Of a DNA stretch of 64,000 nt, positions 1-64,000 are shown piece after piece. How positions within the stretch are numbered: position 1 is the first letter of the stretch; each line of letters begins with the position of its first letter. The translations under genes and the position numbers were made by a program. The notes under the pieces were generated by a model that had not been told where the DNA came from, searched no databases, and saw nothing but the letters and a program-made list of their open reading frames with translations. Source of the DNA: Deltaproteobacteria bacterium (GTDB taxonomy: Bacteria; Desulfobacterota; Desulfobulbia; Desulfobulbales; Desulfobulbaceae); the NCBI GenBank assembly GCA_024280455.1, contig JAJRQC010000135.1, positions 1 to 64,000 of the forward strand. Reading direction: 5' to 3'.

Positions 1-138
1 ACGGTTCTGTGAGGGGCTTGAGACCATCGGAGTCGGCAAGTTTAAGAGCGTTGAACGTAGTAGCCGCGTGCGGCGGGGCGTCAATAAAATCGGCTCTCAA
101 GAACTTGTTGAACAATGATGGAATCGGTCTACTCGACC
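1..138 (+). mobile_element. Probable 3' end of a group II intron (end of domain V and domain VI)
   Basis: The window opens with ACGGTTC, which matches the 3' strand of a group II intron domain V (typically ...GTACGGTTC). A domain VI-like helix follows: GAGACC at 20-25 can pair with GGTCTAC at 126-132, leaving one unpaired A at 131 in the place of the branch-point adenosine. The segment ends with CTACTCGACC (129-138), a frequent bacterial group II intron 3' terminus. The 100 nt between the two helix strands is far longer than a usual domain VI loop. The rest of the intron and any reverse transcriptase lie outside the window, so this rests on a short terminal motif only. Confidence 0.4.
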
Positions 139-244
139 GGAACAAAGCTGTCGCATTGTCCAGAAAAATACACGATTTCAGCTACGGTTTACGAGGTCTG
201 AAATAAGGTCTCTTCAAACAGGATTGAGTCGTTACCGGGCAGCC

Positions 245-1282
245 ATGACACAACGAACAGACTGGGTTGATTACGCAAAAGGGATCGGAATTATCCTGGT
301 GGTCTATGGCCATCTGCTCAGCTCCGGCTTTCATGCCGGTCTTGCTGTCCCTGAGCATTTTTTCCTGCTCTCAGACAGTCTGGTGTACAGCTTTCATATG
401 CCACTTTTCTTTTTTCTGGCCGGTCTTTTTGCCGGCCAGAGCTGCAGGAACCGAGGTGTTAAGGCATTTCTTGTCAATAAACTGGAGATCATTGCCTATC
501 CCTACCTGATCTGGTCTTTTTTCCAGGCCTCGGTGGAACTGGCCTTTGCGTCCCAGTCCTTCAGGGGGGCAACGTACGGGCAACTGCTGGCAATTCCCTA
601 CCTGCCGTGGTCACAGTTCTGGTTTTTGTATGCGCTGCTGGCCATGTATGTCGCCTTTGGCATGTTTAGTCTATTGGGTAAATATTTTCATGTGTTTTTA
701 TGTATCACGGCCGCTATCCTCTTTCTATGGCCCATCAACAGCGAGGTCATGGCAATGCACGGCTTCTCCACCGGGTTCCTGTTTTTTGTTATTGGTGTGT
801 TGGCTAAGGAGTTTTTCGGCACCTCTGGTAAAATGATGCAAAAAACTATTCCCCCTGTCATAACGCTTGTGTTTTTGTTTATTTTTGCGGGATCCGGCTG
901 GTATATCTTTGAACGGGTCATCGCCCCGACCAGATTGACCGATGGCTCTCATCCCTTCTACTTTCTGTACCTTGCCGGGCTTGGTATACCAATGTGTGTC
1001 GGCCTTGCCCAATACCTGGCGGCAAAGAAATGGTGCGGCATGCTCCGGATTCTCGGCAGGTACTCCCTGCAGATCTATCTTGTCCATATGCTGGCCGGGG
1101 TGGGCGCCAGAATTATTCTGCTAAATATTTTTCAGGTGAACAATCCGCTTGTCCATATGATTGTCGGGGTAGGGGCAGGCTTAACGGTTCCCATTTTTCT
1201 GTACCGGGTAACGTTGAAAATGAATTTTCCCTACCTGTTTACCTGGAGACTGAGAGCAACCGGAATCGAGGGTGAACAATGA
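245..1282 (+). CDS. Acyltransferase 3 family membrane protein
   Basis: This is an integral-membrane O-acyltransferase of the acyltransferase-3 (OafA/NolL/OpgC) type. Such enzymes move acetyl or other acyl groups from the cytoplasm onto surface sugars. The N-terminus has the family pattern WVDYAKGIGI followed by YGHLL, with the conserved His in the first membrane helix, and then FHMPLFFFLAGLF. About ten hydrophobic segments fill its 345 residues, near the family's usual length. I chose ATG 245 because the protein begins at the conserved TDWVDYAKG block there; an in-frame TTG at 224 would add seven residues and has GGA directly upstream. It overlaps the next gene by ATGA (1279-1282), which suggests translational coupling. 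The natural substrate is not visible, but the glycan-gene context supports modification of a polysaccharide. Confidence 0.8.
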   Translation: MTQRTDWVDYAKGIGIILVVYGHLLSSGFHAGLAVPEHFFLLSDSLVYSFHMPLFFFLAGLFAGQSCRNRGVKAFLVNKLEIIAYPYLIWSFFQASVELAFASQSFRGATYGQLLAIPYLPWSQFWFLYALLAMYVAFGMFSLLGKYFHVFLCITAAILFLWPINSEVMAMHGFSTGFLFFVIGVLAKEFFGTSGKMMQKTIPPVITLVFLFIFAGSGWYIFERVIAPTRLTDGSHPFYFLYLAGLGIPMCVGLAQYLAAKKWCGMLRILGRYSLQIYLVHMLAGVGARIILLNIFQVNNPLVHMIVGVGAGLTVPIFLYRVTLKMNFPYLFTWRLRATGIEGEQ

Positions 1283-2099
1283 TTTTTGTCGATGGTCATG
1301 TCCATATCTATGATTGTTTTGATGTCGATTTGCTCTTTGCTGCGGCAAGAGATAATTTTAATCGGGCTGCAGGACAGCTTGGTATGAGCACAGAGTCTGT
1401 AACCCCTGTACTCCTCTTGACTGAAGGCGCAACAGACCACTGGTACGGGCGACTACTGGAAACAGCTAAGAGCATAGAACAGACTGTATGCAACATATCT
1501 GCAGACTGGGATGGCTGTTTTTCTCCGGAAATGGACTCCTTAATGGTCTATCGCCGTGACAACCCTGAGGAAAAACTCTATCTTATCGCCGGCCGTCAGA
1601 TTGTTACAGCCCAGAGCATTGAGGTACTCGCCCTTTTTGCAGCGACGCAATACAAAACGGGTTATCCCTGGAAGATACCATTGCAACTATTCGGCAATCC
1701 CGGGGGATTCCGGTCCTGCCCTGGGGGGCTGGCAAATGGCTGGGAAAACGCGGTCGGCGTATTAGAGAATTTCTTCTCTCCCATGAAGAGGGGCTGCTTT
1801 TTCTGGGCGATAACGGTGGCCGTCCTAAATTATGGCCGACCCCGACCCTGTTTACACAGGGCCTGGAAAAGAATATCACGCTCCTGCCCGGAACCGATCC
1901 GCTGCCCCTGCCGGATGAAGCCCTGCGTGTGGGCAGCTTTGGTTTTTACCTGCAGGAAGACGGGATGCAGGAAGCGTCACCGGTAGCCTCTCTGCGCCAT
2001 GCATTATGCTCCGGGAATACAAAAGTTTTCCCTTTTGGTGAGCTGTTGAAAAATAGAGTATTTCTGGCAAACCAGCTGCGGCTGCGTTTTTCCTCCTGA
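1279..2099 (+). pseudogene. Metal-dependent hydrolase-like protein, frameshifted near 1667
   Basis: The first frame starts at ATG 1279 (GAGGGTG upstream) with FVDGHVHIYDCFD, an H-x-H start like that of amidohydrolase/PHP-type TIM-barrel enzymes. It is coherent to about residue 130 and then degrades into Arg/Cys/Pro-rich nonsense ending at 1986. From 1668 the next frame reads well (LEDTIATIRQSRGIPVLPWG, then LLFLGDNGGRPKLW and GTDPLPLPDEALRVGSFGF) to TGA 2097-2099. One base is missing in the CCC run at 1666-1668; restoring it gives one protein of about 273 aa. It is coupled to the acyltransferase in front. No specific family is recognised. It is either a recent pseudogene or a sequencing error in a C run. 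Confidence 0.65.
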
Positions 2100-2129
2100 C
2101 CCTTCTCTTCTCTCAGGAAATATTTTTTA

Positions 2130-3803
2130 ATGACCATTCGTGATTTGGAAAAAATTTGTGCAGATCCGTTTGATATCCTTGTTGTCGGCGGCGGCGTGCA
2201 TGGGGCAACCATTGTCTACCATCTTGCAAAGGCCGGGTATCGGATCGCAATCGTCGAAAAAGACGATTTCTGCAGTGCAACTTCAGCCAACAGCCTGAAG
2301 ATTATTCATGGCGGACTCAGGTATCTCCAGCATTTCAATATCAAACGCATGCGTCACTCCATCACGGCCCGGCGGGAGATGATGCAGCTGGCGCCACATC
2401 TGGTTGAGCCCCTGGCCTGTATGATGCCGCTGTCCGGCAAGGGCTTGCGGAGTAAAGGCGTTATGCGGGCGGCACTCTTTGTCAACGACTGTATCGGCTG
2501 GGATCGTAATCGGGGCCTGCCTGCGGAGATCCGTCTGCCCGGCGGGCGTATTGTATCAAAAGAGCACTGCCTGGAGGTTGTACCTGGTCTTTCCAGCGAA
2601 GGACTGGCCGGAGCCTCGGTCTGGTATGATGCCCTTGCCCTCAACACCGAACGACTGGTCCTGGAGTATATTCTCAAAAGTCTTGACCATGGCGCCCGGG
2701 CCGCAAACTATGCGGAAGTGACCGGGGTTGAACAAGGGGAGAATGATTTATACCGGGTACGTGTCCGGGACAACCTGAGCCGGGAGGAACACCAGCTGCA
2801 GACCCGCTATATTGTCAATGCCTCGGGCCCCTGGTTTGAAGATCTTTTTTGTCCGCCTTCAGGGAAGCATAACGATCGGAAGATAAAGGGGAAAAAACAG
2901 AGGTGGGCCCTGGCCCTGAATATTGTCTCCAGAAAAAAGATTTTTACCGATTATGCCGTTGCCCTGGAAGGGCAGAGCCGGTATGAGGATAAAGATGCGA
3001 TTATCCGGCGCGGCAAACGGCTTTATTTTTTTGTCCCCTGGCGCGGCTGCACCATGATCGGCACCGAGTATGAGGAAAGTGTATCCGGCGGCCCGGACAG
3101 GTTGCAGGTGAAAAGAGAAACGATTCAGAATATGGTGGATGAGGTCAATGCAATTTATCCACCGGCAGCCCTTTCCTACGAGGATATTTCTTTCTATCAT
3201 GCCGGGTTGCTGCCCATGCGCAGCGGGGTGGAGTCCGGTGATATTCAGCTGGAGAAAAACTCGACCTTCCACGAGCATGGAGATATCAATTTCAGCCGGG
3301 TACTCTCGGTTAAAGGGGTGAAATACACCACCGCACCCCATGTTGCCCGTGAGATAGTCAAATATTTTACGAAACGTGATTCTGGAAAACGTATGCGAAC
3401 ACCGGTCTGTTCTGCTCCTGCTCCCGGCACATGGAGAAATGACCAGAGTCAAGTTCATAAGATGCTTCAAGGACGGTACGGGCAGAGAGCAGTGCATATT
3501 CTGGTTCGGATGCAGGAAGAGCAGGAACGTGCTATATGGCTTGATGAAGCAGCCCGGTTGTTGAAGGCTGAGGTGAGATATCTGATAGATGAGGAAATGG
3601 TCTGCACCCTGGCTGATCTCGTCTTTCGGCGCACCGGACTTGGGACTGCGGCGAACCCTGGACGAAAGCTGCTGACAAAACTTTCCGTGTTTATGGGGGA
3701 TATCCTGAACTGGGACGAGGCGAGAAAGGCCCGGGAAGTAGAAACAGTCTTGCAGAGGTATGCTCCGTTAGAGCCAAAAAAAGATGAAGTGAAATCAGAA
3801 TGA
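2130..3803 (+). CDS. glpD: FAD-dependent glycerol-3-phosphate dehydrogenase-like protein
   Basis: This resembles aerobic/anaerobic glycerol-3-phosphate dehydrogenase (GlpD/GlpA), which oxidises sn-glycerol 3-phosphate to dihydroxyacetone phosphate at the membrane and passes electrons to quinone. The FAD-binding Rossmann motif VVGGGVHGA lies near residues 18-26, the acidic end of the fold at IVEKDDF, the DAO-family signature IIHGGLRYLQ near 59-68, and NASGPWFEDL near 226. The length of 557 aa fits GlpD, including a C-terminal helical cap. It ends in ATGA overlap with the methyltransferase gene. Its place inside a polysaccharide cluster, without glpF or glpK, is odd. It may feed or recycle glycerol phosphate for a glycan substituent, or act on a different 2-hydroxy substrate. 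Confidence 0.8.
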   Translation: MTIRDLEKICADPFDILVVGGGVHGATIVYHLAKAGYRIAIVEKDDFCSATSANSLKIIHGGLRYLQHFNIKRMRHSITARREMMQLAPHLVEPLACMMPLSGKGLRSKGVMRAALFVNDCIGWDRNRGLPAEIRLPGGRIVSKEHCLEVVPGLSSEGLAGASVWYDALALNTERLVLEYILKSLDHGARAANYAEVTGVEQGENDLYRVRVRDNLSREEHQLQTRYIVNASGPWFEDLFCPPSGKHNDRKIKGKKQRWALALNIVSRKKIFTDYAVALEGQSRYEDKDAIIRRGKRLYFFVPWRGCTMIGTEYEESVSGGPDRLQVKRETIQNMVDEVNAIYPPAALSYEDISFYHAGLLPMRSGVESGDIQLEKNSTFHEHGDINFSRVLSVKGVKYTTAPHVAREIVKYFTKRDSGKRMRTPVCSAPAPGTWRNDQSQVHKMLQGRYGQRAVHILVRMQEEQERAIWLDEAARLLKAEVRYLIDEEMVCTLADLVFRRTGLGTAANPGRKLLTKLSVFMGDILNWDEARKAREVETVLQRYAPLEPKKDEVKSE

Positions 3804-4528
3804 TGAGCTCGCAATTTACTGAAACCGCTGACATTGAGACCGCATCGGACGACTATGCCTCCCGCTTTGCCGGCCCGGTCGGCAGATATTTTCTTGATGT
3901 TCAGGCCCGGCTGACCCTGGATCTGCTTCGGGACCTTCCCGGGGCCTCGATTCTGGATGTGGGCGGCGGCCACGGACAGCTGACCATGCCGCTGGCAGAG
4001 GCCGGTTTTAAGCTAACCGTGACCGGCAGTGGTGATATCTGTCGGGTGCGGCTGGATAAATATTGTGATAAAGAACGTTTTACCTATCTCACCTGTGACA
4101 GCCTGAATCTTCCTTTTGCCGACAACCATTTTGATGTGGTCATGGCCTTTCGCCTGCTGCCCCATGCCGATCAGTGGCAGAGCTTGATTAGGGAAATGTG
4201 CCGGGTGGCCGGCAAGGCTGTCATTTTTGACTATCCGGACAGAAGAAGCGCAAACATTCTCTATGACCTGCTGTTTGATCTGAAAAAAAACATGGAGGGC
4301 AATACCCGGACCTATACCCTGTTTTCCAGACGGGAAATTGCTGCTGAATTGACGGCCAATGGTTTTACAGTCCCGGCATTTAAACCGGAATTTTTTATGC
4401 CCATGGTTATTCATCGGAAAATGAAAAGCCCGAAGATCTCCGGTATGCTGGAGACATGTTTCCGGGTGACGGGCCTGACATTCCTGTTCGGCTCTCCCAT
4501 CATTGTCCGCAGTGATATGAAATCGTAA
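3800..4528 (+). CDS. Class I SAM-dependent methyltransferase
   Basis: A 242-residue Rossmann-fold methyltransferase of the UbiE/Methyltransf_11 kind. Motif I is ILDVGGGHGQL (about residues 51-61). The post-motif acidic strand is only partly conserved (TGSGDICRVRL), and a motif IV-like FDVVMAFRLLPH lies near residue 112. The C-terminal half contains FSRREIAAELTANGF, typical of small-molecule methyltransferases. The start overlaps the glpD-like stop (ATGA), so the two are probably cotranslated. The substrate cannot be told from sequence; the neighbourhood suggests a sugar or lipid carrier. Confidence 0.8.
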   Translation: MMSSQFTETADIETASDDYASRFAGPVGRYFLDVQARLTLDLLRDLPGASILDVGGGHGQLTMPLAEAGFKLTVTGSGDICRVRLDKYCDKERFTYLTCDSLNLPFADNHFDVVMAFRLLPHADQWQSLIREMCRVAGKAVIFDYPDRRSANILYDLLFDLKKNMEGNTRTYTLFSRREIAAELTANGFTVPAFKPEFFMPMVIHRKMKSPKISGMLETCFRVTGLTFLFGSPIIVRSDMKS

Positions 4529-4555
4529 CCGGAATATACACATCACTGAACGGCG

Positions 4556-4673
4556 GTGCCAAACAGTGCAGGATGTGGAATCGTCCTTCAGGGGAATTGC
4601 CGACCATCATCGAAGGCGTATACGTTAAAACCCGAAACTCGGAACCCGAAACCAGAACCCCGGAACCTGTTTT
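4556..4673 (+). repeat. Degenerate CCGAAAC/CGGAACC-rich spacer before a TTG-start gene
   Basis: The spacer between the methyltransferase and the next glycosyltransferase carries a run of imperfect short units from about 4625 to 4670 (CCCGAAAC, TCGGAACC, CCGAAACC, CCCGGAACC). A related stretch, sharing AACTCGGAAC, lies at 55263-55323, also directly before a coding start. No hairpin with a U tract is seen, so it is not a clear terminator. Confidence 0.3.
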
Positions 4674-5837
4674 TTGAATATTCTTCTTCTTGCCCCTCAG
4701 CCCTTTTATCAGGATCGGGGAACCCCTATCGCGGTCAAACTTCTGGCACAGGCACTTGCCCGGCAGGGGCATATCGTTCACCTGCTGGTCTTCAGCGAGG
4801 GAGAGGATATCAGTCTTCCCGGAGTGACACTCCATCGGCATATCCGCCTGCCCGGTCTCTCCGGTATCAAGCCCGGCCTGTCACCAAAAAAGATTCTCTG
4901 TGATTTCTTTTTATTTCTCAAGGCGGTCAACTTGGTCCGCAGATATGATTTTGATCTGATCCATGCCGTTGAAGAGGCGGTGTTCATGGCCCTTGTTCTG
5001 CAAAAAGTATTCAAAACCCCCTATGTCTATGACATGGATTCCTGCATGTCGGCGCAGATTGTTGACAGGTTCCCGGCTCTGGGCTTTGCGCGTCGAGCAA
5101 TGGAATGGCCGGAAAAGGCGGCCATAACCAGGAGCAGCGGCGTGCTCCCGGTCTGTAAATCGCTGGAGGATATGGTCCGGAACCATGCACCCGAAACTCT
5201 CACGACTCGTCTGGAAGATATAACCCTGCTTGAGAAGAACGATGACGGGATCGAAGATCTGCGCCGGGAATTGGCAATAGAGGGGGTTCTGCTGATGTAT
5301 GTGGGTAATTTGGAGAAATATCAAGGTGTTGACCTGATCCTTGCCGGCATGCAGGAGGCCCTGAAGCAACGGGAGGACCTGACTCTTGTCCTGATCGGCG
5401 GCAGCGAGGATGATCTTGCCTTGTATAGAGCACGCATAAAAGAGCTTGATCTTGATGCAAAAGTCTTTTTTTGCGGTCCCCGTCCTGTTACAATGCTTGG
5501 TTTTTATCTGGGCCAGGCGGATATCCTGGTCTCGCCCCGGATCCAGGGCAACAATACGCCGATGAAGATTTATTCGTATCTTGACTCCGGAAAACCGGTG
5601 CTGGCAACGGATCTGCCCACCCATACCCAGGTTCTGGATGAACGGATTTCCTGCCTGGTTCAACCGGTCCCGGCAGCAATGGCCCGGGGAATTCTTTTGC
5701 TGGCAGGGGATGAAACTCTACGACAAAAAATCGGCATCCAGGCGAGGCAGCGGGTCGCCGATGAGTATTCACTGCCGGCCTTTGAACGGAAATTAAAAAG
5801 TTTTTACCAAACATTGCAAGCCCGGCTTGGAATATAG
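4674..5837 (+). CDS. Glycosyltransferase family 4-like
   Basis: A 387-residue GT-B enzyme, cytoplasmic, that would transfer a sugar from a nucleotide donor to a growing glycan. The N-terminal domain begins NILLLAPQPFYQDRGTPIAV, with the donor-loop-like RGTP typical of GT4 N-domains, and DLIHAVEEAVFMA follows. The C-domain starts at LLMYVGNLEKYQGVDLI (about residue 204). The usual E-x7-E pair is replaced by IQGNNTPMKIYSYLDSGKP, where only the second half is family-like. The start is a TTG at 4674, since no in-frame ATG precedes the conserved first strand. The gene is followed by asnB after 12 bases, so the two are likely cotranscribed. Confidence 0.8.
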   Translation: MNILLLAPQPFYQDRGTPIAVKLLAQALARQGHIVHLLVFSEGEDISLPGVTLHRHIRLPGLSGIKPGLSPKKILCDFFLFLKAVNLVRRYDFDLIHAVEEAVFMALVLQKVFKTPYVYDMDSCMSAQIVDRFPALGFARRAMEWPEKAAITRSSGVLPVCKSLEDMVRNHAPETLTTRLEDITLLEKNDDGIEDLRRELAIEGVLLMYVGNLEKYQGVDLILAGMQEALKQREDLTLVLIGGSEDDLALYRARIKELDLDAKVFFCGPRPVTMLGFYLGQADILVSPRIQGNNTPMKIYSYLDSGKPVLATDLPTHTQVLDERISCLVQPVPAAMARGILLLAGDETLRQKIGIQARQRVADEYSLPAFERKLKSFYQTLQARLGI

Positions 5838-5849
5838 GAAAGGTCTATA

Positions 5850-7715
5850 ATGTGTGGAATTTGCGGTTTTAACTGGAGAGATGAAGCGCTGATCCACCGG
5901 ATGAACGATCAACTGGTTCATCGCGGTCCGGACCAGGATGGAGTCTTCTGCACCGATCGGGTCTCTCTGGGGCACCGGCGCCTGAGTATTATTGATCTCA
6001 GTGAACACGGCAGACAGCCCATGTTCAACGAGGATAAAACACTCTGCCTGGTTTTTAACGGCGAGATCTATAACTTCCAGGAACTCCGTGAACTTTTGAT
6101 CGGCAAGGGGCACGTCTTCAGCTCAAATTCCGATTCCGAGGTTATTCTTCATGCCTATGAGGAATACGGCACCGGTGTCCTTGACAGGCTTCGCGGCATG
6201 TTCGCCTTTGCCCTGTTCGATAGCAACGACAACTCGATTTTTCTGGCCCGGGACCGGATCGGGATCAAGCCGCTCTACTATTATCACAAGGACAACCGGC
6301 TGCTCTTTGCCTCTGAAATCAAGGCCATCTTAGAGGACACAGAGGTTGAGCGGAAATTGAACCATCAAGCCCTGTACGACTATATCGGCTTTGAGTTTGT
6401 GCCGGCGCCGGCCACCATGTTTGAGGATATCTTCAAACTTCCGGCCGGTCATTATTTGATGATGCGGGAAGGGCAGGTGGAGATCAAACAGTACTGGGAT
6501 CTCAGCTTTGCCCAAGGAAAAAATGAGCTGGATTATGCTGGTAGTGTCGAGCGGCTGCGCGAGCTGCTTGATTATTCAGTCAAAAGCCATCTCGTCAGTG
6601 ACGTGCCCCTGGGTGTATTTCTCTCCGGCGGCCTGGATTCCAGCGCCATCGTTGCCATGATGCGTCGTCATATTTCCGGCCCGCTTAAGACCTTTACCAT
6701 CGGCTATGAGGATAAAACCTTCAGCGAGCTCGAGTATGCGGCCCAGGTAGCGGAGTATTTTGAGACCGAGCACCAGGTGTTGATGCTTGATGATATCAAA
6801 CCCGAGTATGTGGAAAAGACCCTCTGGCATCTTGATGAACCGATGACCGATCTCTCCACCGTGCCGCTGTATCTGCTCTGTAAACAGGCCAGGGAACATG
6901 TTACGGTCTGTTTGAGCGGCGAGGGCGCGGATGAGAGCTTTGCCGGCTATGATCGCTTCAAGGCCAGCAAACTTAACCTGTTCTTTAGAGCCCTGCCGGC
7001 ACCGATCCGTAAACAGGTGGTCGGCAGGTTAATTAACCTGCTGCCGGATCAGCCCCAGAAAAAGGGCGCGGTCAACATGCTCAAGCGCTTTGTCGAGGGG
7101 GCGAACCTTCCTCCGGAAGGGCATCATCTTCGCTGGCAGTATTTTGCAAACGAGGGGCAGAATAACCGGTTGTTTAATGCCGGCTTCAAAGCTCAGACCG
7201 CATTTGATCCCTTTCGGATTGTTCGTGACTACTCAGAGCGATGTGACGCCACGGATAGAATTAACAAAGAAATTTATCTGGATATGCGGTATATGATGAC
7301 CGACAGTGTCCTGATGAAGGTCGATAAGATGAGCATGGCCAGCTCCCTTGAGGTGCGGGTACCGCTGCTTGATCATGTGCTGGTCGAATTCCTGGCCTCG
7401 CTGCCCGGCAACTGGAAGCTGAAGGGCTTGAAGACAAAGTATATTTTCCGTTCGGCCTTAAACGGGTTGCTGCCGGATAACATCGTCAATCGCGGCAAGC
7501 AGGGCTACAGCCTGCCGGTCAAGCATCTCCTGCGCGGCGAAATGAAATCCTACATGGTTTCCCTGCTTAACGATTCATCGATTATCCGGGAAAATATGGA
7601 TATCGACTATGTTAATCAGTTGATCAAGGAACATTGCGATATGGCGCATAACCATAATCATGTCCTCTGGGCATTAATTAATGTTGCCATCTGGCATAAT
7701 CGATTTTTTAAATAA
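5850..7715 (+). CDS. asnB: Asparagine synthetase (glutamine-hydrolysing)
   Basis: This two-domain amidotransferase uses ATP and glutamine to amidate a carboxyl group, aspartate in the classical enzyme. The class II glutaminase domain opens with MCGICGF, so Cys2 is the mature nucleophile, and includes HRGPDQDG and the later NGEIYNFQEL. The synthetase domain carries the pyrophosphatase loop SGGLDSSAIVAM near residue 258 and SGEGADESFAGYDRF. The length of 621 aa is normal for AsnB. AGGAAAGG precedes the ATG. Members of this family in polysaccharide loci often amidate uronic acids or other glycan acids rather than aspartate, and the position between glycosyltransferases leaves that open. Confidence 0.9.
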   Translation: MCGICGFNWRDEALIHRMNDQLVHRGPDQDGVFCTDRVSLGHRRLSIIDLSEHGRQPMFNEDKTLCLVFNGEIYNFQELRELLIGKGHVFSSNSDSEVILHAYEEYGTGVLDRLRGMFAFALFDSNDNSIFLARDRIGIKPLYYYHKDNRLLFASEIKAILEDTEVERKLNHQALYDYIGFEFVPAPATMFEDIFKLPAGHYLMMREGQVEIKQYWDLSFAQGKNELDYAGSVERLRELLDYSVKSHLVSDVPLGVFLSGGLDSSAIVAMMRRHISGPLKTFTIGYEDKTFSELEYAAQVAEYFETEHQVLMLDDIKPEYVEKTLWHLDEPMTDLSTVPLYLLCKQAREHVTVCLSGEGADESFAGYDRFKASKLNLFFRALPAPIRKQVVGRLINLLPDQPQKKGAVNMLKRFVEGANLPPEGHHLRWQYFANEGQNNRLFNAGFKAQTAFDPFRIVRDYSERCDATDRINKEIYLDMRYMMTDSVLMKVDKMSMASSLEVRVPLLDHVLVEFLASLPGNWKLKGLKTKYIFRSALNGLLPDNIVNRGKQGYSLPVKHLLRGEMKSYMVSLLNDSSIIRENMDIDYVNQLIKEHCDMAHNHNHVLWALINVAIWHNRFFK

Positions 7716-8085
7716 TTTTCGAGGGGTTTTTCGGGCTTGATGGATGAGTTGCTCTGCTGCCGCCTTTGTGTAATATTGTAATGCCTGTGTCCATGATTGT
7801 TTTTACAAAAGGATCTTCGGGGGTGAAATTTTGTGGACTATATGGAATAGGTTCAAGATCACTGCTTATTTTTAATTTAATTCGTCTGATTTTATTTCTG
7901 TCTTTGAATCGATCTCCTTCAAAATCTGATGAAACAAGTGCAATATCTATATCGCTCCAGGAGGTATGGGTTGCCTGCGCATAGCTGCCAAACAGTATTG
8001 CCTGATCAATAGTGATATTATTTTTTTCCAGCTCTTCCAGAAATTGTTTAATTATGGAAGTAATGTTATCCGGGATTTGAGCCAT
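7708..8085 (-). CDS. MNT-type minimal nucleotidyltransferase (antitoxin-like)
   Basis: A 125-residue protein with the nucleotidyltransferase signature GSYAQATHTSWSDIDIAL (about residues 33-50), in which GS and D-x-D are the nucleotide and metal-binding residues. It is paired with the HEPN gene just upstream on the same strand, overlapping by 34 bases (8052-8085). HEPN/MNT pairs are known toxin-antitoxin modules in which the MNT protein can adenylylate the HEPN ribonuclease. Its 3' end overlaps the asnB stop by 8 bases in convergent orientation, and the last ~20 residues (GGSRATHPSSPKNPSKII) look like read-through past the natural domain end. Confidence 0.8.
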   Translation of the reverse strand: MAQIPDNITSIIKQFLEELEKNNITIDQAILFGSYAQATHTSWSDIDIALVSSDFEGDRFKDRNKIRRIKLKISSDLEPIPYSPQNFTPEDPFVKTIMDTGITILHKGGSRATHPSSPKNPSKII

Positions 8086-8453
8086 GTCGCCATTCCTTCT
8101 ATCTGCTTGAAATAATATTCAGAAAAGTCTTTTGTACATTTTTTATAGAATTCATTTTTAAATTGAGGGTATCTCACCTCTAAGTTGAAATCATTAATTT
8201 CATCTAAGAGGATTTTTTGTTCTTCCGTTAAGTTGATTTTAGTATGTTCTGCTAACTTGATAAGGTTGTGTGTTCTGGGGGGAAGTTGGTTGTTATTATC
8301 TTTGACGAAATGAGCCTTTAGGATTTTTTCAAGAACCAGGTGGCCGATAAACAAACACCAGTCATACCTTCCTGTTGAAAAAAGGCTTGCAGCTGTGTCC
8401 CAATCATGGTCGGCGCTGTCTAACCAGTATTGAATATGCTCCTCGAGTTTCAT
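8052..8453 (-). CDS. HEPN domain protein (toxin-like partner of MNT)
   Basis: A 133-residue helical protein of the HEPN superfamily. It begins EEHIQYWLDSADHDWDTAASLF, a usual HEPN N-terminus, and has GHLVLEKILKAHFV and PRTHNLIKLAEH, the last matching the R-x-H-[ND]-L segment of this HEPN subclass. In known pairs the HEPN partner is an RNase toxin and the downstream MNT protein is its antidote. Both genes sit on the minus strand among plus-strand glycan genes, a hint of independent acquisition. The strict R-x4-6-H catalytic motif is not evident, so ribonuclease activity is uncertain. Confidence 0.75.
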   Translation of the reverse strand: MKLEEHIQYWLDSADHDWDTAASLFSTGRYDWCLFIGHLVLEKILKAHFVKDNNNQLPPRTHNLIKLAEHTKINLTEEQKILLDEINDFNLEVRYPQFKNEFYKKCTKDFSEYYFKQIEGMATWLKSRITLLP

Positions 8454-8515
8454 TAATTATTCAGTCGTTGTTGTGCAGAGTAGACTAAAATTTATTTATA
8501 CTATTATCATACCAT

Positions 8516-8608
8516 ATAAACCAGCATGGCTGGACCAAATTTTTAGGTCACAGCCACAACCAACCATGAAAATGGCCTAAAAGGTTCCATCTTCGAGGCC
8601 ATTTTCGG
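8516..8608 (+). repeat. Structured interspersed repeat, copy 1
   Basis: This 93-nt unit is tandemly followed by copy 2 and has a third copy on the minus strand at 26222-26320. It contains two potential hairpins: GGCTGGACC (8528-8536) with GGTCACAGCC (8546-8555, one bulged A), and GAAAATGGCC (8568-8577) with GGCCATTTTC (8597-8606). The 19-nt loop of the second hairpin differs in every copy. Confidence 0.8.
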
Positions 8609-8704
8609 ATAAACCAGCATGGCTGGACCAGATTTTTCAGGTCACAGCCACAACAAACTATGAAAATAGCCTGGATCGGCAGCGCTTCACGGGCTATTTT
8701 CAGA
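8609..8704 (+). repeat. Structured interspersed repeat, copy 2
   Basis: It is the same element as copy 1, starting ATAAACCAGCATGGCTGG. The first hairpin is GGCTGGACC (8621-8629) with GGTCACAGCC (8640-8649). The second is GAAAATAGCC (8662-8671) with GGCTATTTTC (8692-8701). Relative to copy 1, a G-C pair in the second stem has become A-T on both sides, so the stem covaries. The unit ends nine bases before the AAGGAG of the epimerase gene, which makes it part of that gene's leader if transcription starts upstream. Confidence 0.8.
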
Positions 8705-8726
8705 TAAAGAGTACAAGGAGTAAACT

Positions 8727-9710
8727 ATGAAAGTTCTGGTTACCGGGGGAACCGGTTTTACCGGCAAAGCCCTGGTCAGAAGACTGCTGGATAACGGCCA
8801 TGAGGTGGTGGCCCTTGATTACCAGGAAGGGCTGAAGACCGAGGAGCTCCGTCAGTGGGGAGCAACGGTTGTCATCGGCACGGTGACCGATGCCGAGGTT
8901 GTTGAGAAGTGTATGCAGGGTGTTGATGTTGTTCAGCATCTGGCGGCTGCCTTCCGGGAAATGGATGTTCCCAACTCGTATTATGACGAGGTTAATGTGG
9001 GTGGAACCCGTATTGTCCTGGAGTCGGCGTTGAAGAACGGGGTGAAGAAGTTTATCTACTGCTCCACCTGCGGGGTGCACGGCAACGTGGAACATCCACC
9101 CGCCCCTGAAACCGCACCCATCAATGCCGCCGACTACTACCAGCAGACCAAGTACGAGGCCGAACCCATTGTTCTTGATTATGTGAAAAAAGGGTTGAAG
9201 GCCACCATTATCCGACCGGCCGCCATCTACGGTCCCGGGGACCCGGAGCGGTTTTTCATGATTTTCAAGCGGGTGAACGATGGCATGTTCCCCATGTTCG
9301 GCAGTGGCAAAACTTTATATCATCCCCTCTACATCGACAGCCTGATTGATGCCCATATTCTTGCCATGGACGAGGATAAGGGCAATGGCGAGGCCTATCT
9401 TATCGCCGATGAAGAGTATGTGGAGATTGAAGATCTTGTCCGCCGCACCGCCAGGGCCCTCGGGGTTGAGGTGAAAATCCCTCACTATCCCATCTGGCCG
9501 CTGATCATTGCCGGTCATTTTTTCGAGAAGGTCTGTAAACCGTTTAAGATCAAGCCGCCCATTTTTCCCCGCCGTGTTGACTGGTACCGGCAGAACAGGG
9601 CCTTTGATATCAGTAAGGCCAAGCGGGATCTCGGCTATGCCCCAAAAATTGGTCTTGATGAGGGGTTAAAGAGAACCGGGGAATGGTATCGTCAGGAAGG
9701 GTACTTATAG
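8727..9710 (+). CDS. NAD-dependent epimerase/dehydratase
   Basis: An extended short-chain dehydrogenase of 327 residues. The NAD-binding motif TGGTGFTGKALVRRL sits at residues 6-20 and the catalytic Y-x3-K is YQQTK (about 138-142), with CSTCGVHG before it in the Ser/Thr position and RPAAIYGPGDPERFF after it. Such enzymes act on nucleotide sugars or on 3-beta-hydroxysteroid-like substrates. AAGGAG lies at 8715-8720, a good ribosome site for ATG 8727. The glycan neighbourhood favours a nucleotide-sugar role, but the C-terminal part (PIFPRRVDWYRQNRAFDISK) resembles the broader 3-beta-HSD-like branch, so the substrate is open. Confidence 0.82.
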   Translation: MKVLVTGGTGFTGKALVRRLLDNGHEVVALDYQEGLKTEELRQWGATVVIGTVTDAEVVEKCMQGVDVVQHLAAAFREMDVPNSYYDEVNVGGTRIVLESALKNGVKKFIYCSTCGVHGNVEHPPAPETAPINAADYYQQTKYEAEPIVLDYVKKGLKATIIRPAAIYGPGDPERFFMIFKRVNDGMFPMFGSGKTLYHPLYIDSLIDAHILAMDEDKGNGEAYLIADEEYVEIEDLVRRTARALGVEVKIPHYPIWPLIIAGHFFEKVCKPFKIKPPIFPRRVDWYRQNRAFDISKAKRDLGYAPKIGLDEGLKRTGEWYRQEGYL

Positions 9711-9873
9711 CCGAAAATCAACATTCTCGTCCCATTTTCAACAAGGCGACGAGGCCAAAAAATATCTAAAGTTATCCACAATGCTCAGCTTGATGCAAGG
9801 GATACCATCGCTGTAGAATGTAGAGTGGGCACCGCCCACGGAAAATCGACTCAGCCTGCCGGAAACGTCTTGG

Positions 9874-9898
9874 ATCCCCGCCAAAAGCATGCGGGGAT
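9874..9898. repeat. ATCCCCGC hairpin repeat
   Basis: ATCCCCGC at 9874-9881 and GCGGGGAT at 9891-9898 form a perfect 8-bp stem with a 9-nt loop, followed by GACGG. This resembles a widespread intergenic palindrome in proteobacterial genomes. No T tract follows, so it is not a standard terminator. The rest of the 255-nt spacer (9711-9965) shows nothing else. Confidence 0.5.
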
Positions 9899-9965
9899 GA
9901 CGGAAAAAGAAAACGTGACCAAGTAGAAGTAAAAAACGTCCTGAAAATAAACTTCTAACTCAATA

Positions 9966-10724
9966 ATGGCCGAAAAAAAAACACATAAGGCGATTACCGG
10001 CAAAGGATCGGCCCTGAGCAAATACCAGGATGTTCTTGTCGGCAACCGTTCCTTTCTCTTTCTCCTCTACTTTGAGTGGTGCGGGTGGCTCGGGGTTGTG
10101 CCGGGGGCGCTTGGCATGCTCCTGCGGCAGGTTTTCTGGCCCCGTCTCTTTGGCGCCTGCGGGAAAAAGGTCGCCTTTGGCCGGGGGATTGTGCTCAGGC
10201 ATCCCAAACGGATTCACCTGGGAAACTCGGTGGTGATCAGTGAGGGCTGTATTCTTGATGCAAGAAATTCTGAAACAGACAGGGCAATTGTCCTGGGCAG
10301 GGATGTCATCCTCTCCAATAATGTGGTGCTCTCATGTAAAAACGGCTCCATCTCCATTGGAGAGGCAACCGGGGTGAATACGGGAACAATTATTCAGTCA
10401 ACCAATAACTGCCCTGTTGCCATCGGGGCGGACGGGATTATCGGCCAGATGTGTTTTGTGGTCGCCGGCGGCAGCTACAATATTGATCGTCTTGATGTCC
10501 CTATCCGGATGCAGGGGATAAAAGAGGACGGCGGGGTAGATATCGAAAACAATGTCTGGCTGGGCGGTAAGGTAACGGTGCTTGGCGGGGCCACAATCGG
10601 GACCGGATCGGTTGTGGCGGCCGCTGCCGTTGTGACCAGGTCCATTCCACCCTATTCGATAGCAAAAGGGGTTCCGGCCCGGGTCACCGGCAGCAGAACA
10701 CAGGGAAAAGAAGAATGCGCATAG
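9966..10724 (+). CDS. Left-handed beta-helix (hexapeptide) acyltransferase
   Basis: A 252-residue WbbJ/WcaF-type acetyltransferase. From about residue 70 the sequence shows hexapeptide [LIV]-G-x4 turns (IHLGNSVVISEGCILDARN, IVLGRDVILSNNVVL) and it ends with the family block VWLGGKVTVLGGATIGTGSVVAAAAVVT, then IPPYSIAKGVPARV. The N-terminal ~60 residues carry hydrophobic stretches and may contact the membrane. Such enzymes O- or N-acetylate sugars using acetyl-CoA. Its last 10 bases overlap the next glycosyltransferase gene, indicating an operon. Confidence 0.85.
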   Translation: MAEKKTHKAITGKGSALSKYQDVLVGNRSFLFLLYFEWCGWLGVVPGALGMLLRQVFWPRLFGACGKKVAFGRGIVLRHPKRIHLGNSVVISEGCILDARNSETDRAIVLGRDVILSNNVVLSCKNGSISIGEATGVNTGTIIQSTNNCPVAIGADGIIGQMCFVVAGGSYNIDRLDVPIRMQGIKEDGGVDIENNVWLGGKVTVLGGATIGTGSVVAAAAVVTRSIPPYSIAKGVPARVTGSRTQGKEECA

Positions 10725-11845
10725 GAATTATGATGCGGTCGGCCGACGAGGCCGGCGGTATCGGGGTGTACGCCCGCAATATCGTAGAAGAGCTACTCAA
10801 ACTCGACCATGAAAACGAGTATGTCTTATTCTATAAGACAAAAAAACACCTGGGGAGTTACAATAAATTTGCCAACTGTCGGGAACTCTTTCTGCCCGGA
10901 AAAAACAAGGCAGTCTGGGACCAATGGAGAATTCCACGGGCTGCGCGAACAGAGCAGATTGATCTGATTTTCAATCCAAAATTCACCGTTCCCCTGTTTA
11001 CCCGCTGCAAAACCATGATGGTGGTACACGGGGCGGACTGGTTTATTCCGCCCTATGACGAGGTGTATACCACCCTGGATAACTTTTATATCAAGAGAGT
11101 GATGCCGCTCTACTTTCGTCGGGCCGATGCCATCAGCTCAGTCTCGGATTACTCAACCGATGGTTTTGTCCAGGCCTTTCCCTGGTGCAAAGACAAGATC
11201 AAGACTATTTATTTCGGTCCGAACAGGATTTTTAAACGTATTACCGATCAGCAAACCCTGGAAGCCATACGGCAGAAATATAATCTGCCGGAAAAATTTA
11301 TCCTGACCGTTATCCGCTATGATCACGGGGCCAGGAATACGCGTAAGAATTTCAAAGGTATGGCCGAGGCTTTTTCTTTATATAAAAAGATGGGTGGCAA
11401 AGAAAAGTTTGTTGTCGTCGGCAGGGATTGTGACCTCTACGGCAAAGAACATGACCTGAAGGCCATGGGGATAGAAGAGGATATCATCTTTACCGGTCTG
11501 GTGCCCCAGGAGGATCTGCCGGCGTTCTACAGTCTTGCCCGACTCTATCTCTATACCACCATTATTGAGGCCTTTCCGATCCCCACCACCGAGGCCATGG
11601 CCTGTGGCTGCCCCATAGTCACCTCCAATGGAACCGGCCTGGAAGAGCTGACCCACGGGGTTTCGCTGGCCGTTGACCCGTTGGACAGCAACGCCATTGC
11701 CCAGGCCATGAACAAGGTACTGGCAGATGAAGCCCTGCAGGAGGAGATGCGTACAAAGGGGTTTGAGCGTTCAAAGATCTTCAGCTGGGAAAAATGCGCG
11801 GTCCAGACCCTGGAGATTTTTGAACGACTGGTAAAGGGGAGCTGA
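10715..11845 (+). CDS. Glycosyltransferase family 4
   Basis: A 376-residue GT-B glycosyltransferase. The first strand and donor loop are SADEAGGIGVYARNIVEEL. The C-terminal domain has VVGRDCDLYGKEHDLK and the GT4 E-x7-E motif EAFPIPTTEAMACGCPIVTS (about residues 288-307), in which the two Glu residues bind the nucleotide sugar. It starts inside the 3' end of the acyltransferase gene and is followed after three bases by the next glycosyltransferase. Donor and acceptor sugars cannot be read from sequence. Confidence 0.88.
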   Translation: MRIGIMMRSADEAGGIGVYARNIVEELLKLDHENEYVLFYKTKKHLGSYNKFANCRELFLPGKNKAVWDQWRIPRAARTEQIDLIFNPKFTVPLFTRCKTMMVVHGADWFIPPYDEVYTTLDNFYIKRVMPLYFRRADAISSVSDYSTDGFVQAFPWCKDKIKTIYFGPNRIFKRITDQQTLEAIRQKYNLPEKFILTVIRYDHGARNTRKNFKGMAEAFSLYKKMGGKEKFVVVGRDCDLYGKEHDLKAMGIEEDIIFTGLVPQEDLPAFYSLARLYLYTTIIEAFPIPTTEAMACGCPIVTSNGTGLEELTHGVSLAVDPLDSNAIAQAMNKVLADEALQEEMRTKGFERSKIFSWEKCAVQTLEIFERLVKGS

Positions 11846-11848
11846 GGG

Positions 11849-12742
11849 ATGGCTTCACCTCTTGTTGTTCTTGTCATTCTGACCTGTAACCAGAAACAGG
11901 TGACCTTGGATTGTCTGGACAGCTTTACGGATTGTTCGTACCCGAACAAACAGATTGTCCTGGTCGATAACGGTTCCGAAGACGGTGTTGAGGCCGAAGT
12001 TAACCGGAAATTTCCCAGTGTTATTGTGCTGCGAAATAAAAAGAATATCGGCGCTGCCGGCGGGCGGAATACCGGAATTGAATATGCCCTGCAGCATCTC
12101 GATTTCACCTATATCATGTTCATGGACAACGACATTGTCGTCAGTCCCGATTTCCTGAGCAGGTTGGTGGAAGGACTGGAATCCTGCAAAAATCTCCTGG
12201 TTGAGATTGCCTCGCCGCTTCTCTATCAGATGGGAACCGACAACATTATTGACTGTGCCGGGGGTGCGATGCTGAATTTCTATACCGGTTCAACCCAGAC
12301 CCGGGGCCATGGGGAGGTTGACAACGGCCAGTATAACCGGGAAAAGTTTCCGGAGTGTGTACCGACCACGGTGCTTATGCATCGCAGAGCGCTGGAACGG
12401 GCCGAAAGGTTTGATATCTCCTTTGATCCCTACGGTTATGAAGATCTCGACATGGTCCTGCGGGCCAATCCGGAGCGTAATCCTTTTTTATTTGTTCCGG
12501 AGGCCGTGGTCTGGCATCTGGGCTCAAAAACCGGGTTTTCCGGTTATACCGCTGAATATACCCGGATGAAGGGGCAGAATATGCGCCGGTTTTTCAAGCG
12601 CCATTCCACCCGGTTGCAGTGGCTCTGCTTTAATCTCCTGCTGCCGTTTCTCAGCGTAAAGACCATTGTCCGGGAACTTCGTCGAGGCAATGTGAAGGCG
12701 ATTTTCGGTCTGATCAAAGGATTTCTCAGTGGCTCAAAATAG
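11849..12742 (+). CDS. Glycosyltransferase family 2
   Basis: A 297-residue GT-A enzyme. The N-terminus VVLVILTCNQKQVTLDCLDS is the usual GT2 start, NIGAAGGRNTGIEYAL marks the nucleotide-binding region, and the metal-binding D-x-D is MFMDNDIVVS (about residues 90-99). GYEDLDMVLRANPERN is the acceptor-side ED motif, as in rhamnosyltransferase-like WbbL proteins. AAAGGGGA precedes the ATG. It belongs to the tight 9966-12742 gene group. Confidence 0.88.
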   Translation: MASPLVVLVILTCNQKQVTLDCLDSFTDCSYPNKQIVLVDNGSEDGVEAEVNRKFPSVIVLRNKKNIGAAGGRNTGIEYALQHLDFTYIMFMDNDIVVSPDFLSRLVEGLESCKNLLVEIASPLLYQMGTDNIIDCAGGAMLNFYTGSTQTRGHGEVDNGQYNREKFPECVPTTVLMHRRALERAERFDISFDPYGYEDLDMVLRANPERNPFLFVPEAVVWHLGSKTGFSGYTAEYTRMKGQNMRRFFKRHSTRLQWLCFNLLLPFLSVKTIVRELRRGNVKAIFGLIKGFLSGSK

Positions 12743-12778
12743 GTTGTATATCTCGTCAGCTCCGTAGTCGGCGCCTCC

Positions 12779-14056
12779 ATGCGTATCATTTCAAAATTAA
12801 TAAAGATATTGACGAAGAATCAGGAGAATTTTTTCTCAATGGGGGCCACGGTCTGCCGGGCCTGCTCCCGGTTTCTGCTTGTCTTTCTGGCAAGCTTTTT
12901 ACTGTCGAAATACGAGTTCGGCATCTTTAATATTTTTATCTCCATCTATTTCTTCTCCCGGCTCTTTTCAGAAAATTCGCTCAACCTGCCGTTTATCAAA
13001 TTTGCCGCCGATGGTGAACACGATCCAGCCCTGGTCAACTTTCAGATTATCCTGCTGAAGATACTCTATGTCCTGCTGGTTTCTTTTTTCATCTTCCTCT
13101 GCTCCGATGTTATTGTTGAGTATTCCGGTCTGGAAAGGAAAAGTCTGCTCCTGCTGCTGCCGTTTATGCTGTTGTCGCTGACCTTTTATATGTTTGTCGG
13201 CCAGATCCTTATCTCGCAGATACGAATGCGGCTTCTGTTTGTCTATGAACTGCTGAACTGTCTTGTGTTCGCCTTGTTACTGGCACTGTTTTTCTTTTTC
13301 GGCGACGGCTTTTCCACCGAAAGACTGGTCCTGGTATTTTCCGCCGCCATGGGCGGCTCAGCTCTGCTCGGTACTGTTGTCTTTCGTCGCTTTATCCATA
13401 TTATTCCCCGGGTGGATAAAGAACTGTTCTGGAAGATTATCCATTATTCAAAGTTTACCATCTTGAGTGGAATTTCCTCTCTGGTGATCCTGAAAGCAGA
13501 CGTATTGATGCTGGGATATTTTCGTACACCCCAGGAAGTCGGCATATACGGTATGGCCCTGTTTGTTAATGAAGCGGTACAGGTGGTTTTTGATTCCGTG
13601 CTGCGTATCTGTCTGCCCAGGGCCTCTGCCCTGTCCGGTGAAGGAGACAGTGGACAGATCAAAATCCTGTTTCGCCAGTCCGTGAAAAATATTTATATCG
13701 GCATCCTGCCGATAGTGGCATTCCTTGCCGTTGCGGCTCCATCCGCAATCCATTTGGTGTACAAAGGGAAATATGACGATTCTATTTTGCTCATCTATCT
13801 GTTTCTGGCCGCATCGCTGGTAAAACCCGTGGGCTACGTCGCGGGTATCATCCTGGGCGCTACCGGCAATATCCGGCTTGATAACCGCAACTGCTGGATT
13901 TCAGCAATGTTGAATGTGATTTGTAACGTTCTCCTAATACCAAGATTTGGAGTAATGGGAGCGGCGATTGCCTCCACGGTGAGTTTCACCAGTTTGACTG
14001 TTCTGCATTACCTCTCGGTTCGGCACGCAGTGTTTTACCAAGAAAAACAGGAATAG
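12779..14056 (+). CDS. Lipid-linked oligosaccharide flippase (Wzx-like)
   Basis: A 425-residue polytopic membrane protein with about twelve hydrophobic segments, of the polysaccharide transporter/MATE-like superfamily. It begins with a helix containing MGATVCRACSRFLLVFLASF. A typical segment is YSKFTILSGISSLVILKADVLM followed by LGYFRTPQEVGIYGMALFV, the D-x-x-M-LG-Y pattern of Wzx proteins, and the end is GVMGAAIASTVSFTSL. It would move undecaprenyl-linked repeat units from the cytoplasmic to the periplasmic face, which fits the glycosyltransferases in front. Confidence 0.85.
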   Translation: MRIISKLIKILTKNQENFFSMGATVCRACSRFLLVFLASFLLSKYEFGIFNIFISIYFFSRLFSENSLNLPFIKFAADGEHDPALVNFQIILLKILYVLLVSFFIFLCSDVIVEYSGLERKSLLLLLPFMLLSLTFYMFVGQILISQIRMRLLFVYELLNCLVFALLLALFFFFGDGFSTERLVLVFSAAMGGSALLGTVVFRRFIHIIPRVDKELFWKIIHYSKFTILSGISSLVILKADVLMLGYFRTPQEVGIYGMALFVNEAVQVVFDSVLRICLPRASALSGEGDSGQIKILFRQSVKNIYIGILPIVAFLAVAAPSAIHLVYKGKYDDSILLIYLFLAASLVKPVGYVAGIILGATGNIRLDNRNCWISAMLNVICNVLLIPRFGVMGAAIASTVSFTSLTVLHYLSVRHAVFYQEKQE

Positions 14057-14116
14057 ATGGCTTGAAAGTCCGAGAAGGCGGAAAGGGCGGTGGGGATTAT
14101 CTTTTTCCGAAATTGT

Positions 14117-14145
14117 TTGACAAAATATATGGCACAAGGTATTAC
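14117..14145 (+). promoter_or_regulatory. Sigma-70-type promoter for the Ig-like secreted protein
   Basis: A perfect -35 box TTGACA (14117-14122) is followed after exactly 17 bases by TATTAC (14140-14145), four of six matches to TATAAT. It lies about 50 bases upstream of ATG 14196 in an AT-rich stretch between the flippase and the secreted protein, so it would start a new transcript there. Confidence 0.6.
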
Positions 14146-14195
14146 CAAAGACAATTTGTGGTCAATATTTATAACTTTATATATGTAGAGGTGCT

Positions 14196-15479
14196 ATGCT
14201 TTTCTTTAAGAAGAATCTCAGCCGGCGGCTGAACAAAAGTATTGTGAGTGTCTTGGCCCTGGCGTTATTAACGTTTTTTTCCATGTCGGTAAAATGTGTT
14301 GCGGCTGATTATGACTGGATAACGGTATATCCTGAACACATTGGTATTTTTACGACTGTCGGGGTGCAACAGTTTGTCGCCTTTGGCTATAAAAATGATG
14401 GGACCCGGGAGAATATCACCAGGAAGGTGGACTGGGTCAGCAGTAATGAAAATGTTATCAAGATAGATAAGGATGGCTTGGCAACAATCCCCACCGGGAT
14501 TACATCCGGTCAGGTGAAGATTACCTGTTCATATCCCAAGACCGGTAAAGTCGCGACGGGTGTCAATCTGTTACTCTTAAAAAAAAGTAGGTACTCGGTA
14601 ACCCCCAGTGCCGGTGCAAACGGAACTATCTCGCCGAGTACTGTACAGCGCGTAGTTGAAGGCGCAACCACCACGTTTACGGTCACCCCGGACACCGGGT
14701 ATACGACTGCATCGGTGGACGGGACCTGCGGCGGCACCCTGGTCGGCACCACCTACACCACAAGCTCCATTACCGCCGACTGTACGGTTAGCGCAACCTT
14801 TGTAATCAATACCTATACGTTAACGTATACTGCTGGAGCAAATGGCAGTATTACCGGTACCACACCTCAAACGGTTGATTACGGTGCAGATGGGGCAGCG
14901 GTAACGGCAGCGCCGGATGCAAATTATCACTTTGTTGATTGGAGTGACGGTTCAGTCGCCAATCCACGTACGGATACTGCTGTAACGTCGGATGTCACTG
15001 TTACCGCTAATTTTGCAATCGATACCTATACATTAACGTATACAGCTGGAGCAAATGGCAGTATTACCGGTACCACACCTCAAACGGTTGATTACGGTGC
15101 AGATGGGGCAGCGGTAACGGCAGCGCCGGATGCAAATTATCACTTTGTTGATTGGAGTGACGGTTCAGTCGCCAATCCGCGTACGGATACCAATGTGACC
15201 TCGGATGTCACTGTTAGCGCTAATTTTGCAATCGACACCTTTGCCGTAACTCCATCAACGACTGGAAATGGAGTAATCTCGCCAAGTACGATACAGACAG
15301 CTGACTATAACACCACGGTATCCTTTACTCTGACCCCGGTTGATACATTTTCATTGATCGATGTGACCGGGACGTGTCCTGCAGGGACGACCACAGACAA
15401 TGGAGACGGCACCTTTGGGTACACCACCGGTGCTGTTACGGCAGATTGTTCGGTTATTGCAAATTTTACTAGTATTTGA
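14196..15479 (+). CDS. Secreted protein with Ig-like (BIG2) and InlB-type B repeats
   Basis: A 427-residue exported protein. The N-terminus MLFFKKNLSRRLNK and a hydrophobic core to about residue 36 form a signal peptide. Residues ~38-125 look like a BIG2 Ig-like domain (VQQFVAFGYKNDGTRENITR then WVSSNENVIKIDKDGLAT). Four beta repeats of the divergent InlB B-repeat/Flg_new type follow; two 71-residue copies are nearly identical, each with YTAGANGSITGTTPQ and FVDWSDGSVANPRTDT. No sorting motif or transmembrane anchor is seen at the end (IANFTSI). Such domains usually serve adhesion or extracellular matrix roles. A promoter lies directly upstream. Confidence 0.75.
   Translation: MLFFKKNLSRRLNKSIVSVLALALLTFFSMSVKCVAADYDWITVYPEHIGIFTTVGVQQFVAFGYKNDGTRENITRKVDWVSSNENVIKIDKDGLATIPTGITSGQVKITCSYPKTGKVATGVNLLLLKKSRYSVTPSAGANGTISPSTVQRVVEGATTTFTVTPDTGYTTASVDGTCGGTLVGTTYTTSSITADCTVSATFVINTYTLTYTAGANGSITGTTPQTVDYGADGAAVTAAPDANYHFVDWSDGSVANPRTDTAVTSDVTVTANFAIDTYTLTYTAGANGSITGTTPQTVDYGADGAAVTAAPDANYHFVDWSDGSVANPRTDTNVTSDVTVSANFAIDTFAVTPSTTGNGVISPSTIQTADYNTTVSFTLTPVDTFSLIDVTGTCPAGTTTDNGDGTFGYTTGAVTADCSVIANFTSI
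14811..15236 (+). repeat. Two tandem 213-bp coding repeats
   Basis: Bases 14811-15023 and 15024-15236 are near-identical direct repeats (about ten differences, most in the last third), each encoding 71 residues of InlB-like repeat. The middle of the units is identical for more than 100 bases. This points to recent duplication or gene conversion, and copy number may vary. Confidence 0.92.
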
Positions 15480-15544
15480 CTGCCTACATGTTGAAAGAAC
15501 AAATCGAACTGCTCAATATCAGCCCCAGAAAATAGGAGTTTATC

Positions 15545-16108
15545 GTGAAAGATATAAAAAACCTGTCAAAATATATCCTGATAGTCGGCGCGATGCTGCC
15601 GTTTATTGCCACCCAGAACGTGACCGCCGCTCCCCTCACAGCGTCCACATCCGCCACTGTTGTCAATGTGACGGAATTCCCGTTCAACAGTATTGATATT
15701 ACTCAATGGGCCGGTCCATGGCCCAATGACCCCGACGTCATCATTCCCGCGCCGGGCGGTCAGGAGGTGTATCTCAACAATGTTCATTTTACCGCAACCC
15801 ATCTGTCCTGGGAGACCACACCTTTTTATACTCCATACCCGACATTTCCCAATACCGTTAACTCCATGGTTGCCGCAATCTGGTCAACCGATAAGGGAAA
15901 AACCTTTAAACTCGGTTCCTGGGACTACCTTGCCGCCTCAACCCACGCCAAGGGCATAGAGGGGGGAATGCCGGATTGCTGGATGGGCACCATGGTCCAT
16001 TCCATCTGTGACCGCAAGGCCGGCGAGTGTAACGGCCGGAACAGGAGTAATCTTTACTTCACGGAATATCCTTCCGGAAATGCAAGTTGCTGGGGAACCG
16101 TAAAATGA
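15545..16108 (+). CDS. Secreted protein of unknown function
   Basis: A 187-residue protein I do not recognise. It has a signal peptide (KDIKNLSKYILIVGAMLPFI up to about residue 28, cleavage after VTAA likely). The mature part is rich in Trp, Tyr, Pro and Asn and holds four Cys near its end (PDCWMG, SICDRKAGECNGRN, NASCWG), which could form two disulfides. The start is GTG 15545, supported by AGGAG at 15535-15539 with ideal spacing. It follows the Ig-like protein after 65 bases and is closed by a strong terminator, so the two probably form a small operon of exported proteins. Confidence 0.65.
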   Translation: MKDIKNLSKYILIVGAMLPFIATQNVTAAPLTASTSATVVNVTEFPFNSIDITQWAGPWPNDPDVIIPAPGGQEVYLNNVHFTATHLSWETTPFYTPYPTFPNTVNSMVAAIWSTDKGKTFKLGSWDYLAASTHAKGIEGGMPDCWMGTMVHSICDRKAGECNGRNRSNLYFTEYPSGNASCWGTVK

Positions 16109-16153
16109 GCTGACTGTACAGCTTCAGCAGTTCCATTCAGGCGGATTTACCAT

Positions 16154-16195
16154 AAACAACCTTGTCTCTTGAAGACAGGGTTGTTTTGTTTTTTG
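16154..16195 (+). terminator. Rho-independent terminator
   Basis: AAACAACCTTGTCT (16154-16167) pairs with AGACAGGGTTGTTT (16173-16186), a 14-bp stem with one T-G wobble and a 5-nt loop, followed by a T-rich tail through 16195. It closes the transcript of the unknown secreted protein. Confidence 0.85.
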
Positions 16196-16213
16196 CTCAT
16201 TGTATAGAAAAAT

Positions 16214-17221
16214 ATGGTTGTTACCAGAAAAATAAATGCACTGTTGTCTGTGCTTGATCTCTGTATCGTCAATAAATCAATACTTTATGACTGGCAAACA
16301 GGTGAGACCGGTGAAGACACACAAGAGCTGCGTCTTCCTGACGGGGCGGCCGAATATCTGGTCATCGATAACCCTCGTCTCCGGGAACTGCGCGAACGGT
16401 ATGCCGAATTTCAGGCCAGGGCGTCGGTACCGATTGTCTGGACCGATGAGTATGTTCAGTCCTATGGTCTGCAATCTTTTCGGGGTGATAACTGCTATGT
16501 CTGGCAGACAAAAGATCCCAACTGTGATGAGATCAACTACTGTTTGACGGCCTACTATGCACAGGCCATTGACAGGTTAGGGGTTTTACAGAATAACAGT
16601 GAAGACGGCCTGTTCGGAGTACATACCTATCCGATTTCTTCCAGAGATTTCAGCAGAGATATCCTCGACTCGACTGCAGAACTCAACTTTCTTGAAAAAC
16701 ACTTGAATCTCTCCAGCCGGGAAAACCTGCAAATTCTGGATATCGGCGCCGGCTATGGCCGGTTAGCCCATCGAACGGCAAGTACACTTTCTAATCTGTC
16801 GACTTATTTCTGTACCGATGCCGTTCCGGAATCGACCTTCCTCTCTGAATACCACATTAAATTCCGCAACCTTAAAGACCGGGTCACGGTTGTACCCCTT
16901 GACGAAATTGAAGAATGTATCCGGCAACAGGATATTGACCTTGCCGTCAATATCCACAGCTTTTCGGAATGCAGCCTAGAGGCCATTGAGTGGTGGCTTG
17001 CTCTTCTTGCCGCAGGAAAAGTCCGGAATCTGTTTATTGTCCCTAATTCTTCGGATCACGGCGGAGAACGACTTGCCTTAAACAGTGGAGAAGATTTTTC
17101 AGCGTTGGTTGAGAAATATGGCTATATTCTGAAAATTAAAGCTCCTAAATATGAAGACCCTCTGGTGCAGAAATTTGGAGTATCTCCAACATGGTATTAT
17201 CTGTACCAGTTGGACGACTAG
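16214..17221 (+). CDS. Putative sugar O-methyltransferase
   Basis: A 335-residue protein resembling the putative sugar O-methyltransferase family found in capsule and LPS loci. The SAM-binding motif ILDIGAGYGRLAHRT (about residues 175-189) is clear, TYFCTDAVPES follows as the acidic strand, and DLAVNIHSFSECSLEAIEWW is the motif IV region. The N-terminal ~160 residues are specific to this family. The start ATG 16214 lies 19 bases past a terminator, so it needs its own promoter, which I could not identify. It would methylate a sugar hydroxyl of the surface glycan. Confidence 0.7.
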   Translation: MVVTRKINALLSVLDLCIVNKSILYDWQTGETGEDTQELRLPDGAAEYLVIDNPRLRELRERYAEFQARASVPIVWTDEYVQSYGLQSFRGDNCYVWQTKDPNCDEINYCLTAYYAQAIDRLGVLQNNSEDGLFGVHTYPISSRDFSRDILDSTAELNFLEKHLNLSSRENLQILDIGAGYGRLAHRTASTLSNLSTYFCTDAVPESTFLSEYHIKFRNLKDRVTVVPLDEIEECIRQQDIDLAVNIHSFSECSLEAIEWWLALLAAGKVRNLFIVPNSSDHGGERLALNSGEDFSALVEKYGYILKIKAPKYEDPLVQKFGVSPTWYYLYQLDD

Positions 17222-17338
17222 TTATTTTGTTTTTACCCCGGGTTTTCATTGTTCGTGCGCATGTTGTGGTCGTGATTTCAAATCAATTCGCCACTGATTT
17301 TTTTTATTCTAACAAAAGAGTGGTTTGAGGTACTAAAA

Positions 17339-18283
17339 TTGGACGTTTCTGTTGTTATTCCCCTCCTGAACGAGGAAAAAAATATACCTATTCTCTATGA
17401 TGAATTAACAGAGACGTTACAGAAAACCGGTCTGGAGTATGAACTGGTCTTTGTAGATGACGGCAGCACCGAGTCCAGTCTGCAAATCCTTGAAGGGCTA
17501 CAGCAGAAGGATTCACATCTCTGTGTGGTCTCCCTACGGAAAAATTTTGGTCAGACTGCAGCGATGACCGCCGGCTTTGACATGGCGGAAGGTGATATTA
17601 TAATTGCCATGGATGCGGACCTGCAAAACGATCCGGCCGATATTCCCATGTTGCTTGAAAAAATTAACGAAGGGGTCGATATGGTCACCGGCTGGCGATA
17701 TAACCGCCAGGATCCATTTTTCAGCCGGAGGCTCCCCTCAAAAATCGCTAACAGGATCATCTCCTGGGCAACCGGTGTCCATCTTCATGATTATGGCTGC
17801 ACCTTAAAGGCGTTTCGGCGCGATGTGATTGAGAATATAAAGCTCTATGGCGAGATGCATCGTTTTATCCCGGCCATAGCCAGTGCCATGGGGGTCTCCA
17901 TTGCCGAGGTCAAGGTCAATCACCGCTCAAGACGGTTTGGAACCTCGAAATACGGTATCTCAAGAACCCTGCGGGTGATCCTGGATCTCATTACTGTAAA
18001 GTTTCTGTTGAACTATTCCACCCGGCCGATTCATGTCTTTGGTACAATAGGCTTTATTTCAGGTTCCGTAGGGATGCTGATGGCCATTGTCCTGACCTTT
18101 CAACGTCAAGTCTACGGAATTCCACTCTCAGACCGTCCTCTGCTGCTTCTTGCTGTTCTTTTAATTTTTGTTGGTGTACAGTTTGTTACCATCGGTCTGG
18201 TCGCTGAAATGCTGGCCAGGACATACCATGAGTCACAGAATAAGCCGACGTATTATGTGCGTAGAATTATAGGAAGGGAGTGA
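17339..18283 (+). CDS. GT2 polyprenyl-phosphate glycosyltransferase (ArnC/DPM1-like)
   Basis: A 314-residue enzyme expected to move a sugar from a nucleotide donor to undecaprenyl phosphate on the inner membrane. The GT-A domain starts DVSVVIPLLNEEKNIPILYD, has FVDDGSTESS and the D-x-D segment IIAMDADLQNDPADIP (about residues 87-102). Two C-terminal membrane helices follow (from IHVFGTIGFISGS and LLLLAVLLIFVGVQF), the ArnC/GtrB layout. The start is TTG 17339 with GAGG at 17327-17330. The lipid-linked sugar would suit a GT39/ArnT-like transferase such as those encoded at 19913 and 25223. It overlaps the next gene by GTGA. Confidence 0.85.
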   Translation: MDVSVVIPLLNEEKNIPILYDELTETLQKTGLEYELVFVDDGSTESSLQILEGLQQKDSHLCVVSLRKNFGQTAAMTAGFDMAEGDIIIAMDADLQNDPADIPMLLEKINEGVDMVTGWRYNRQDPFFSRRLPSKIANRIISWATGVHLHDYGCTLKAFRRDVIENIKLYGEMHRFIPAIASAMGVSIAEVKVNHRSRRFGTSKYGISRTLRVILDLITVKFLLNYSTRPIHVFGTIGFISGSVGMLMAIVLTFQRQVYGIPLSDRPLLLLAVLLIFVGVQFVTIGLVAEMLARTYHESQNKPTYYVRRIIGRE

Positions 18284-19128
18284 AGGTATTTGTTGCTATG
18301 AATTTTTTATCTGATACGTTGTCGGCCTCATGTCGCTGGCACATGACTACGGTATTATGCCTGTTGTTTATTTTTTTGTCAGGTGGAATTGGCTTCGCCG
18401 CACCGGGCGGAGAGTCCGCATCCTTTCCTTCACCGGAGCTGCAGCTGGTCTGGTCCGCTGACTACGGCAAGGGTGAGCAGGTTTTTTTCAGTAGGTACAA
18501 TGGAAAAGATTGGACAATTCCTGTCCAGATCTCCGAGGGGAAACAATTTGTCTTCAAGCCCGTCAGTGCTGTTGGTGATGATGGGAAGATCTGGGTTATC
18601 TGGCCGGAGAGTGGAAAAAAGGGAAATACCCTGCAATTTTCAGTGTACCGGAACTCCAGCTGGTCCCGGCCGCAACCAATTGGAACAGGGCTGGACGATA
18701 ACCGTGCCGTTACCGTTATTGTAGATACGAGCGGCAGGCCATGGCTTGCCTGGACCGGAGCAAAAAAATCCTACTCCGATGTTTTCTGGTCGCGTTGGAA
18801 CGGGACGGATTGGGATACTCCGGTAATGGCCCATAAAGAAAATAATGTACCTGATCTTCATCCGGAACTTGCCCTTGATGATTCCGGTCGCCTTATTCTT
18901 TCCTGGCAGACATATATGGGGGGGGGATATCGTACAATCATGCAGGAGTGGGATGGACGGAAGTGGAAAACATTCCAGCCTGATGTAAAAAAAAAGAGCG
19001 CGATGAAAAGAAGTCCAGAACTAAAGAATATGCCGCCGTTGCCTGAATTTATTAAAGAATTCCAGAAGGCCACGCTTTTTATGAAAACAAAAGAAGGCGC
19101 CGGGTCTATTCCGCTTCCTCTCTTATAA
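18280..19128 (+). CDS. Exported beta-propeller-like protein
   Basis: A 282-residue protein beginning at GTG 18280 (AGGAAGGGA upstream, overlapping the previous stop) or at ATG 18298. A signal peptide or anchor covers roughly residues 20-47 (LCLLFIFLSGGIGFAA). The rest shows repeated Asp-box-like strands: YNGKDWTIPVQIS, DDGKIWVIWPESG, NSSWSRPQPIGTG, TSGRPWLAWTG, WNGTDWDTPV, DSGRLILSWQT. This pattern resembles sialidase-like or fucose-lectin-like propellers, but catalytic residues cannot be assigned. Its coupling to an undecaprenyl glycosyltransferase suggests a role with a surface sugar. Confidence 0.6.
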   Translation: MKVFVAMNFLSDTLSASCRWHMTTVLCLLFIFLSGGIGFAAPGGESASFPSPELQLVWSADYGKGEQVFFSRYNGKDWTIPVQISEGKQFVFKPVSAVGDDGKIWVIWPESGKKGNTLQFSVYRNSSWSRPQPIGTGLDDNRAVTVIVDTSGRPWLAWTGAKKSYSDVFWSRWNGTDWDTPVMAHKENNVPDLHPELALDDSGRLILSWQTYMGGGYRTIMQEWDGRKWKTFQPDVKKKSAMKRSPELKNMPPLPEFIKEFQKATLFMKTKEGAGSIPLPLL

Positions 19129-19145
19129 GTTATTGTGTTTGACCA

Positions 19146-19889
19146 ATGATCTGTGTTGAGAAGACGGTACTGAGTCGTTTGTTTCGTTTGTGTTTGAGCC
19201 TGATTTCGCTCATCCTGATTCCGGGAGCCGGCTTCTGTCAGGCCGGAGTCATCATTGGCTTTGGGGATAGCCTGACCGAGGGCTGTGATGTTCTGTCGGG
19301 TGGAGACTGCGGCTGGGTCGGTGGAACCGGATATACAGGAGAACTGGAGTCCCTGTTGACCTCAAACGGGTACAATTACAATGTATACAATTTTGGCAAG
19401 GGGGGGGAGACCACCGCTGATGCCCTGACGGATGGAAGGTTTGACAGCGTTCTGAATGAGACATGTAATCAGGGTGCAAAATATATCCTGCTTCTTGAAG
19501 GCACCAATGACCTTTTGCATGGTGCCAGCGGCCTGGATGTCAAGTTTAATCTCGGGGAAATGATCAGGAAGAGCCGGGACAAGGGGGTAGAACCCCTGCT
19601 GGCCACGATAACACCGGATCCGAACCCGGAGCACAGCTATAAGAATATACCCTTAATGAATGATTATATTCGTGCTTTGGCTGCTGAAAAAGATGTTGTT
19701 CTGGTTGACTTGAACAGTGCCATGGCCCCCTATTGGGATACTTACACAAATCCACGGGCCTGTTATAACGATCTGCTCCATCCCAATCCCACCGGCTTTG
19801 ATGCCATGGCTGCCGTCTGGTACGCGACTCTGGCCGAGTTGTTGCCCCGTCCATTGACCTGGCTCCATCTTCTGCTTAAAACTCCGTAA
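19146..19889 (+). CDS. Exported SGNH/GDSL hydrolase
   Basis: A 247-residue esterase-like protein. The signal peptide ends near residue 35 (LILIPGAGFCQA). SGNH block I is GFGDSLTEG with the nucleophilic Ser, block III is LLEGTNDLLHG with the oxyanion Asn, and block V is NDLLHPNPTGF with the catalytic Asp and His. Such enzymes remove or transfer acyl groups, for example from glycans in the periplasm. It lies 17 bases after the propeller-like gene and 23 before the GT39-like gene, and probably shares their transcript. Confidence 0.85.
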   Translation: MICVEKTVLSRLFRLCLSLISLILIPGAGFCQAGVIIGFGDSLTEGCDVLSGGDCGWVGGTGYTGELESLLTSNGYNYNVYNFGKGGETTADALTDGRFDSVLNETCNQGAKYILLLEGTNDLLHGASGLDVKFNLGEMIRKSRDKGVEPLLATITPDPNPEHSYKNIPLMNDYIRALAAEKDVVLVDLNSAMAPYWDTYTNPRACYNDLLHPNPTGFDAMAAVWYATLAELLPRPLTWLHLLLKTP

Positions 19890-19912
19890 CAACACGAGGT
19901 CGATCCTCATTC

Positions 19913-22696
19913 ATGCAGACAAGGTTCTCTTTTCGATTGGCTCTGGCCGGTATCCTGCTGTCTGCCGCATTCCTGCTTCTTGCCGGGTCGTGGTACTGTT
20001 ACACCTCGACATTCGACACCGCCACCGTCGGTCTGATGGGGGTCAATATCCTCCATGGGGAACGACCGCTGTTTTATTATGGCCAGCCCTATTTCGGTGC
20101 TCTGGAGGCATATCTTGCCGCCTTGTATCTTTTTGTATTTGGTTTTTCCGAATTTGTCGTGAGTCTGTCCCCCATTACCTTTGCTCTGGGTTGGGTTTTT
20201 TTCTCCTATCTCCTCTTTACTCGTATTCACAGCCGGACAGCCGGGCTGATCGCCGCCGCCTGCACCGGGTTCCCAGGATATTATATATTCTGGTATTCCA
20301 TTGCCACCTACGGAGGCTATTCGGCAATTTTATGTATCGGCACGGCTATTCTCTGGCTCTGCCTGCGGATGCTGCAGGAAAATGTACAAAAGAAATCTCT
20401 GGTCCTCCATAGTCTGGGTCTCGGTCTTCTGATCGGACTTGGAATCTGGGTTCATCCCCTGACCTTTCCCTATATCGCCATCGGGGCCGGTATATTGGGG
20501 ATCTTTGTTGTTAAAGAGCGGTTCCGCCCGGACATTCTTCTGTCGCTGGCTCTGGCGGTTCTCATCGCCCTGACAGGGTTTCTCCCCTTTTACATTGAAA
20601 CAGGATCTTTTTTCGGAGGGGTGTCGGAGAGTGTACAACTCTCCTGGGCTTTCATTCTCAAGGCGCTTTCCAACCTGTTTGCGGTTAATATTTTTGAACT
20701 GGTCGTCTGGAATTTCAGGCATACCTTTCAATCCCAGGGGACCAGATATCTCATTGAGTACGGAAGTCTTGCTCTACTTTGGGCCGCATTTTTTCTGGCT
20801 CTGTATGCCGTGATAACCACCGGTAGAAGAGTGTTCAAAAAATACAATGCCCTTGTCCCGCTTTCCTATTGTCTGCTTTTTCTGGCCTTGTATGTCCAGC
20901 ATCACATGGCAACAGTCAAGGCTCCGCGTTATGCCATCGGCTTCTGGTCCATGCTTCTCTGCAGCCTCTGGATATCCGCCATCAGCGGCCAGACAAGGCG
21001 TGGCTTAAAAAAGGTTGCCATTGGACTGTTCTGTCTCTGGATCGGGTATCAGATCACCGGCACGGTTTTATTCATAACCGGTAACCGTAGCGGAACCCAG
21101 GCTGAACAGGCGACGGTCCGTGACGTTGTCAGCGCGGCCCGGAAAAAAAATCTGACAGATGTCGTTACCTTCGGCGATCCTGTATTCGGTCTCAAAAGTC
21201 TTAAATTCAGCATGTTTTCGCAAAACGAGATAGCTTTTTCCCATGCGGATCTGGAGCGGTATCAAGAAAATGCCCAAGTCGCTGAAACAGACCTGAACCG
21301 GGGATACCTCACAACTGCGGGGTACAAAACCGCTCTGGAAAAGATCCTGAACGAGCTGAGGGTCGGCTTTAATGAGGAAAAGATTCACAACTTTTTTCTC
21401 TTCAGCGGCTTGCAGCCGGAACAGCAGTTTATCATGCGATCAATACCGGCGAAGGAGATACAGCCCGCTTCGGCAACGGATGAGAAGAGGCTGGAAATTG
21501 AACGGTTGCTTGTTGATCGTAGTCAGGATATGCGTCCACCATTGAAGGACATGGCCGGACAATCCCTTTTTTTTGATACAGGAACGGTGAGAAAACTCTG
21601 CGGACTGTGGATGTTTACCCCCCAGGACCCGTCGGCTATGAGATGGAACGGGCCGGGGCAATTTGAAGTTTCAGTCTCAACCGATGGGGTTCAGTACCAG
21701 GCCGTCCATCGATCTCTGCCTGGAACCGCAAATGGTTTCCATGCTGGTCCGGCTGTCTATATCGGCGGGCCGTGGGGGAAGAAAGAGGTTCTGTTTTCCC
21801 CTGTTTTCGCCCGTTACGTCCAGATTACCTTTATTGGGAAAAGTTCATCCCCGGCAACAGAGTTATTTTTATTTCAGACGGATGGTTCGTTGCGAAAAGA
21901 TGATCCTGAACAAATTGCGAAACTAGCCAGGGTGGTCCGAGAGCAGGATCTTGATTTTGTACTGGCTGACCGCTGGGTGAGCGCAGGATTACGTGAATCG
22001 TTCAGGGGAACTGCAAGGGCGGATATCGCTTTGTCCCGGCACAGCACCAGATTTAAAAACAAACCGTTGCGCCGTTTTATCCGGCCGCAGAAAGGACAGG
22101 GCTTGGTCTGTGACCGGTCTGTTGCCGAAGAATGCGAGCAAGCCTTAAAAAGAGAATATGGACAGGCCGTACTCTCGAAGCGATTTGATCTGGGAAATTA
22201 TGTTCTTTTCAGCCTTGCAGCTGCCGAGTTGAATGCTGCTCTTATGGATCGTTCAGCACTGCTCTGGAATGGCCATGTCCCGTTGCAGACGCGAAATATG
22301 ACTCTCCTTGCTCCGTGGTTCAACAAGTTAGGAGTACCGATATGGAAAGCCGATTTTACACCGACAAAGGGTGTCTATCATGATTCCTGGACCAATGGCA
22401 AAGGGTTATTTTATGACCTTGCTTATAGGGTTAACCATGGAAAAGATCGGGAGCTTGTCCTCTATACCCATGGCTGGCGGCCCGCAGCAAATGTCGCCGA
22501 CCTGCAGCTCAGGGTTCTGGTCAACAATGATACTCCCTTGCCATTCAAGGAGAAAAAGGAAAAGGCGTATATCTTTTCCCTGCCCGAAGATCTGACCGAA
22601 CTGGACAGCATCACCGTTGAATCAACAACCTTTGTTCCCAACAGTCAGGATGCGCGGAGTCTTGGTCTCGATATTGACCGGATAGAAATTCAATGA
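19913..22696 (+). CDS. Large GT39-like membrane glycosyltransferase with C-terminal beta domains
   Basis: A 927-residue protein. The first ~390 residues are hydrophobic, with about ten helices; the early loop FDTATVGLMGVNILHGERPL resembles the acidic first loop of GT39/ArnT-like enzymes, which use polyprenyl-phosphate sugars in the periplasm. The soluble part contains a discoidin-like stretch around residues 550-660 (LCGLWMFTPQDPSAMRW, FEVSVSTDGVQYQAVH, FARYVQITFIG) and a second beta-rich region at the end (LVLYTHGWRPAANVADL). It ends 122 bases from a convergent gene of similar layout. The catalytic assignment is by topology and the first loop only. Confidence 0.6.
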   Translation: MQTRFSFRLALAGILLSAAFLLLAGSWYCYTSTFDTATVGLMGVNILHGERPLFYYGQPYFGALEAYLAALYLFVFGFSEFVVSLSPITFALGWVFFSYLLFTRIHSRTAGLIAAACTGFPGYYIFWYSIATYGGYSAILCIGTAILWLCLRMLQENVQKKSLVLHSLGLGLLIGLGIWVHPLTFPYIAIGAGILGIFVVKERFRPDILLSLALAVLIALTGFLPFYIETGSFFGGVSESVQLSWAFILKALSNLFAVNIFELVVWNFRHTFQSQGTRYLIEYGSLALLWAAFFLALYAVITTGRRVFKKYNALVPLSYCLLFLALYVQHHMATVKAPRYAIGFWSMLLCSLWISAISGQTRRGLKKVAIGLFCLWIGYQITGTVLFITGNRSGTQAEQATVRDVVSAARKKNLTDVVTFGDPVFGLKSLKFSMFSQNEIAFSHADLERYQENAQVAETDLNRGYLTTAGYKTALEKILNELRVGFNEEKIHNFFLFSGLQPEQQFIMRSIPAKEIQPASATDEKRLEIERLLVDRSQDMRPPLKDMAGQSLFFDTGTVRKLCGLWMFTPQDPSAMRWNGPGQFEVSVSTDGVQYQAVHRSLPGTANGFHAGPAVYIGGPWGKKEVLFSPVFARYVQITFIGKSSSPATELFLFQTDGSLRKDDPEQIAKLARVVREQDLDFVLADRWVSAGLRESFRGTARADIALSRHSTRFKNKPLRRFIRPQKGQGLVCDRSVAEECEQALKREYGQAVLSKRFDLGNYVLFSLAAAELNAALMDRSALLWNGHVPLQTRNMTLLAPWFNKLGVPIWKADFTPTKGVYHDSWTNGKGLFYDLAYRVNHGKDRELVLYTHGWRPAANVADLQLRVLVNNDTPLPFKEKKEKAYIFSLPEDLTELDSITVESTTFVPNSQDARSLGLDIDRIEIQ

Positions 22697-22712
22697 CCTC
22701 CCTCTCTGAAAC

Positions 22713-22788
22713 GGGTACAGACCCCAATTTCTATTGTCTAATTTATTCAATATTCTAAAAGTTGGTTGGAAATCGGGGTCTGTCCCCG
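22713..22788. repeat. Inverted GGGTCTGTCCCC-type repeat
   Basis: GGGTACAGACCCCAATTTC (22713-22731) is the near-perfect inverse of GGAAATCGGGGTCTGTCCCC (22769-22788), separated by 37 AT-rich bases. It sits between two convergent genes, so it could act as a bidirectional transcription stop or be a small mobile palindrome. I could not assign it to a named element. Confidence 0.6.
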
Positions 22789-22840
22789 TTTTACCGTTCC
22801 CGTTTTACCGTTCCCGTTTTACCGTTCCCGTTTTACCGTT
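22785..22840. repeat. Four perfect 14-bp tandem repeats
   Basis: The unit CCCGTTTTACCGTT occurs four times without a mismatch at 22785-22798, 22799-22812, 22813-22826 and 22827-22840. The last one and a half copies lie inside the 3' end of the minus-strand GT39-like gene, whose final residues KTVKRER and stop codon they encode. A copy change would alter that C-terminus or its trailer. Confidence 0.95.
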
Positions 22841-25223
22841 TTATGATAGCGTGACACCCCGGCCGGCTTGATACCGCTGGTGCGCCACCTGTTAAAATCA
22901 TCAGCTATTGTTTTGTAATCCGGGAACAGTTTGAAGGTGAGCATCTGGCAGGTGCCGTTTATACCGCTGATGACAAATCGGCCCTGATAGGGAACAAAGG
23001 GCTTGGTAAATGTGTATTCGATCCGTTGAATGCCCTTGTGTATTTGAAATGTCTGCCTGCGGCCACGGTACAACACACCCCGTGCATCTTCAAACTCGAT
23101 CGAGATTTCTGATTTGTTTGTCAGTCCATCAACTTCAGCTATGAGCCTGTAACGACCTGCGGCCAGGGCAACGCCCCACATCGGTATGCTTTTCCCGGCC
23201 GCGACCTGCCAGGAGGGCGCATGCTCCAGGTATCGGATCCGGCCCAGAGCACTGAAATATTCTTTTTTAAGCGCGGCCGGGATTGGCTCCGGTGGGGAAA
23301 GAGGACCGTCCTGACCGCCGCCGAAGATATTAAACAGCTCCACCTCCCGTTCACTGGTAAGCAGAGTCAGCCAGATGTCATTATGGGGTACCGTTATTTG
23401 GAGAGGAATGATGAAGACTTTTTCCTCATCCGGTTTCCTGCCACCGCTGGTCCTCCACTCCTTCGGATCCAGAACTACTGTTTTTTGCTGGTGGGCATCC
23501 ATCTTCACCACTGTTTTTGTATTGCCGTAGCTGATGGAAACGTTCGTCGGGTACGATCCGGAGCGGATTCCAAAGGCGTGAATTTTTGTATCAGCCGGTA
23601 GAACAAGATATCTTTTGATGGTTTTGCCGTAGTTTTCTCCGGAGATGACAAGCATTCGTTCATTACGGGGAAACGTCGGGCCGTTGATAAATATCCAGTC
23701 CTTGCCGACCGGATTTGCAACCTGCGGCAGCGGGGCAACCTTAATCGCATTCCATAGCCGGGCATCAGGCCCCTTTGCCGTATATTTGGCGTTCCTGAAT
23801 ACTGAATCCCCGGGCGGTTCAAGAAAGAGAGAACGAATTTTGTCGCTGCGGTGGGTGTAAAAGGCTTCCCGGTCATAAATAGATGGCGGCAGGTTTTGCT
23901 CAATGAACAGGTTATCCTCAAGGCGCCAGAAAAAGTTATCCTGCAGGCTGACACGGCCAAATTCAACAACTGCAAATACAACAAGGAGGATGCTGCAACC
24001 CCTGAGCAGGATATTTTTTGAGGTGCGAAGGGTGTAAAACAAAACGCAGGTAACAAGCGTGAGCGGCAGCACCAGATAGGAAAAATGGAACGGCTGCACC
24101 ACATATTTCCCGCTGAGGGAAAGGACAAAAGTCAATACGGGAAAGAGAGCAACCGAGAGCAGAAAGATCGTGTGGTTGTGCTGCTGTTTATCCGGAGAGT
24201 GTACTCCGGCAAGATATCGTTTGCCGGCAATCAGTAAACCCACAAGAGAAGAAAAACAGATGGTGTAGCCAAGAGAAGAAAGAATATAGAGGCTGTTGGC
24301 CTGAAACCCGAGCAGGGCCTTTTCCAGCCATGATTTGGCAAGGATATCGGCCGGCACGTTATAATTTTTTATAAAGGCGAAGTTGGCTGCCATGTTGCCC
24401 AGAGTTGTTTTGAAATCCAGCAACAGGTTGGGCGTGAAAAGCACTGCGCCGAGCACGGCACCTGCCCCGAGAAGACAGCTCCTCTTAACAAACAGGCGCA
24501 GCTGTCTGTCCGGCAGGAGCTCAAGAAAAAGGACCATTGCCGGGATCATGCCGACAAGCAGGCCGTTGTATTTTGCTGAAAATGCAGCCCCTACGGCAAT
24601 ACCACTGCAGAAGAGCCATATTTTTTTTGTTTTTTATCCAGGTAAAAGAGAAGGAAAAGCAAACAGAGGGCAGTAAACAGATCTACCCCGATATCACCGG
24701 TTGCAAAGTGGGTAACCGTAATGGCAAGCGGAGAAAGAGCAAGCAGAAGAAGTGCCAGCAGAACGCTTGTTTTGTCATGGACCAGCCTGTAAACAAGTCG
24801 GTAGCCAATACCCATGATGACCATGCCGTACACAACACGGAGAAAGCGGGCGCAGGTATACAGAGCGTGCTGATCCGGCCTGTCCGGGCCGAAGAAAAAA
24901 AGCAGCGGTCGCAGCAGGTATTCATCGAGATGATTCAGGCCGTATGGATAGCCGTCGTAAAAAAGGCTTCCGTAGTAACGGACATACTCACCGTTAAGAA
25001 AGTTGAACAGGGCCAGAATCTGCTTGGCCTCATCGGGATGAAAAATATATCCCTGTGCCCCCAGGCCCCGGAAAAGGCCCGAGGTCCGAAAGTAGAAGGC
25101 GACAACAAAAAGAAGTATTGCAAGCAGGGTGAAGAAGACGGTGTTTTTGCTGCGGCATTGCACCTGAGTACCCCTGGTGAGAGAAAAAAGCATGAGCAAC
25201 AGGCGGGTGCTCCCCTCAATCAA
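22819..25223 (-). pseudogene. GT39-like (ArnT/PMT-type) membrane glycosyltransferase split by a frameshift at an A8 run
   Basis: The 5' part (25223 to 24591) encodes about ten turns of GT39-like topology, with the acidic first-loop motif FHPDEAKQI and then CARFLRVVYGMVIM and TVTHFATGDIG. It ends shortly after DKKQKKYGSSAVVLP. Reading -1 from the A run, the sequence continues IWLFCSGIAVGAAFSAKYNG and joins the second frame (MIPAMVLFLELLPDR...) to 22819. The whole would be about 800 aa: helices first, then a soluble beta-rich part. The joint is C AAA AAA AAT on the minus strand (24621-24629), a canonical -1 slippery heptamer in frame. It may be a real frameshift signal, polymerase slippage, a mutation or a sequencing error. 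The start is a TTG overlapping the GT2 stop, or ATG 25193. Confidence 0.75.
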
Positions 25224-25965
25224 ACGGGCGGAAGCCTTCCCGGTAAGAAGCGCTATAGCCTGTCAACATATTGAATTTGACAATGGCCCAGATGGCTGAA
25301 CACCCGTCTTGCCAGTTGATTTTTTTCCCCTCTGCATAGGTGCGGCCAAAGTAGGAAATGGGGACTTCATAGATGCGTAATTCTTTTATTTTGGAGATTT
25401 TAGCCGTCATTTCCGGTTCAATGCCGAACCGGTTGGAGACCAGGATCATGTTACGGATAATATCGCCTCGAAAGGCTTTGTAACAGGTTTCCATGTCGGT
25501 CAGGTTGAGGTTGGTGAACATGTTGGAGAGAAAGGTCAGAAACTGATTCCCCATAAAATGCCAGAAGTAGAGGACCCGGGTGACTTCTCCCTTAAACCTG
25601 GAGCCATACACTACATCTGCCTTTCCTTCGGCAAGAGGGCGCATGAGGATTTCATAATCCTTGGGGTCGTATTCAAGATCAGCGTCCTGGATCAGAACAA
25701 CATCACCCGTTGTCAGTGCTATTCCAGCGCGGATAGCGGCACCTTTACCGGCGTTCACCTCCTGGGCGAGCAGGGTGTAGTTTTCTTTCTTCTGAACAAT
25801 TTTCTCGAGTATTTTTTTTGAGTTATCCGTGGAGCAGTCGTCTATGACAATCAGCTCATAGGCGTTTATGGACGATAATTGCTCCAACGATTCTTCAACG
25901 AGTGCCAGAATGGATTTGATGGTTTTTTCTTCGTTATATACAGGAACAACAATACTGAGTTTCAC
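25216..25965 (-). CDS. GT2 dolichol-phosphate-mannose-synthase-like transferase
   Basis: A 249-residue GT-A protein without C-terminal membrane helices. It has SIVVPVYNEEKTI at the start, VIDDCSTDNSKKI, NAGKGAAIRAGIALTTGD and the metal-binding IQDADLEYDP (about residues 92-101), which follows DPM1. It would charge a polyprenyl phosphate with a hexose. It lies directly before the split GT39-like gene (8-base overlap) and so most likely makes the lipid-linked sugar which that enzyme uses. Confidence 0.87.
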   Translation of the reverse strand: MKLSIVVPVYNEEKTIKSILALVEESLEQLSSINAYELIVIDDCSTDNSKKILEKIVQKKENYTLLAQEVNAGKGAAIRAGIALTTGDVVLIQDADLEYDPKDYEILMRPLAEGKADVVYGSRFKGEVTRVLYFWHFMGNQFLTFLSNMFTNLNLTDMETCYKAFRGDIIRNMILVSNRFGIEPEMTAKISKIKELRIYEVPISYFGRTYAEGKKINWQDGCSAIWAIVKFNMLTGYSASYREGFRPFD

Positions 25966-26221
25966 AGGGCACCTTGCTAAAGCATAAGTAAACCCGAGGC
26001 ATAAACAGGTGCTGTCGGGCGAACTATCCGTTCATTGAAATTTTTTACGATTGAAAATACATTTTGCAGGAAAACAAAAAAATATACCATATCTATAAAA
26101 AATGTACAGTGTGCCAAGATGAATTAAAATTGTCGGTGTCGTAAACGGTCTCGAAACCGACGGCGGAAAGGTTGTAAATTCTTGCATTTCCGTACAGTGC
26201 AGCAAATAGCGTTTTTTCCTT
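25966..26221. other. Intergenic stretch before the GT2/GT39 pair
   Basis: This AT-rich spacer separates the third structured repeat from the GT2 gene. It holds a small inverted pair GTCGGT / ACCGAC near 26130-26163 and AT-rich words that could include a minus-strand promoter, but no box pair good enough to call. No coding potential was seen. Confidence 0.4.
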
Positions 26222-26320
26222 TATATCCGAAAATAGCCCGCAAGGGATGCTCAGTCAGGCTATTTTCATTGTTGGTTGTGGCTGTGACGTTAAAAATCTG
26301 GTCCAGCCATGCTGGTTTAC
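26222..26320 (-). repeat. Structured interspersed repeat, copy 3 (inverted)
   Basis: On the minus strand this matches the 8516-8704 repeats: ACCAGCATGGCTGG, then a hairpin from GGCTGGAC (26308-26301) and GTCACAGCC (26288-26280), then GAAAATAGCC (26267-26258) with GGCTATTTTC (26238-26229). The 19-nt loop differs from both other copies. It begins only eight bases after the MBOAT stop codon. Confidence 0.85.
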
Positions 26321-26327
26321 GAGTCCG

Positions 26328-27764
26328 TCAAAATTGAAAATAGATAAAAGTGGACGGCTCCGGGCTCCTGAGAGTGAGGATCCCTATCAGCAGAACCGCT
26401 GCCAGAATCGGTCTGAGCAACAGAAGGATATCGGCATATTCTTCCTGGCGACCACGTCTGTGTATATCCCAAAAGTAAAGCAGGCCATGGAGAAAGATTG
26501 GTAAAGCATAGAGCAGGGTCAAACAGAAAAGATATCCGGCAATCCGATTATCTCTGAGCGTTGAAGACCACGGCGTCAGCTGCAGGTACTGAAACAGGGT
26601 CTGGATGTCTGTTACCCGGAACATAAGCCAGCCTATATTGACAAGTGCAAAGGTCAGCAGGATTTTTATTGCCAGGACTGGAAAGTGGAGTTGCCTCGGG
26701 AGCAGTTTTCGGACCGGAGCCAACAGGTTCCTCAGCACCCGGTCCAACAGCACCAGAATCCCGTGATAGCCTCCCCAGAGAATAAAATTCCAGCTTGCCC
26801 CATGCCAGAATCCCGAGAGGAGAAAGGTAATCATGATGTTTGCCCCCCGCCGAAATGAGGACTGTACCCGTGAGCCACCCAATGGAATGTAGACATAATC
26901 ACGCAGCCAGTAGGAAAGGGTCATGTGCCAGCGCCGCCAGAAATCAGCCGGAGAGCGGGCAAAATAGGGGTGGTCGAAGTTGCGGGAGAGTTTAAAACCC
27001 AGCAACAGTGCGGAACCCCGTGCTATATCCGTATAGGACCAGAAATCTGCCAGAATCTGGATGCCGAAGGCAAATACTCCCGACCATAACAGGTAAAATC
27101 CAGGGTCTGTCAGTGAAAAGACTTTAAACGCTATCAGGCCGGTATTATCGGCGATGACCAGTTTTTTGAAAAACCCCCAGAAGAGCAGCAGTAATCCCTG
27201 CTGGATCATTTCCGGACTCACCTGTCTGCGCCTGCGAATCTGCGGCATGAGGTGCCCGGATCGTTCAATCGGGCCTGCGACAAGTTGCGGAAAAAAAGAA
27301 ATAAAAAGGGCAAAATCGATCAGGTTTGCGCAGGGCTTTGTCTCGCCCCGGTAGACATCAATGGTATAGGCAATGGCCTGAAAGGTATAAAAAGAGATGC
27401 CCACCGGCAGCATGACGGCAAGAACGGGCAGGGAAAAGGGTACACCCGCTGCCGAGAGCAGAGCGGCAACATTGTCGAGAAAAAAAGAGGCATATTTGAA
27501 ATAGGCCAGTTCACCCAGGCTGAATACCAGCGCCGAAATCAGAAAGATTTTTTTTATTCCGGGCCGGTGGATCATGCCGAGGCTGCAGCAATAGTTGACT
27601 GTTGTGACCAGCGCGATCAATATGCCGAACCAGGGGTGTATGGCGCAGAGAAAATAATAGCTGGCAAGGAGCAGGAAGATATTTTGTCCGCGTCTTGGCA
27701 GAATCCAGTACACCAGGACGACAATCGGCAGGAAGATAAGAAAATGTATACTGTTAAAGCTCAC
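26328..27764 (-). CDS. MBOAT family O-acyltransferase (AlgI/DltB-like)
   Basis: A 478-residue membrane-bound O-acyltransferase. It has about a dozen hydrophobic helices, LPVGISFYTFQAIAYTIDVY and FALFISFFPQLVAGPIERSG, which are family landmarks, then WRRWHMTLSYWLRDYVYIPLGG, and FWHGASWNFILWG with the catalytic His near residue 320. AlgI-type proteins pass acetyl groups across the inner membrane to a periplasmic SGNH partner. The next gene upstream, overlapping by 4 bases, encodes just such a partner, so the pair probably acetylates an exported polysaccharide. Confidence 0.92.
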   Translation of the reverse strand: MSFNSIHFLIFLPIVVLVYWILPRRGQNIFLLLASYYFLCAIHPWFGILIALVTTVNYCCSLGMIHRPGIKKIFLISALVFSLGELAYFKYASFFLDNVAALLSAAGVPFSLPVLAVMLPVGISFYTFQAIAYTIDVYRGETKPCANLIDFALFISFFPQLVAGPIERSGHLMPQIRRRRQVSPEMIQQGLLLLFWGFFKKLVIADNTGLIAFKVFSLTDPGFYLLWSGVFAFGIQILADFWSYTDIARGSALLLGFKLSRNFDHPYFARSPADFWRRWHMTLSYWLRDYVYIPLGGSRVQSSFRRGANIMITFLLSGFWHGASWNFILWGGYHGILVLLDRVLRNLLAPVRKLLPRQLHFPVLAIKILLTFALVNIGWLMFRVTDIQTLFQYLQLTPWSSTLRDNRIAGYLFCLTLLYALPIFLHGLLYFWDIHRRGRQEEYADILLLLRPILAAVLLIGILTLRSPEPSTFIYFQF

Positions 27765-29428
27765 TGCAGCAGATCCCCCACCCGGCGGACAAAGAGTTCC
27801 GTATATTTCTTTTGATCCTTAATGTGATCGCCGTCGTGATAGGCGGACAGGGGGAGTTCAGGATCACCGGTAAAGTCATAGAGTGTCGCTCCGTGCTCTT
27901 CGAGATAGGCTCGCAGATCCTGCATATATTTTTTCAATTCGGCCGGATCGGGGACAGCCCCGTTTTTGGTCGGCCGTTCCTGGACCCGGATAAAGGCCAG
28001 GGGAAGGTGTTTTTTTTGGGCCAGTTCGAGCATGTTCGGCAGGAATGATGTCTCAACCCGTCCGTAAAAGTCATACGAGTTCTCGTCGGCTTCCTGCCGC
28101 CGGGATTCGGTGCCGATTTCTGAACGAAAGGAACTCTCTGCAAAGGAAAAGCGTTTGTTGACCCGGGCCAGAAGATTTTTTTTCGGGTTGTCATCTGTTG
28201 AACCAAATATTGCCGGGATCAGGGCCAGGTAATGGATTTTTTTACGAATCTGTGCCTGAGCGGCGGCAACGGGAAATAGAGCAAGCAGCCTGTCGTAGAC
28301 AACATCGGTCATCGAACGGGAATCGCCATGGACAACCTGTTCAAAGAGCGGGTCCGGGGCCGGGGTTAAGCGCTGGATTATTTTTTCAACAAATGGATCA
28401 TCTGTCCTTGCTCTGGGCAGAATGAATTGGTTGCCCCTGAAAAAAATAAAAACCCGCTTCGGATGGATGTCTGCAGGGTAGAGAAGATATTTGAAGGCCA
28501 GGTAATGTACAGCGGACAGCCCGCCGAAGTTGACAATGGAATGTACTTTTTTTCCACCTAAAAGCTGTCCCAGATAGTCGTCGTCTATTCGGCTCCAGAG
28601 CATGGAGTTACCTATAAAGACAAAATCCGGTTTTTCCGCTTCCAGTTTCTGCTGAACCATCGTTCCGATATAGGGCTCCCGCTGCACGGTAACGGGGATA
28701 AAAAGAGCAGGGACAAGGGCAACGGCAATGGCCGCCGGCACCGAAACCGGATGGTTCTGCAGGCTCAGGGGGAGAGCAAGGCTGAGTGTGCAGAAGGATG
28801 CAAAGACCCAGGCCGGTATCAGGCCGTACCCGGCAACAGCCATGACCCACCACCAGAAGTCGAGACTGCCGAGTGCGGGGACAGCCGTATCATCTCCTGC
28901 CAGTATTCTGCTGTTCATCATGGGGGGCGTCATGAAGCCGACTGAAAACCCGCCCCCACCGGTCTCTTTGCGCATGCGAATCTGAAAGAGATGCAGACCT
29001 TTTGTCAGATGGGCCCAGGCGTCGATTCGTTGTTTACCCGGATGATCGGGTGTCATTGTTGCGATTATTTTTCCATCAACCGACAGGGTTCCATAGTCAT
29101 CAGTCTCTAATTTAAAACAGTAAGGCCCGGTAACCGGGACATCCCAGAACAGATATCCCCGGGCCTGTTTAAAATCCGGGTTCAGTGCGACAATTTCTCC
29201 GGCGGGCAGGAATACTTCATAGCTTTCGACCCCGACGGGATGGGAAGGGGCATAAAAGAGCATCCACCAGCCGTTACGGCTGAAGTCAGCGCGTGGCGAC
29301 ACAATACGATGAAGAATTATATCCGGCGCGAACAGGCAGAAGAGCAGCATCAGGATTGCGCTCAAAAGAAACCATTTACCTGTTTTCCAACGGCTGAAGA
29401 GTGTAAAGAAAAGAGAAATTTTCCCCAT
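27761..29428 (-). CDS. Membrane-anchored PA14-like/SGNH-like partner of the MBOAT acyltransferase
   Basis: About 555 residues from ATG 29428; an in-frame GTG at 29488 would add 20 residues. One N-terminal membrane helix is followed by a PA14-like sugar-binding region (GYLFWDVPVTGPYCFKLETD, DDYGTLSVDGKII, GLHLFQIRMRKE), then further hydrophobic segments around residues 185-260. The C-terminal half looks like an AlgX/DltD-type SGNH fold: FVFIGNSMLWSRID as a GNS-type block I and SAYHDGDHIKDQKKYTELF as the D-x-x-H block. Neighbour and overlap with MBOAT support O-acetyl transfer. Neither start has a convincing Shine-Dalgarno site. Confidence 0.7.
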   Translation of the reverse strand: MGKISLFFTLFSRWKTGKWFLLSAILMLLFCLFAPDIILHRIVSPRADFSRNGWWMLFYAPSHPVGVESYEVFLPAGEIVALNPDFKQARGYLFWDVPVTGPYCFKLETDDYGTLSVDGKIIATMTPDHPGKQRIDAWAHLTKGLHLFQIRMRKETGGGGFSVGFMTPPMMNSRILAGDDTAVPALGSLDFWWWVMAVAGYGLIPAWVFASFCTLSLALPLSLQNHPVSVPAAIAVALVPALFIPVTVQREPYIGTMVQQKLEAEKPDFVFIGNSMLWSRIDDDYLGQLLGGKKVHSIVNFGGLSAVHYLAFKYLLYPADIHPKRVFIFFRGNQFILPRARTDDPFVEKIIQRLTPAPDPLFEQVVHGDSRSMTDVVYDRLLALFPVAAAQAQIRKKIHYLALIPAIFGSTDDNPKKNLLARVNKRFSFAESSFRSEIGTESRRQEADENSYDFYGRVETSFLPNMLELAQKKHLPLAFIRVQERPTKNGAVPDPAELKKYMQDLRAYLEEHGATLYDFTGDPELPLSAYHDGDHIKDQKKYTELFVRRVGDLLQ

Positions 29429-29679
29429 ATATTTCGGTTTGGTCTCGGGGTTACTTAAAAACAACTTCCTCGGGCAGCTCTGGGACACTGGTAATACACT
29501 GTTTTATTGATTCTGTAAAACAAGGGGATCGCTCAAGGTCGTCGATCCGGCAATATGGCGCAGCGGCAAGGGGATTTGTAAGTCTTCCTTGACAACCGTA
29601 CCCCTGTCGCCTAAGTAAATACTAGTTGATCGGGTTTATCATTCATGGAGCATTTTTCTTCATACATTTCTGGAAAAAT

Positions 29680-30633
29680 ATGAAATCTCAAACAAGAAAA
29701 CAAGTGCTGGTTACCGGCGGCACCGGGTTCCTCGGCTCTCACCTCTGCCAACGGCTGCTTAAAGAAGGAGATGATGTCCTCTGTGTGGACAACTTTTTTA
29801 CCGGAACCAAAGATAATGTCCTGCATCTGCTGGATAACCCGCATTTTGAACTCCTGCGCCATGATGTAACCTTTCCCCTCTACGTCGAAGTGGATGAAAT
29901 CTACAACCTGGCCTGTCCCGCTTCCCCGATCCATTATCAGCACGATCCGGTACAGACCACAAAGACCAGTGTTCATGGCGCGATCAACATGCTCGGACTA
30001 GCCAAGCGGGTGAACGCAAAAATTTTCCAGGCCTCGACCAGTGAGGTGTATGGAGATCCCCAGATTCATCCTCAGACCGAGGATTACTGGGGTCATGTTA
30101 ATCCGATCGGGTTCCGTTCCTGCTATGACGAGGGAAAACGCTGTGCCGAGACTCTTTTCTTTGATTACCGGCGCCAGCATAACCTGCGGATCAAGGTTGC
30201 CCGGATTTTTAACACCTACGGCCCTAAGATGCATCCAAATGACGGCAGGGTGGTTTCAAATTTTATCATGCAGGCCCTGCAGAACCAGCCCATCACCATA
30301 TACGGCTATGGAAATCAATCCCGTTCTTTTTGCTATGTCGATGATCTGATAGAGGTTTTTGTGCGGTTTATGGCCAGCGACGATGATTGTACCGGGCCGA
30401 TGAATACCGGCAATCCCGGCGAGTTTACCATTAAGGAACTTGCGGAAAAGATCATTGATCTGATCGGCTCATCCTCCAAGCTGGAGTATAAACCACTGCC
30501 CAGTGACGATCCTATCCAGCGTCGACCTGATATCACTCTGGCTAAAGAAAAACTAGGCTGGGAACCGGGTATCAAGCTGGAAGAAGGGTTGAAAAAAACA
30601 ATTCCTTACTTTGAAGGTTTTCTTAAAGGCTGA
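29680..30633 (+). CDS. uxs: UDP-glucuronate decarboxylase (UDP-xylose synthase)
   Basis: A 317-residue SDR enzyme that turns UDP-glucuronic acid into UDP-xylose with tightly held NAD. The Rossmann motif [17 protein letters not shown] is at the N-terminus. [27 protein letters not shown], the catalytic YDEGKR (Tyr ~149, Lys ~153) and [18 protein letters not shown] are near-diagnostic of UXS. ATG 29680 was chosen because the first strand starts there; an in-frame TTG 29626 would add 18 poorly conserved residues. It heads the plus-strand operon ending in WbaP and suggests that the glycan contains xylose or a derivative. Confidence 0.92.
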
Positions 30634-30726
30634 TCCGTTCACTCCTGTGAGCCGTTCAGCCGCTGATGTGCAATGAGGCGCTGAACGACTGCATCTCCTG
30701 CAGAATTCTGTTGTGAACTATTACGT

Positions 30727-31962
30727 ATGAAGATAGTCATAGATGTGGGAGTAATTGGTCTGGCGCAGCTTTTTGAAACCGCCAGGACCGGAATTTACAG
30801 GGTTATCAGCAGCCTCTCTCTTGAGCTGCTGGCCATGGACGATCTTGATCTCTCCTATACCGCTCTTTCCTCATTGCAGGTCAATCAGCTCACGGATCGT
30901 TATTTTGCCGAGCATAACCTTGCTGCTGGAGCATTTCCAAAAAACGGATTTGAGCGGCGGCTGATCGCCCTTGCCGGATGTGATCATCAGGCTGTCCAGG
31001 AGGGGATTACCGCAAAAATCCTCTCCAAACTCTATCGCCTCTCATTGACCGGCAGAATCGGAACCCGGGCCGATCTGTTTCATTCCCATTATTCCGCTCT
31101 ACCCTGTTTTCGTTCAGGGCGGTCTCCCGTCCGTATGCTGACCATTTACGATATCATTCCCCTTATTCATCCTGAATATTTTGCCGACGGCTTTGCCGAT
31201 GAATTCCGGCCGATTGTCGAGTCGTTTTCTCCGGTAAACGATTTTGTTTTTACCATCTCGGAGTGCAGTAAAAACGACATCTGTTCCTACTTTAATATGG
31301 ATCCGGAGCGGGTTTTTGTCACGACCCTGGCCGCCTCGCAGGATTTGTACGCTCCCGTGCGTGATCTGGAACGGATTGCCGAGGTGAAAGAGAAGTTTCA
31401 TATTCCGGCAGGCCGATACTTTCTTACCCTGGCCACGGTGGAAAAGAGAAAAAATCTTGCCATGTCTTTGCAGAGTTTTCGGGAAATTTTGCAAGAGCCG
31501 GGTTATGATGATCTTTCTTTCGTTCTTGTCGGTACCCGGGGCTGGAAAGTGCGAGAGATATACGAGGAAATACAGAATGATCCGCTCTTACGGGACCGGG
31601 TGCTGTTTACCGGTTTTGTTGCCGATGAGCACCTCAGCGCTCTTTATTCCGGGGCTGAGGCCTTTTTGTACCCATCGCTCTATGAAGGTTTTGGTCTCCC
31701 GCCGCTTGAGGCCATGCAATGCGGCCTGCCGGTCATTACTTCAAAGACCAGCTCTTTGCCGGAGGTGGTGGGGGATGCAGGAATTCTGGTGGATCCGCTC
31801 GATAAAGAAGAGATATGTCAGGCCATGCTGTCCCTGCTTGAAAACCGGGAACTTCGCAGCCGTCTGGTCGGTAAAGGGCTTGAAAGAGCCGCACAGTTCT
31901 CCTGGCGTCGTTGTGCCCAACAGACAGCGGCCGGGTACCGGAAGGCATGGGATGGACGTTAG
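30727..31962 (+). CDS. Glycosyltransferase family 4
   Basis: A 411-residue GT-B enzyme. The N-domain carries TARTGIYRVISSLSLELL, and FHSHYSALPCF precedes LTIYDIIPLIHPEYF, a pattern of mannosyltransferase-like GT4 proteins. The C-domain has FLTLATVEKRKNL and the E-x7-E motif YEGFGLPPLEAMQCGLPVIT (about residues 319-338). It ends 18 bases before another GT4 gene of the same subtype, and the two may be ancient duplicates. Confidence 0.9.
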   Translation: MKIVIDVGVIGLAQLFETARTGIYRVISSLSLELLAMDDLDLSYTALSSLQVNQLTDRYFAEHNLAAGAFPKNGFERRLIALAGCDHQAVQEGITAKILSKLYRLSLTGRIGTRADLFHSHYSALPCFRSGRSPVRMLTIYDIIPLIHPEYFADGFADEFRPIVESFSPVNDFVFTISECSKNDICSYFNMDPERVFVTTLAASQDLYAPVRDLERIAEVKEKFHIPAGRYFLTLATVEKRKNLAMSLQSFREILQEPGYDDLSFVLVGTRGWKVREIYEEIQNDPLLRDRVLFTGFVADEHLSALYSGAEAFLYPSLYEGFGLPPLEAMQCGLPVITSKTSSLPEVVGDAGILVDPLDKEEICQAMLSLLENRELRSRLVGKGLERAAQFSWRRCAQQTAAGYRKAWDGR

Positions 31963-31980
31963 CAATACCGGTTTGTTTTT

Positions 31981-33075
31981 ATGCATGTGATCTATGACTA
32001 TCAAATTTTTGCCCTGCAGGAGATGGGAGGAATTTCCAGGTATTTTGTAGAGCTTGCCCGCAGGCTTCCGAACTACTCGGACGAAATAAAAACAACGGTC
32101 CTGGGCCCTGTTCATATCAATACATACCTTGAAAGCAGCCCGGTGCATACGGTGGGCAGAAAGGTGGCGTCTTTTCCGGGTAAACATCATGTACTGCCAT
32201 GTATCAATCGTATCGGCGGTCGTGGTTTTCTTAAAAAACAGCCGCCGGATATTTTTCACGAGACCTACTATTCAAGTATCTCCCAACCGGTTCGCGCACC
32301 CCGTATCCTCACGGTTTGCGATATGATCCATGAACGTTTTCCTGATCAGTTCCATGGGGTTGACCTGCAGATACCTGCACTTAAAAAACAAGCGGTTACC
32401 CGGGCGGATCATGTGATTGCCATTTCCAAAAGTACCCGTGATGACCTGATACGATACCTGCAGGTTGCCCCTGACAAGATCACTGTTATCCCCCTTGGCC
32501 TGTCTTTAGATACCGTAGATGAACAGGTAGATTTTGAAGTTGGTGATCGACCCTACCTGCTCTATGTCGGATTGAGAGAGGGCGTGAAGAATTTTCAGAG
32601 ATTTATTACCGCCTTCAGCCGTTCACGTCTTTTATGTTCCGACTTTGATGTTTTTTGTGTGGGAGGGGGTGGATTCACCGCCGATGAAGAACTCTTTTTA
32701 CGTTCATTGGGCGTACGTGAACAGGTGCGACACCTGCAGGCGGATGATTCTCTGCTGGCGGCTCTGTATGCCCATGCGGCCCTGTTCGTCTATCCGTCCC
32801 TGTACGAAGGTTTTGGTTTGCCGCTGCTTGAGGCCATGCACTGCGGCTGTCCGGTTACCTGCAGTACTGCCGGATCCATGCCGGAAATAGCGGGCGATGC
32901 TGCGCTTTATTTTGATCCGCTGAACGAAGAGGAGTTGAGAACTGTTATGGAATCTGTAGTGCAATCGCAGGAAATGGCCGATTCCCTGCGGGAACGCGGC
33001 CATGAACGGGAGAAGTTGTTTTCCTGGGATTCGTGTGTGGCCCGAACAGCAGCATTGTACCGTAGTAAGATATAG
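31981..33075 (+). CDS. Glycosyltransferase family 4
   Basis: A 364-residue GT-B enzyme related to the previous one. It starts HVIYDYQIFALQEMGGISRYF, with the GGISRY donor loop, and has ILTVCDMIHERFPDQF. The catalytic block is YEGFGLPLLEAMHCGCPVTC (about residues 275-294). It sits in series with other glycosyltransferases and presumably adds one sugar of the repeat unit. Donor and linkage are unknown. Confidence 0.9.
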   Translation: MHVIYDYQIFALQEMGGISRYFVELARRLPNYSDEIKTTVLGPVHINTYLESSPVHTVGRKVASFPGKHHVLPCINRIGGRGFLKKQPPDIFHETYYSSISQPVRAPRILTVCDMIHERFPDQFHGVDLQIPALKKQAVTRADHVIAISKSTRDDLIRYLQVAPDKITVIPLGLSLDTVDEQVDFEVGDRPYLLYVGLREGVKNFQRFITAFSRSRLLCSDFDVFCVGGGGFTADEELFLRSLGVREQVRHLQADDSLLAALYAHAALFVYPSLYEGFGLPLLEAMHCGCPVTCSTAGSMPEIAGDAALYFDPLNEEELRTVMESVVQSQEMADSLRERGHEREKLFSWDSCVARTAALYRSKI

Positions 33076-33087
33076 AGCTCTATCGAA

Positions 33088-33972
33088 ATGATCTCTTCCT
33101 TACCAAAACAAGAGAACAAGCTGGTCGGCGGCCGGCGTTTGCGCGGGATGGAAAAGCAGGGCGCGGCCGAAACCCCTTTAGTCTCCATTGTCACCATTGT
33201 CCGTAATGGGGAGGAGTATATCGGCAAAACCATTGAAAGTGTCTTGCAGCAGAGCTATGACCCTATAGAATATATTATTATTGATGGCAGGTCGGAAGAC
33301 AATACCGTCTCGATTCTTCGTGAATATGACGAAAAAATAGATCTCTGGCAGAGCGAGCCGGATGAGGGGATCAGTGACGCCTTTAACAAGGGGATAAGGG
33401 CCGCCCGCGGAAACATTATAGGTTTGATCAATTGTGGAGACTGGTACGCTGTCGATGCCGTGCAGCGGGTGGTTGATGTCTTTTCGGTAAACAGGGAGGT
33501 AGGAGTCGTCTGTGGCGCTCTGCAGTTCTGGAAAGGGGAGGGGCGCGAGTATTGCTGTTATTCCGTACCGCGGTTACTTGAGCGTGAGATGACCATAACC
33601 CATCCGACCTGTTTTATTCGTTCGGCATTGTATCACCGGTTTGGCCTGTACTCGACCGATTATCGGTTAGCCATGGATTATGAACTCCTGTTACGCTTTA
33701 AACGGCAAGGTGTACAATTTTTGTCCCTGGAAGCAGTGCTTGCCAATATGCAGCATGACGGTACTTCCGAGGTCAACTGGAAGAATGCTCTCCTGGAAAC
33801 CCATAGGGCACGAGTTGCCCTGCTCGGGAACTCTTTTTTTGCCGGTCACGGTTATTATCTCTTCCTGACGGCCAAACGGCAGCTGCGGATTGTACTGGAA
33901 AAACTTGGCTGGAACGGATTGATTCGAGTCTATCGGAGCAGGCTGGCTCTGGTCAAAAAATATAAAACCTGA
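33088..33972 (+). CDS. Glycosyltransferase family 2
   Basis: A 294-residue GT-A enzyme. The conserved start PLVSIVTIVRNGEEYIGKTI lies at about residue 30, so either ATG 33088 or ATG 33148 may be used; the latter gives a more usual length. IIIDGRSEDNT and ISDAFNKGIRAARGNIIGLI are typical, with INCGDWY in place of the canonical D-x-D, a substitution seen in this WcaA-like subgroup. THPTCFIRSALYHRFG and DYRLAMDYELLLRF are the acceptor-side motifs. Confidence 0.85.
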   Translation: MISSLPKQENKLVGGRRLRGMEKQGAAETPLVSIVTIVRNGEEYIGKTIESVLQQSYDPIEYIIIDGRSEDNTVSILREYDEKIDLWQSEPDEGISDAFNKGIRAARGNIIGLINCGDWYAVDAVQRVVDVFSVNREVGVVCGALQFWKGEGREYCCYSVPRLLEREMTITHPTCFIRSALYHRFGLYSTDYRLAMDYELLLRFKRQGVQFLSLEAVLANMQHDGTSEVNWKNALLETHRARVALLGNSFFAGHGYYLFLTAKRQLRIVLEKLGWNGLIRVYRSRLALVKKYKT

Positions 33973-33981
33973 GTAGTTCAG

Positions 33982-34905
33982 ATGCCATCTTCCGTGGACC
34001 TCTCCATTTTAATCCCCGTTTACAACTGGGATATCGGTCCCCTGCTGGACCGGGTTCATGGGCAGAGCCTCCGGCTGCCGGATGGGGTACAGATTGAAAT
34101 ACTTGTTCTTGATGATGGTTCAAGCAAGAAGTATGACAATGACGCCCTGGCCGGGCAACTCCCCCTGGTCAGGTATGAGGAGTCGAAGGTCAACCGGGGG
34201 CGGGCTGCAACCCGTAATGCTCTGCTCAAGCGGGCACAGGGGGAGTTTATCCTTTTTCTTGATGCCGATATGCTGCCTGATCATGATGATTTCCTCCGGA
34301 TGTACCTGGATCAGTGCAGGCAAGGGGCTGAAATCATCTGCGGCGGGATCAGTTACGCGCAAAATAACCAAAACCGGCCGGAATACGATTTTTATCTCTA
34401 TAAGAGTCGACGCACTGAAGCCCTGCCGGCGGATATCCGTAACCGAAATCCCTGGCGGTACCTGTTCACCTCAAACATCATGGTACGGCGCGATATAGTG
34501 GAGTTGGTCCGCTTTGATCCCCGCTTTACCGGCTATGGTTTTGAGGATATCGAGTGGGGCATCAGGCTGGGTGATTCGTATACAATTTGTCACATCGACA
34601 ACCCCTGTTCCCATATGGGCGTGATGACCAAAAAAGAAGTGGTGGCCAAAATGCGCGACTCGATAGTAAATTATAGCCTCCTCGTTGCCCTCCATCCGGT
34701 AGAGACAGGTCGCGGGGGAGCCGCCCGGATGGCTTCTTTTCTTAAATTTTTCCCCCGGGTTCTGCTGTCGGCGGTAGACAGGCTGCTGGCGGCCCTGTTT
34801 TACCGGTTGAGCTGGAACCCTCTGCTTTTTTATCTTTTTCAGGCCCAGAAGGCGGTGCTGCTGGCACGAGAAATCAAAAAAAATCCGCAGAGAGGATCGG
34901 CTTGA
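33982..34905 (+). CDS. Glycosyltransferase family 2
   Basis: A 307-residue GT-A enzyme: VDLSILIPVYNWDIGPLLDR at the start, LVLDDGSSKKYDNDALA, NRGRAATRNALLKRA, and the metal-binding LFLDADMLPD (about residues 90-99). GYGFEDIEWGIRLGD is the ED acceptor motif. A hydrophobic patch near the C-terminus (FPRVLLSAVDRLLAALFY) may attach it to the membrane. Its stop overlaps the TTG start of the following glycosyltransferase gene. Confidence 0.88.
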   Translation: MPSSVDLSILIPVYNWDIGPLLDRVHGQSLRLPDGVQIEILVLDDGSSKKYDNDALAGQLPLVRYEESKVNRGRAATRNALLKRAQGEFILFLDADMLPDHDDFLRMYLDQCRQGAEIICGGISYAQNNQNRPEYDFYLYKSRRTEALPADIRNRNPWRYLFTSNIMVRRDIVELVRFDPRFTGYGFEDIEWGIRLGDSYTICHIDNPCSHMGVMTKKEVVAKMRDSIVNYSLLVALHPVETGRGGAARMASFLKFFPRVLLSAVDRLLAALFYRLSWNPLLFYLFQAQKAVLLAREIKKNPQRGSA

Positions 34906-35813
34906 TTTCAATAATTATCCCGACCTTAAACGGCGGCCAACTCTTTGCAGAGGTTCTGCAAGGGATCGGCCGCCAGCAGCTGGACGAGGAATATGAACTG
35001 CTGGTGTATGACTCCGCCTCTACCGACAACACCGTTGCAACCGCCAGGGCATTTGGAGCAAAGGTCCTCTCTATACGAAGAGAGGACTTTGATCATGGCA
35101 GTACCCGAACATTGGCGGCGGAACAGGCCCGGGGTGATATCCTTGTATTTATGACCCAGGATGCCGTTCCTGAGAACGATACAGCTCTGGAGAGACTGAC
35201 GGCACCGTTTAAAGATAGAGAAGATATTGCCGCAACCTATGGCAGACAGCTGCCGGCATTGGACGCGGATGTCTTTGCCGCTCACCTGCGGTTGCATAAT
35301 TATCCAGCTGCCTCCGTCGTCAGGTGCCGGCGGGACAGAAACAGATACGGCTTTAAAACCGTGTTTATTTCCAATTCATTTGCCGCCTGGCGCCGGGATG
35401 TACTGGCCGCGCATGGGTTTTTCCCGGCAAAACAACTCTTTGGCGAGGATACCTGCGCACTGGCAAATTTACTTGAAAACGGCTACTGTGTAGCCTACGT
35501 CAGCGAGGCCAGGGTCTATCATTCCCATAATTATTCTCCGGTCCAGGATTTCAGGCGCTACTTTGATATTGGTGTATTCCATGCCTGTCACTGCGATATG
35601 CTGGAAAAGTTTGGTTCACCGACCGGAGCAGGCAAGAATTTTATTCGTTCCGAAATAGCCTACCTCCGTCAACAGAAAAAATATCTTCGCCTGCCGGAGA
35701 GTATTTTTCGAAGCGGTGTTAAATTTATTGCCTATCAGTTGGGAAAACGGTACAAGAAGCTGCCGAAGATTTTGCCCCCGTTTCTGAGTCTTCATCGGCG
35801 CTGGTGGTCCTGA
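34902..35813 (+). CDS. Glycosyltransferase family 2 (rhamnosyltransferase-like)
   Basis: A 303-residue GT-A enzyme starting at TTG 34902 inside the previous stop (TTGA). It has ISIIIPTLNGGQLFAEVLQG, VYDSASTDNTVATARAFGA, EDFDHGSTRTLAAEQARGDI and FMTQDAVPEND, a pattern of rhamnosyltransferases that carry TQDA instead of D-x-D. FGEDTCALANLLENGYCVAY and YHSHNYSPVQDFRRYFDIGV are further family marks. It is the last transferase before the WbaP-type gene. Confidence 0.88.
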   Translation: MISIIIPTLNGGQLFAEVLQGIGRQQLDEEYELLVYDSASTDNTVATARAFGAKVLSIRREDFDHGSTRTLAAEQARGDILVFMTQDAVPENDTALERLTAPFKDREDIAATYGRQLPALDADVFAAHLRLHNYPAASVVRCRRDRNRYGFKTVFISNSFAAWRRDVLAAHGFFPAKQLFGEDTCALANLLENGYCVAYVSEARVYHSHNYSPVQDFRRYFDIGVFHACHCDMLEKFGSPTGAGKNFIRSEIAYLRQQKKYLRLPESIFRSGVKFIAYQLGKRYKKLPKILPPFLSLHRRWWS

Positions 35814-35902
35814 AGTTCCCTGTACCTGCAGCCGGTTGTGCTTTTCGATATTTTTTATATTTAATGGCAGTTATATGCCGGTAAAGGGTTTGTAACCAAC
35901 CT

Positions 35903-37333
35903 ATGTCACCTCTTCTTTCCTGGAATCTGCGGGAGCGCAGCTCGTTTATTTACCGGATTCTCCATCTGCTCGACTGCTCCCTGGTCTGTGGTGTTCTCTG
36001 GCTGCTGGTGTATCTCTATAAGGTGCCCTGGAATTTTTATTACACCTATCTGGAAATTCTTGTTTTCGTTATCTGCTTTATCAGCTTTCACTCGTTCCAG
36101 ATGTACCGTTCCTGGCGCGGCTGGAAATATTTCCGTGAATTTCTTGTTATTCTAAAAGCCTGGAGCACCGTGGTCGGCTGCCTCCTCTTCTACTTCTTTA
36201 TATTCAAGATCTCCGAGGCCTATTCCCGGGTGGTCTTTATGATCTGGTCTGTGTCCATGCCGGTGTTGATTTTTCTCCTGCACCTTGTTGTTCGCAAGAC
36301 GCTCCGCTACTACCGCTCCCAGGGGAAAAATATTCGTCATGCCGTTATCGTCGGTGCCGGGGATCTGGGCTTCAGGATGGCCAGGGAGGTGGAAAGTATT
36401 CCCTGGGCCGGCATAGAAATTGTCGGTTTCTTTGATGATAAAATCGATAGCAGCGGACAGGGGATGATCCTGAATCGACCATTACTCGGGCGGATTGATG
36501 AGGTTCGTGATTTTTTAAAAAACAATGATATTGATTACGTGTATATCGCCCTGCCCATGCGGGCCGAGCGCAAGATTTTTAAAATTCTTCAGGAGTGCCG
36601 GGATCTCGGGGCCCGGATTTTCCTGGTACCGGACCTGTATATCTATGGCCTCCATCATGCTGAAATTCAGTCTCTTGGCGAAATGCTGGTTCTTAATTTC
36701 AATCCGGATACCAGTTGGAAACGCAGTTTTGATGTGATCTTTTCCTCGCTGGTACTGTTTTTCGGCTTTCCGCTTTTTCTTGTTGTAGCCGCCTTGATAA
36801 AAATCGACAGCCGGGGTCCCCTGTTTTACCGGCACCGGCGGATCACTTCGGCCGGTCGTGAGTTTGAGTGCCTCAAGTTCAGGACCATGGTTGTGGATGC
36901 CGATGAGCAGCTCGAGACCATTCTTGCCAAACATCCTGAAATGGAAGAGGAGTGGGTCCAGTCGTATAAGTTAAAAAATGATCCTCGGGTCACCCGGATC
37001 GGCCGTTTTCTGCGCCGAACCAGTCTTGATGAGCTCCCCCAGTTTTTCAACGTCCTCAAGGGCGAAATGAGTGTGGTCGGGGCCCGGCCCATTGTCGGCA
37101 AGGAACTCGAAGAGTTTTACAAGGGAAACGGTGAGCAGAGTGCAGGCCGTTATGTGTCCATGAAACCCGGTATCACCGGACCCTGGCAGGTTATGAAACG
37201 CAGCGATACCGATGATTACAAAGAGCGGGTTGAGCTTGATGACTGGTATGTCCTGAACTTTTCCCTCCGCAACGACATCAAAATTATTTTCCAGACTATT
37301 CGCTGTATGTTCACCGGCAAGGGTGCGTATTGA
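35903..37333 (+). CDS. wbaP: Undecaprenyl-phosphate sugar phosphotransferase (WbaP-like)
   Basis: A 476-residue polyprenyl glycosylphosphotransferase that starts glycan assembly by moving a sugar 1-phosphate, often galactose or glucose, onto undecaprenyl phosphate. Four to five N-terminal helices are followed by a Rossmann-like region (HAVIVGAGDLGFRMAREVES). The catalytic domain begins KRSFDVIFSSLVLFFGFPLF and includes DSRGPLFYRHRRI, EFECLKFRTMVVDA, RRTSLDELPQFFNVLKGEMS and PGITGPWQVMKRSD (about residue 423). It closes the UXS-glycosyltransferase series, so the operon encodes both initiation and extension. Confidence 0.93.
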   Translation: MSPLLSWNLRERSSFIYRILHLLDCSLVCGVLWLLVYLYKVPWNFYYTYLEILVFVICFISFHSFQMYRSWRGWKYFREFLVILKAWSTVVGCLLFYFFIFKISEAYSRVVFMIWSVSMPVLIFLLHLVVRKTLRYYRSQGKNIRHAVIVGAGDLGFRMAREVESIPWAGIEIVGFFDDKIDSSGQGMILNRPLLGRIDEVRDFLKNNDIDYVYIALPMRAERKIFKILQECRDLGARIFLVPDLYIYGLHHAEIQSLGEMLVLNFNPDTSWKRSFDVIFSSLVLFFGFPLFLVVAALIKIDSRGPLFYRHRRITSAGREFECLKFRTMVVDADEQLETILAKHPEMEEEWVQSYKLKNDPRVTRIGRFLRRTSLDELPQFFNVLKGEMSVVGARPIVGKELEEFYKGNGEQSAGRYVSMKPGITGPWQVMKRSDTDDYKERVELDDWYVLNFSLRNDIKIIFQTIRCMFTGKGAY

Positions 37334-37528
37334 CAGGACATTCCTAACCCGTGTTTTTCACAGGGCGCGCGTTGCGAAAAATCGGGAAGTGCCGTCGATA
37401 TGAGGCACAGCGTCAAGAGCATTCACCGGCAAACTGTCAGGATGTCGAGAATGCTTTTGGCGCTGTAACGAAGGAGACCGAGTGCTTACCGGCTTTGAGC
37501 GGATTTCTGTAAAATTCGGGTTAGCCCC

Positions 37529-38284
37529 TTACTTCGCATTCACCGCCTGCAGAAGTTGATTCGGTGCATCTTCCAGCCCTTCCTCAATGTCAATGATCGC
37601 GGTTTCCGCCCGTTCCGCCCTGCGTATGGTGGAAGAATCCGGGAAAAAGGCAACCGGTGCCTCACCCAATGAATCGATGAGAAACTGCCTGTCTTCTTCA
37701 TCCTGAACCAGATTGCCGACAAACAAAACCCGTGGAATTTTAACGTCGTCGGCCATCTGTTTGATTTTCAGTGCGGTCCGGATACTGGATCGTGAGGGAA
37801 TGACCACGATCAGCAGCTGGTCGACCCCGGCCACCGTGCCCCGGCCAAGATGCTCGACCCCGGCTTCCATGTCGAGCAGGACCACCTCTTGAGCAGTCAG
37901 CAGCATTTTTTTGAGCATCTTTCTCAGAACATGATTTTCCGGGCAGGCACATCCCCCCTCGGCAACCTGGACCGCACCGAGCACCATCAGTCGTATACCT
38001 TCATAGTCGATCATGAAATCCCGCAGCAGATCGTTGACATCGGGATTGAGATTGTAAAAGGGAGAGCCTTCGCTTTTACCCGCCCGTTCGGCCAGCAGTT
38101 TGGTCATCTCGGCAATAGGTCTGACCTCACCTGCATTCTTGATTCCCAGAGTTTCCGCCATGTGGGGGCTCGGGTCGGCATCAATGATCAGTACCTCCCG
38201 GCCCTGTCTTCGTAACTCACCGGTCAGTAAAGCCATTATTGTTGTTTTGCCGACGCCGCCTTTGCCACTGATTGCTATTTTCAT
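37529..38284 (-). CDS. cooC: CooC-like MinD/ParA-family ATPase
   Basis: A 251-residue P-loop ATPase. The deviant Walker A is SGKGGVGKTTIMALLTGEL at the N-terminus, IIDADPSPHMAETLGI is the switch region, and GGCACPEN supplies the C-x-C motif that in CooC holds nickel at the dimer interface. VVLLDMEAGVEHLGRGTV is the Walker B area. CooC proteins help insert nickel into CO dehydrogenase. No CO dehydrogenase gene is in this window, so the client may be elsewhere. I chose ATG 38284; a TTG two codons upstream is weaker. Confidence 0.85.
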   Translation of the reverse strand: MKIAISGKGGVGKTTIMALLTGELRRQGREVLIIDADPSPHMAETLGIKNAGEVRPIAEMTKLLAERAGKSEGSPFYNLNPDVNDLLRDFMIDYEGIRLMVLGAVQVAEGGCACPENHVLRKMLKKMLLTAQEVVLLDMEAGVEHLGRGTVAGVDQLLIVVIPSRSSIRTALKIKQMADDVKIPRVLFVGNLVQDEEDRQFLIDSLGEAPVAFFPDSSTIRRAERAETAIIDIEEGLEDAPNQLLQAVNAK

Positions 38285-38571
38285 TTTCAAATCCTGTTTC
38301 GGTTGCCTTCTGTGAAAGATTGATTACAATATAAGGGAACTGTTCAACTGCGGCCTGCGAGATCAGTGCATACATCTGAACAGTTACAGCAGAGTTTTCG
38401 GCTCTGGATAGATACAATATAAGAAACTATGTGTCTTTTGCCAGAAAATCGTCTCGGGAATCGAAAAACGGCACCCATAAGTATGAGGCGATTTGCATGG
38501 TTTGTTGAGACCGCGACCGGGAGGTTTTTCGGTCATGTTGATGAAATTTACTTTTAAGGAGAACTTTGTAT
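38285..38571. other. Divergent spacer between cooC-like and BI-1 genes
   Basis: This 287-nt spacer carries the promoters for two divergent genes. AACTGTTCA near 38338 has its inverse TGAACAGTT about 40 bases on, and ACAATATAAG occurs twice (near 38327 and 38414), so a bound regulator is possible. AAGGAG at 38558-38563 serves the BI-1 gene. Confidence 0.4.
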
Positions 38572-39288
38572 ATGGAGACCCAACAGTATCAAACCGCTAT
38601 CGTAACGGTTGAACAGGCCCGCCGGGAGGCATCAACGGGTTTTCTGGCCAAAGTCTTCAACTGGATGGCCATCGGCCTGGGGTTGACCGGCGTGGTCGCC
38701 TGGTTTACCGCAAGTTCCGGCCTGGCTATGTCCATTGTCGGCAGTCCCGTTTTCATAATTTTGATTCTTGCCGAGCTGGGCATGGTGTTTTATCTGTCGG
38801 CCCGGATCGACAAGATTCAGCCCGGTACCGCAACCGGCCTGTTTCTCGGCTATGCCGTGTTGAACGGCCTGACCCTGTCCACTGTTTTTCTGGCCTACAC
38901 CAGAGCCTCAATCGGCGGCACGTTTCTTATTACCGCCGGCATGTTCGGGGCCATGGCCGTGTACGGGATGGTCACCAAGCGGGATCTGTCCGGGATGGGC
39001 TCTTTTATGTTCATGGGCCTGATCGGGATAATTATTGCCTCAATCGTTAATATCTTTCTGCAGAGCTCCAGTCTGTACTGGGCAATTTCCGTTATCGGGG
39101 TACTGGTCTTTGTCGGCCTGACAGCCTGGGACGTTCAGAAGATTAAGACCATGGGTGAACAGGGAATTATGGAGCAGGGCGAGGGGGCTATCCGCAAGGG
39201 CTCCATTATCGGGGCACTCGCGCTGTATCTTGACTTTATCAACCTCTTTCTGATGCTGCTTCGTTTCTTTGGCAGCAGCCGCGACTAA
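38572..39288 (+). CDS. Bax inhibitor-1/YccA family membrane protein
   Basis: A 238-residue protein with seven predicted membrane helices, of the BI-1 (TMBIM, YbhL/YccA) family. Landmarks are VFNWMAIGLGLTGVVAWFTA, LFLGYAVLNGLTLSTVFLAY, GMFGAMAVYGMVTKRDLSGM, TAWDVQKIK and ALYLDFINLFLMLLRFFGSS, the last being the family's C-terminal signature. Eukaryotic and bacterial relatives conduct calcium or modulate FtsH; the role here is not known. ATG 38572 is preceded by AAGGAG with good spacing. The gene ends at a strong terminator. Confidence 0.93.
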   Translation: METQQYQTAIVTVEQARREASTGFLAKVFNWMAIGLGLTGVVAWFTASSGLAMSIVGSPVFIILILAELGMVFYLSARIDKIQPGTATGLFLGYAVLNGLTLSTVFLAYTRASIGGTFLITAGMFGAMAVYGMVTKRDLSGMGSFMFMGLIGIIIASIVNIFLQSSSLYWAISVIGVLVFVGLTAWDVQKIKTMGEQGIMEQGEGAIRKGSIIGALALYLDFINLFLMLLRFFGSSRD

Positions 39289-39314
39289 GCTCACCGGAGT
39301 GGATATTGACATTC

Positions 39315-39347
39315 GGCTTGTCGCTTTTCGGCGGCAAGCCTTTTTTT
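39315..39347. terminator. Rho-independent terminator after the BI-1 gene
   Basis: GGCTTGTCGC (39315-39324) pairs with GCGGCAAGCC (39331-39340), ten base pairs with one G-T, around a 6-nt loop, followed by seven T. It overlaps the stop region of the convergent minus-strand gene and may serve both directions in part. Confidence 0.88.
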
Positions 39348-40326
39348 ATTGGTATTTTTCTACCAGTTCATACAGCCTGTCCAGATATTTTTCTTTATAA
39401 ATCAGTTGGTTGGATCCCTCGATCTCGCTTATGGTGACCGGGAGCAGGAGGTTGATGTCGATGCCGTGTCGATTGATGCCTTCCATGTTGGCGCGGTCGA
39501 CCAGCAGGATCGCATAGTAGTTGATCAGCAGGCGTGACCGGGAATCCCGGCGAAAGAGATAGGAGCGCCCCCCCATGCTGTTGAGGAAAAACCCAGCATA
39601 TTCGTACATCTTGTTCAGTGGCGCATGAAAGGAAAACTTCTCATTGCTGCACTCCTGGCCGCCAGTCGTCCATGAAAACATGTCTGCGGCCACATCTTCA
39701 ATGGTCTCCCGTTCACGATCAAGGATTCCCTTGAGAATAAGGATATTTTTTCCACCTATGACCCGGAAAAAATGTGCCATGTTTTTCAGGATAGTATAGA
39801 GATCATCCGATTCCCGTGAGACAACCGGAGGATTATTCAGCAGTTTGGTAGCCAGGGCAAGAAAATAATCCTGGGCCGGGGCACCGAGTTCAAACTCCTG
39901 AATATATTCCTTTTGGTCCAGGTGGGTAAAAAAAGTATGCAATCTGACCGCAAGTTGTTCGCATTGGAGTTGCCGCGAGGTCAATACCGCCGGTACCGGT
40001 GCTGCCGGTTCTGGATTTTCTGTTTCTACAGCCCTGTTGTCTTCGTTTGGAATCTGTTCTCCACCACCAATCTGCGCTGGTGAGGATGGAGATTCTTCCT
40101 GCACCGTTAAGGGCGGCGGTTGGATTTCTGCTGAAGGGGCAGCAGGGGACGGCTGGATTGATGGTTGTTGAATGGTTGCAACGGGTGAATGTGCCGGTGG
40201 AGAGAAAAACATCCATGCCCCGGCTATCCCGGCGCCCAGAGCAAGACTGACCAGAAAAACAGGGAGGATAGAGTTTTTTTTTGTTCGTCCGGCTTGATCT
40301 GTGTCCGGACGCTCCGGTAAAGTCAT
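39346..40326 (-). CDS. Membrane-anchored protein with Pro-rich linker, unknown function
   Basis: A 326-residue protein that I do not recognise. A positively charged N-terminus is followed by one membrane helix (ILPVFLVSLALGAGIAGAWM, about residues 20-39), then ~75 residues rich in Pro, Ala, Ser and Glu, a likely periplasmic spacer. The soluble C-terminal domain from about residue 117 has LQCEQLAVRLHTFFTHLDQK, HFFRVIGGKNILILKGIL and INLLLPVTISEIEG, and looks all-helical. The layout suggests an envelope protein held near the inner membrane. It stands alone, with terminators on its 3' side and a long spacer upstream. Confidence 0.75.
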   Translation of the reverse strand: MTLPERPDTDQAGRTKKNSILPVFLVSLALGAGIAGAWMFFSPPAHSPVATIQQPSIQPSPAAPSAEIQPPPLTVQEESPSSPAQIGGGEQIPNEDNRAVETENPEPAAPVPAVLTSRQLQCEQLAVRLHTFFTHLDQKEYIQEFELGAPAQDYFLALATKLLNNPPVVSRESDDLYTILKNMAHFFRVIGGKNILILKGILDRERETIEDVAADMFSWTTGGQECSNEKFSFHAPLNKMYEYAGFFLNSMGGRSYLFRRDSRSRLLINYYAILLVDRANMEGINRHGIDINLLLPVTISEIEGSNQLIYKEKYLDRLYELVEKYQ

Positions 40327-40505
40327 AAAATTTCCATTATTATGGTAAGTTATATTTTATTCTGCTCGGTATTACTTTGTGTAATGTAGCAGAAAACGAC
40401 AGGAATGGAAAAAGAAAAATGAGAGCAGTCAATAGTTCATTCTCAAGTGTGTTCCTTTGCCACCATACCCCTGAATCGGGAGGAACATATCTATATCTTT
40501 CGTAA
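40327..40505. other. Intergenic stretch upstream of the anchored protein
   Basis: This AT-rich region must hold the minus-strand promoter of the anchored protein. No coding potential, tRNA or clear repeat was seen. It ends at the target duplication of a MITE-like element. Confidence 0.4.
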
Positions 40506-40513
40506 CTTCAGGC

Positions 40514-40712
40514 GTAACCGTACACCAAATAGCAACTAAGATTGATAAACCCATACTTGTAAGCGTTTACCAGATAAGCGCAGACTTCGGATAAGCGCAG
40601 ACTTCGGATAAGCGCAGACTTCGGATAAGCGCAGCGAAGCGGAGACTTCGATAGCTTGCCTATGTGAGGAGGCCTGATCGAACGAAGAGGGGGGGGGCTG
40701 GTGAACGCTTAC
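40514..40712. mobile_element. MITE-like element A with 8-bp target duplication
   Basis: A 199-bp non-coding element. Its left end GTAACCGTACACCA matches the inverse of its right end TGGTGAACGCTTAC at 12 of 14 positions, and it is flanked on both sides by CTTCAGGC (40506-40513 and 40713-40720), a perfect 8-bp direct repeat. GTAA ends with 8-bp duplications are typical of IS66-family elements, so an IS66-type transposase probably moved it. Inside are three tandem 17-bp units ATAAGCGCAGACTTCGG (40574-40624), a variant unit, and an internal second copy of the end (GTAAGCGTTTACCAG, 40559-40573). No transposase is encoded. The related element B is at 57587-57886. Confidence 0.88.
40574..40624. repeat. 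Three 17-bp tandem repeats within element A
   Basis: ATAAGCGCAGACTTCGG is repeated three times without mismatch, followed by a degenerate fourth unit (ATAAGCGCAGCGAAGCGG). Element B has six perfect copies of the same unit. There are no spacers between units, so this is not a CRISPR array. Confidence 0.93.
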
Positions 40713-40818
40713 CTTCAGGCAAGGCCATAAATTACCCCTCCCTTGTATGGTATCTTTTATAGATAAAAGCCCTATTTCTTGCCGGAATTGAATCGTCCAA
40801 ATTGATTGGTGGGCGAAT

Positions 40819-40849
40819 GAATGATCATTCTTTCTTAACAAGTTGTTAA
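40819..40849. promoter_or_regulatory. Two palindromes upstream of ppaC (operator candidates)
   Basis: GAATGATCATTC (40819-40830) is a perfect 12-bp palindrome and TTAACAAGTTGTTAA (40835-40849) is a perfect 15-bp one centred on G. A further GTTAAC follows at 40851-40856. They lie 40-70 bases upstream of the likely ppaC -35 box, a place suited to a dimeric activator or repressor. Confidence 0.45.
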
Positions 40850-40887
40850 AGTTAACTTATCTTAACAGAGTTCTAATCTTTTTCTAC

Positions 40888-40916
40888 TTGACGCTGATGG
40901 AGGAAAGAGCTACAGT
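40888..40916 (+). promoter_or_regulatory. Sigma-70-type promoter for ppaC
   Basis: TTGACG (40888-40893) and TACAGT (40911-40916) are spaced by 17 bases. Transcription from here would give an untranslated leader of about 95 nt before ATG 41017. Confidence 0.5.
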
Positions 40917-41016
40917 TTTTTTTGTTTTATGTACATGTCGGGCTCTCTGAGCCAACACCAAAAGGATAACTGTCTATTGTTACAGTTTTTTTAAACCGAT
41001 CCAAGGAGGAGTACCT

Positions 41017-41940
41017 ATGTCTGTCTATGTAACTGGCCACAAAAATCCGGATACTGATTCCGTCACCGCTGCCATTGCCTATGCCGAGTTGATGAAGGCT
41101 CAGGGCGAGGATGCCATTCCGTCCATGCAGGGTGAGATGAACCCGGAAACTGTCGTTGTTCTCGAGCGCTTTGGCGTTGCCGCACCGGAGATCATGACTG
41201 ATGCAACCGGCAAGCAGATTGCCCTGGTTGATCACAGTGACCTGAACCAGGCCCCGGATAACCTGAGTGCGGACAGTGTTGTTGCCATTGTTGATCATCA
41301 TAAGATCGGTGATGTAACCACCAACCAACCCATTTTCTGCTGTGTTCAGCCTGTCGGCTGTACTGGAACCGTCCTCAAACAACTCTACGATATTGCCGGT
41401 GTTGCCGTTGATACCAAAGTCGCCGGCCTGATGCTGGCTGCCATTCTCAGCGATACCGTCAACTTCAAATCGCCCACATGTACGGATGCGGATAAGAAAG
41501 CCGTGGCCGAGCTCAAGGAGATTGCCGGTGTAACTGATACCGATGAACTGTTCATGGCCATGCTCAAGGCCAAAAGCTCGGTTGACGGTGTACCTGCACG
41601 GGATCTGCTCAACCGTGATTACAAGGATTTCGATATGAACGGCAACAAGGTCGGTTGCGGTCAGCTTGAGCTGGCAACCCTGGACCAGGTCGCCGCTATT
41701 CGTGATGACCTGCTTGCCGCCATGAAGGAGCAGAAGGCCGAAGGCGGACATCACACCATTCTGCTGATGCTTACCGATGTCGTCAAAGAGGGAACCGAGC
41801 TGGTTGTTGTTTCCGACGATCCTTCCCTTGTTGAAGGTGCCTTTGACAGCAAGCTCGACGGAACCTCCATGTGGATTCCCGGCATGATGAGCCGGAAAAA
41901 ACAGACGGTGCCGAACATGCAAAAGGCATTCGGCTGCTAA
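41017..41940 (+). CDS. ppaC: Manganese-dependent inorganic pyrophosphatase
   Basis: A 307-residue family II pyrophosphatase (DHH superfamily) which splits PPi to two phosphates in the cytoplasm and so drives biosynthesis, including nucleotide-sugar formation. The metal ligands lie in GHKNPDTDSV (His8, Asp12, Asp14) and in VDHHKIG near residue 93. LSDTVNFKSPTCTDADK is another family block, and the C-terminal DHHA2 domain ends with SRKKQTVPNM, the substrate-binding S-R-K-K-Q. AAGGAGGAG just upstream is a very strong ribosome site, so high expression is likely. A promoter, palindromes and a strong terminator make it a single-gene unit. Confidence 0.96.
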   Translation: MSVYVTGHKNPDTDSVTAAIAYAELMKAQGEDAIPSMQGEMNPETVVVLERFGVAAPEIMTDATGKQIALVDHSDLNQAPDNLSADSVVAIVDHHKIGDVTTNQPIFCCVQPVGCTGTVLKQLYDIAGVAVDTKVAGLMLAAILSDTVNFKSPTCTDADKKAVAELKEIAGVTDTDELFMAMLKAKSSVDGVPARDLLNRDYKDFDMNGNKVGCGQLELATLDQVAAIRDDLLAAMKEQKAEGGHHTILLMLTDVVKEGTELVVVSDDPSLVEGAFDSKLDGTSMWIPGMMSRKKQTVPNMQKAFGC

Positions 41941-41974
41941 GTACGTAGATTACGTACAGCTCGTTGTCGTATCA

Positions 41975-42007
41975 GGGGATGGCCTTCGTGGCCATCCCCT
42001 TTTTTTA
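41975..42007 (+). terminator. Rho-independent terminator of ppaC
   Basis: GGGGATGGCC (41975-41984) and GGCCATCCCC (41990-41999) form a perfect 10-bp stem with a TTCGT loop, followed by seven T. Confidence 0.95.
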
Positions 42008-42033
42008 CTTCTACTGCATGGCCGAGCATTTTT

Positions 42034-43656
42034 TCATCCTGCCGGGCACCGTATCTTTTGAATTTTTTCAGTGTAGATAAAATTTTTATCCCGCTGGTCG
42101 GTATGGCACTGCAGGCAGATGTCCTGGTCAGGCTTTGCCGGGAGGACGGATTCGGGCATTTTGCTATGCTTGCGCGCCGGGCCGTGGCAGGTCTCGCAGC
42201 CGACCCCCTGCAACTCAAGCGGAATGTTGCTCAGCAAATCTTTTTCCTGAGCCTGACCGCTGTCATATGTGGGCAGGGTAACATGGCAGAGCAGGCAGTC
42301 CGGATTGTACTGTTGATCCAGATCAGCCAGAGTTTGCCAGGCCTTGGCGTGGTTGGTTGAGAGGTAAAATGATGTCTGTTCATGATGACATTTTTTGCAG
42401 GCCGGCCAACCGGCCATCTCCTGCAGGGGTTCTGGAAATTTGTTGTTTCCTGTTGTCTGCCGTTTTCCCGCCTGTTGTTTTTTTCGTTTTTGCTGAGCCT
42501 TGCGGTTGATCTGGTTAACCTCGCGTCTGGTCTGGTCGACGATGGCCTTGATTGACCTGTCTTCGGGCATGGAGGCTTTAAGGGCAATAAAACTGTTCTT
42601 GTAGCTGCACGTTGCCTGAGCCTGTCCATCACTCTCTATTTGCGCCTGCATCCGCTGTATGGCCTGTTCACTTTGTGCCTTGTTGTTCAGCAGCTGTTGA
42701 AACTGAGTGTTCTTTGCCAGGGCCTGCTCCGTGTTTCGTTTTTGCATCCGCCCGATCTGCCAGTTTATCCGGTCAAGACGATTTTGTTCTTTTTGCAGTT
42801 GAGTTGGGATAGGTTTGCCCCAGGTTTTGGAGCTGTTCCAATTGATCTGTAAAAACCCTACAGACTTTCCACGGGTTTCCGTCTGGCAGAGAAGGGTGTT
42901 GTTGATGTTGACCGGGGGCTGGTTGCCGCCGCCCTGTCCGGATTGGAAGAGAATATGAATGGTGTCGAATTGCCGGGCAATCTCTTCGTTTACTCTTCTT
43001 GGTTCGCTGGAGAGCAGGATAATCATATCCGCTTGTTTCTCGACTTCCTGAAGTATTTTCGGCAGGATTGACTGCCAGGGCAGGATATGAAATCCTTTGT
43101 CTTGCAGCATGTTTCCAGGGTTGCCGGTTAAACCGAGGATGGCGATCTTTAACGTACCCGCCCGGGTCAGCAGATACGGCTTGAATACGGGAGTAGTGCC
43201 GCGATTGGGGTATAGATTCATGGAGAGAAAGCTCAGGTTGTTTTCTCGTTCCAGTTGTTTGAGAAATGGCAGACCGGCGGCAAGGTCATGGGGTGCAATC
43301 CCGACTGCCCTGGTCCCCATTGCACTCACGGCCCGGGCAATTCCCTGTGCGGTTCGTTTTGCAGCCTCTTCCGCCGTTGCTGTAAGCATGGGTTGTTTGA
43401 AGAGCAGTGCCCCACTGTCGAGAATAAGGGCAGGGGTGTCCTCGGTTCCAGTAAGTCGATCGATTTGAAACGCTTTTCTGGACAGACCGCCCAGTTGCTT
43501 GCTGCTTCAGCCACAGGCTTCGAGCTCGCTGCGGACATCGTTACTGTACAAGAGGAGCAGGTTTGATCCGGCATGACTGATTGCCGGTCTCAGGCATGCA
43601 AGGGTGATAACCGCCATAAGAATATGTAAAAAATTATTTCTGCTGTTGGGTTGCAT
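42034..43656 (-). CDS. UshA-like selenoprotein with C-terminal tetraheme cytochrome c domain
   Basis: Reading from ATG 43656 through one in-frame TGA (43509-43507) gives a continuous 540-residue protein. The start [20 protein letters not shown] is a signal peptide. It leads into LLLLYSNDVRSELEACG, then the TGA as codon 50, then SSKQLGGLSRKAFQIDRL, matching the 5'-nucleotidase/UshA-like pattern in which a Cys-rich GELEPCGC-QLGGLSR segment is usual. A SECIS-like hairpin follows the TGA. A long Gln/Lys-rich coiled coil (about 275-405) leads to four heme sites C-x2-CH at Cys 420, 454, 487 and 514. The protein is periplasmic and probably redox-active. If the TGA is treated as a stop, the gene is cut to 451 aa (from 43389) and loses its signal peptide. 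Its start overlaps rarA by 23 bases. Confidence 0.82.
43478..43494 (-). promoter_or_regulatory. Bacterial SECIS element
   Basis: On the minus strand CUGGGC and GUCCAG form a 6-bp stem (one G-U) with the apical loop GGUCU, the loop found in the E. coli fdhF SECIS. The stem starts 12 nt and the loop 18 nt after the UGA at 43509-43507, within the range that bacterial SelB requires. Confidence 0.8.
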
Positions 43657-44974
43657 GGGTGTGTGCTCTCTCCTGTAATATTTTTCGCCATTTAACCAGG
43701 CGATCGCGAATTACGGCCTCAAAGCCGCGGTTGGTCGGTTCATAATATCTGCGCCCGGATAACTCATCCGGGAGGTGCTCCTGATCGACAAGGCCATGCT
43801 GCTGTTCATGGGCATACTTGTACCCCTTGCCGTAGCCGATTTTTTTCATCAGGCCGGTGGGCGCATTCCTGAGATGCAGGGGAACCGGCAGGGTTCCCGT
43901 TGCCCTGATGTCTTTATTTATCTGTTGTTCAGTCCTGTACAGAGCATTGCTCTTGGGGGCGGTTGCAAGATAGGTAACGGCCTGCAGGAGAGCAAGCTCC
44001 CCTTCAGGAGAACCCAGCATGTGAAAGGCATCACGGCAGTTGAGGGCGACCTGCAGGCTCTGGGGATCGGCGTTGCCGATATCTTCACTGGCAAACCGGA
44101 TAAGCCGGCGGGCAATATACAGCGGGTCTTCTCCGCTGATCAACATGCGCCGCAGCCAGTAGGCCGCTCCGTCCGGGTCACTGTCACGCATGCTCTTGTG
44201 CAGGGCGGAGATGATATTATAATGTTCTTCTCCATTGTTATCATAGCGGAGATTGTGGTGCTGCTGGCCCGCTTCCCGGATAAGCGACTCCGAGATTTCT
44301 TTGAGTTCGCCGGATTCGGGAAGCAGTGAGGCCGCTGTTTCCAGGCAGTTCAGGGCCCGACGGCAATCGCCATCGGCCAGCATGGCCAGCAGCTCCAGGG
44401 CCGTATCTGTTATGCTGAGTTTTCGTGCTCCCAGACCTTGTTTCCTGTCGGCCAGCGCTCGTTGTGTAATCGTCTTGATGTCCTCTCTGCTCAGGGGCTG
44501 GAGGACTAGAACCTGACAGCGGGAGAGCAGCGGGGCGATGACGTGAAAAGAGGGGTTTTCGGTGGTGGCTCCGATCAGGGTCAGCAGGCCGCTTTCGACG
44601 TGGGGCAGAAAGGCATCCTGCTGCCCCTTATTGAACCGGTGAATCTCATCGACAAAGAGAATGGTCTGTCGCTTGGCACTCTGGTGTTTTGTCTCGGCCT
44701 CGGCGACAATCCTCCTGACATCCTTAACCCCGGACAGGACAGCAGAAAAAAAGATAAAGTCGGCGGCCAGGGTATTTGCCAGAACCGTTGCCAGCGTTGT
44801 TTTGCCTGATCCTGGAGGGCCCCAGAGCAGCAGTGAGGGGATTTTTCCTCGTTCAAGCAGTCCGCTGAGCAGGCGATTGCTGTCTGTGAGATGTTTCTGG
44901 CCGGCAAATTGATCAAGAGAGTCAGGCCGCATCCGCTCGGCAAGCGGTGCATTATGCTGGTATTTATTTTTCAT
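43634..44974 (-). CDS. rarA: Replication-associated recombination protein A (MgsA)
   Basis: A 446-residue AAA+ ATPase of the RarA/MgsA/WRNIP1 family, acting at stalled replication forks. [20 protein letters not shown] is the standard N-terminus, [16 protein letters not shown] the Walker [20 protein letters not shown] the Walker B, and [19 protein letters not shown] the sensor 1 region. The C-terminal part ([17 protein letters not shown], then [12 protein letters not shown]) forms the tetramerisation domain. Its 3' end overlaps the selenoprotein gene, so they may be cotranscribed. Confidence 0.95.
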
Positions 44975-45119
44975 GGGCTTGTCTTTAATATTGACTGAAA
45001 TTCACTTAGACGTCAAGGGAATGCTTCTGTTCTTTTGCGGTCTATTCCTTGCCTTGCACAGGGCTTGATGGTAAGGTGAGACAGTAAATATTGTAAGATT
45101 ATCTGCCGAAGAGAAAGGT

Positions 45120-46649
45120 ATGAAACAACCGATTCTGCTCATTGCAGAGGAAACAACATATTCTGCCCGTATCCGCCTGCTACTCGATGGATATGAGATA
45201 TTCCAGTGTGAAACCGTTGCCGATGGGGTGCTGTTGTGCAGACAGCACACCATTAACCTGATTCTTGTCGCTGAAAATGTCGGCGGACGGGGTGGTTGTG
45301 AGGTTTTTAATGAATTGCGCCGGCAATGTCCAACTGTGTCGGGGCTGCTTCTGGCCGAAACGGAAGATAATATACTGCTACGTCAGGCTATTGATGCCGG
45401 TATCTGCGGTCTGGTTGAATTGCCTCTTGATGCCGAACAGCTGAATATCCGGGTTGCCGGTGCCATGGAGTCGGTGACCCTGCGGGAGGAAAACACCCGG
45501 TTGCGCACCCTGCTTCCCCTGTACTCTCTTGGAGAGCAGTTTCTCTCCGCCGTCAGTGAAAAAGAGGTTCTGGATAACCTGCTGGATGAGGTTGTTCAGC
45601 AGACCGGTGCCGGTCAGGTTTCGGTGATGCTGTTTGATGCCGCTGAGGCCTGCCTGCGTATTGCCGCTGCCAGGGGGATGGATAAGGATCTGGTGGAGTC
45701 CATCCGTCTCCAGCCCGGTGACCAGATTGCGGGTTGGGTGTTTCAGGAGGGGAAACCGGTTATCCTCAATCGTGACACCCAGCAAAAAACACTCTTTGCC
45801 CCCCTACTGAAACGAACGGAGATTACCTCGGCCATTTCTTTTCCCTTAAGTGTCCGGGGAAACATTCTCGGGGTTCTTAATATCAGCCGGGTCGCCGAGG
45901 ATTCTTTTTTTTCGGAAGCGGACAATGAAATGCTGGGCATCATCTGCGGGCAGGCCGCCCTTGCCCTTGAAAATGTTCGATCGCTTGAAGTGGCGAAAAA
46001 CACGACCCGGATGCGAACCCTGTTTGAGCAGTATGTGGCTCCTGAAGTTGCTGAGATTCTCCTGGCCAGTGATGTCGATATCATGGGGGTCGGCGAGATC
46101 AAAGAGGTCACGGTCCTCTTTGCCGACATACGTAACTTTACCAATCTTGTCCAGCATCTGGAGCTGTCGGACCTGCGAATATTTCTCAACGAGTTTTTTC
46201 AGATTTTCACCGATACCATTTTTCAGAATCAGGGGACTGTGGACAAGTTTATGGGTGATGCCGTTCTTGCCGTATTCGGGGCCCCGGTTGAGCAGGAGAA
46301 TGCGAATCTGGCCGCTGTGCGGACGGCCCAGGTTATCCGGGACCGGTTTGAATCGCTGCGTGTCCGCTGGGCGGAGCACAGTGAGGACTTTCGAACCGTT
46401 GACCTGGGAATAGCCGTGACCTGCGGGCAGATGTATCTCGGCAATGTCGGCTCAGCCAGGCGTCTTGACTACACGGTCATCGGCACCCCGGTGAATATTG
46501 CCCAGCGCCTTGCGGCGGAATCTTCCCGCAGTCGGATTTATCTGACGGAACCGGTCCGGCAGGATGTCTGTTCGCAGATTGAAACAGATGAGGTCGGTAA
46601 TATTTCCCTGCGGGGAGTAGAAGACAAGGTGCTTGTTTTCAGTGTATAA
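45120..46649 (+). CDS. Adenylate/guanylate cyclase with degenerate receiver and GAF domains
   Basis: A 509-residue class III nucleotide cyclase. Residues 1-120 look like a response-regulator receiver, but the phospho-acceptor strand reads LILVAENVGGRGG, with no Asp in the usual place. A GAF domain covers about 145-290 (AVSEKEVLDNLLDEVVQQTG, ISFPLSVRGNILGVLNISR). The catalytic domain from about 328 has VTVLFADIRNFTNL, GTVDKFMGDAVLAVFGAP and LDYTVIGTPVNIAQRL, with metal-binding Asp in both first blocks. It would make cAMP or cGMP in response to a small ligand on GAF. GAGAAAGG precedes the ATG. It is convergent with a PilZ gene. Confidence 0.9.
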   Translation: MKQPILLIAEETTYSARIRLLLDGYEIFQCETVADGVLLCRQHTINLILVAENVGGRGGCEVFNELRRQCPTVSGLLLAETEDNILLRQAIDAGICGLVELPLDAEQLNIRVAGAMESVTLREENTRLRTLLPLYSLGEQFLSAVSEKEVLDNLLDEVVQQTGAGQVSVMLFDAAEACLRIAAARGMDKDLVESIRLQPGDQIAGWVFQEGKPVILNRDTQQKTLFAPLLKRTEITSAISFPLSVRGNILGVLNISRVAEDSFFSEADNEMLGIICGQAALALENVRSLEVAKNTTRMRTLFEQYVAPEVAEILLASDVDIMGVGEIKEVTVLFADIRNFTNLVQHLELSDLRIFLNEFFQIFTDTIFQNQGTVDKFMGDAVLAVFGAPVEQENANLAAVRTAQVIRDRFESLRVRWAEHSEDFRTVDLGIAVTCGQMYLGNVGSARRLDYTVIGTPVNIAQRLAAESSRSRIYLTEPVRQDVCSQIETDEVGNISLRGVEDKVLVFSV

Positions 46650-46676
46650 CGGTGGGTGGAAAAAAAGAGGCGGCAG

Positions 46677-47126
46677 TTAACCGTTCACGGTTCTGGTCAC
46701 GGCGTGCGACGACCACCAGTTGCCCCGTTTTTGCTGCTGTATCCTCATCGCCTTGTGCAGTCGTTTCATCTGGTCCCCCTCAGGATGGGTCATGAAATCG
46801 ACGCCCATTTTAAAGGCCCTGATTTGATCCTGGCGAAACAGATCCATCCAGACCGGTCTGGCTGCAATGGAGAACTTGATATTGTCCGGAGGGATATTCA
46901 TGGTCAGTTGGAGCAGCCATGAATCATTTTCACGGGTTGAGTGAAAGACGTGGTACGCATCTTTCATGACCTGCGACATGAGCAGGCAGGCCCCATGGTC
47001 GGAGATATCTATTATGCGTCCGGAAAAGGGACCGGACAGCAGGACCCCGGTAGTGCCGTTTTTGGCAGTTACCATGATGGGGAGATAGTCGGTAATTCGT
47101 TTTGATCGTCTCAGTTCTGTGATCAT
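46677..47126 (-). CDS. PilZ domain protein
   Basis: A 149-residue protein with the c-di-GMP-binding PilZ signature: RRSKRITDYLP at the N-terminus (R-x3-R) and IIDISDHGACLLMSQ (D-x-S-x2-G) near residue 39. The rest forms the beta barrel (FSIAARPVWMD, KMGVDFMTH). It stands alone and probably binds a partner protein as a c-di-GMP-dependent switch, for instance for polysaccharide export or motility. The partner is not visible here. Confidence 0.85.
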   Translation of the reverse strand: MITELRRSKRITDYLPIMVTAKNGTTGVLLSGPFSGRIIDISDHGACLLMSQVMKDAYHVFHSTRENDSWLLQLTMNIPPDNIKFSIAARPVWMDLFRQDQIRAFKMGVDFMTHPEGDQMKRLHKAMRIQQQKRGNWWSSHAVTRTVNG

Positions 47127-47281
47127 GCCGTCATTGATGTACCGGGAAAAGTTGCATACTTACCTTCTTTTATCACATTTGGGTAAATTCATAAATAAAA
47201 AAGAACGAACTTGTACGCTGATGCGTTTTGTTTCTTATTGTCAGCTGCATCAGGTTTCATAAGGAATTGATTGGAGTCGTC

Positions 47282-48745
47282 ATGAAGTTGAAAGAACCTC
47301 GGCTGCTGCAGCAGCAATGTTTCGTGGCTGGAAAATGGATTTCCGCCGTTTCCGGTAAAACCTTTGCGGTGCATAATCCGGCAACCGGTGAGCAGGTCGG
47401 TACGGTGCCGTCCCTGGGTCGGGAGGAGACGGCTCAGGCTGTTGACGCCGCCGACAGTGCCTGGCCGGCCTGGCGAAGCATGACCGCCCATGCCCGTTCC
47501 CGTATACTCCGGCGCTGGTATGAGCTCATTGTTAAGCATCAGGATGATCTGGCCCTGATCATGACCACGGAACAGGGGAAACCGCTGGCAGAATCTCTGG
47601 GTGAGGTACTCTACGGGGCCAGTTTTGTGGAGTGGTTTGCCGAAGAGGCCAAGCGGGTGTACGGCGATACTATCCCCATGGGCCAGCCGGGCAAGCGTAT
47701 TATCGTTATTAAACAGCCGGTCGGGGTCTGTGCCGCTATCACTCCCTGGAATTTTCCTTCGGCCATGATCACCCGTAAAGCGGCTCCCGCACTTGCCGCC
47801 GGTTGTCCGGTTGTGATAAAACCGGCGGCCCAGACCCCGTTTTCCGCCCTGGCTCTGGCTGAGCTCGCCCGGGAGGCCGGAGTTCCACCGGGAGTGTTTA
47901 ATGTGCTGACCGGACCCGCAGGTGAAATCGGTGGAGAGTTGACAGAAAGCTCGGTTGTGCGAAAACTCAGTTTTACCGGTTCTACGGCGGTGGGTAAGAT
48001 GCTGATGCGCCAGTGTGCGGACACGGTCAAAAAGATTTCTCTTGAACTGGGCGGACATGCGCCCTTTATTGTCTTTGATGACGCCGACCTTGACCAGGCG
48101 GTTGAAGGAGCCATTGCCTCCAAGTATCGTAACTCGGGTCAGACCTGTGTATGCGCCAACCGATTTATTGTTCAGGAGGGAATCTATGAAGCCTTTGCCG
48201 AGCGGTTGATTCAGGCGGTGACGGATCAACTCAAGGTCGGCAACGGTCTTGATGAGGGGGTCAACCAGGGGCCGCTTATCGATCTGAACGCGGTCATGAA
48301 AGTGGAACAGCATATTGAGGATGCGCTGGGCAAGGGCGCTCGTTTAGGATGCGGCGGCAAGCGTTCAGGGGAAAACGGCTTCTTTTTTGAACCTACTATT
48401 CTGCTCGATGTGACCACCGACATGCTGATTGCCTATGAGGAGACCTTCGGGCCGGTGGCCCCTCTGTTCTCCTTTGCCACCGAGGAAGAAGCCGTGGCCA
48501 TGGCCAATGACACCCCTTACGGTCTGGCATCCTATTTTTACAGCCGGGACGTGGGCCGGGTCTGGCGGGTGGCCGAGGCCCTGGAATATGGAATGGTCGG
48601 GATGAATACCGGCATCATGTCCACCGAGTCCGCTCCATTTGGCGGCATAAAAGAATCCGGCATCGGCCGGGAGGGCTCAAAGTATGGAATTGATGAATAC
48701 CTGGAGTTGAAATATCTCTGCCTGGGCGGAATTGAGAAGTCGTGA
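47282..48745 (+). CDS. gabD: Succinate-semialdehyde dehydrogenase [NAD(P)+]
   Basis: A 487-residue aldehyde dehydrogenase that oxidises succinate semialdehyde, or a similar aldehyde, to the acid. The N-terminus CFVAGKWISAVSGKTFAVHN and PATGEQVGTVPSLG follow GabD. ITPWNFPSAMITRKAAPALA is the cofactor-binding block, ELGGHAPFIVFDDADLD holds the general base Glu, and NSGQTCVCANRFIVQ the catalytic Cys near residue 288. The end GIGREGSKYGIDEYLELKYL is nearly GabD-specific. ATG 47282 is used, with GGAG six bases ahead; an upstream in-frame ATG at 47228 would add 18 unrelated residues. Confidence 0.93.
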   Translation: MKLKEPRLLQQQCFVAGKWISAVSGKTFAVHNPATGEQVGTVPSLGREETAQAVDAADSAWPAWRSMTAHARSRILRRWYELIVKHQDDLALIMTTEQGKPLAESLGEVLYGASFVEWFAEEAKRVYGDTIPMGQPGKRIIVIKQPVGVCAAITPWNFPSAMITRKAAPALAAGCPVVIKPAAQTPFSALALAELAREAGVPPGVFNVLTGPAGEIGGELTESSVVRKLSFTGSTAVGKMLMRQCADTVKKISLELGGHAPFIVFDDADLDQAVEGAIASKYRNSGQTCVCANRFIVQEGIYEAFAERLIQAVTDQLKVGNGLDEGVNQGPLIDLNAVMKVEQHIEDALGKGARLGCGGKRSGENGFFFEPTILLDVTTDMLIAYEETFGPVAPLFSFATEEEAVAMANDTPYGLASYFYSRDVGRVWRVAEALEYGMVGMNTGIMSTESAPFGGIKESGIGREGSKYGIDEYLELKYLCLGGIEKS

Positions 48746-48869
48746 TGACCGCCATGATGCGTCGGAGCAGCGTTGACGCGACACTGGTGTTGCCTGTATG
48801 GGAACAGCGGCATGATAAGTGCGATTGATTCTTCTGTCCTCACGGTCTTCATTCCGACATTTTTTTGGT

Positions 48870-49019
48870 GTCGGCAACGCCGGGGCTATGACAGTTGTCT
48901 ATGCGAGCAGTGGCAAAACACTCCGCGTTTTTTTGCAGAAAAAGGGCAATGTACGGGCAATGAACCGGGTTGCCGGGACTATGATGCTGGGTGTTGGTCT
49001 CTGGATGGCTGTGGGATAA
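48870..49019 (+). pseudogene. Remnant of a LysE/RhtB-family exporter (C-terminus only)
   Basis: About 45 codons in this gap read YASSGKTLRVFLQKKGNV then NRVAGTMMLGVGLWMAVG and a stop, which matches the last helix and preceding loop of LysE/RhtB amino-acid exporters (...R-x2-NR-x2-G-x3-GLG-L). Nothing upstream in any frame restores the other helices, so only a fragment is left. The rest of the 366-nt spacer (48746-49111) shows no feature. Confidence 0.5.
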
Positions 49020-49111
49020 GAAGCAGAGGATGATCAGTGAGCGTCTTTACCTGGTTTTTTGACAATGCTGCGGTGGGTTTTCAGGTATCCTGTCGTATAC
49101 GGCTATCTTGA

Positions 49112-49849
49112 CTATTCCAGGTCCCGGCTGTCCACATAGGCATAAGCACTGTGTTTGTGGATGGATTCGAAGCTTTCGACCCCGATGGAAAACCAGCCGA
49201 TATCCGGGTGGGCCAGGGCCTTCTGGGCCACCATCCGGACCACGTCTTCGACAAACATGGGGTTTTTGTAGGCCTCTTCCGTTACATATTTTTCGTCCGG
49301 TCGTTTGAGCAGGGCATACAGCTCACAGGAACCACAGCCCTCCACCAGGCTGATCAGCTCTTCCAGCCATATGAACCTGAGTGGCTGCACAGTCAGGGTG
49401 ACCTCGGCCCGCTGGTTGTGGGCGCCTGCTTCGCTGATCTCTTTGGAGCAGGGACAGAGCGTAGTCACCGGCACTTCAACCGTTAAGAGTAATTTCTGGC
49501 TGCCCTTGGTGGTGCCCTTGAATGAACACTGGTATTCCATCAGGCTGCTGGTTCCGGTGACCGGGGCTTTTTTGGCGAGAAAATAAGGGAAGCGCATTCC
49601 CATGGTCGCCTGTTGGGCCTGAAGTCGTTGCCGTACTTTGCCGAGCAGTTCAGGAAAGATGGTCGCATGCATGTCCCGGCGATATCTGCCCAGAAGTTCC
49701 GTAAACACGGAGACACAGGAACCCCGTAACTTATGGGGCATGTCAGCCTGCAGCGAGATGGTGGCCACGGTCTGCTGCAGGGAGCCGTTCCTTTCCCGGA
49801 TACTGACCGGGCAGGTAAAGTTGTTGATGCCGACGGAGTCAAGTTTCAT
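49112..49849 (-). CDS. folE2: GTP cyclohydrolase FolE2
   Basis: A 245-residue GCYH-IB enzyme of the tunnelling fold, which opens GTP to 7,8-dihydroneopterin triphosphate, the first step to folate and queuosine. The metal and substrate Cys lies in TTLCPCSKEISEAGAHNQRA (about residues 130-149). SCELYALLKRPDEKYVTEEA and the C-terminal SIHKHSAYAYVD are family signatures. FolE2 can use metals other than zinc. The gene stands alone and its start ATG 49849 is clear; the N-terminus is typical of the bacterial form. Confidence 0.93.
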   Translation of the reverse strand: MKLDSVGINNFTCPVSIRERNGSLQQTVATISLQADMPHKLRGSCVSVFTELLGRYRRDMHATIFPELLGKVRQRLQAQQATMGMRFPYFLAKKAPVTGTSSLMEYQCSFKGTTKGSQKLLLTVEVPVTTLCPCSKEISEAGAHNQRAEVTLTVQPLRFIWLEELISLVEGCGSCELYALLKRPDEKYVTEEAYKNPMFVEDVVRMVAQKALAHPDIGWFSIGVESFESIHKHSAYAYVDSRDLE

Positions 49850-50157
49850 GGGCCTTCACTTACAGCATTTTTGGTCCCGGCTCAAGGAGTTTTGAGTTTT
49901 GCGTTGCGGGTTATCCCAGATTCTTACTCCTGAGAGTCGAAATCCGGCGATCAAAACCCACGGTAAATTTATGCTCCTGACTTAATTCGTGGAATCATCA
50001 TTTTTTGAATAGTATCCTGCCCCCGGGAGATTGTAAGTGAAAACAACATGTTGTCGCATGATCGCCCGCAGGGCGGGCTCCTACGGGCCAGATGCCTTCG
50101 TCAATAGTGAATAAATGTTAGGTTGATACCTAATCAATTGATTTTAATTCATTTCAA
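49850..50157. other. Spacer with one REP-like palindrome
   Basis: Between folE2 and hslR this stretch holds one REP-like unit (GATCGCCCGCAGGGCGGGC at 50061-50079, then TCCTACGG). It is otherwise AT-rich, without coding potential, and must carry both divergent promoters. Confidence 0.45.
50061..50087. repeat. REP-like unit
   Basis: GCCCGCAGGGCGGGC is a near-perfect palindrome followed by TCCTACGG. The same words occur, in paired inverted form, at 50743-50818. This resembles REP elements found in many proteobacteria. Confidence 0.7.
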
Positions 50158-50250
50158 ATGCAGGATGAATTTACCCTGGATCAAAACCCGCTTTGTTTGA
50201 AGCATGGTGTAAAATATGGTAAGCTATTTTTTTGGTTTGCTTTTGCGGGA

Positions 50251-50285
50251 GAGTTATGGCTGAAGAAAATTATGGCTGAAGAAAA
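50251..50285 (+). promoter_or_regulatory. 16-bp tandem duplication over the hslR start, making a 7-codon leader
   Basis: TTATGGCTGAAGAAAA occurs twice in direct succession (50254-50269 and 50270-50285). The first copy gives ATG 50256, well placed after GGGAGAG, but reads MAEENYG and stops at TGA 50277-50279. The second gives the real hslR ATG 50272, in another frame. The leader stop overlaps the hslR start, so reinitiation is possible. Confidence 0.7.
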
Positions 50286-50658
50286 GGTGCGGATAGATAA
50301 ATGGCTGTGGGCGGCCCGGTTTTATAAGACCAGGTCATTGGCTGCAAAGGCGGTCAGTGGTGGTCATGTCCACTTGAACGGGAGCCGGATTAAGGCTGCC
50401 CGATCGGTTCAACCGGGCGACAGTCTTGTTGTTCGACGGGGAGAACTGGAATTTACCGTCATTGTCCTGAAACTGAGCGGCAAACGTGGCCCGGCAACAG
50501 TTGCCCGGACACTCTATGAAGAGACTCCGGAGTCGATAGCCGCCCGGGAGGCGGGCCGTGAGGAACGGCGTTTGATCCGTTCGCCGGCTTCCAGGCCGCA
50601 GGGGCGACCGGACAAGCGGGACCGCAGGAAGATACGCAAGTTTCTGCGCAAGGATTAG
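50272..50658 (+). CDS. hslR: S4-domain RNA-binding heat-shock protein (Hsp15-like)
   Basis: A 128-residue protein. The S4 domain spans VRIDKWLWAARFYKTRSLAA to HVHLNGSRIKAARSVQPGD, followed by a basic tail (RPDKRDRRKIRKFLRKD), as in Hsp15, which binds free 50S subunits holding nascent chains and helps recycle them. I chose ATG 50272 because MAEEKVRIDKWLWA is the family start. A reading from ATG 50158 would add 38 residues with no family match. See the tandem duplication that covers its start. Confidence 0.88.
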   Translation: MAEEKVRIDKWLWAARFYKTRSLAAKAVSGGHVHLNGSRIKAARSVQPGDSLVVRRGELEFTVIVLKLSGKRGPATVARTLYEETPESIAAREAGREERRLIRSPASRPQGRPDKRDRRKIRKFLRKD

Positions 50659-50742
50659 AAAAGAGGTATTAGCGGTGCCTTACTGAATTCCTGTCATAAA
50701 AAACAGATAGCGCGAAGACTTCGAGAAAATTTAAGACACACT

Positions 50743-50818
50743 GTAGGAGCCCGCCCCGCGGGCGATAAAAACTCCCAAGGCATTCTGCAGAATCGCCCGC
50801 AGGGGCGGGCTCCTACGG
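50743..50818. repeat. Pair of inverted REP-like units (BIME-like)
   Basis: GTAGGAGCCCGCCCCGCGGG (50743-50762) and CGCCCGCAGGGGCGGGCTCC (50794-50813) are inverted copies of one REP-like word, separated by about 30 bases. The pair can fold into one long hairpin in the hslR-purH spacer and may act on transcript ends or be a mobile palindrome. Confidence 0.75.
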
Positions 50819-50875
50819 TTGGAATTGGGTTGCGGGCAAGACCTGCTTTAGAGAATTAAGAGATAAGGGAAAAAT

Positions 50876-51496
50876 ATGAAAAAAGTAGAACGGGCGTTGA
50901 TCAGTTTGACCGATAAATCAGGTATTGAGGACTTTGCACGGGCTATGACCGAGCTCGGGGTGGAGATTCTTTCCACCGGTGGGACGGCGAAGAAGATGCG
51001 GGACAATGGAATTCCCGTAACCGATGTCTCCGAGTTCACCGGGTTCCCGGAGATGCTTGACGGTCGGGTCAAGACCCTGCACCCCCTGGTTCATGGCGGA
51101 ATTCTCAATCAGCGTGAAAACGTGGATCATCAGCAGCAGTGTAAGGAACATGGGATTCGTGATATTGATATCGTCGCCGTCAATCTGTATGCCTTTGAAA
51201 AAACGGTTGCCGATCCAAGCTGCAGTCTTGGAGATGCGATTGAAAATATTGATATCGGCGGCCCGACCCTGTTGCGGGCCTCGGCCAAGAATTTCAGGGA
51301 TGTAACCGTGATTGTGGACCCGGCCGATTATGCACAGGTTCTGGCCGAGATTAAAGCAACCGGCAACACCACCCTGAAGACCCGGTTCAAGCTGGCGGTC
51401 AAGGTCTTCCAGCTGACCTCGACCTACGACACCACCATTGCCGACTGGCTGACCAAAGTGGATGTTGATACCAACCCGTATTTTTCCGGAGAGTAA
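50876..51496 (+). CDS. purH: Stand-alone IMP cyclohydrolase (PurH N-terminal domain)
   Basis: A 206-residue protein equal to the IMP cyclohydrolase (MGS-like) half of PurH, which closes FAICAR to IMP in the last step of purine synthesis. [73 protein letters not shown] and [18 protein letters not shown] are all diagnostic. The AICAR transformylase domain is missing, so that step must be coded elsewhere; split forms are known in some deltaproteobacteria. GGGAAAAAT lies before ATG. It is followed after two bases by purN. Confidence 0.93.
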
Positions 51497-51498
51497 CC

Positions 51499-52074
51499 AT
51501 GCTCAAGATGGCGGTGCTGCTCTCCGGCAGTGGACGGACCCTGGATAATTTCCATGAACGAATCGGGGCCGGGACCCTGAACGCGGAGATCCAGGTGGTG
51601 ATTTCCAATGTCGGTGACGCACTCGGTCTGGAAAAGGCCAGGCGATACGGTTACCCGGCCTTTCATGCGGTCGGCAATAAAACGGTCAATGAAATCCTTG
51701 CCGACTATACGGTCGATCTCATTGTCCTTGCCGGCTATCTCAAGCTCTACGTGCCGCCGGAAGAACTCAAACAGCGGGTGCTCAATATTCATCCCGCCCT
51801 GATTCCTTCCTTCTGCGGGCCCGGGTTTTACGGCCATTATGTCCATGAGGCGGTAAAAAAACGGGGTTGTCAGGTGAGCGGCTGCACGGTGCATTTTGCC
51901 AATGAAGTCTACGATGAGGGGCCGATTGTCGTCCAGCAATGCGTGACTCTTGATGATGCAGATTCGCCGGACGATATCGCAGCCAAGGTTTTTGCGGTTG
52001 AATGCGTTGCCTTTCCCGAAGCCATTAATCTGGTGGATGAGAAGGGCGTTGATTATTTCTGGAACAGGAAGTGA
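51499..52074 (+). CDS. purN: Phosphoribosylglycinamide formyltransferase
   Basis: A 191-residue GAR transformylase that moves a formyl group from 10-formyl-THF to GAR in purine synthesis. MAVLLSGSGRTLDNF is the phosphate-binding start, VLAGYLKLYVPPE and NIHPALIPSFCGPGFYGHYV hold the catalytic Asn and His, and GCTVHFANEVYDEGPIVVQ the Asp. The word GFYGHYVHEA replaces the more common G-x-x-AH-EA. The stop overlaps a GTG that may start pyrR. Confidence 0.93.
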   Translation: MLKMAVLLSGSGRTLDNFHERIGAGTLNAEIQVVISNVGDALGLEKARRYGYPAFHAVGNKTVNEILADYTVDLIVLAGYLKLYVPPEELKQRVLNIHPALIPSFCGPGFYGHYVHEAVKKRGCQVSGCTVHFANEVYDEGPIVVQQCVTLDDADSPDDIAAKVFAVECVAFPEAINLVDEKGVDYFWNRK

Positions 52075-52079
52075 GTGGT

Positions 52080-52619
52080 ATGGCAATGCAAACCATTATG
52101 AATGCAAGAGATATCGATCGGAGTCTGCATCGGATCAGCCTGGAGATTCTTGAGAAGAATCACGGTGTCGACGAACTGGCGATTGTCGGAATTCATACCG
52201 GCGGTGTTTTTCTGGCGGAACGGATTCGCAGGAAAATCGTTGATCATGAGCAAGTTGAACTGCCCCTGGGCCATCTTGATATCACCCTGTACCGGGATGA
52301 CTGGAGTCTGATTTCCCAAAACCCTATCGTTCGCAAGACCGATATCGGTTTTGCGGTAGAGAATCGACGGGTTGTGCTGGTGGATGACGTGATTTTTACC
52401 GGCAGAACCATCCGGGCCGCCATGGATGCGATCATGGATTTCGGCCGCCCGCTGTCTATCCAGTTGGCGGTGTTGGCCGACAGGGGAGGACGCGAACTCC
52501 CCATTCAGCCCGATTATGTGGGACTCACCGTCAACGCGGATGATGGTGAACGGGTTGATGTGCTGCTTGTTGAAAAAGATGATCGGGATGAGGTCGTCCT
52601 GCTGGAAGCTGAGAAGTAG
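52080..52619 (+). CDS. pyrR: PyrR bifunctional pyrimidine regulator / uracil phosphoribosyltransferase
   Basis: A 179-residue type I PRTase. The PRPP loop is VVLVDDVIFTGRTIRAAMDA (about residues 98-117). It has DRGGRELPIQPDYVG and the earlier LDITLYRDDWS of PyrR. PyrR salvages uracil and in many bacteria binds pyr mRNA. No pyr biosynthesis gene or attenuator lies here, so its regulatory role is unproven in this organism. I prefer ATG 52080 (AGGAAGTGAG upstream); GTG 52071, overlapping the purN stop, or ATG 52086 are alternatives. Confidence 0.9.
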   Translation: MAMQTIMNARDIDRSLHRISLEILEKNHGVDELAIVGIHTGGVFLAERIRRKIVDHEQVELPLGHLDITLYRDDWSLISQNPIVRKTDIGFAVENRRVVLVDDVIFTGRTIRAAMDAIMDFGRPLSIQLAVLADRGGRELPIQPDYVGLTVNADDGERVDVLLVEKDDRDEVVLLEAEK

Positions 52620-52620
52620 G

Positions 52621-54093
52621 ATGCCGACTTCCCCCGAACAGCAGCATAGACCACTTGATCTGGCCCATATCTGCCATCGGGTGCGGGAGAAGTCGGAGAG
52701 TTACGACCAGTATAATTTCAGCAGTAAGTTTAATGATTTCCTCAAGGCGTTTTTTGATCTGGCCCAGGAGTTTGATTCTGTAGAGGATTTTTACCGAATC
52801 TGCGTGGCGGTGCCGTTGGAAATAACCGATCTGGCCAGTGCCCTCTATCTGACCGAGGGTGAGGAAGAACGCCTGCAGCTTGTCTGTGACAGTGAACAGG
52901 GGGTGTTGAATGATCCTGTGCCGGCGGATGATACGGTCGGCCTGCAGGAGTATCCGTACGAGACCGGGGACAGTTATGTGATTCCCATCTGCAGTAAGCA
53001 ACCGTCAACCGGCTCCCGATTTTCACAGATAATGCATGCTGAAGGAGAGCGCCGGACCGAGTTGTGGTGCGGAGTGAAAGGGATTTGCGGGCAGGGCAGG
53101 ATTCTCGGCATGTTTGAGGTCAAGCCGCTGCAGCAACTTACGGATTCAGATAAGTTTTTCTTTGTGAAATATGTGAATCGGATAGGGTTCAATCTGGATA
53201 ATCGTCTGATTGCCCGGCAGAATATTGACCACTTGAAGTTTATCAACACCCTGATCATCGATATTGAGCATAATGTCATTGTACCCAATATGTATTTTCG
53301 ACATCTCTTTAATCAGCTGAAGAAAAAAATTATTGAGCTCGATAAAATAGAGGAAGATATTAAAGTTTTTGCTGATGGAGAGAACGACAACACCCGGTGC
53401 AGCAGCTGTCTCAGTCGCTGTGGTGAACTGCGCCGTGACCTGCTCGGTTATCACCGGGAGCTGGTCAAACACCATGCAAATATTACCCTTTTTCTGGAAA
53501 GCCTGTTTCGGCGGGAACATTTTGAAAAAGGCCATCTGGTCCTTCATTCCAAGCGGTGCTTTATTGAAAAAGATGTGATTCTGCCTCAGGTTGAGCATTA
53601 TGCCAGCCGTCTGCGGGCGGCAAACGTCACGGTGGAACAGCCGCATAATATGCGTCAAGAGGATTTTCAGATATTGGTAGATGTCGGCCTGCTGGCGCAG
53701 GTCTATGCCAACCTTTTTTCCAATGCCGCCAAGTATACCAGGGAAATAATCGATCACCGGGGAGTGCCGCGTAAGGCTATGGCTTATGGACGGGAGATCG
53801 TCGAGAATTATCCCGAGCCAGGCAGGCGTGGTATTAAATTCAACGTTTTTACCACCGGCCCGACACTTTCCGAGAAAGAAGGCTCTCGACTGTTCAAGGA
53901 AGGAATGCGTGGTCCGGGCAGTGACGGTATTCCTGGAACCGGACACGGTCTCTCTTTCATACGTCACGTGATAGAGCTCCATGGCGGCACGGTCGGCTAT
54001 GAGCCGACGTCTGAGGGAAATAATTTCTATTTTATACTGCCTGTCCCGCCGACGGAGTACCCTTCCTACGATCTGGTTCCGGTAAAGAAATAA
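52621..54093 (+). CDS. GAF-like sensor histidine kinase
   Basis: A 490-residue cytoplasmic protein that starts one base after the pyrR stop. An N-terminal GAF-like region (about 30-190) has DLASALYLTEGEEERLQLVC and GMFEVKPLQQL. The dimerisation segment reads IIDIEHNVIVPNMYFRHLF, with a His near residue 217 as probable phospho-acceptor, though the box differs from the usual S-H-E-[LI]-R-x-P. A cluster CSSCLSRC (Cys 260, 263, 267) could bind metal. The ATPase domain shows NLFSNAAKYT (N box) and GTGHGLSFIRHVIELHGGTV (G box). No membrane segment and no response regulator are in sight. Confidence 0.82.
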   Translation: MPTSPEQQHRPLDLAHICHRVREKSESYDQYNFSSKFNDFLKAFFDLAQEFDSVEDFYRICVAVPLEITDLASALYLTEGEEERLQLVCDSEQGVLNDPVPADDTVGLQEYPYETGDSYVIPICSKQPSTGSRFSQIMHAEGERRTELWCGVKGICGQGRILGMFEVKPLQQLTDSDKFFFVKYVNRIGFNLDNRLIARQNIDHLKFINTLIIDIEHNVIVPNMYFRHLFNQLKKKIIELDKIEEDIKVFADGENDNTRCSSCLSRCGELRRDLLGYHRELVKHHANITLFLESLFRREHFEKGHLVLHSKRCFIEKDVILPQVEHYASRLRAANVTVEQPHNMRQEDFQILVDVGLLAQVYANLFSNAAKYTREIIDHRGVPRKAMAYGREIVENYPEPGRRGIKFNVFTTGPTLSEKEGSRLFKEGMRGPGSDGIPGTGHGLSFIRHVIELHGGTVGYEPTSEGNNFYFILPVPPTEYPSYDLVPVKK

Positions 54094-54146
54094 TTTTTTG
54101 CTTTCTTTACGCGTTCCGACCTCGAAATTTTAATCTACCATAGAGA

Positions 54147-55244
54147 ATGAACACAGCACCGCTTATTGTCCACACTGACTGGTCACGTTCCTGGGGCGGC
54201 CAGGAAATTCGCACATTGACCGAGTTGCGCGAAATGAAAAAACTTGGCTTTCGGGTCGGTATGATCGTGCGCGAGGATTCGGAGCTGGCCCGCCGTGGTC
54301 GCCAGGAAGAAATACCGGTTTACTTTATAGATTTTTCCTCCAAATTCAATCTCTCAGCCTGGCGTGACCTGTTTCAATTAATCCGTAAACTTAAACCGGC
54401 AGTAGTCAATACCCACTCTTCAGAAGACTCCTGGATGGCCGGTTGTGTGGCAAAACTCTGCCGGGTCCCATTGATTATCAAGACCAGGCATGTGCTGGCC
54501 CCCATCTCCTCATCGTTCAGTTATAATATTTTTTTCGATGTTATTTTTGCCTGCAGTGAATCCATAGGTGCACAGCTGGTCAAGCAGGGTGTGAAATCAA
54601 AAAAAATTGTGGTTCAGTCCACCGGCATTGATGAGCAGAGATTTCAGTTTTCCAGTCGTGAGCGGGCAGAGATCCGCAGCCGCTACAATATCGGCGACCA
54701 GGACATTCTAGTGGGCAATGTCGCCTTTATCCGCCACTACAAGGGGCACGAATTCATTGTCCGGACGGCGGCAACCATGCCTGAAAAATACAAGTTTATG
54801 ATTGTCGGCGGCGGCGATTCCCGTCCGCTGCTGGAGGAGGATATTGCCCGGGCCGGGGTCGAAGATCGTTTTATCCTCACCGGCCACCGGGAAGATCCGG
54901 AGCGTTTTTTTTCAGCAATAGATATTGTCTTTTTTTCATCCTATGAAACCGAGGGCATCTCCCAGTCCTTTATTCAGGGTCTGCTCTACGGTATGCCCCT
55001 GTTAACCTGTAAAACACCCTCACTTATGGAACCTCTTGAACATGTCGGGACCTACCGGACCATCGACTATGATGATGTGGAGGCGGCCGGTAAGGCGCTG
55101 GTTGAACTCTCCGACTGCCTTGTCCGGGATGAGGGAAACGTCGAACTGCAACGGCAGGCCATTGCCGGTAAATACGGCTTGAAAACAATGGTGGAAACCA
55201 TTGTTCGGGTCTACGGTGACTATGGAGTTAGTGTTGAAAACTGA
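54147..55244 (+). CDS. Glycosyltransferase family 4-like
   Basis: A 365-residue GT-B enzyme. IVHTDWSRSWGGQEIRTLTE is the N-domain start with a GGQE donor loop, VVNTHSSEDSWMAGCVAKLC and HVLAPISSSFSY follow, and the C-domain has GNVAFIRHYKGHEFI and DIVFFSSYETEGISQSFIQG, where the second Glu of the usual E-x7-E is replaced by Gln. This pattern resembles LPS-core GT4 enzymes. It lies apart from the LPS operon that begins at 58007 but could belong to the same pathway. Confidence 0.82.
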   Translation: MNTAPLIVHTDWSRSWGGQEIRTLTELREMKKLGFRVGMIVREDSELARRGRQEEIPVYFIDFSSKFNLSAWRDLFQLIRKLKPAVVNTHSSEDSWMAGCVAKLCRVPLIIKTRHVLAPISSSFSYNIFFDVIFACSESIGAQLVKQGVKSKKIVVQSTGIDEQRFQFSSRERAEIRSRYNIGDQDILVGNVAFIRHYKGHEFIVRTAATMPEKYKFMIVGGGDSRPLLEEDIARAGVEDRFILTGHREDPERFFSAIDIVFFSSYETEGISQSFIQGLLYGMPLLTCKTPSLMEPLEHVGTYRTIDYDDVEAAGKALVELSDCLVRDEGNVELQRQAIAGKYGLKTMVETIVRVYGDYGVSVEN

Positions 55245-55323
55245 AATTTGCAACCCCGATAAAACTCGGAACTCCGATAAACGAGCTTGCGAGACATTGA
55301 GACCCGGAACCGGGAATCCGCCC

Positions 55324-57579
55324 ATGGAGCTCCTCGCCCCGGCAGGTAGTTTCCCCGCCTTTGAGGCGGCCCTTGAAGCCGGAGCCGACTCAATCTATGT
55401 CGGGGTTCCCGGCTTTAATGCCCGGGCTTTGAGCAGAGATTTTACCTTTGCCGAGATCGATTCCATGATCCGGCAGGCCCATGGGCAGGGGGTGAAGGTC
55501 TATATTGCCATGAACAGCCTGGTTAAGGAGTCGGAGCTTCCGGCAGCCCTGGATGCGTTGTCCTGTCTTGAACAGCTCCGCCCCGATGCCCTCATTCTCC
55601 AGGATCTTGGTCTGCTCTATATTGCCCGGACCTGGTTTCCAGATCTTTCCCTGCATGCCTCCACCCTGATGTCGATCCATAACTCGACAGCCGCCATGGA
55701 ACTCACCAACCTTGGCGTTGAGCGGGTGGTCCTGGCCCGGGAGCTGACCATTGAAGAGATGGCGGAGATTCACCAAAAGACCGATGCTGAAATTGAGGTC
55801 TTTATCCATGGAGCCATGTGTTTCAGTTACTCCGGACTCTGCATGTTTTCCAGTTTGCACGGCGGAAAATCCAGTCTCCGCGGCCAGTGCGTGCAGCCCT
55901 GCCGCCGTCATTACTCCTGGCAGGCACCTGGAAAAACGCAGCGAGATGGGGGAAGGGAAAAAGATACAAAATATCTGTTTTCCATGAACGATCTCTGCGG
56001 GGTGGATTTTCTGCCTGCACTGCGCGATGCCGGGGTCAGTTGCCTGAAGATTGAAGGACGGATGAAAAGTGCCCGCTACGTTGCCAATACCGTGGCTGCC
56101 TATCGGATGGCCCTGGACAGCATGGATGAACCGGTCGAGGAGCAGGGTCGTATTCTTAACGAGGCCCATAAACTCCTGGATGAGGCTATGGCCCGCAAAC
56201 GATCAAGCGGCTTCCTGCTGGCCGACAGACCCACCGGGGCAATAACTCCCCAACAGTCCGGCAACAGCGGTCAGCTGCTCGGTCAGGTACGGGGAGTGCA
56301 GCAGGAACGGACCAGGGACGGGAAAAATCAACTGACCCTGCAGATTCGCCTGCAGGGTCAGGTCAGTGAAGGTGACCGGCTGCGGTTGCACAATGAAAAA
56401 ACCGGCGAACGGATAAGTTTCACCCTTCGGTACCTGCAGATCGGGGGACAGCGACGGAAGGCCGGCAGTTCGGGGCAGAATGCACAGCTCTCCCTGGGAG
56501 CCGATCTCAAAGGGCGGAGCGGGCGAAATTTCCGGGGCAGTCTGTTTAAAGTAGATGTAGGCTCCCGTATCGTTGCCGAGCGGACCGGCCGCAAGAGAAG
56601 CAAAAAGCTTTCCGGGCGCAAGATCTTTGCCGACACACGCAAGGTAGAGGAGATTCTCAATCATCTTTCCTGGAAGCGGGGCGATGGCAAAGCAAAGCAT
56701 TCCGCACGGAGAAAGGGTGCACCTGAGGATAGCAGGGCCGGGCGCCGCGGCAGCAGAAAAGAACTGCCCTGGTGGGTGGCTGTTTCGGCAGTGGCTGATG
56801 TACGGCAGCGGTTACCGGTGCGGGCGGCTCGTATTCTCCTGCCGTTGACCCGGGACAATATGCGCAGCCTTGACCAACTGGGAGCAAAAATAAAAAAGTA
56901 CCGGGGCCGGATTATATGGCGTCTGCCACCCATCATCCATGAGGCGGATCTTGACTGGTATGTGGAGCAGGTAAGGCAGCTGGCCACAACCGGCTACAGC
57001 CGTTTTGAGCTTGGTCACTGCAGCCAGTACGGCTTGTTTACATCCCTGCAGGACGGGAAGCACCAGCAGCGGCTTGAGCTGTACGGTCAGTACAGTCTGA
57101 ACCTCTTGAATTCTGCTGCCCTGCATGCGGCCGGTCATTTAGGCTTTCAGGGTGGGTTATTTTCCCTTGAAACCGAGGCGGAAAACCTTACCGCTGCAAT
57201 TTCGCATTTCAAGTGGCAGCGGGGAAGAGGTCGGCCGCAGCAACGGATGAAGCTGGGGCTCTATGTCTACGGGCGCCCGCCGTTGTTTACGGCCCGTCTG
57301 GACAGTGATCAGTACAATTACCGCCGGCAGATAGTCAGCCCTAAAGATGAACAGTACACCCTGGAGCATACGAATGGCCTTACCCTGGCCAGGTCTACCC
57401 TGCCGTTTTCTCTGCTCAGGTGGCAACGGGAACTTACGACTATGGGACTTGATTACCTGCTGCTTGACCTCACCGGCGGTCCGATTCGGAAAGAGGCGGC
57501 AGCGGCGAGTGCGCTTCTGGCCGGTGGCGGCAAGCGGATACCGGTCCTGTCGGGAAATTTTCAGGGCACACTGGTATAG
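55324..57579 (+). CDS. U32 family peptidase / tRNA- or rRNA-hydroxylation-type protein
   Basis: A 751-residue protein. ELLAPAGSFPAFEAALEAGA and DSIYVGVPGFNARA are the U32 start, and FIHGAMCFSYSGLCMFSSLH with SLRGQCVQPCRRHY (about residues 159-197) is the U32 signature with its conserved Cys. Relatives such as RlhA and TrhP hydroxylate RNA bases, others are called collagenases. Between about 360 and 490 lies a basic insertion (SKKLSGRKIFADTRK, KAKHSARRKGAPED) that could bind RNA. A further TIM-barrel-like domain ends the protein. ATG 55324 is chosen at the conserved first strand. A MITE-like element sits directly behind the stop codon. Confidence 0.87.
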   Translation: MELLAPAGSFPAFEAALEAGADSIYVGVPGFNARALSRDFTFAEIDSMIRQAHGQGVKVYIAMNSLVKESELPAALDALSCLEQLRPDALILQDLGLLYIARTWFPDLSLHASTLMSIHNSTAAMELTNLGVERVVLARELTIEEMAEIHQKTDAEIEVFIHGAMCFSYSGLCMFSSLHGGKSSLRGQCVQPCRRHYSWQAPGKTQRDGGREKDTKYLFSMNDLCGVDFLPALRDAGVSCLKIEGRMKSARYVANTVAAYRMALDSMDEPVEEQGRILNEAHKLLDEAMARKRSSGFLLADRPTGAITPQQSGNSGQLLGQVRGVQQERTRDGKNQLTLQIRLQGQVSEGDRLRLHNEKTGERISFTLRYLQIGGQRRKAGSSGQNAQLSLGADLKGRSGRNFRGSLFKVDVGSRIVAERTGRKRSKKLSGRKIFADTRKVEEILNHLSWKRGDGKAKHSARRKGAPEDSRAGRRGSRKELPWWVAVSAVADVRQRLPVRAARILLPLTRDNMRSLDQLGAKIKKYRGRIIWRLPPIIHEADLDWYVEQVRQLATTGYSRFELGHCSQYGLFTSLQDGKHQQRLELYGQYSLNLLNSAALHAAGHLGFQGGLFSLETEAENLTAAISHFKWQRGRGRPQQRMKLGLYVYGRPPLFTARLDSDQYNYRRQIVSPKDEQYTLEHTNGLTLARSTLPFSLLRWQRELTTMGLDYLLLDLTGGPIRKEAAAASALLAGGGKRIPVLSGNFQGTLV

Positions 57580-57586
57580 CCTGTGC

Positions 57587-57886
57587 GTAACCGTTCACCA
57601 AAGAGCAACTAAGATTGATAAACCCATACTTGTAAGTGTTTACCAGATAAGCGCAGACTTCGGATAAGCGCAGACTTCGGATAAGCGCAGACTTCGGATA
57701 AGCGCAGACTTCGGATAAGCGCAGACTTCGGATAAGCGCAGACTTCGGTGTTCCATATTCGTTTAGATAAGCGTAGACTTCGAGCAGGCCGACGAATCAG
57801 ATAAGCGCAGCGAAGCGGAGACTTCGATAGCTTGCCTATGTGAGGAGGCCTGATCGAACGAAGAGGGGGTGCTGGTGAACGCTTAC
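57587..57886. mobile_element. MITE-like element B with 8-bp target duplication
   Basis: A 300-bp relative of element A. Its ends GTAACCGTTCACCA and TGGTGAACGCTTAC match at 13 of 14 positions in inverted form, and GCCTGTGC flanks it on both sides (57579-57586 and 57887-57894), a perfect 8-bp duplication. Six perfect 17-bp units fill 57647-57748, then a segment absent from A (about 57749-57800), then the shared right half. The left target copy begins at the last base of the U32 stop codon, so the element lies just behind that gene. It encodes no transposase. Confidence 0.9.
57647..57748. repeat. Six 17-bp tandem repeats within element B
   Basis: ATAAGCGCAGACTTCGG is repeated six times head-to-tail without mismatch, against three in element A. 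A seventh, altered unit (ATAAGCGTAGACTTCGA) follows at 57768-57784 and an eighth begins at 57802. Confidence 0.95.
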
Positions 57887-58006
57887 GCCTGTGCAGGCTT
57901 GCTGCGCTTGACAAAGCAGAATCGGTTGGCTACTACTAATCGATTTGCAGCTGGAGTTTTGTTTTTTTATTTTTTTTAATGTAAGGGAAGAAACAGGCCG
58001 GAATCA

Positions 58007-59737
58007 ATGACCAATAAAGAAATAGTGACCAGGCTGTTCGGGGTACTTACGCCCTATCGCAGCAAACTTATCATTGCCATGGTGGGGATGGTTATTGTTG
58101 CCGGTTTTAACGCCGCCCAGGCCTATATGGTCAAACCTCTTCTTGACGAGATTTTTGTCAACAAGGATAAGGTGCTGCTCAACATTTTGCCCCTGGCCCT
58201 GCTGGGTATCTTTCTTGTTAAGGGTATTTTTTATTTTATTTACTCGTACCTCCTTGAATGGGTCGGACAGTGCGTTATCCGTGATCTTCGCAACCAAATC
58301 TATGCCCATTTGAACAGGTTGCCCCTGTCTTTTTTTCACCACATGCCCACCGGTGAACTTATCTCCAGGATTATTAACGATGTTACCCTGCTGCAGGGGG
58401 CTGTCTCTCATGCCCTGATCCGTATTCTGCGTGATTTTGTCTCCGTCATCGGCCTGCTCGTGGTGATTTTTATGATGGACTGGCGCCTGGCTCTGATGTC
58501 GATGATTTTCCTGCCCATGGCTGCCGCACCCATTGTCATCTTTGGCAAGAAGTTTCGCCGGGTTTCCACCCGCTATCAGAGGAGTATCGGTGAGGTCACC
58601 AATATCCTTCATGAAACCATCGGCGGAGCCCGGATCGTCAAGGCGTTCTGTATGGAAAAGCAGGAAGAAAAACGTTTTGCAGCCCAGATACAGCATCTGT
58701 TCAACACCCTGATGACCGAAACCAGGTATCGGTGCCTGTCTCATCCCATGATTGAGTTCATGGGCGGAGTCGGTATAGCCCTGATTATCTGGTTCGGCGG
58801 CATGCAGGTCCTTAAGGGAACATCGACCATGGGCGCTTTCATGTCATTTCTCACCGCCCTGATCATGCTCTATGAGCCGGTCAAAGGAGTGAGCAAGATT
58901 AACTCTACCATCCAGTCCGGTCTGGCTGCTGCAACCCGTATCTTTAATCTGCTCGATATTGTGCCGGATATCGTGGAAAAAAAGGATGCCGTAATCCTGC
59001 CGCCTTTTCATGACTGTATTGAATTTCAGGATGTCGGATTTTCGTATGAGCCCGGCGAGCCGGTCCTGCATGGAGTCAATCTCAAGGTTCAGCGGGGTGA
59101 GGTTCTGGCTGTTGTCGGTCCGTCCGGCGGCGGTAAGACTACCCTTGCCAATATGCTGCCCAGGTTTCATGATGTTGATTCCGGGGCGATTCGTATTGAC
59201 GGCCATGACATTCGCGATCTGACCCTGCACTCGTTGCGCAGCCAGTTGGCACTGGTGACCCAGCAGACTATTTTATTTAATGATACGGTTCGTTACAATA
59301 TCGGCTACGGCAGTCAGGATTGTAGTGAAGAGGATGTCCACCGGGCGGCCGATGCCGCCTTTGCCCTGGAGTTCATTGAAGAACTGCCCGACGGCTTTGA
59401 CACGATTATCGGTGAATCCGGAGCCCGGCTTTCCGGCGGTCAACGCCAGCGTATTTCCATTGCCCGGGCAATTCTCAAGGATGCACCGGTGCTGGTCCTG
59501 GATGAGGCTACCTCGGCCCTGGATACCGAGTCCGAACGTAAGGTCCAGAAGGCCCTGGAAAACCTGATGAAAAACAGGACGACAATTGTTATCGCCCACC
59601 GGTTGTCGACCATTAAAAATGCCGATCGGATTATTGTCATGCAGGGCGGCAGACTTGTGGAAGAGGGGACTCATGATGCCCTGCTGGCACGGGGTGAGGT
59701 GTATAACCAATTGTACCAGATGCAATACAGCGATTAG
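58007..59737 (+). CDS. msbA: Lipid A export ABC transporter, permease/ATPase
   Basis: A 576-residue half-transporter that flips lipid A-core across the inner membrane. Six helices fill the first ~310 residues, with QIYAHLNRLPLSFFHHMPTG and SRIINDVTLLQGAVSHAL being typical of MsbA. The ATPase domain has GPSGGGKTTLANMLPRFHD (Walker A, about residue 371), LSGGQRQRISIARAIL (signature, about 475) and VLVLDEATSALDTESE (Walker B), then the H-loop IVIAHRLSTI. It leads an operon with O-antigen ligase, two glycosyltransferases and a heptosyltransferase, which supports the MsbA call over a general exporter. Confidence 0.93.
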   Translation: MTNKEIVTRLFGVLTPYRSKLIIAMVGMVIVAGFNAAQAYMVKPLLDEIFVNKDKVLLNILPLALLGIFLVKGIFYFIYSYLLEWVGQCVIRDLRNQIYAHLNRLPLSFFHHMPTGELISRIINDVTLLQGAVSHALIRILRDFVSVIGLLVVIFMMDWRLALMSMIFLPMAAAPIVIFGKKFRRVSTRYQRSIGEVTNILHETIGGARIVKAFCMEKQEEKRFAAQIQHLFNTLMTETRYRCLSHPMIEFMGGVGIALIIWFGGMQVLKGTSTMGAFMSFLTALIMLYEPVKGVSKINSTIQSGLAAATRIFNLLDIVPDIVEKKDAVILPPFHDCIEFQDVGFSYEPGEPVLHGVNLKVQRGEVLAVVGPSGGGKTTLANMLPRFHDVDSGAIRIDGHDIRDLTLHSLRSQLALVTQQTILFNDTVRYNIGYGSQDCSEEDVHRAADAAFALEFIEELPDGFDTIIGESGARLSGGQRQRISIARAILKDAPVLVLDEATSALDTESERKVQKALENLMKNRTTIVIAHRLSTIKNADRIIVMQGGRLVEEGTHDALLARGEVYNQLYQMQYSD

Positions 59738-59892
59738 TGCGCCATGTTTGTACAAAATTTCTGGGGAATATGGAATCGGCTGCCTTTTGACAGGGAGTAC
59801 CCGTTTACTGATTCCCGGCTCCGGCAAAAGGATGAACAAGCTCCCTGACAGGCAGCTGTTCTGGGAATCGATACGACGTTTCATGCTGGTCT

Positions 59893-61278
59893 ATGCGCTG
59901 GGAGAAAATCGCATATATCAACACCATACAGCCTGAAGCCGTTGCCGGGGAGGGGTTGAACTTGCTCTGGTCGGCAACTGGCAGACGTGGGACGAAAACA
60001 CCCCGTAAAGAACGAGTGTACATGGAGATTATGACCGCTGGCCGGAAATCACTCTTGCAGAAGATACAGCATACCGCCACCTTGAGTATTGACTGGTTTG
60101 CCGTTATGCTTGCCTTCAGCATCCCGCTCTCCACCTCGGCTGTTTCGGTGCTGGCGGTGCTGATTCTTACCGCCTGGATCATAGGGGGCGACTACTCCCG
60201 TAAATGGGCCGTCATTACAAAAAATCCCGTCAGCCTGGCGCTCCTTTTCTATCTGGGCCTTTTTTTTCTGGGTTTGTTGTGGACTCAGAATATCAGTACC
60301 GGTCTGGAAATGATAGAGAAACAGTGGAAGTTGCTCCTGTTTCCGGTGCTGCTCAGTTCACTGGTCTACTCCCATCGTCGGCGGTATGTTGTTTCCTTTC
60401 TTGTCGGATTGACGGTCGCCATGCTGATGACCTATCTGGCCTGGTTCAATATTCTGCACTATGGCGGTGTGACCCCGGAACATCTGACCAAAGGGCTTTT
60501 CCACGTGATTTATAACCCCTTGCTGGCTTTTGGCTTTTACCTGGTCTGCCATGAAGTGCTCTGGGGGAAATGGGCTGTTATGCGTCGTCTGGGATTGATC
60601 CTGCTTGCCGCATGCATGGCCGTTGACATGTTTATCACTGAAGGGCGGACCGGACAGGTCGTCTTCTTTGTCCTTCTGGGGCTTTTGTTTATTCAGTTTT
60701 TCAGCAGAAGTAAACTCAAGGCCGTGCTCTTTATTCTGCTTATTCTCCCGCTTACCTTTGCCGCCGGGTATCAGTTGAGTCCGACATTTCAAAACCGGGT
60801 GGATGCAGCCGGACAGGAAATACGGGAGTTTAATGAGAATCCAAATACTTCAGTTGGGTTGAGGTTGTTGTTCTGGAAAAATTCCTGGAGGATTATTAGA
60901 GCTCATCCGTTGTTCGGGGTGGGAACAGGTGATTTTCAATCCTCATATGCAGAGGTGAATGCTGAGTTGTCACCGGATATGGTTGCCACCGACAATCCGC
61001 ATAATCAGTATGTTTTCATTCTCTGTCAATTTGGAATTCTTGGTCTTCTCAGCCTGTTGACCATCTTTTTTGCTCAGATTCATCAAGCGGTAACCTGTAA
61101 AGATGACTGGAGAAGAATTCGTATTGCCTTCCCTGTTTTTTTTCTGACCATCATGCTGGCCGAATCCTATCTTGTTATCTATGAAACCGGCTTTTTCTTT
61201 GCTCTTTTTTCAGCAGTTTTGTTTGCCCGGCCCGGCAAGTCGGCTGAGTCGAGTGCGGCACCGGGGGAAGAACAATGA
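59893..61278 (+). CDS. waaL: O-antigen ligase (WaaL-like)
   Basis: Up to 461 residues; a start at ATG 60022 (MEIMTAGRK) gives 418 and drops a poorly conserved leader, so either is possible. About eleven hydrophobic helices are seen. The Wzy_C-type periplasmic loop carries SVGLRLLFWKNSWRIIRAHP followed by LFGVGTGDF, then DNPHNQYVFILCQFGILGLL, with the Arg and His expected of O-antigen ligases and polymerases. It would join lipid-linked O-antigen to lipid A-core in the periplasm. Its stop overlaps the next glycosyltransferase start by ATGA. Confidence 0.85.
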   Translation: MRWEKIAYINTIQPEAVAGEGLNLLWSATGRRGTKTPRKERVYMEIMTAGRKSLLQKIQHTATLSIDWFAVMLAFSIPLSTSAVSVLAVLILTAWIIGGDYSRKWAVITKNPVSLALLFYLGLFFLGLLWTQNISTGLEMIEKQWKLLLFPVLLSSLVYSHRRRYVVSFLVGLTVAMLMTYLAWFNILHYGGVTPEHLTKGLFHVIYNPLLAFGFYLVCHEVLWGKWAVMRRLGLILLAACMAVDMFITEGRTGQVVFFVLLGLLFIQFFSRSKLKAVLFILLILPLTFAAGYQLSPTFQNRVDAAGQEIREFNENPNTSVGLRLLFWKNSWRIIRAHPLFGVGTGDFQSSYAEVNAELSPDMVATDNPHNQYVFILCQFGILGLLSLLTIFFAQIHQAVTCKDDWRRIRIAFPVFFLTIMLAESYLVIYETGFFFALFSAVLFARPGKSAESSAAPGEEQ

Positions 61279-62159
61279 TGCCGCGTATATGTATTATTAT
61301 TGTCAACTATAATACCGGTCTGCTTCTGTCACGCTGCCTGGATTCCATCAGGGCGCAGAAGGAGAGTGACTGCCGGGTTATTGTGGTAGATAATGCATCG
61401 GTGGATAAGAGTCTCGAGTTGATTCGCAGCGGCTATCCCGAGGTTCTGCTTATTGGCAATGACCGGAATCTCGGCTTTGCCGCCGCCAACAACCAGGCGA
61501 TACGGGAGACGGAGGCGGAGTTGCTTTTTTTTCTGAATCCGGATACCGAGCTGCAACCCGGATGTCTTGCTGAAATCAGGGCGTTTATGGCGGCCCATCC
61601 CGAGGTCGGGCTGGCCGGTCCGGCTATCGTCAACAGTGACGGCAGTCATCATTCCACGGTTGAAGAGAGGTATCCGGGCAGTCATTATACCTGTGGCGAG
61701 GTTGATGAGCTGCCCGGCGACATTGCCTGGATTCTGGGAGCAGCTCTTATCGCCAGCAGGAGTGTGATTGCCGAGGTCGGGGGGTTTGATGAACGTTTTT
61801 TTCTCTATGCCGAAGATATCGATCTCTGCCTGGAGATCAGGAAAAGGAATTGGCTGCTGGGTTATATTGCCAATGCAAAGGTGCTGCATCTGGAAGGGCA
61901 GAGTGAAAAAAAGGCCCCTTTTGCCGATGTCATTGAGCGTAAGGTTCGAGCGGAATTAATTTTTTTTAAAAAACACTATCGTTCCGAAACCGTGGCAAAA
62001 ATACGACGAGCCAGACTGTTGCAGGCCTGGTGGCGAATTCTGTCGCTTGGTGCAGGCGGGTTGTTTTTTGGAGCGGAGGATGCCCATCGTAGAAAACAGA
62101 TTAAGTATGCCGTCATTGCCCGTTTATATGGGCAGGCATCCCCTTCGGAGGATCGGTGA
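61275..62159 (+). CDS. Glycosyltransferase family 2 (WbbL-like)
   Basis: A 294-residue GT-A enzyme. ICIIIVNYNTGLLLSRCLDS, VVDNASVDKSLELIRSGYPE and NLGFAAANNQAIRET are hallmark segments of rhamnosyltransferase-like GT2 proteins, and FFLNPDTELQPG replaces the D-x-D (about residues 77-88). GGFDERFFLYAEDIDLCLEI is the acceptor-side motif. It overlaps its neighbours on both sides (ATGA and GTGA), so it lies in a tight operon. Confidence 0.9.
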   Translation: MMPRICIIIVNYNTGLLLSRCLDSIRAQKESDCRVIVVDNASVDKSLELIRSGYPEVLLIGNDRNLGFAAANNQAIRETEAELLFFLNPDTELQPGCLAEIRAFMAAHPEVGLAGPAIVNSDGSHHSTVEERYPGSHYTCGEVDELPGDIAWILGAALIASRSVIAEVGGFDERFFLYAEDIDLCLEIRKRNWLLGYIANAKVLHLEGQSEKKAPFADVIERKVRAELIFFKKHYRSETVAKIRRARLLQAWWRILSLGAGGLFFGAEDAHRRKQIKYAVIARLYGQASPSEDR

Positions 62160-63211
62160 AGGTTGCCATAGTTCATAATCAGTTCAGCAGCGGCGGCGGC
62201 ATGGAAGCCTATATGTCGGCCCTGATCCGTGGGTTCCTCGCTGCCGGGGATGAGGTTCATATTCATACCTACGAAGTGGACAGGGCTCTGGCTGCCCGGC
62301 TGCCCTGTATTCTTCATAAAAGCAACCTGTTCTTTTTGCCGCGTCGCTGGAAAAAATACTGGTTTTTATGGCAGTGTAACCGGCATTTCGACCGGAATGC
62401 CTATGATCTGTCGCTTGGCCTGACCCGGACCTTTGGCCCGGATATCGCCGTAATCGGCGGCATACATCCGGCCTCAGTCGCAGCCAGTCCCGGGCGCAAT
62501 TATTTTCTGCGTCGATTTCATGATCGGATCGAAACCGGGCTGGAACGTACCATGTTTGCGCGGACACCCAGGATATTAGCCCATTCGAAGGCCATTGCCG
62601 GCGAGATTGAGGCATATTACAGCAGTACGGATCCCGGTAAGATTTCTGTACTCTATCCGCCGATTGATACTGATTTTTTTCGACCCGTTCAGGGAGATGA
62701 ACTCATTGAGGCACGGAAACGGTATGGTCTCGATTCTGCAAAGATGACCCTGCTCTTCCCCTCCCTGGGGCACAGGAGAAAAGGATTGGAGGAGCTGTTG
62801 ACCGCTTTTCGGCAACTTGATCGAGATCGTTTTGAACTGCTTATCGTCGGGGAAAGGGTGCGCGGTTTTACTGATTTTCCAGGGGCGGTGCGATATCTCG
62901 GGTATATAGAGAATCTATCAGAGCTGTATACCGCCGTGGATTATACGGTCCTGCCCTCTTATTATGAGCCCTTTGGGCTGGCGGTGGTGGAATCACTGCA
63001 ATGTTCCACGCCGGTTCTGGTAACCAGCACGGTGGGGGCGGCGGAATTGTTAAGTCCTGATGAAGGGGTAGTTCTTGATGATAACAATCCGGCAGCGCTT
63101 GCATGTGCAATTGAAAAACTGGAGAAAAAAACAGTGGAACCCGGGTTTGTTCAGCGCCATGGACTCAGCCTTTGTCAACATATAGAGCAGCTGAAAGCAT
63201 TGGTTCAATGA
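62156..63211 (+). CDS. Glycosyltransferase family 4 (LPS core type)
   Basis: A 351-residue GT-B enzyme that starts with GTG 62156 inside the previous stop. VAIVHNQFSSGGGMEAYMSA holds the donor loop, RILAHSKAIAGEIEAYY and LLFPSLGHRRKGLEELLTAF mark the C-domain, and the E-x7-E motif is YEPFGLAVVESLQCSTPVLV (about residues 264-283). This resembles WaaG/RfaG-type core glucosyltransferases. The setting between O-antigen ligase and heptosyltransferase agrees. Confidence 0.88.
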   Translation: MKVAIVHNQFSSGGGMEAYMSALIRGFLAAGDEVHIHTYEVDRALAARLPCILHKSNLFFLPRRWKKYWFLWQCNRHFDRNAYDLSLGLTRTFGPDIAVIGGIHPASVAASPGRNYFLRRFHDRIETGLERTMFARTPRILAHSKAIAGEIEAYYSSTDPGKISVLYPPIDTDFFRPVQGDELIEARKRYGLDSAKMTLLFPSLGHRRKGLEELLTAFRQLDRDRFELLIVGERVRGFTDFPGAVRYLGYIENLSELYTAVDYTVLPSYYEPFGLAVVESLQCSTPVLVTSTVGAAELLSPDEGVVLDDNNPAALACAIEKLEKKTVEPGFVQRHGLSLCQHIEQLKALVQ

Positions 63212-63232
63212 GAGCGTATCCGGGATTGAATC

Positions 63233-64000
63233 ATGGATTGCAAGAATAAGCGAATTTTAATCATCAAACCCAGTTCTCTGGGGGATATAGTCCATACCCT
63301 GCCGGTGGTGCATGCTCTGAAAAGGAGTAACCCGGAGAGCACCATCAGCTGGATAGTGCAGCAGGCCTTTGCCCCTCTGCTTGAATGTGACCCGGCTGTT
63401 GATACCGTCTACCCGATCCATATTCCGTCGACCAGTGATCCGCAGGCCGGTCGTTTTGCCTACTTCCAGGCCTTTGTCGCAACCGTAAAGATGTTTAAAA
63501 AGCTGCATCGTCAGTTGAAAAATGCTCCCTGTGACCTAGTGCTTGATCTGCACGCTTCGTTTCGCAGCGGCTTGTTGGGACGGACCAACCCGGGCGGTCT
63601 GCGGGTGGGGTTCAAGGGAGCCAGGGAACTCAATACCTGGTTCCAGAACCAGCTGGTCACGGTTCCGGAATCGGCCCGGCATGCGCTTGATAAAAACTTG
63701 TTGTTCTGCGACCATCTGGCCTGTACTGTTGCTCCTGAAGATTTCCACATGTGTTGCAGCACAGACGATGTCGATGCCGTGCGGGTTTTTCTCCGCCGGC
63801 ACAAGATACCTGCAGGGGCGGAAATTATTTATGCCAACCCTTCGGCCCGCTGGCAGACGAAATTCTGGCCTGCCCGCCGGTGGGCCGAACTTGCAGATTG
63901 TCTCTCTGCCCGGGGAACGGTGATGGTTTTTGGCGGCAGCGGGCAGGATGTACCCTATATTGCGTCAATTACCCGACTGATGAAAACCCGGGCCCTGGTT
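63233..64000 (+). CDS. ADP-heptose:LPS heptosyltransferase, 3' end outside the window
   Basis: 256 codons are open to the window edge. The start ATG 63233 gives ILIIKPSSLGDIVHTLPVVH, the near-invariant first strand of the GT9 (WaaC/WaaF) family. DLVLDLHASFRSGLLGRTNP, RVGFKGARELN and IIYANPSARWQTKFWPARRW follow, the last being the start of the C-domain; VMVFGGSGQD agrees. GT9 enzymes add heptose to Kdo or heptose of the inner core. Whether it is WaaC or WaaF cannot be decided here. No strong Shine-Dalgarno site is seen before the ATG. Confidence 0.9.
   Translation, partial: MDCKNKRILIIKPSSLGDIVHTLPVVHALKRSNPESTISWIVQQAFAPLLECDPAVDTVYPIHIPSTSDPQAGRFAYFQAFVATVKMFKKLHRQLKNAPCDLVLDLHASFRSGLLGRTNPGGLRVGFKGARELNTWFQNQLVTVPESARHALDKNLLFCDHLACTVAPEDFHMCCSTDDVDAVRVFLRRHKIPAGAEIIYANPSARWQTKFWPARRWAELADCLSARGTVMVFGGSGQDVPYIASITRLMKTRALV

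Follow-up and report, generated by a model that had tools for sequence, protein, structure and literature searches.

The window analyzed here, a 64,000-nt stretch of Desulfobulbaceae DNA, carries on its minus strand a frame that runs from the ATG at 43656 to the TGA at 42036–42034, and translation shows a single interruption, a TGA at codon 50 (43509–43507). Reading this codon as selenocysteine (Sec) yields a product of 540 residues plus the stop (Table 1). The terminal TGA is a real stop, and close homologs also terminate at this point, with TAA. Without readthrough, the longest ORF is the 451-aa frame at 42034–43389, which is the one that a plain ORF list returns. Both the interrupted frame and the shorter ORF within it agree with a preliminary description of this DNA, which had proposed that the locus conceals a selenoprotein, an UshA-like cytochrome with four hemes. 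The 3′ end of the upstream gene, of the RarA ATPase type, overlaps the start of the frame, and a neighborhood with the RarA-type gene is conserved in many Desulfobulbales, where the neighbors are housekeeping genes (RarA, pyrophosphatase, FolE2, PurH and similar). In Planctomycetes and Verrucomicrobia (loci L143–L174), Cys forms adjoin DUF1573 lipoproteins or DUF4159 proteins, and the gene order is conserved. In none of these groups is the gene neighborhood informative about function, and it indicates no substrate.

Table 1. Features of the seleno-cytochrome locus and its immediate neighbors, in window coordinates.
Feature	Position	Strand	Basis or remark
UshA-like tetraheme selenoprotein gene (putative)	42034..43656	-	540 codons, one of them UGA-Sec, and stop; translation, NF041198, homologs
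Predicted signal peptide, residues 1-30	43567..43656	-	Hydrophobic core, then AISHA/GS; sequence reading; helix 8-20 in model
Cys48 codon of C-G-U motif	43513..43515	-	CxU in 47/58 Sec homologs
UGA codon 50, read as selenocysteine	43507..43509	-	Conservation in homologs; Sec machinery in genome
Bacterial SECIS-type hairpin CUGGGC-GGUCU-GUCCAG	43478..43494	-	Begins 12 nt after UGA
Metallophosphoesterase-fold domain, residues ~30-285	42802..43569	-	VIA-align to UshA, SoxB; most metal ligands lost
Helical coiled-coil linker with one beta strand, residues ~285-402	42451..42804	-	Model secondary structure
Heme-binding motif 1, CKKCH (420-424)	42385..42399	-	Translation; PF13435
Heme-binding motif 2, CLLCH (454-458)	42283..42297	-	Translation; PF13435
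Heme-binding motif 3, CETCH (487-491)	42184..42198	-	Translation; PF13435
Heme-binding motif 4, CLQCH (514-518)	42103..42117	-	Translation; PF13435
RarA-type ATPase, upstream gene	43634..44974	-	23-nt overlap with start of selenoprotein gene; named from sequence, without family scan
Manganese-dependent inorganic pyrophosphatase type, convergent neighbor	41017..41940	+	Named from sequence, without family scan

The full-length product matches the NCBIfam model NF041198, "UshA-like (seleno)protein", with 568.1 bits (cut-off 275), and its membership in this UshA-like CxU family is virtually certain. The next best model is that of SoxB (48.5 bits vs. a cut-off of 550), and the model for UshA-like family 2, NF049981, scores 41.7 bits, below its cut-off of 140. 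The protein is not new in kind, as the family has been counted among bacterial selenoproteins since a Global Ocean Sampling survey in 2008, which reported an UshA-like (COG0737) selenoprotein with the motif CxU in 76 Sec- and 92 Cys-containing sequences (PMC2398784), and it is given with the same motif in a 2022 review (PMC9312934) and, under NF041198, in a 2026 review (PMC13188914). The remark in the preliminary description that UshA-like proteins with Cys or Sec had been noted agrees with these papers. Its label of a "hidden" selenoprotein is only partly apt, given a family already listed in reviews and covered by an NCBIfam model that was built for its seleno form. According to the 2008 survey, nearly all the other major families had a conserved redox motif based on Cys and the UshA-like family did not; hemes were not mentioned for it (PMC2398784). 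A literature search mostly outside subscription journals returned no paper that ties the UshA-like selenoprotein to hemes or to loss of a metal site, which is weak evidence of novelty. Some relatives seemed to carry a "CTU" motif, which turned out to be CPTU, with a CxxU spacing like that of family 2.

The machinery for Sec insertion is present in the genome. A single good tRNA-Sec scores 72.1 bits, above the Rfam cut-off, and ARAGORN agrees on it (anticodon tca); selA and selB occur once each and selD several times, all above their cut-offs. The absence of selB and tRNA-Sec, named in the preliminary description as grounds for refutation, thus did not materialize. Two of the selD frames (G000:C104:41338-42264 and G000:C59:176-1105) contain one in-frame TGA each, and SelD is therefore probably itself a selenoprotein. 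The UshA-like protein is present in 55 of the 57 genomes of the group searched, nearly always with a single TGA inside. Among 63 distinct homologs, codon 50 is UGA in 58, Cys in four, and Arg in one; Sec or Cys thus occupies the position in 62 of the 63, where a random residue or a true stop would have counted against the preliminary description. The codon is TGC or TGT in three copies (L026, L031, L032) and TGA in nearly all other aligned copies.

Several individual copies depart from this pattern. One heme-bearing homolog (L074, genome G164) reads S-G-R (TCC GGT CGA) where the others have C-G-U, even though its genome contains selA and tRNA-Sec; this copy is possibly non-functional. A Sec copy (L133) and a Cys copy (L113) occur on two contigs of one metagenome-assembled genome (JAHIVT01). 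In a genome of the same genus as the window (L015/L051/L108), the frame of the homolog is lost before the fourth heme motif and the remainder lies in another frame, as a result of a frameshift or an assembly error.

The preliminary description had also placed a SECIS hairpin with a GGUCU loop 12 nt after the UGA, and this position is confirmed. Its folding energy was tried as evidence and is uninformative for a single sequence, being unexceptional (z = -0.28) and equaled by 42% of synonymous recodings; a 6-bp stem at the hairpin position arises in 2.3% of the recodings, and one with the GGUCU loop as well in 0.5%. An Rfam scan of the window returned no family at or above its cut-off. The evidence for a SECIS element is comparative, and it is strong. 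Codons 56, 58, and 59 are GGC, CUG, and UCC in all 22 Sec homologs compared, and codon 57 is GGT in 18 of them; at 52 further conserved codons of this type, the share of the top codon averages 0.52 and reaches at most 0.78. Pairing of the stem is retained in 98.1% of cells in an alignment of 26 sequences, vs. 20–56% with a shifted partner. Five of the 26 have U-A instead of C-G as the outer pair, and the other five pairs are invariant. Phylum-wide, the stems vary (e.g., CUGGGC/GCCCAG, CUUGGC/GCCAAG, UCUGGC/GCCAGA) and the GGCGGU apex is kept in nearly all. The hairpin is thus frozen at synonymous sites, with changes that preserve its pairs.

Three heme-bearing Cys copies, all from one genus (g9), belong to cable bacteria: L026 is identical with L100, from Candidatus Electronema aureum, L032 with L102, from Candidatus Electronema sp., and L031 is the third. 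Neither selA nor tRNA-Sec was found in the three genomes of this genus (92–95% complete); selA is missing from only one of 41 other genomes tested (74% complete), and tRNA-Sec was found in all 15 others tested for it. The hairpins of the Cys copies have decayed to differing degrees, and the Cys clade is nested in the tree among Sec forms, with a Sec protein as its sister (support 0.994). This joint loss of the machinery, exchange of Sec for Cys, and decay of the SECIS element is hard to explain unless UGA-50 encodes Sec. A literature search, again mostly outside subscription journals, returned no paper on Sec in cable bacteria or on their exchange of Sec for Cys.

The recurrence of UGA at the same site in homologs, the frozen hairpin, and the events in Electronema together place the reading of UGA-50 as Sec beyond reasonable doubt. 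The contrary reading takes the UGA for a sequencing error or a genuine stop, and the gene proper for a pseudogene or for the 451-codon ORF from 43389. It can point to an ordinary ORF list, which yields exactly this ORF, and to the unexceptional energy of the hairpin by itself. It has to contend, however, with a UGA that recurs in 58 of 63 distinct homologs across the phylum, flanked by conserved protein and a conserved hairpin, and with a 451-aa product that would carry four heme motifs and yet no signal peptide. A true stop or error at 43507 is ruled out by this conservation, and we regard the contrary reading as extremely improbable.

The C-terminal region carries four CxxCH motifs (at residues 420, 454, 487, and 514), which are invariant in 25 homologs, and matches the cytochrome c554 family PF13435 at 44.8 bits (gathering cut-off 20.8). 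The structural model shows helices here, bearing the CxxCH motifs. A Pfam scan up to E = 1 found no 5′-nucleotidase C-terminal domain; heme-domain families match at 419–525 instead. The best sequence match in the PDB is to the heme-binding parts of a multiheme protein (PDB 6i5b), which we take to be OcwA. Together with the hydrophobic leader at residues 1–30, these features uphold the four heme motifs and the signal peptide of the preliminary description, and the product is very probably a periplasmic tetraheme protein.

In the AlphaFold model (mean pLDDT 86.7, pTM 0.83), the N-terminal domain, which is followed by the coiled coil and then the heme region, resembles 5′-nucleotidases, including Escherichia coli UshA, with VIA-align Z scores of 31–32 over ~280 residues (~32 for UshA itself), and SoxB with a Z score of 30.9. 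The UshA-like scaffold of the preliminary description is confirmed as a fold; the loss of the phosphoesterase metal site is something that description did not mention. Aligned with solved 5′-nucleotidases, the protein has NDVR for NDxH, DSGA for DxGD, APHD for GNHE, LSS for LSH, and SGQG for GHSH, and of the complete dimetal set (DxH, GD, GNHE, H, GHxH) the first Asp alone is cleanly kept. Position 42 is Arg here and His in only 14 of 131 distinct homologs, Asp40 of motif I is kept in 84 of the 131, the GNHE block is not preserved, and the remaining ligand blocks vary; these counts include sequences selected partly on CGC, a choice that does not bias the ligand positions. Because the search selected partly on it, the conservation of CGC in that set is left out of the evidence. 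In contrast, the ligands are intact in the SoxB of the same genome (TTDTHAQ, DSGD, GHWEF, ISH, GGHTHD), which is encoded on a different contig beside SoxY and SoxZ. At this SoxY-SoxZ-SoxB-like cluster (L178, G000:C50:4500-12000), which is followed by frames of a YeeE/YedE-type transporter, SoxY and SoxB are apparently shortened, perhaps by frameshifts.

Since the dimetal ligands of 5′-nucleotidases and SoxB are mostly gone, the domain is in all likelihood a pseudo-phosphoesterase, and we reject a metal-dependent nucleotidase. Selection has retained the hemes and the C-G-U segment, which lies in the loop that follows strand 1. To judge from the homology of the first motif, this loop probably sits at the former active site of the 5′-nucleotidase/SoxB fold.

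The preliminary description envisaged Sec50 and Cys48 as a redox pair exchanging electrons with the hemes, and relatives show which of these parts is constant. Six orthologs at the same locus in the same family (L059, L060, L063, L064, L065, and L066) have no hemes and retain the UGA; RarA, pyrophosphatase, FolE2, or PurH surround these loci, and these orthologs have lost, or never had, hemes. In three heme-less relatives that score below the NF041198 cut-off (L065, L092, and L094), Sec is kept and Cys48 is replaced by Gly or Ser, and in other relatives the spacing from Cys to Sec is CxxU or longer. With the UGA retained in heme-less forms, and Sec in three of them that lack Cys48, the constant feature is Sec and not the Cys-Sec pair; Cys48 is usual and the hemes are optional. 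Neither Cys48 nor the hemes are therefore obligatory partners of Sec.

Taken together, the selenoprotein identity, the family assignment, and the pseudo-phosphoesterase reading are very likely correct. As to function, our best guess is a redox chemistry that is based on Sec and feeds the hemes, and we would put the chances that a Sec-centered redox function uses the hemes at about even. On the sequence evidence, UGA-50 is decoded as Sec via the downstream SECIS hairpin. In the most economical account, the protein would be exported, loaded with four c-type hemes, and put to work in the periplasm as an oxidoreductase. Sec50, in the loop that follows the first strand and at what would be the old 5′-nucleotidase/SoxB active site, would be the nucleophile in a redox reaction with a small substrate, possibly a sulfur compound, and Cys48 would usually provide the resolving thiol. 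Electrons would then pass to or from the fused heme domain, or, in the heme-less orthologs, to or from a separate partner. The relation to SoxB and the sox genes in the genome are what suggest a sulfur compound as the substrate, a reasonable guess and no more, which we think rather improbable. The most complete version of this account, a dead dimetal phosphoesterase of the SoxB/UshA fold turned into a tetraheme-wired redox enzyme with Sec in the metal pocket, perhaps acting on sulfur and surviving as a Cys form in cable bacteria, is tentative and falls somewhat short of an even chance.

Instead of performing thiol-type redox chemistry, Sec50, Cys48, and other groups might bind a metal, e.g., a soft one in the former dimetal pocket. 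In favor of such a role, the protein has the fold of dimetal enzymes and Asp40 is often kept; against it, most ligand positions vary freely and Cys48 is absent from three of the Sec relatives. We consider metal binding unlikely. It is equally unlikely, in our view, that the UshA-like part serves as a binding or carrier domain on which Sec carries a substrate group, e.g., a persulfide-like adduct, in a sulfur pathway of the SoxB/SoxY type, for the hemes to oxidize. Here the rank of SoxB as the best NCBIfam match after NF041198, the fold similarity to it (Z 30.9), and the SoxY-SoxZ-SoxB locus in the genome are weighed against a gene that is unlinked to the sox genes and a SoxB score far below the cut-off (48 bits vs. 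550).

If the Sec-centered redox reading holds, periplasmic seleno-cytochromes of this kind would form a new class of oxidoreductases, and one that cable bacteria have retained with Cys after the complete loss of selenocysteine. The family has been known since 2008 without an assigned function; the loss of ligands, the fusion to hemes, and the replacement of Sec by Cys in cable bacteria that lost the Sec machinery now point to a redox role at the old active site, and such a role becomes testable, e.g., by comparing Sec and Cys forms. It also follows that the automatic annotation of such proteins as 5′-nucleotidases is probably wrong.

Compared with known systems, the protein is an ordinary member of NF041198 (PCGU), sharing the full-length match, the C-x-U motif, and the occurrence of Sec or Cys forms, except that its own motif reads ACGU. 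NF049981 has a related domain with Sec, and its motif is CxxU, in contrast to the CxU (C48-G49-U50) found here. With UshA and the ecto-5′-nucleotidases (COG0737) it shares the N-terminal metallophosphoesterase fold (Z ~32 over 280 residues), but the metal ligands are mostly lost, and the C-terminal nucleotide-binding domain of UshA is replaced by the coiled coil and the tetraheme domain. The SoxB thiosulfohydrolase has the same fold (Z 30.9) and remote sequence similarity, whereas the window protein lacks the dimanganese ligand set and has Sec and fused hemes. Finally, the arrangement of heme motifs is shared with the cytochrome c554 family (PF13435) and with PDB 6i5b, although the window protein, as read from its sequence alone, would have only four hemes, fused to a domain of the phosphoesterase type.
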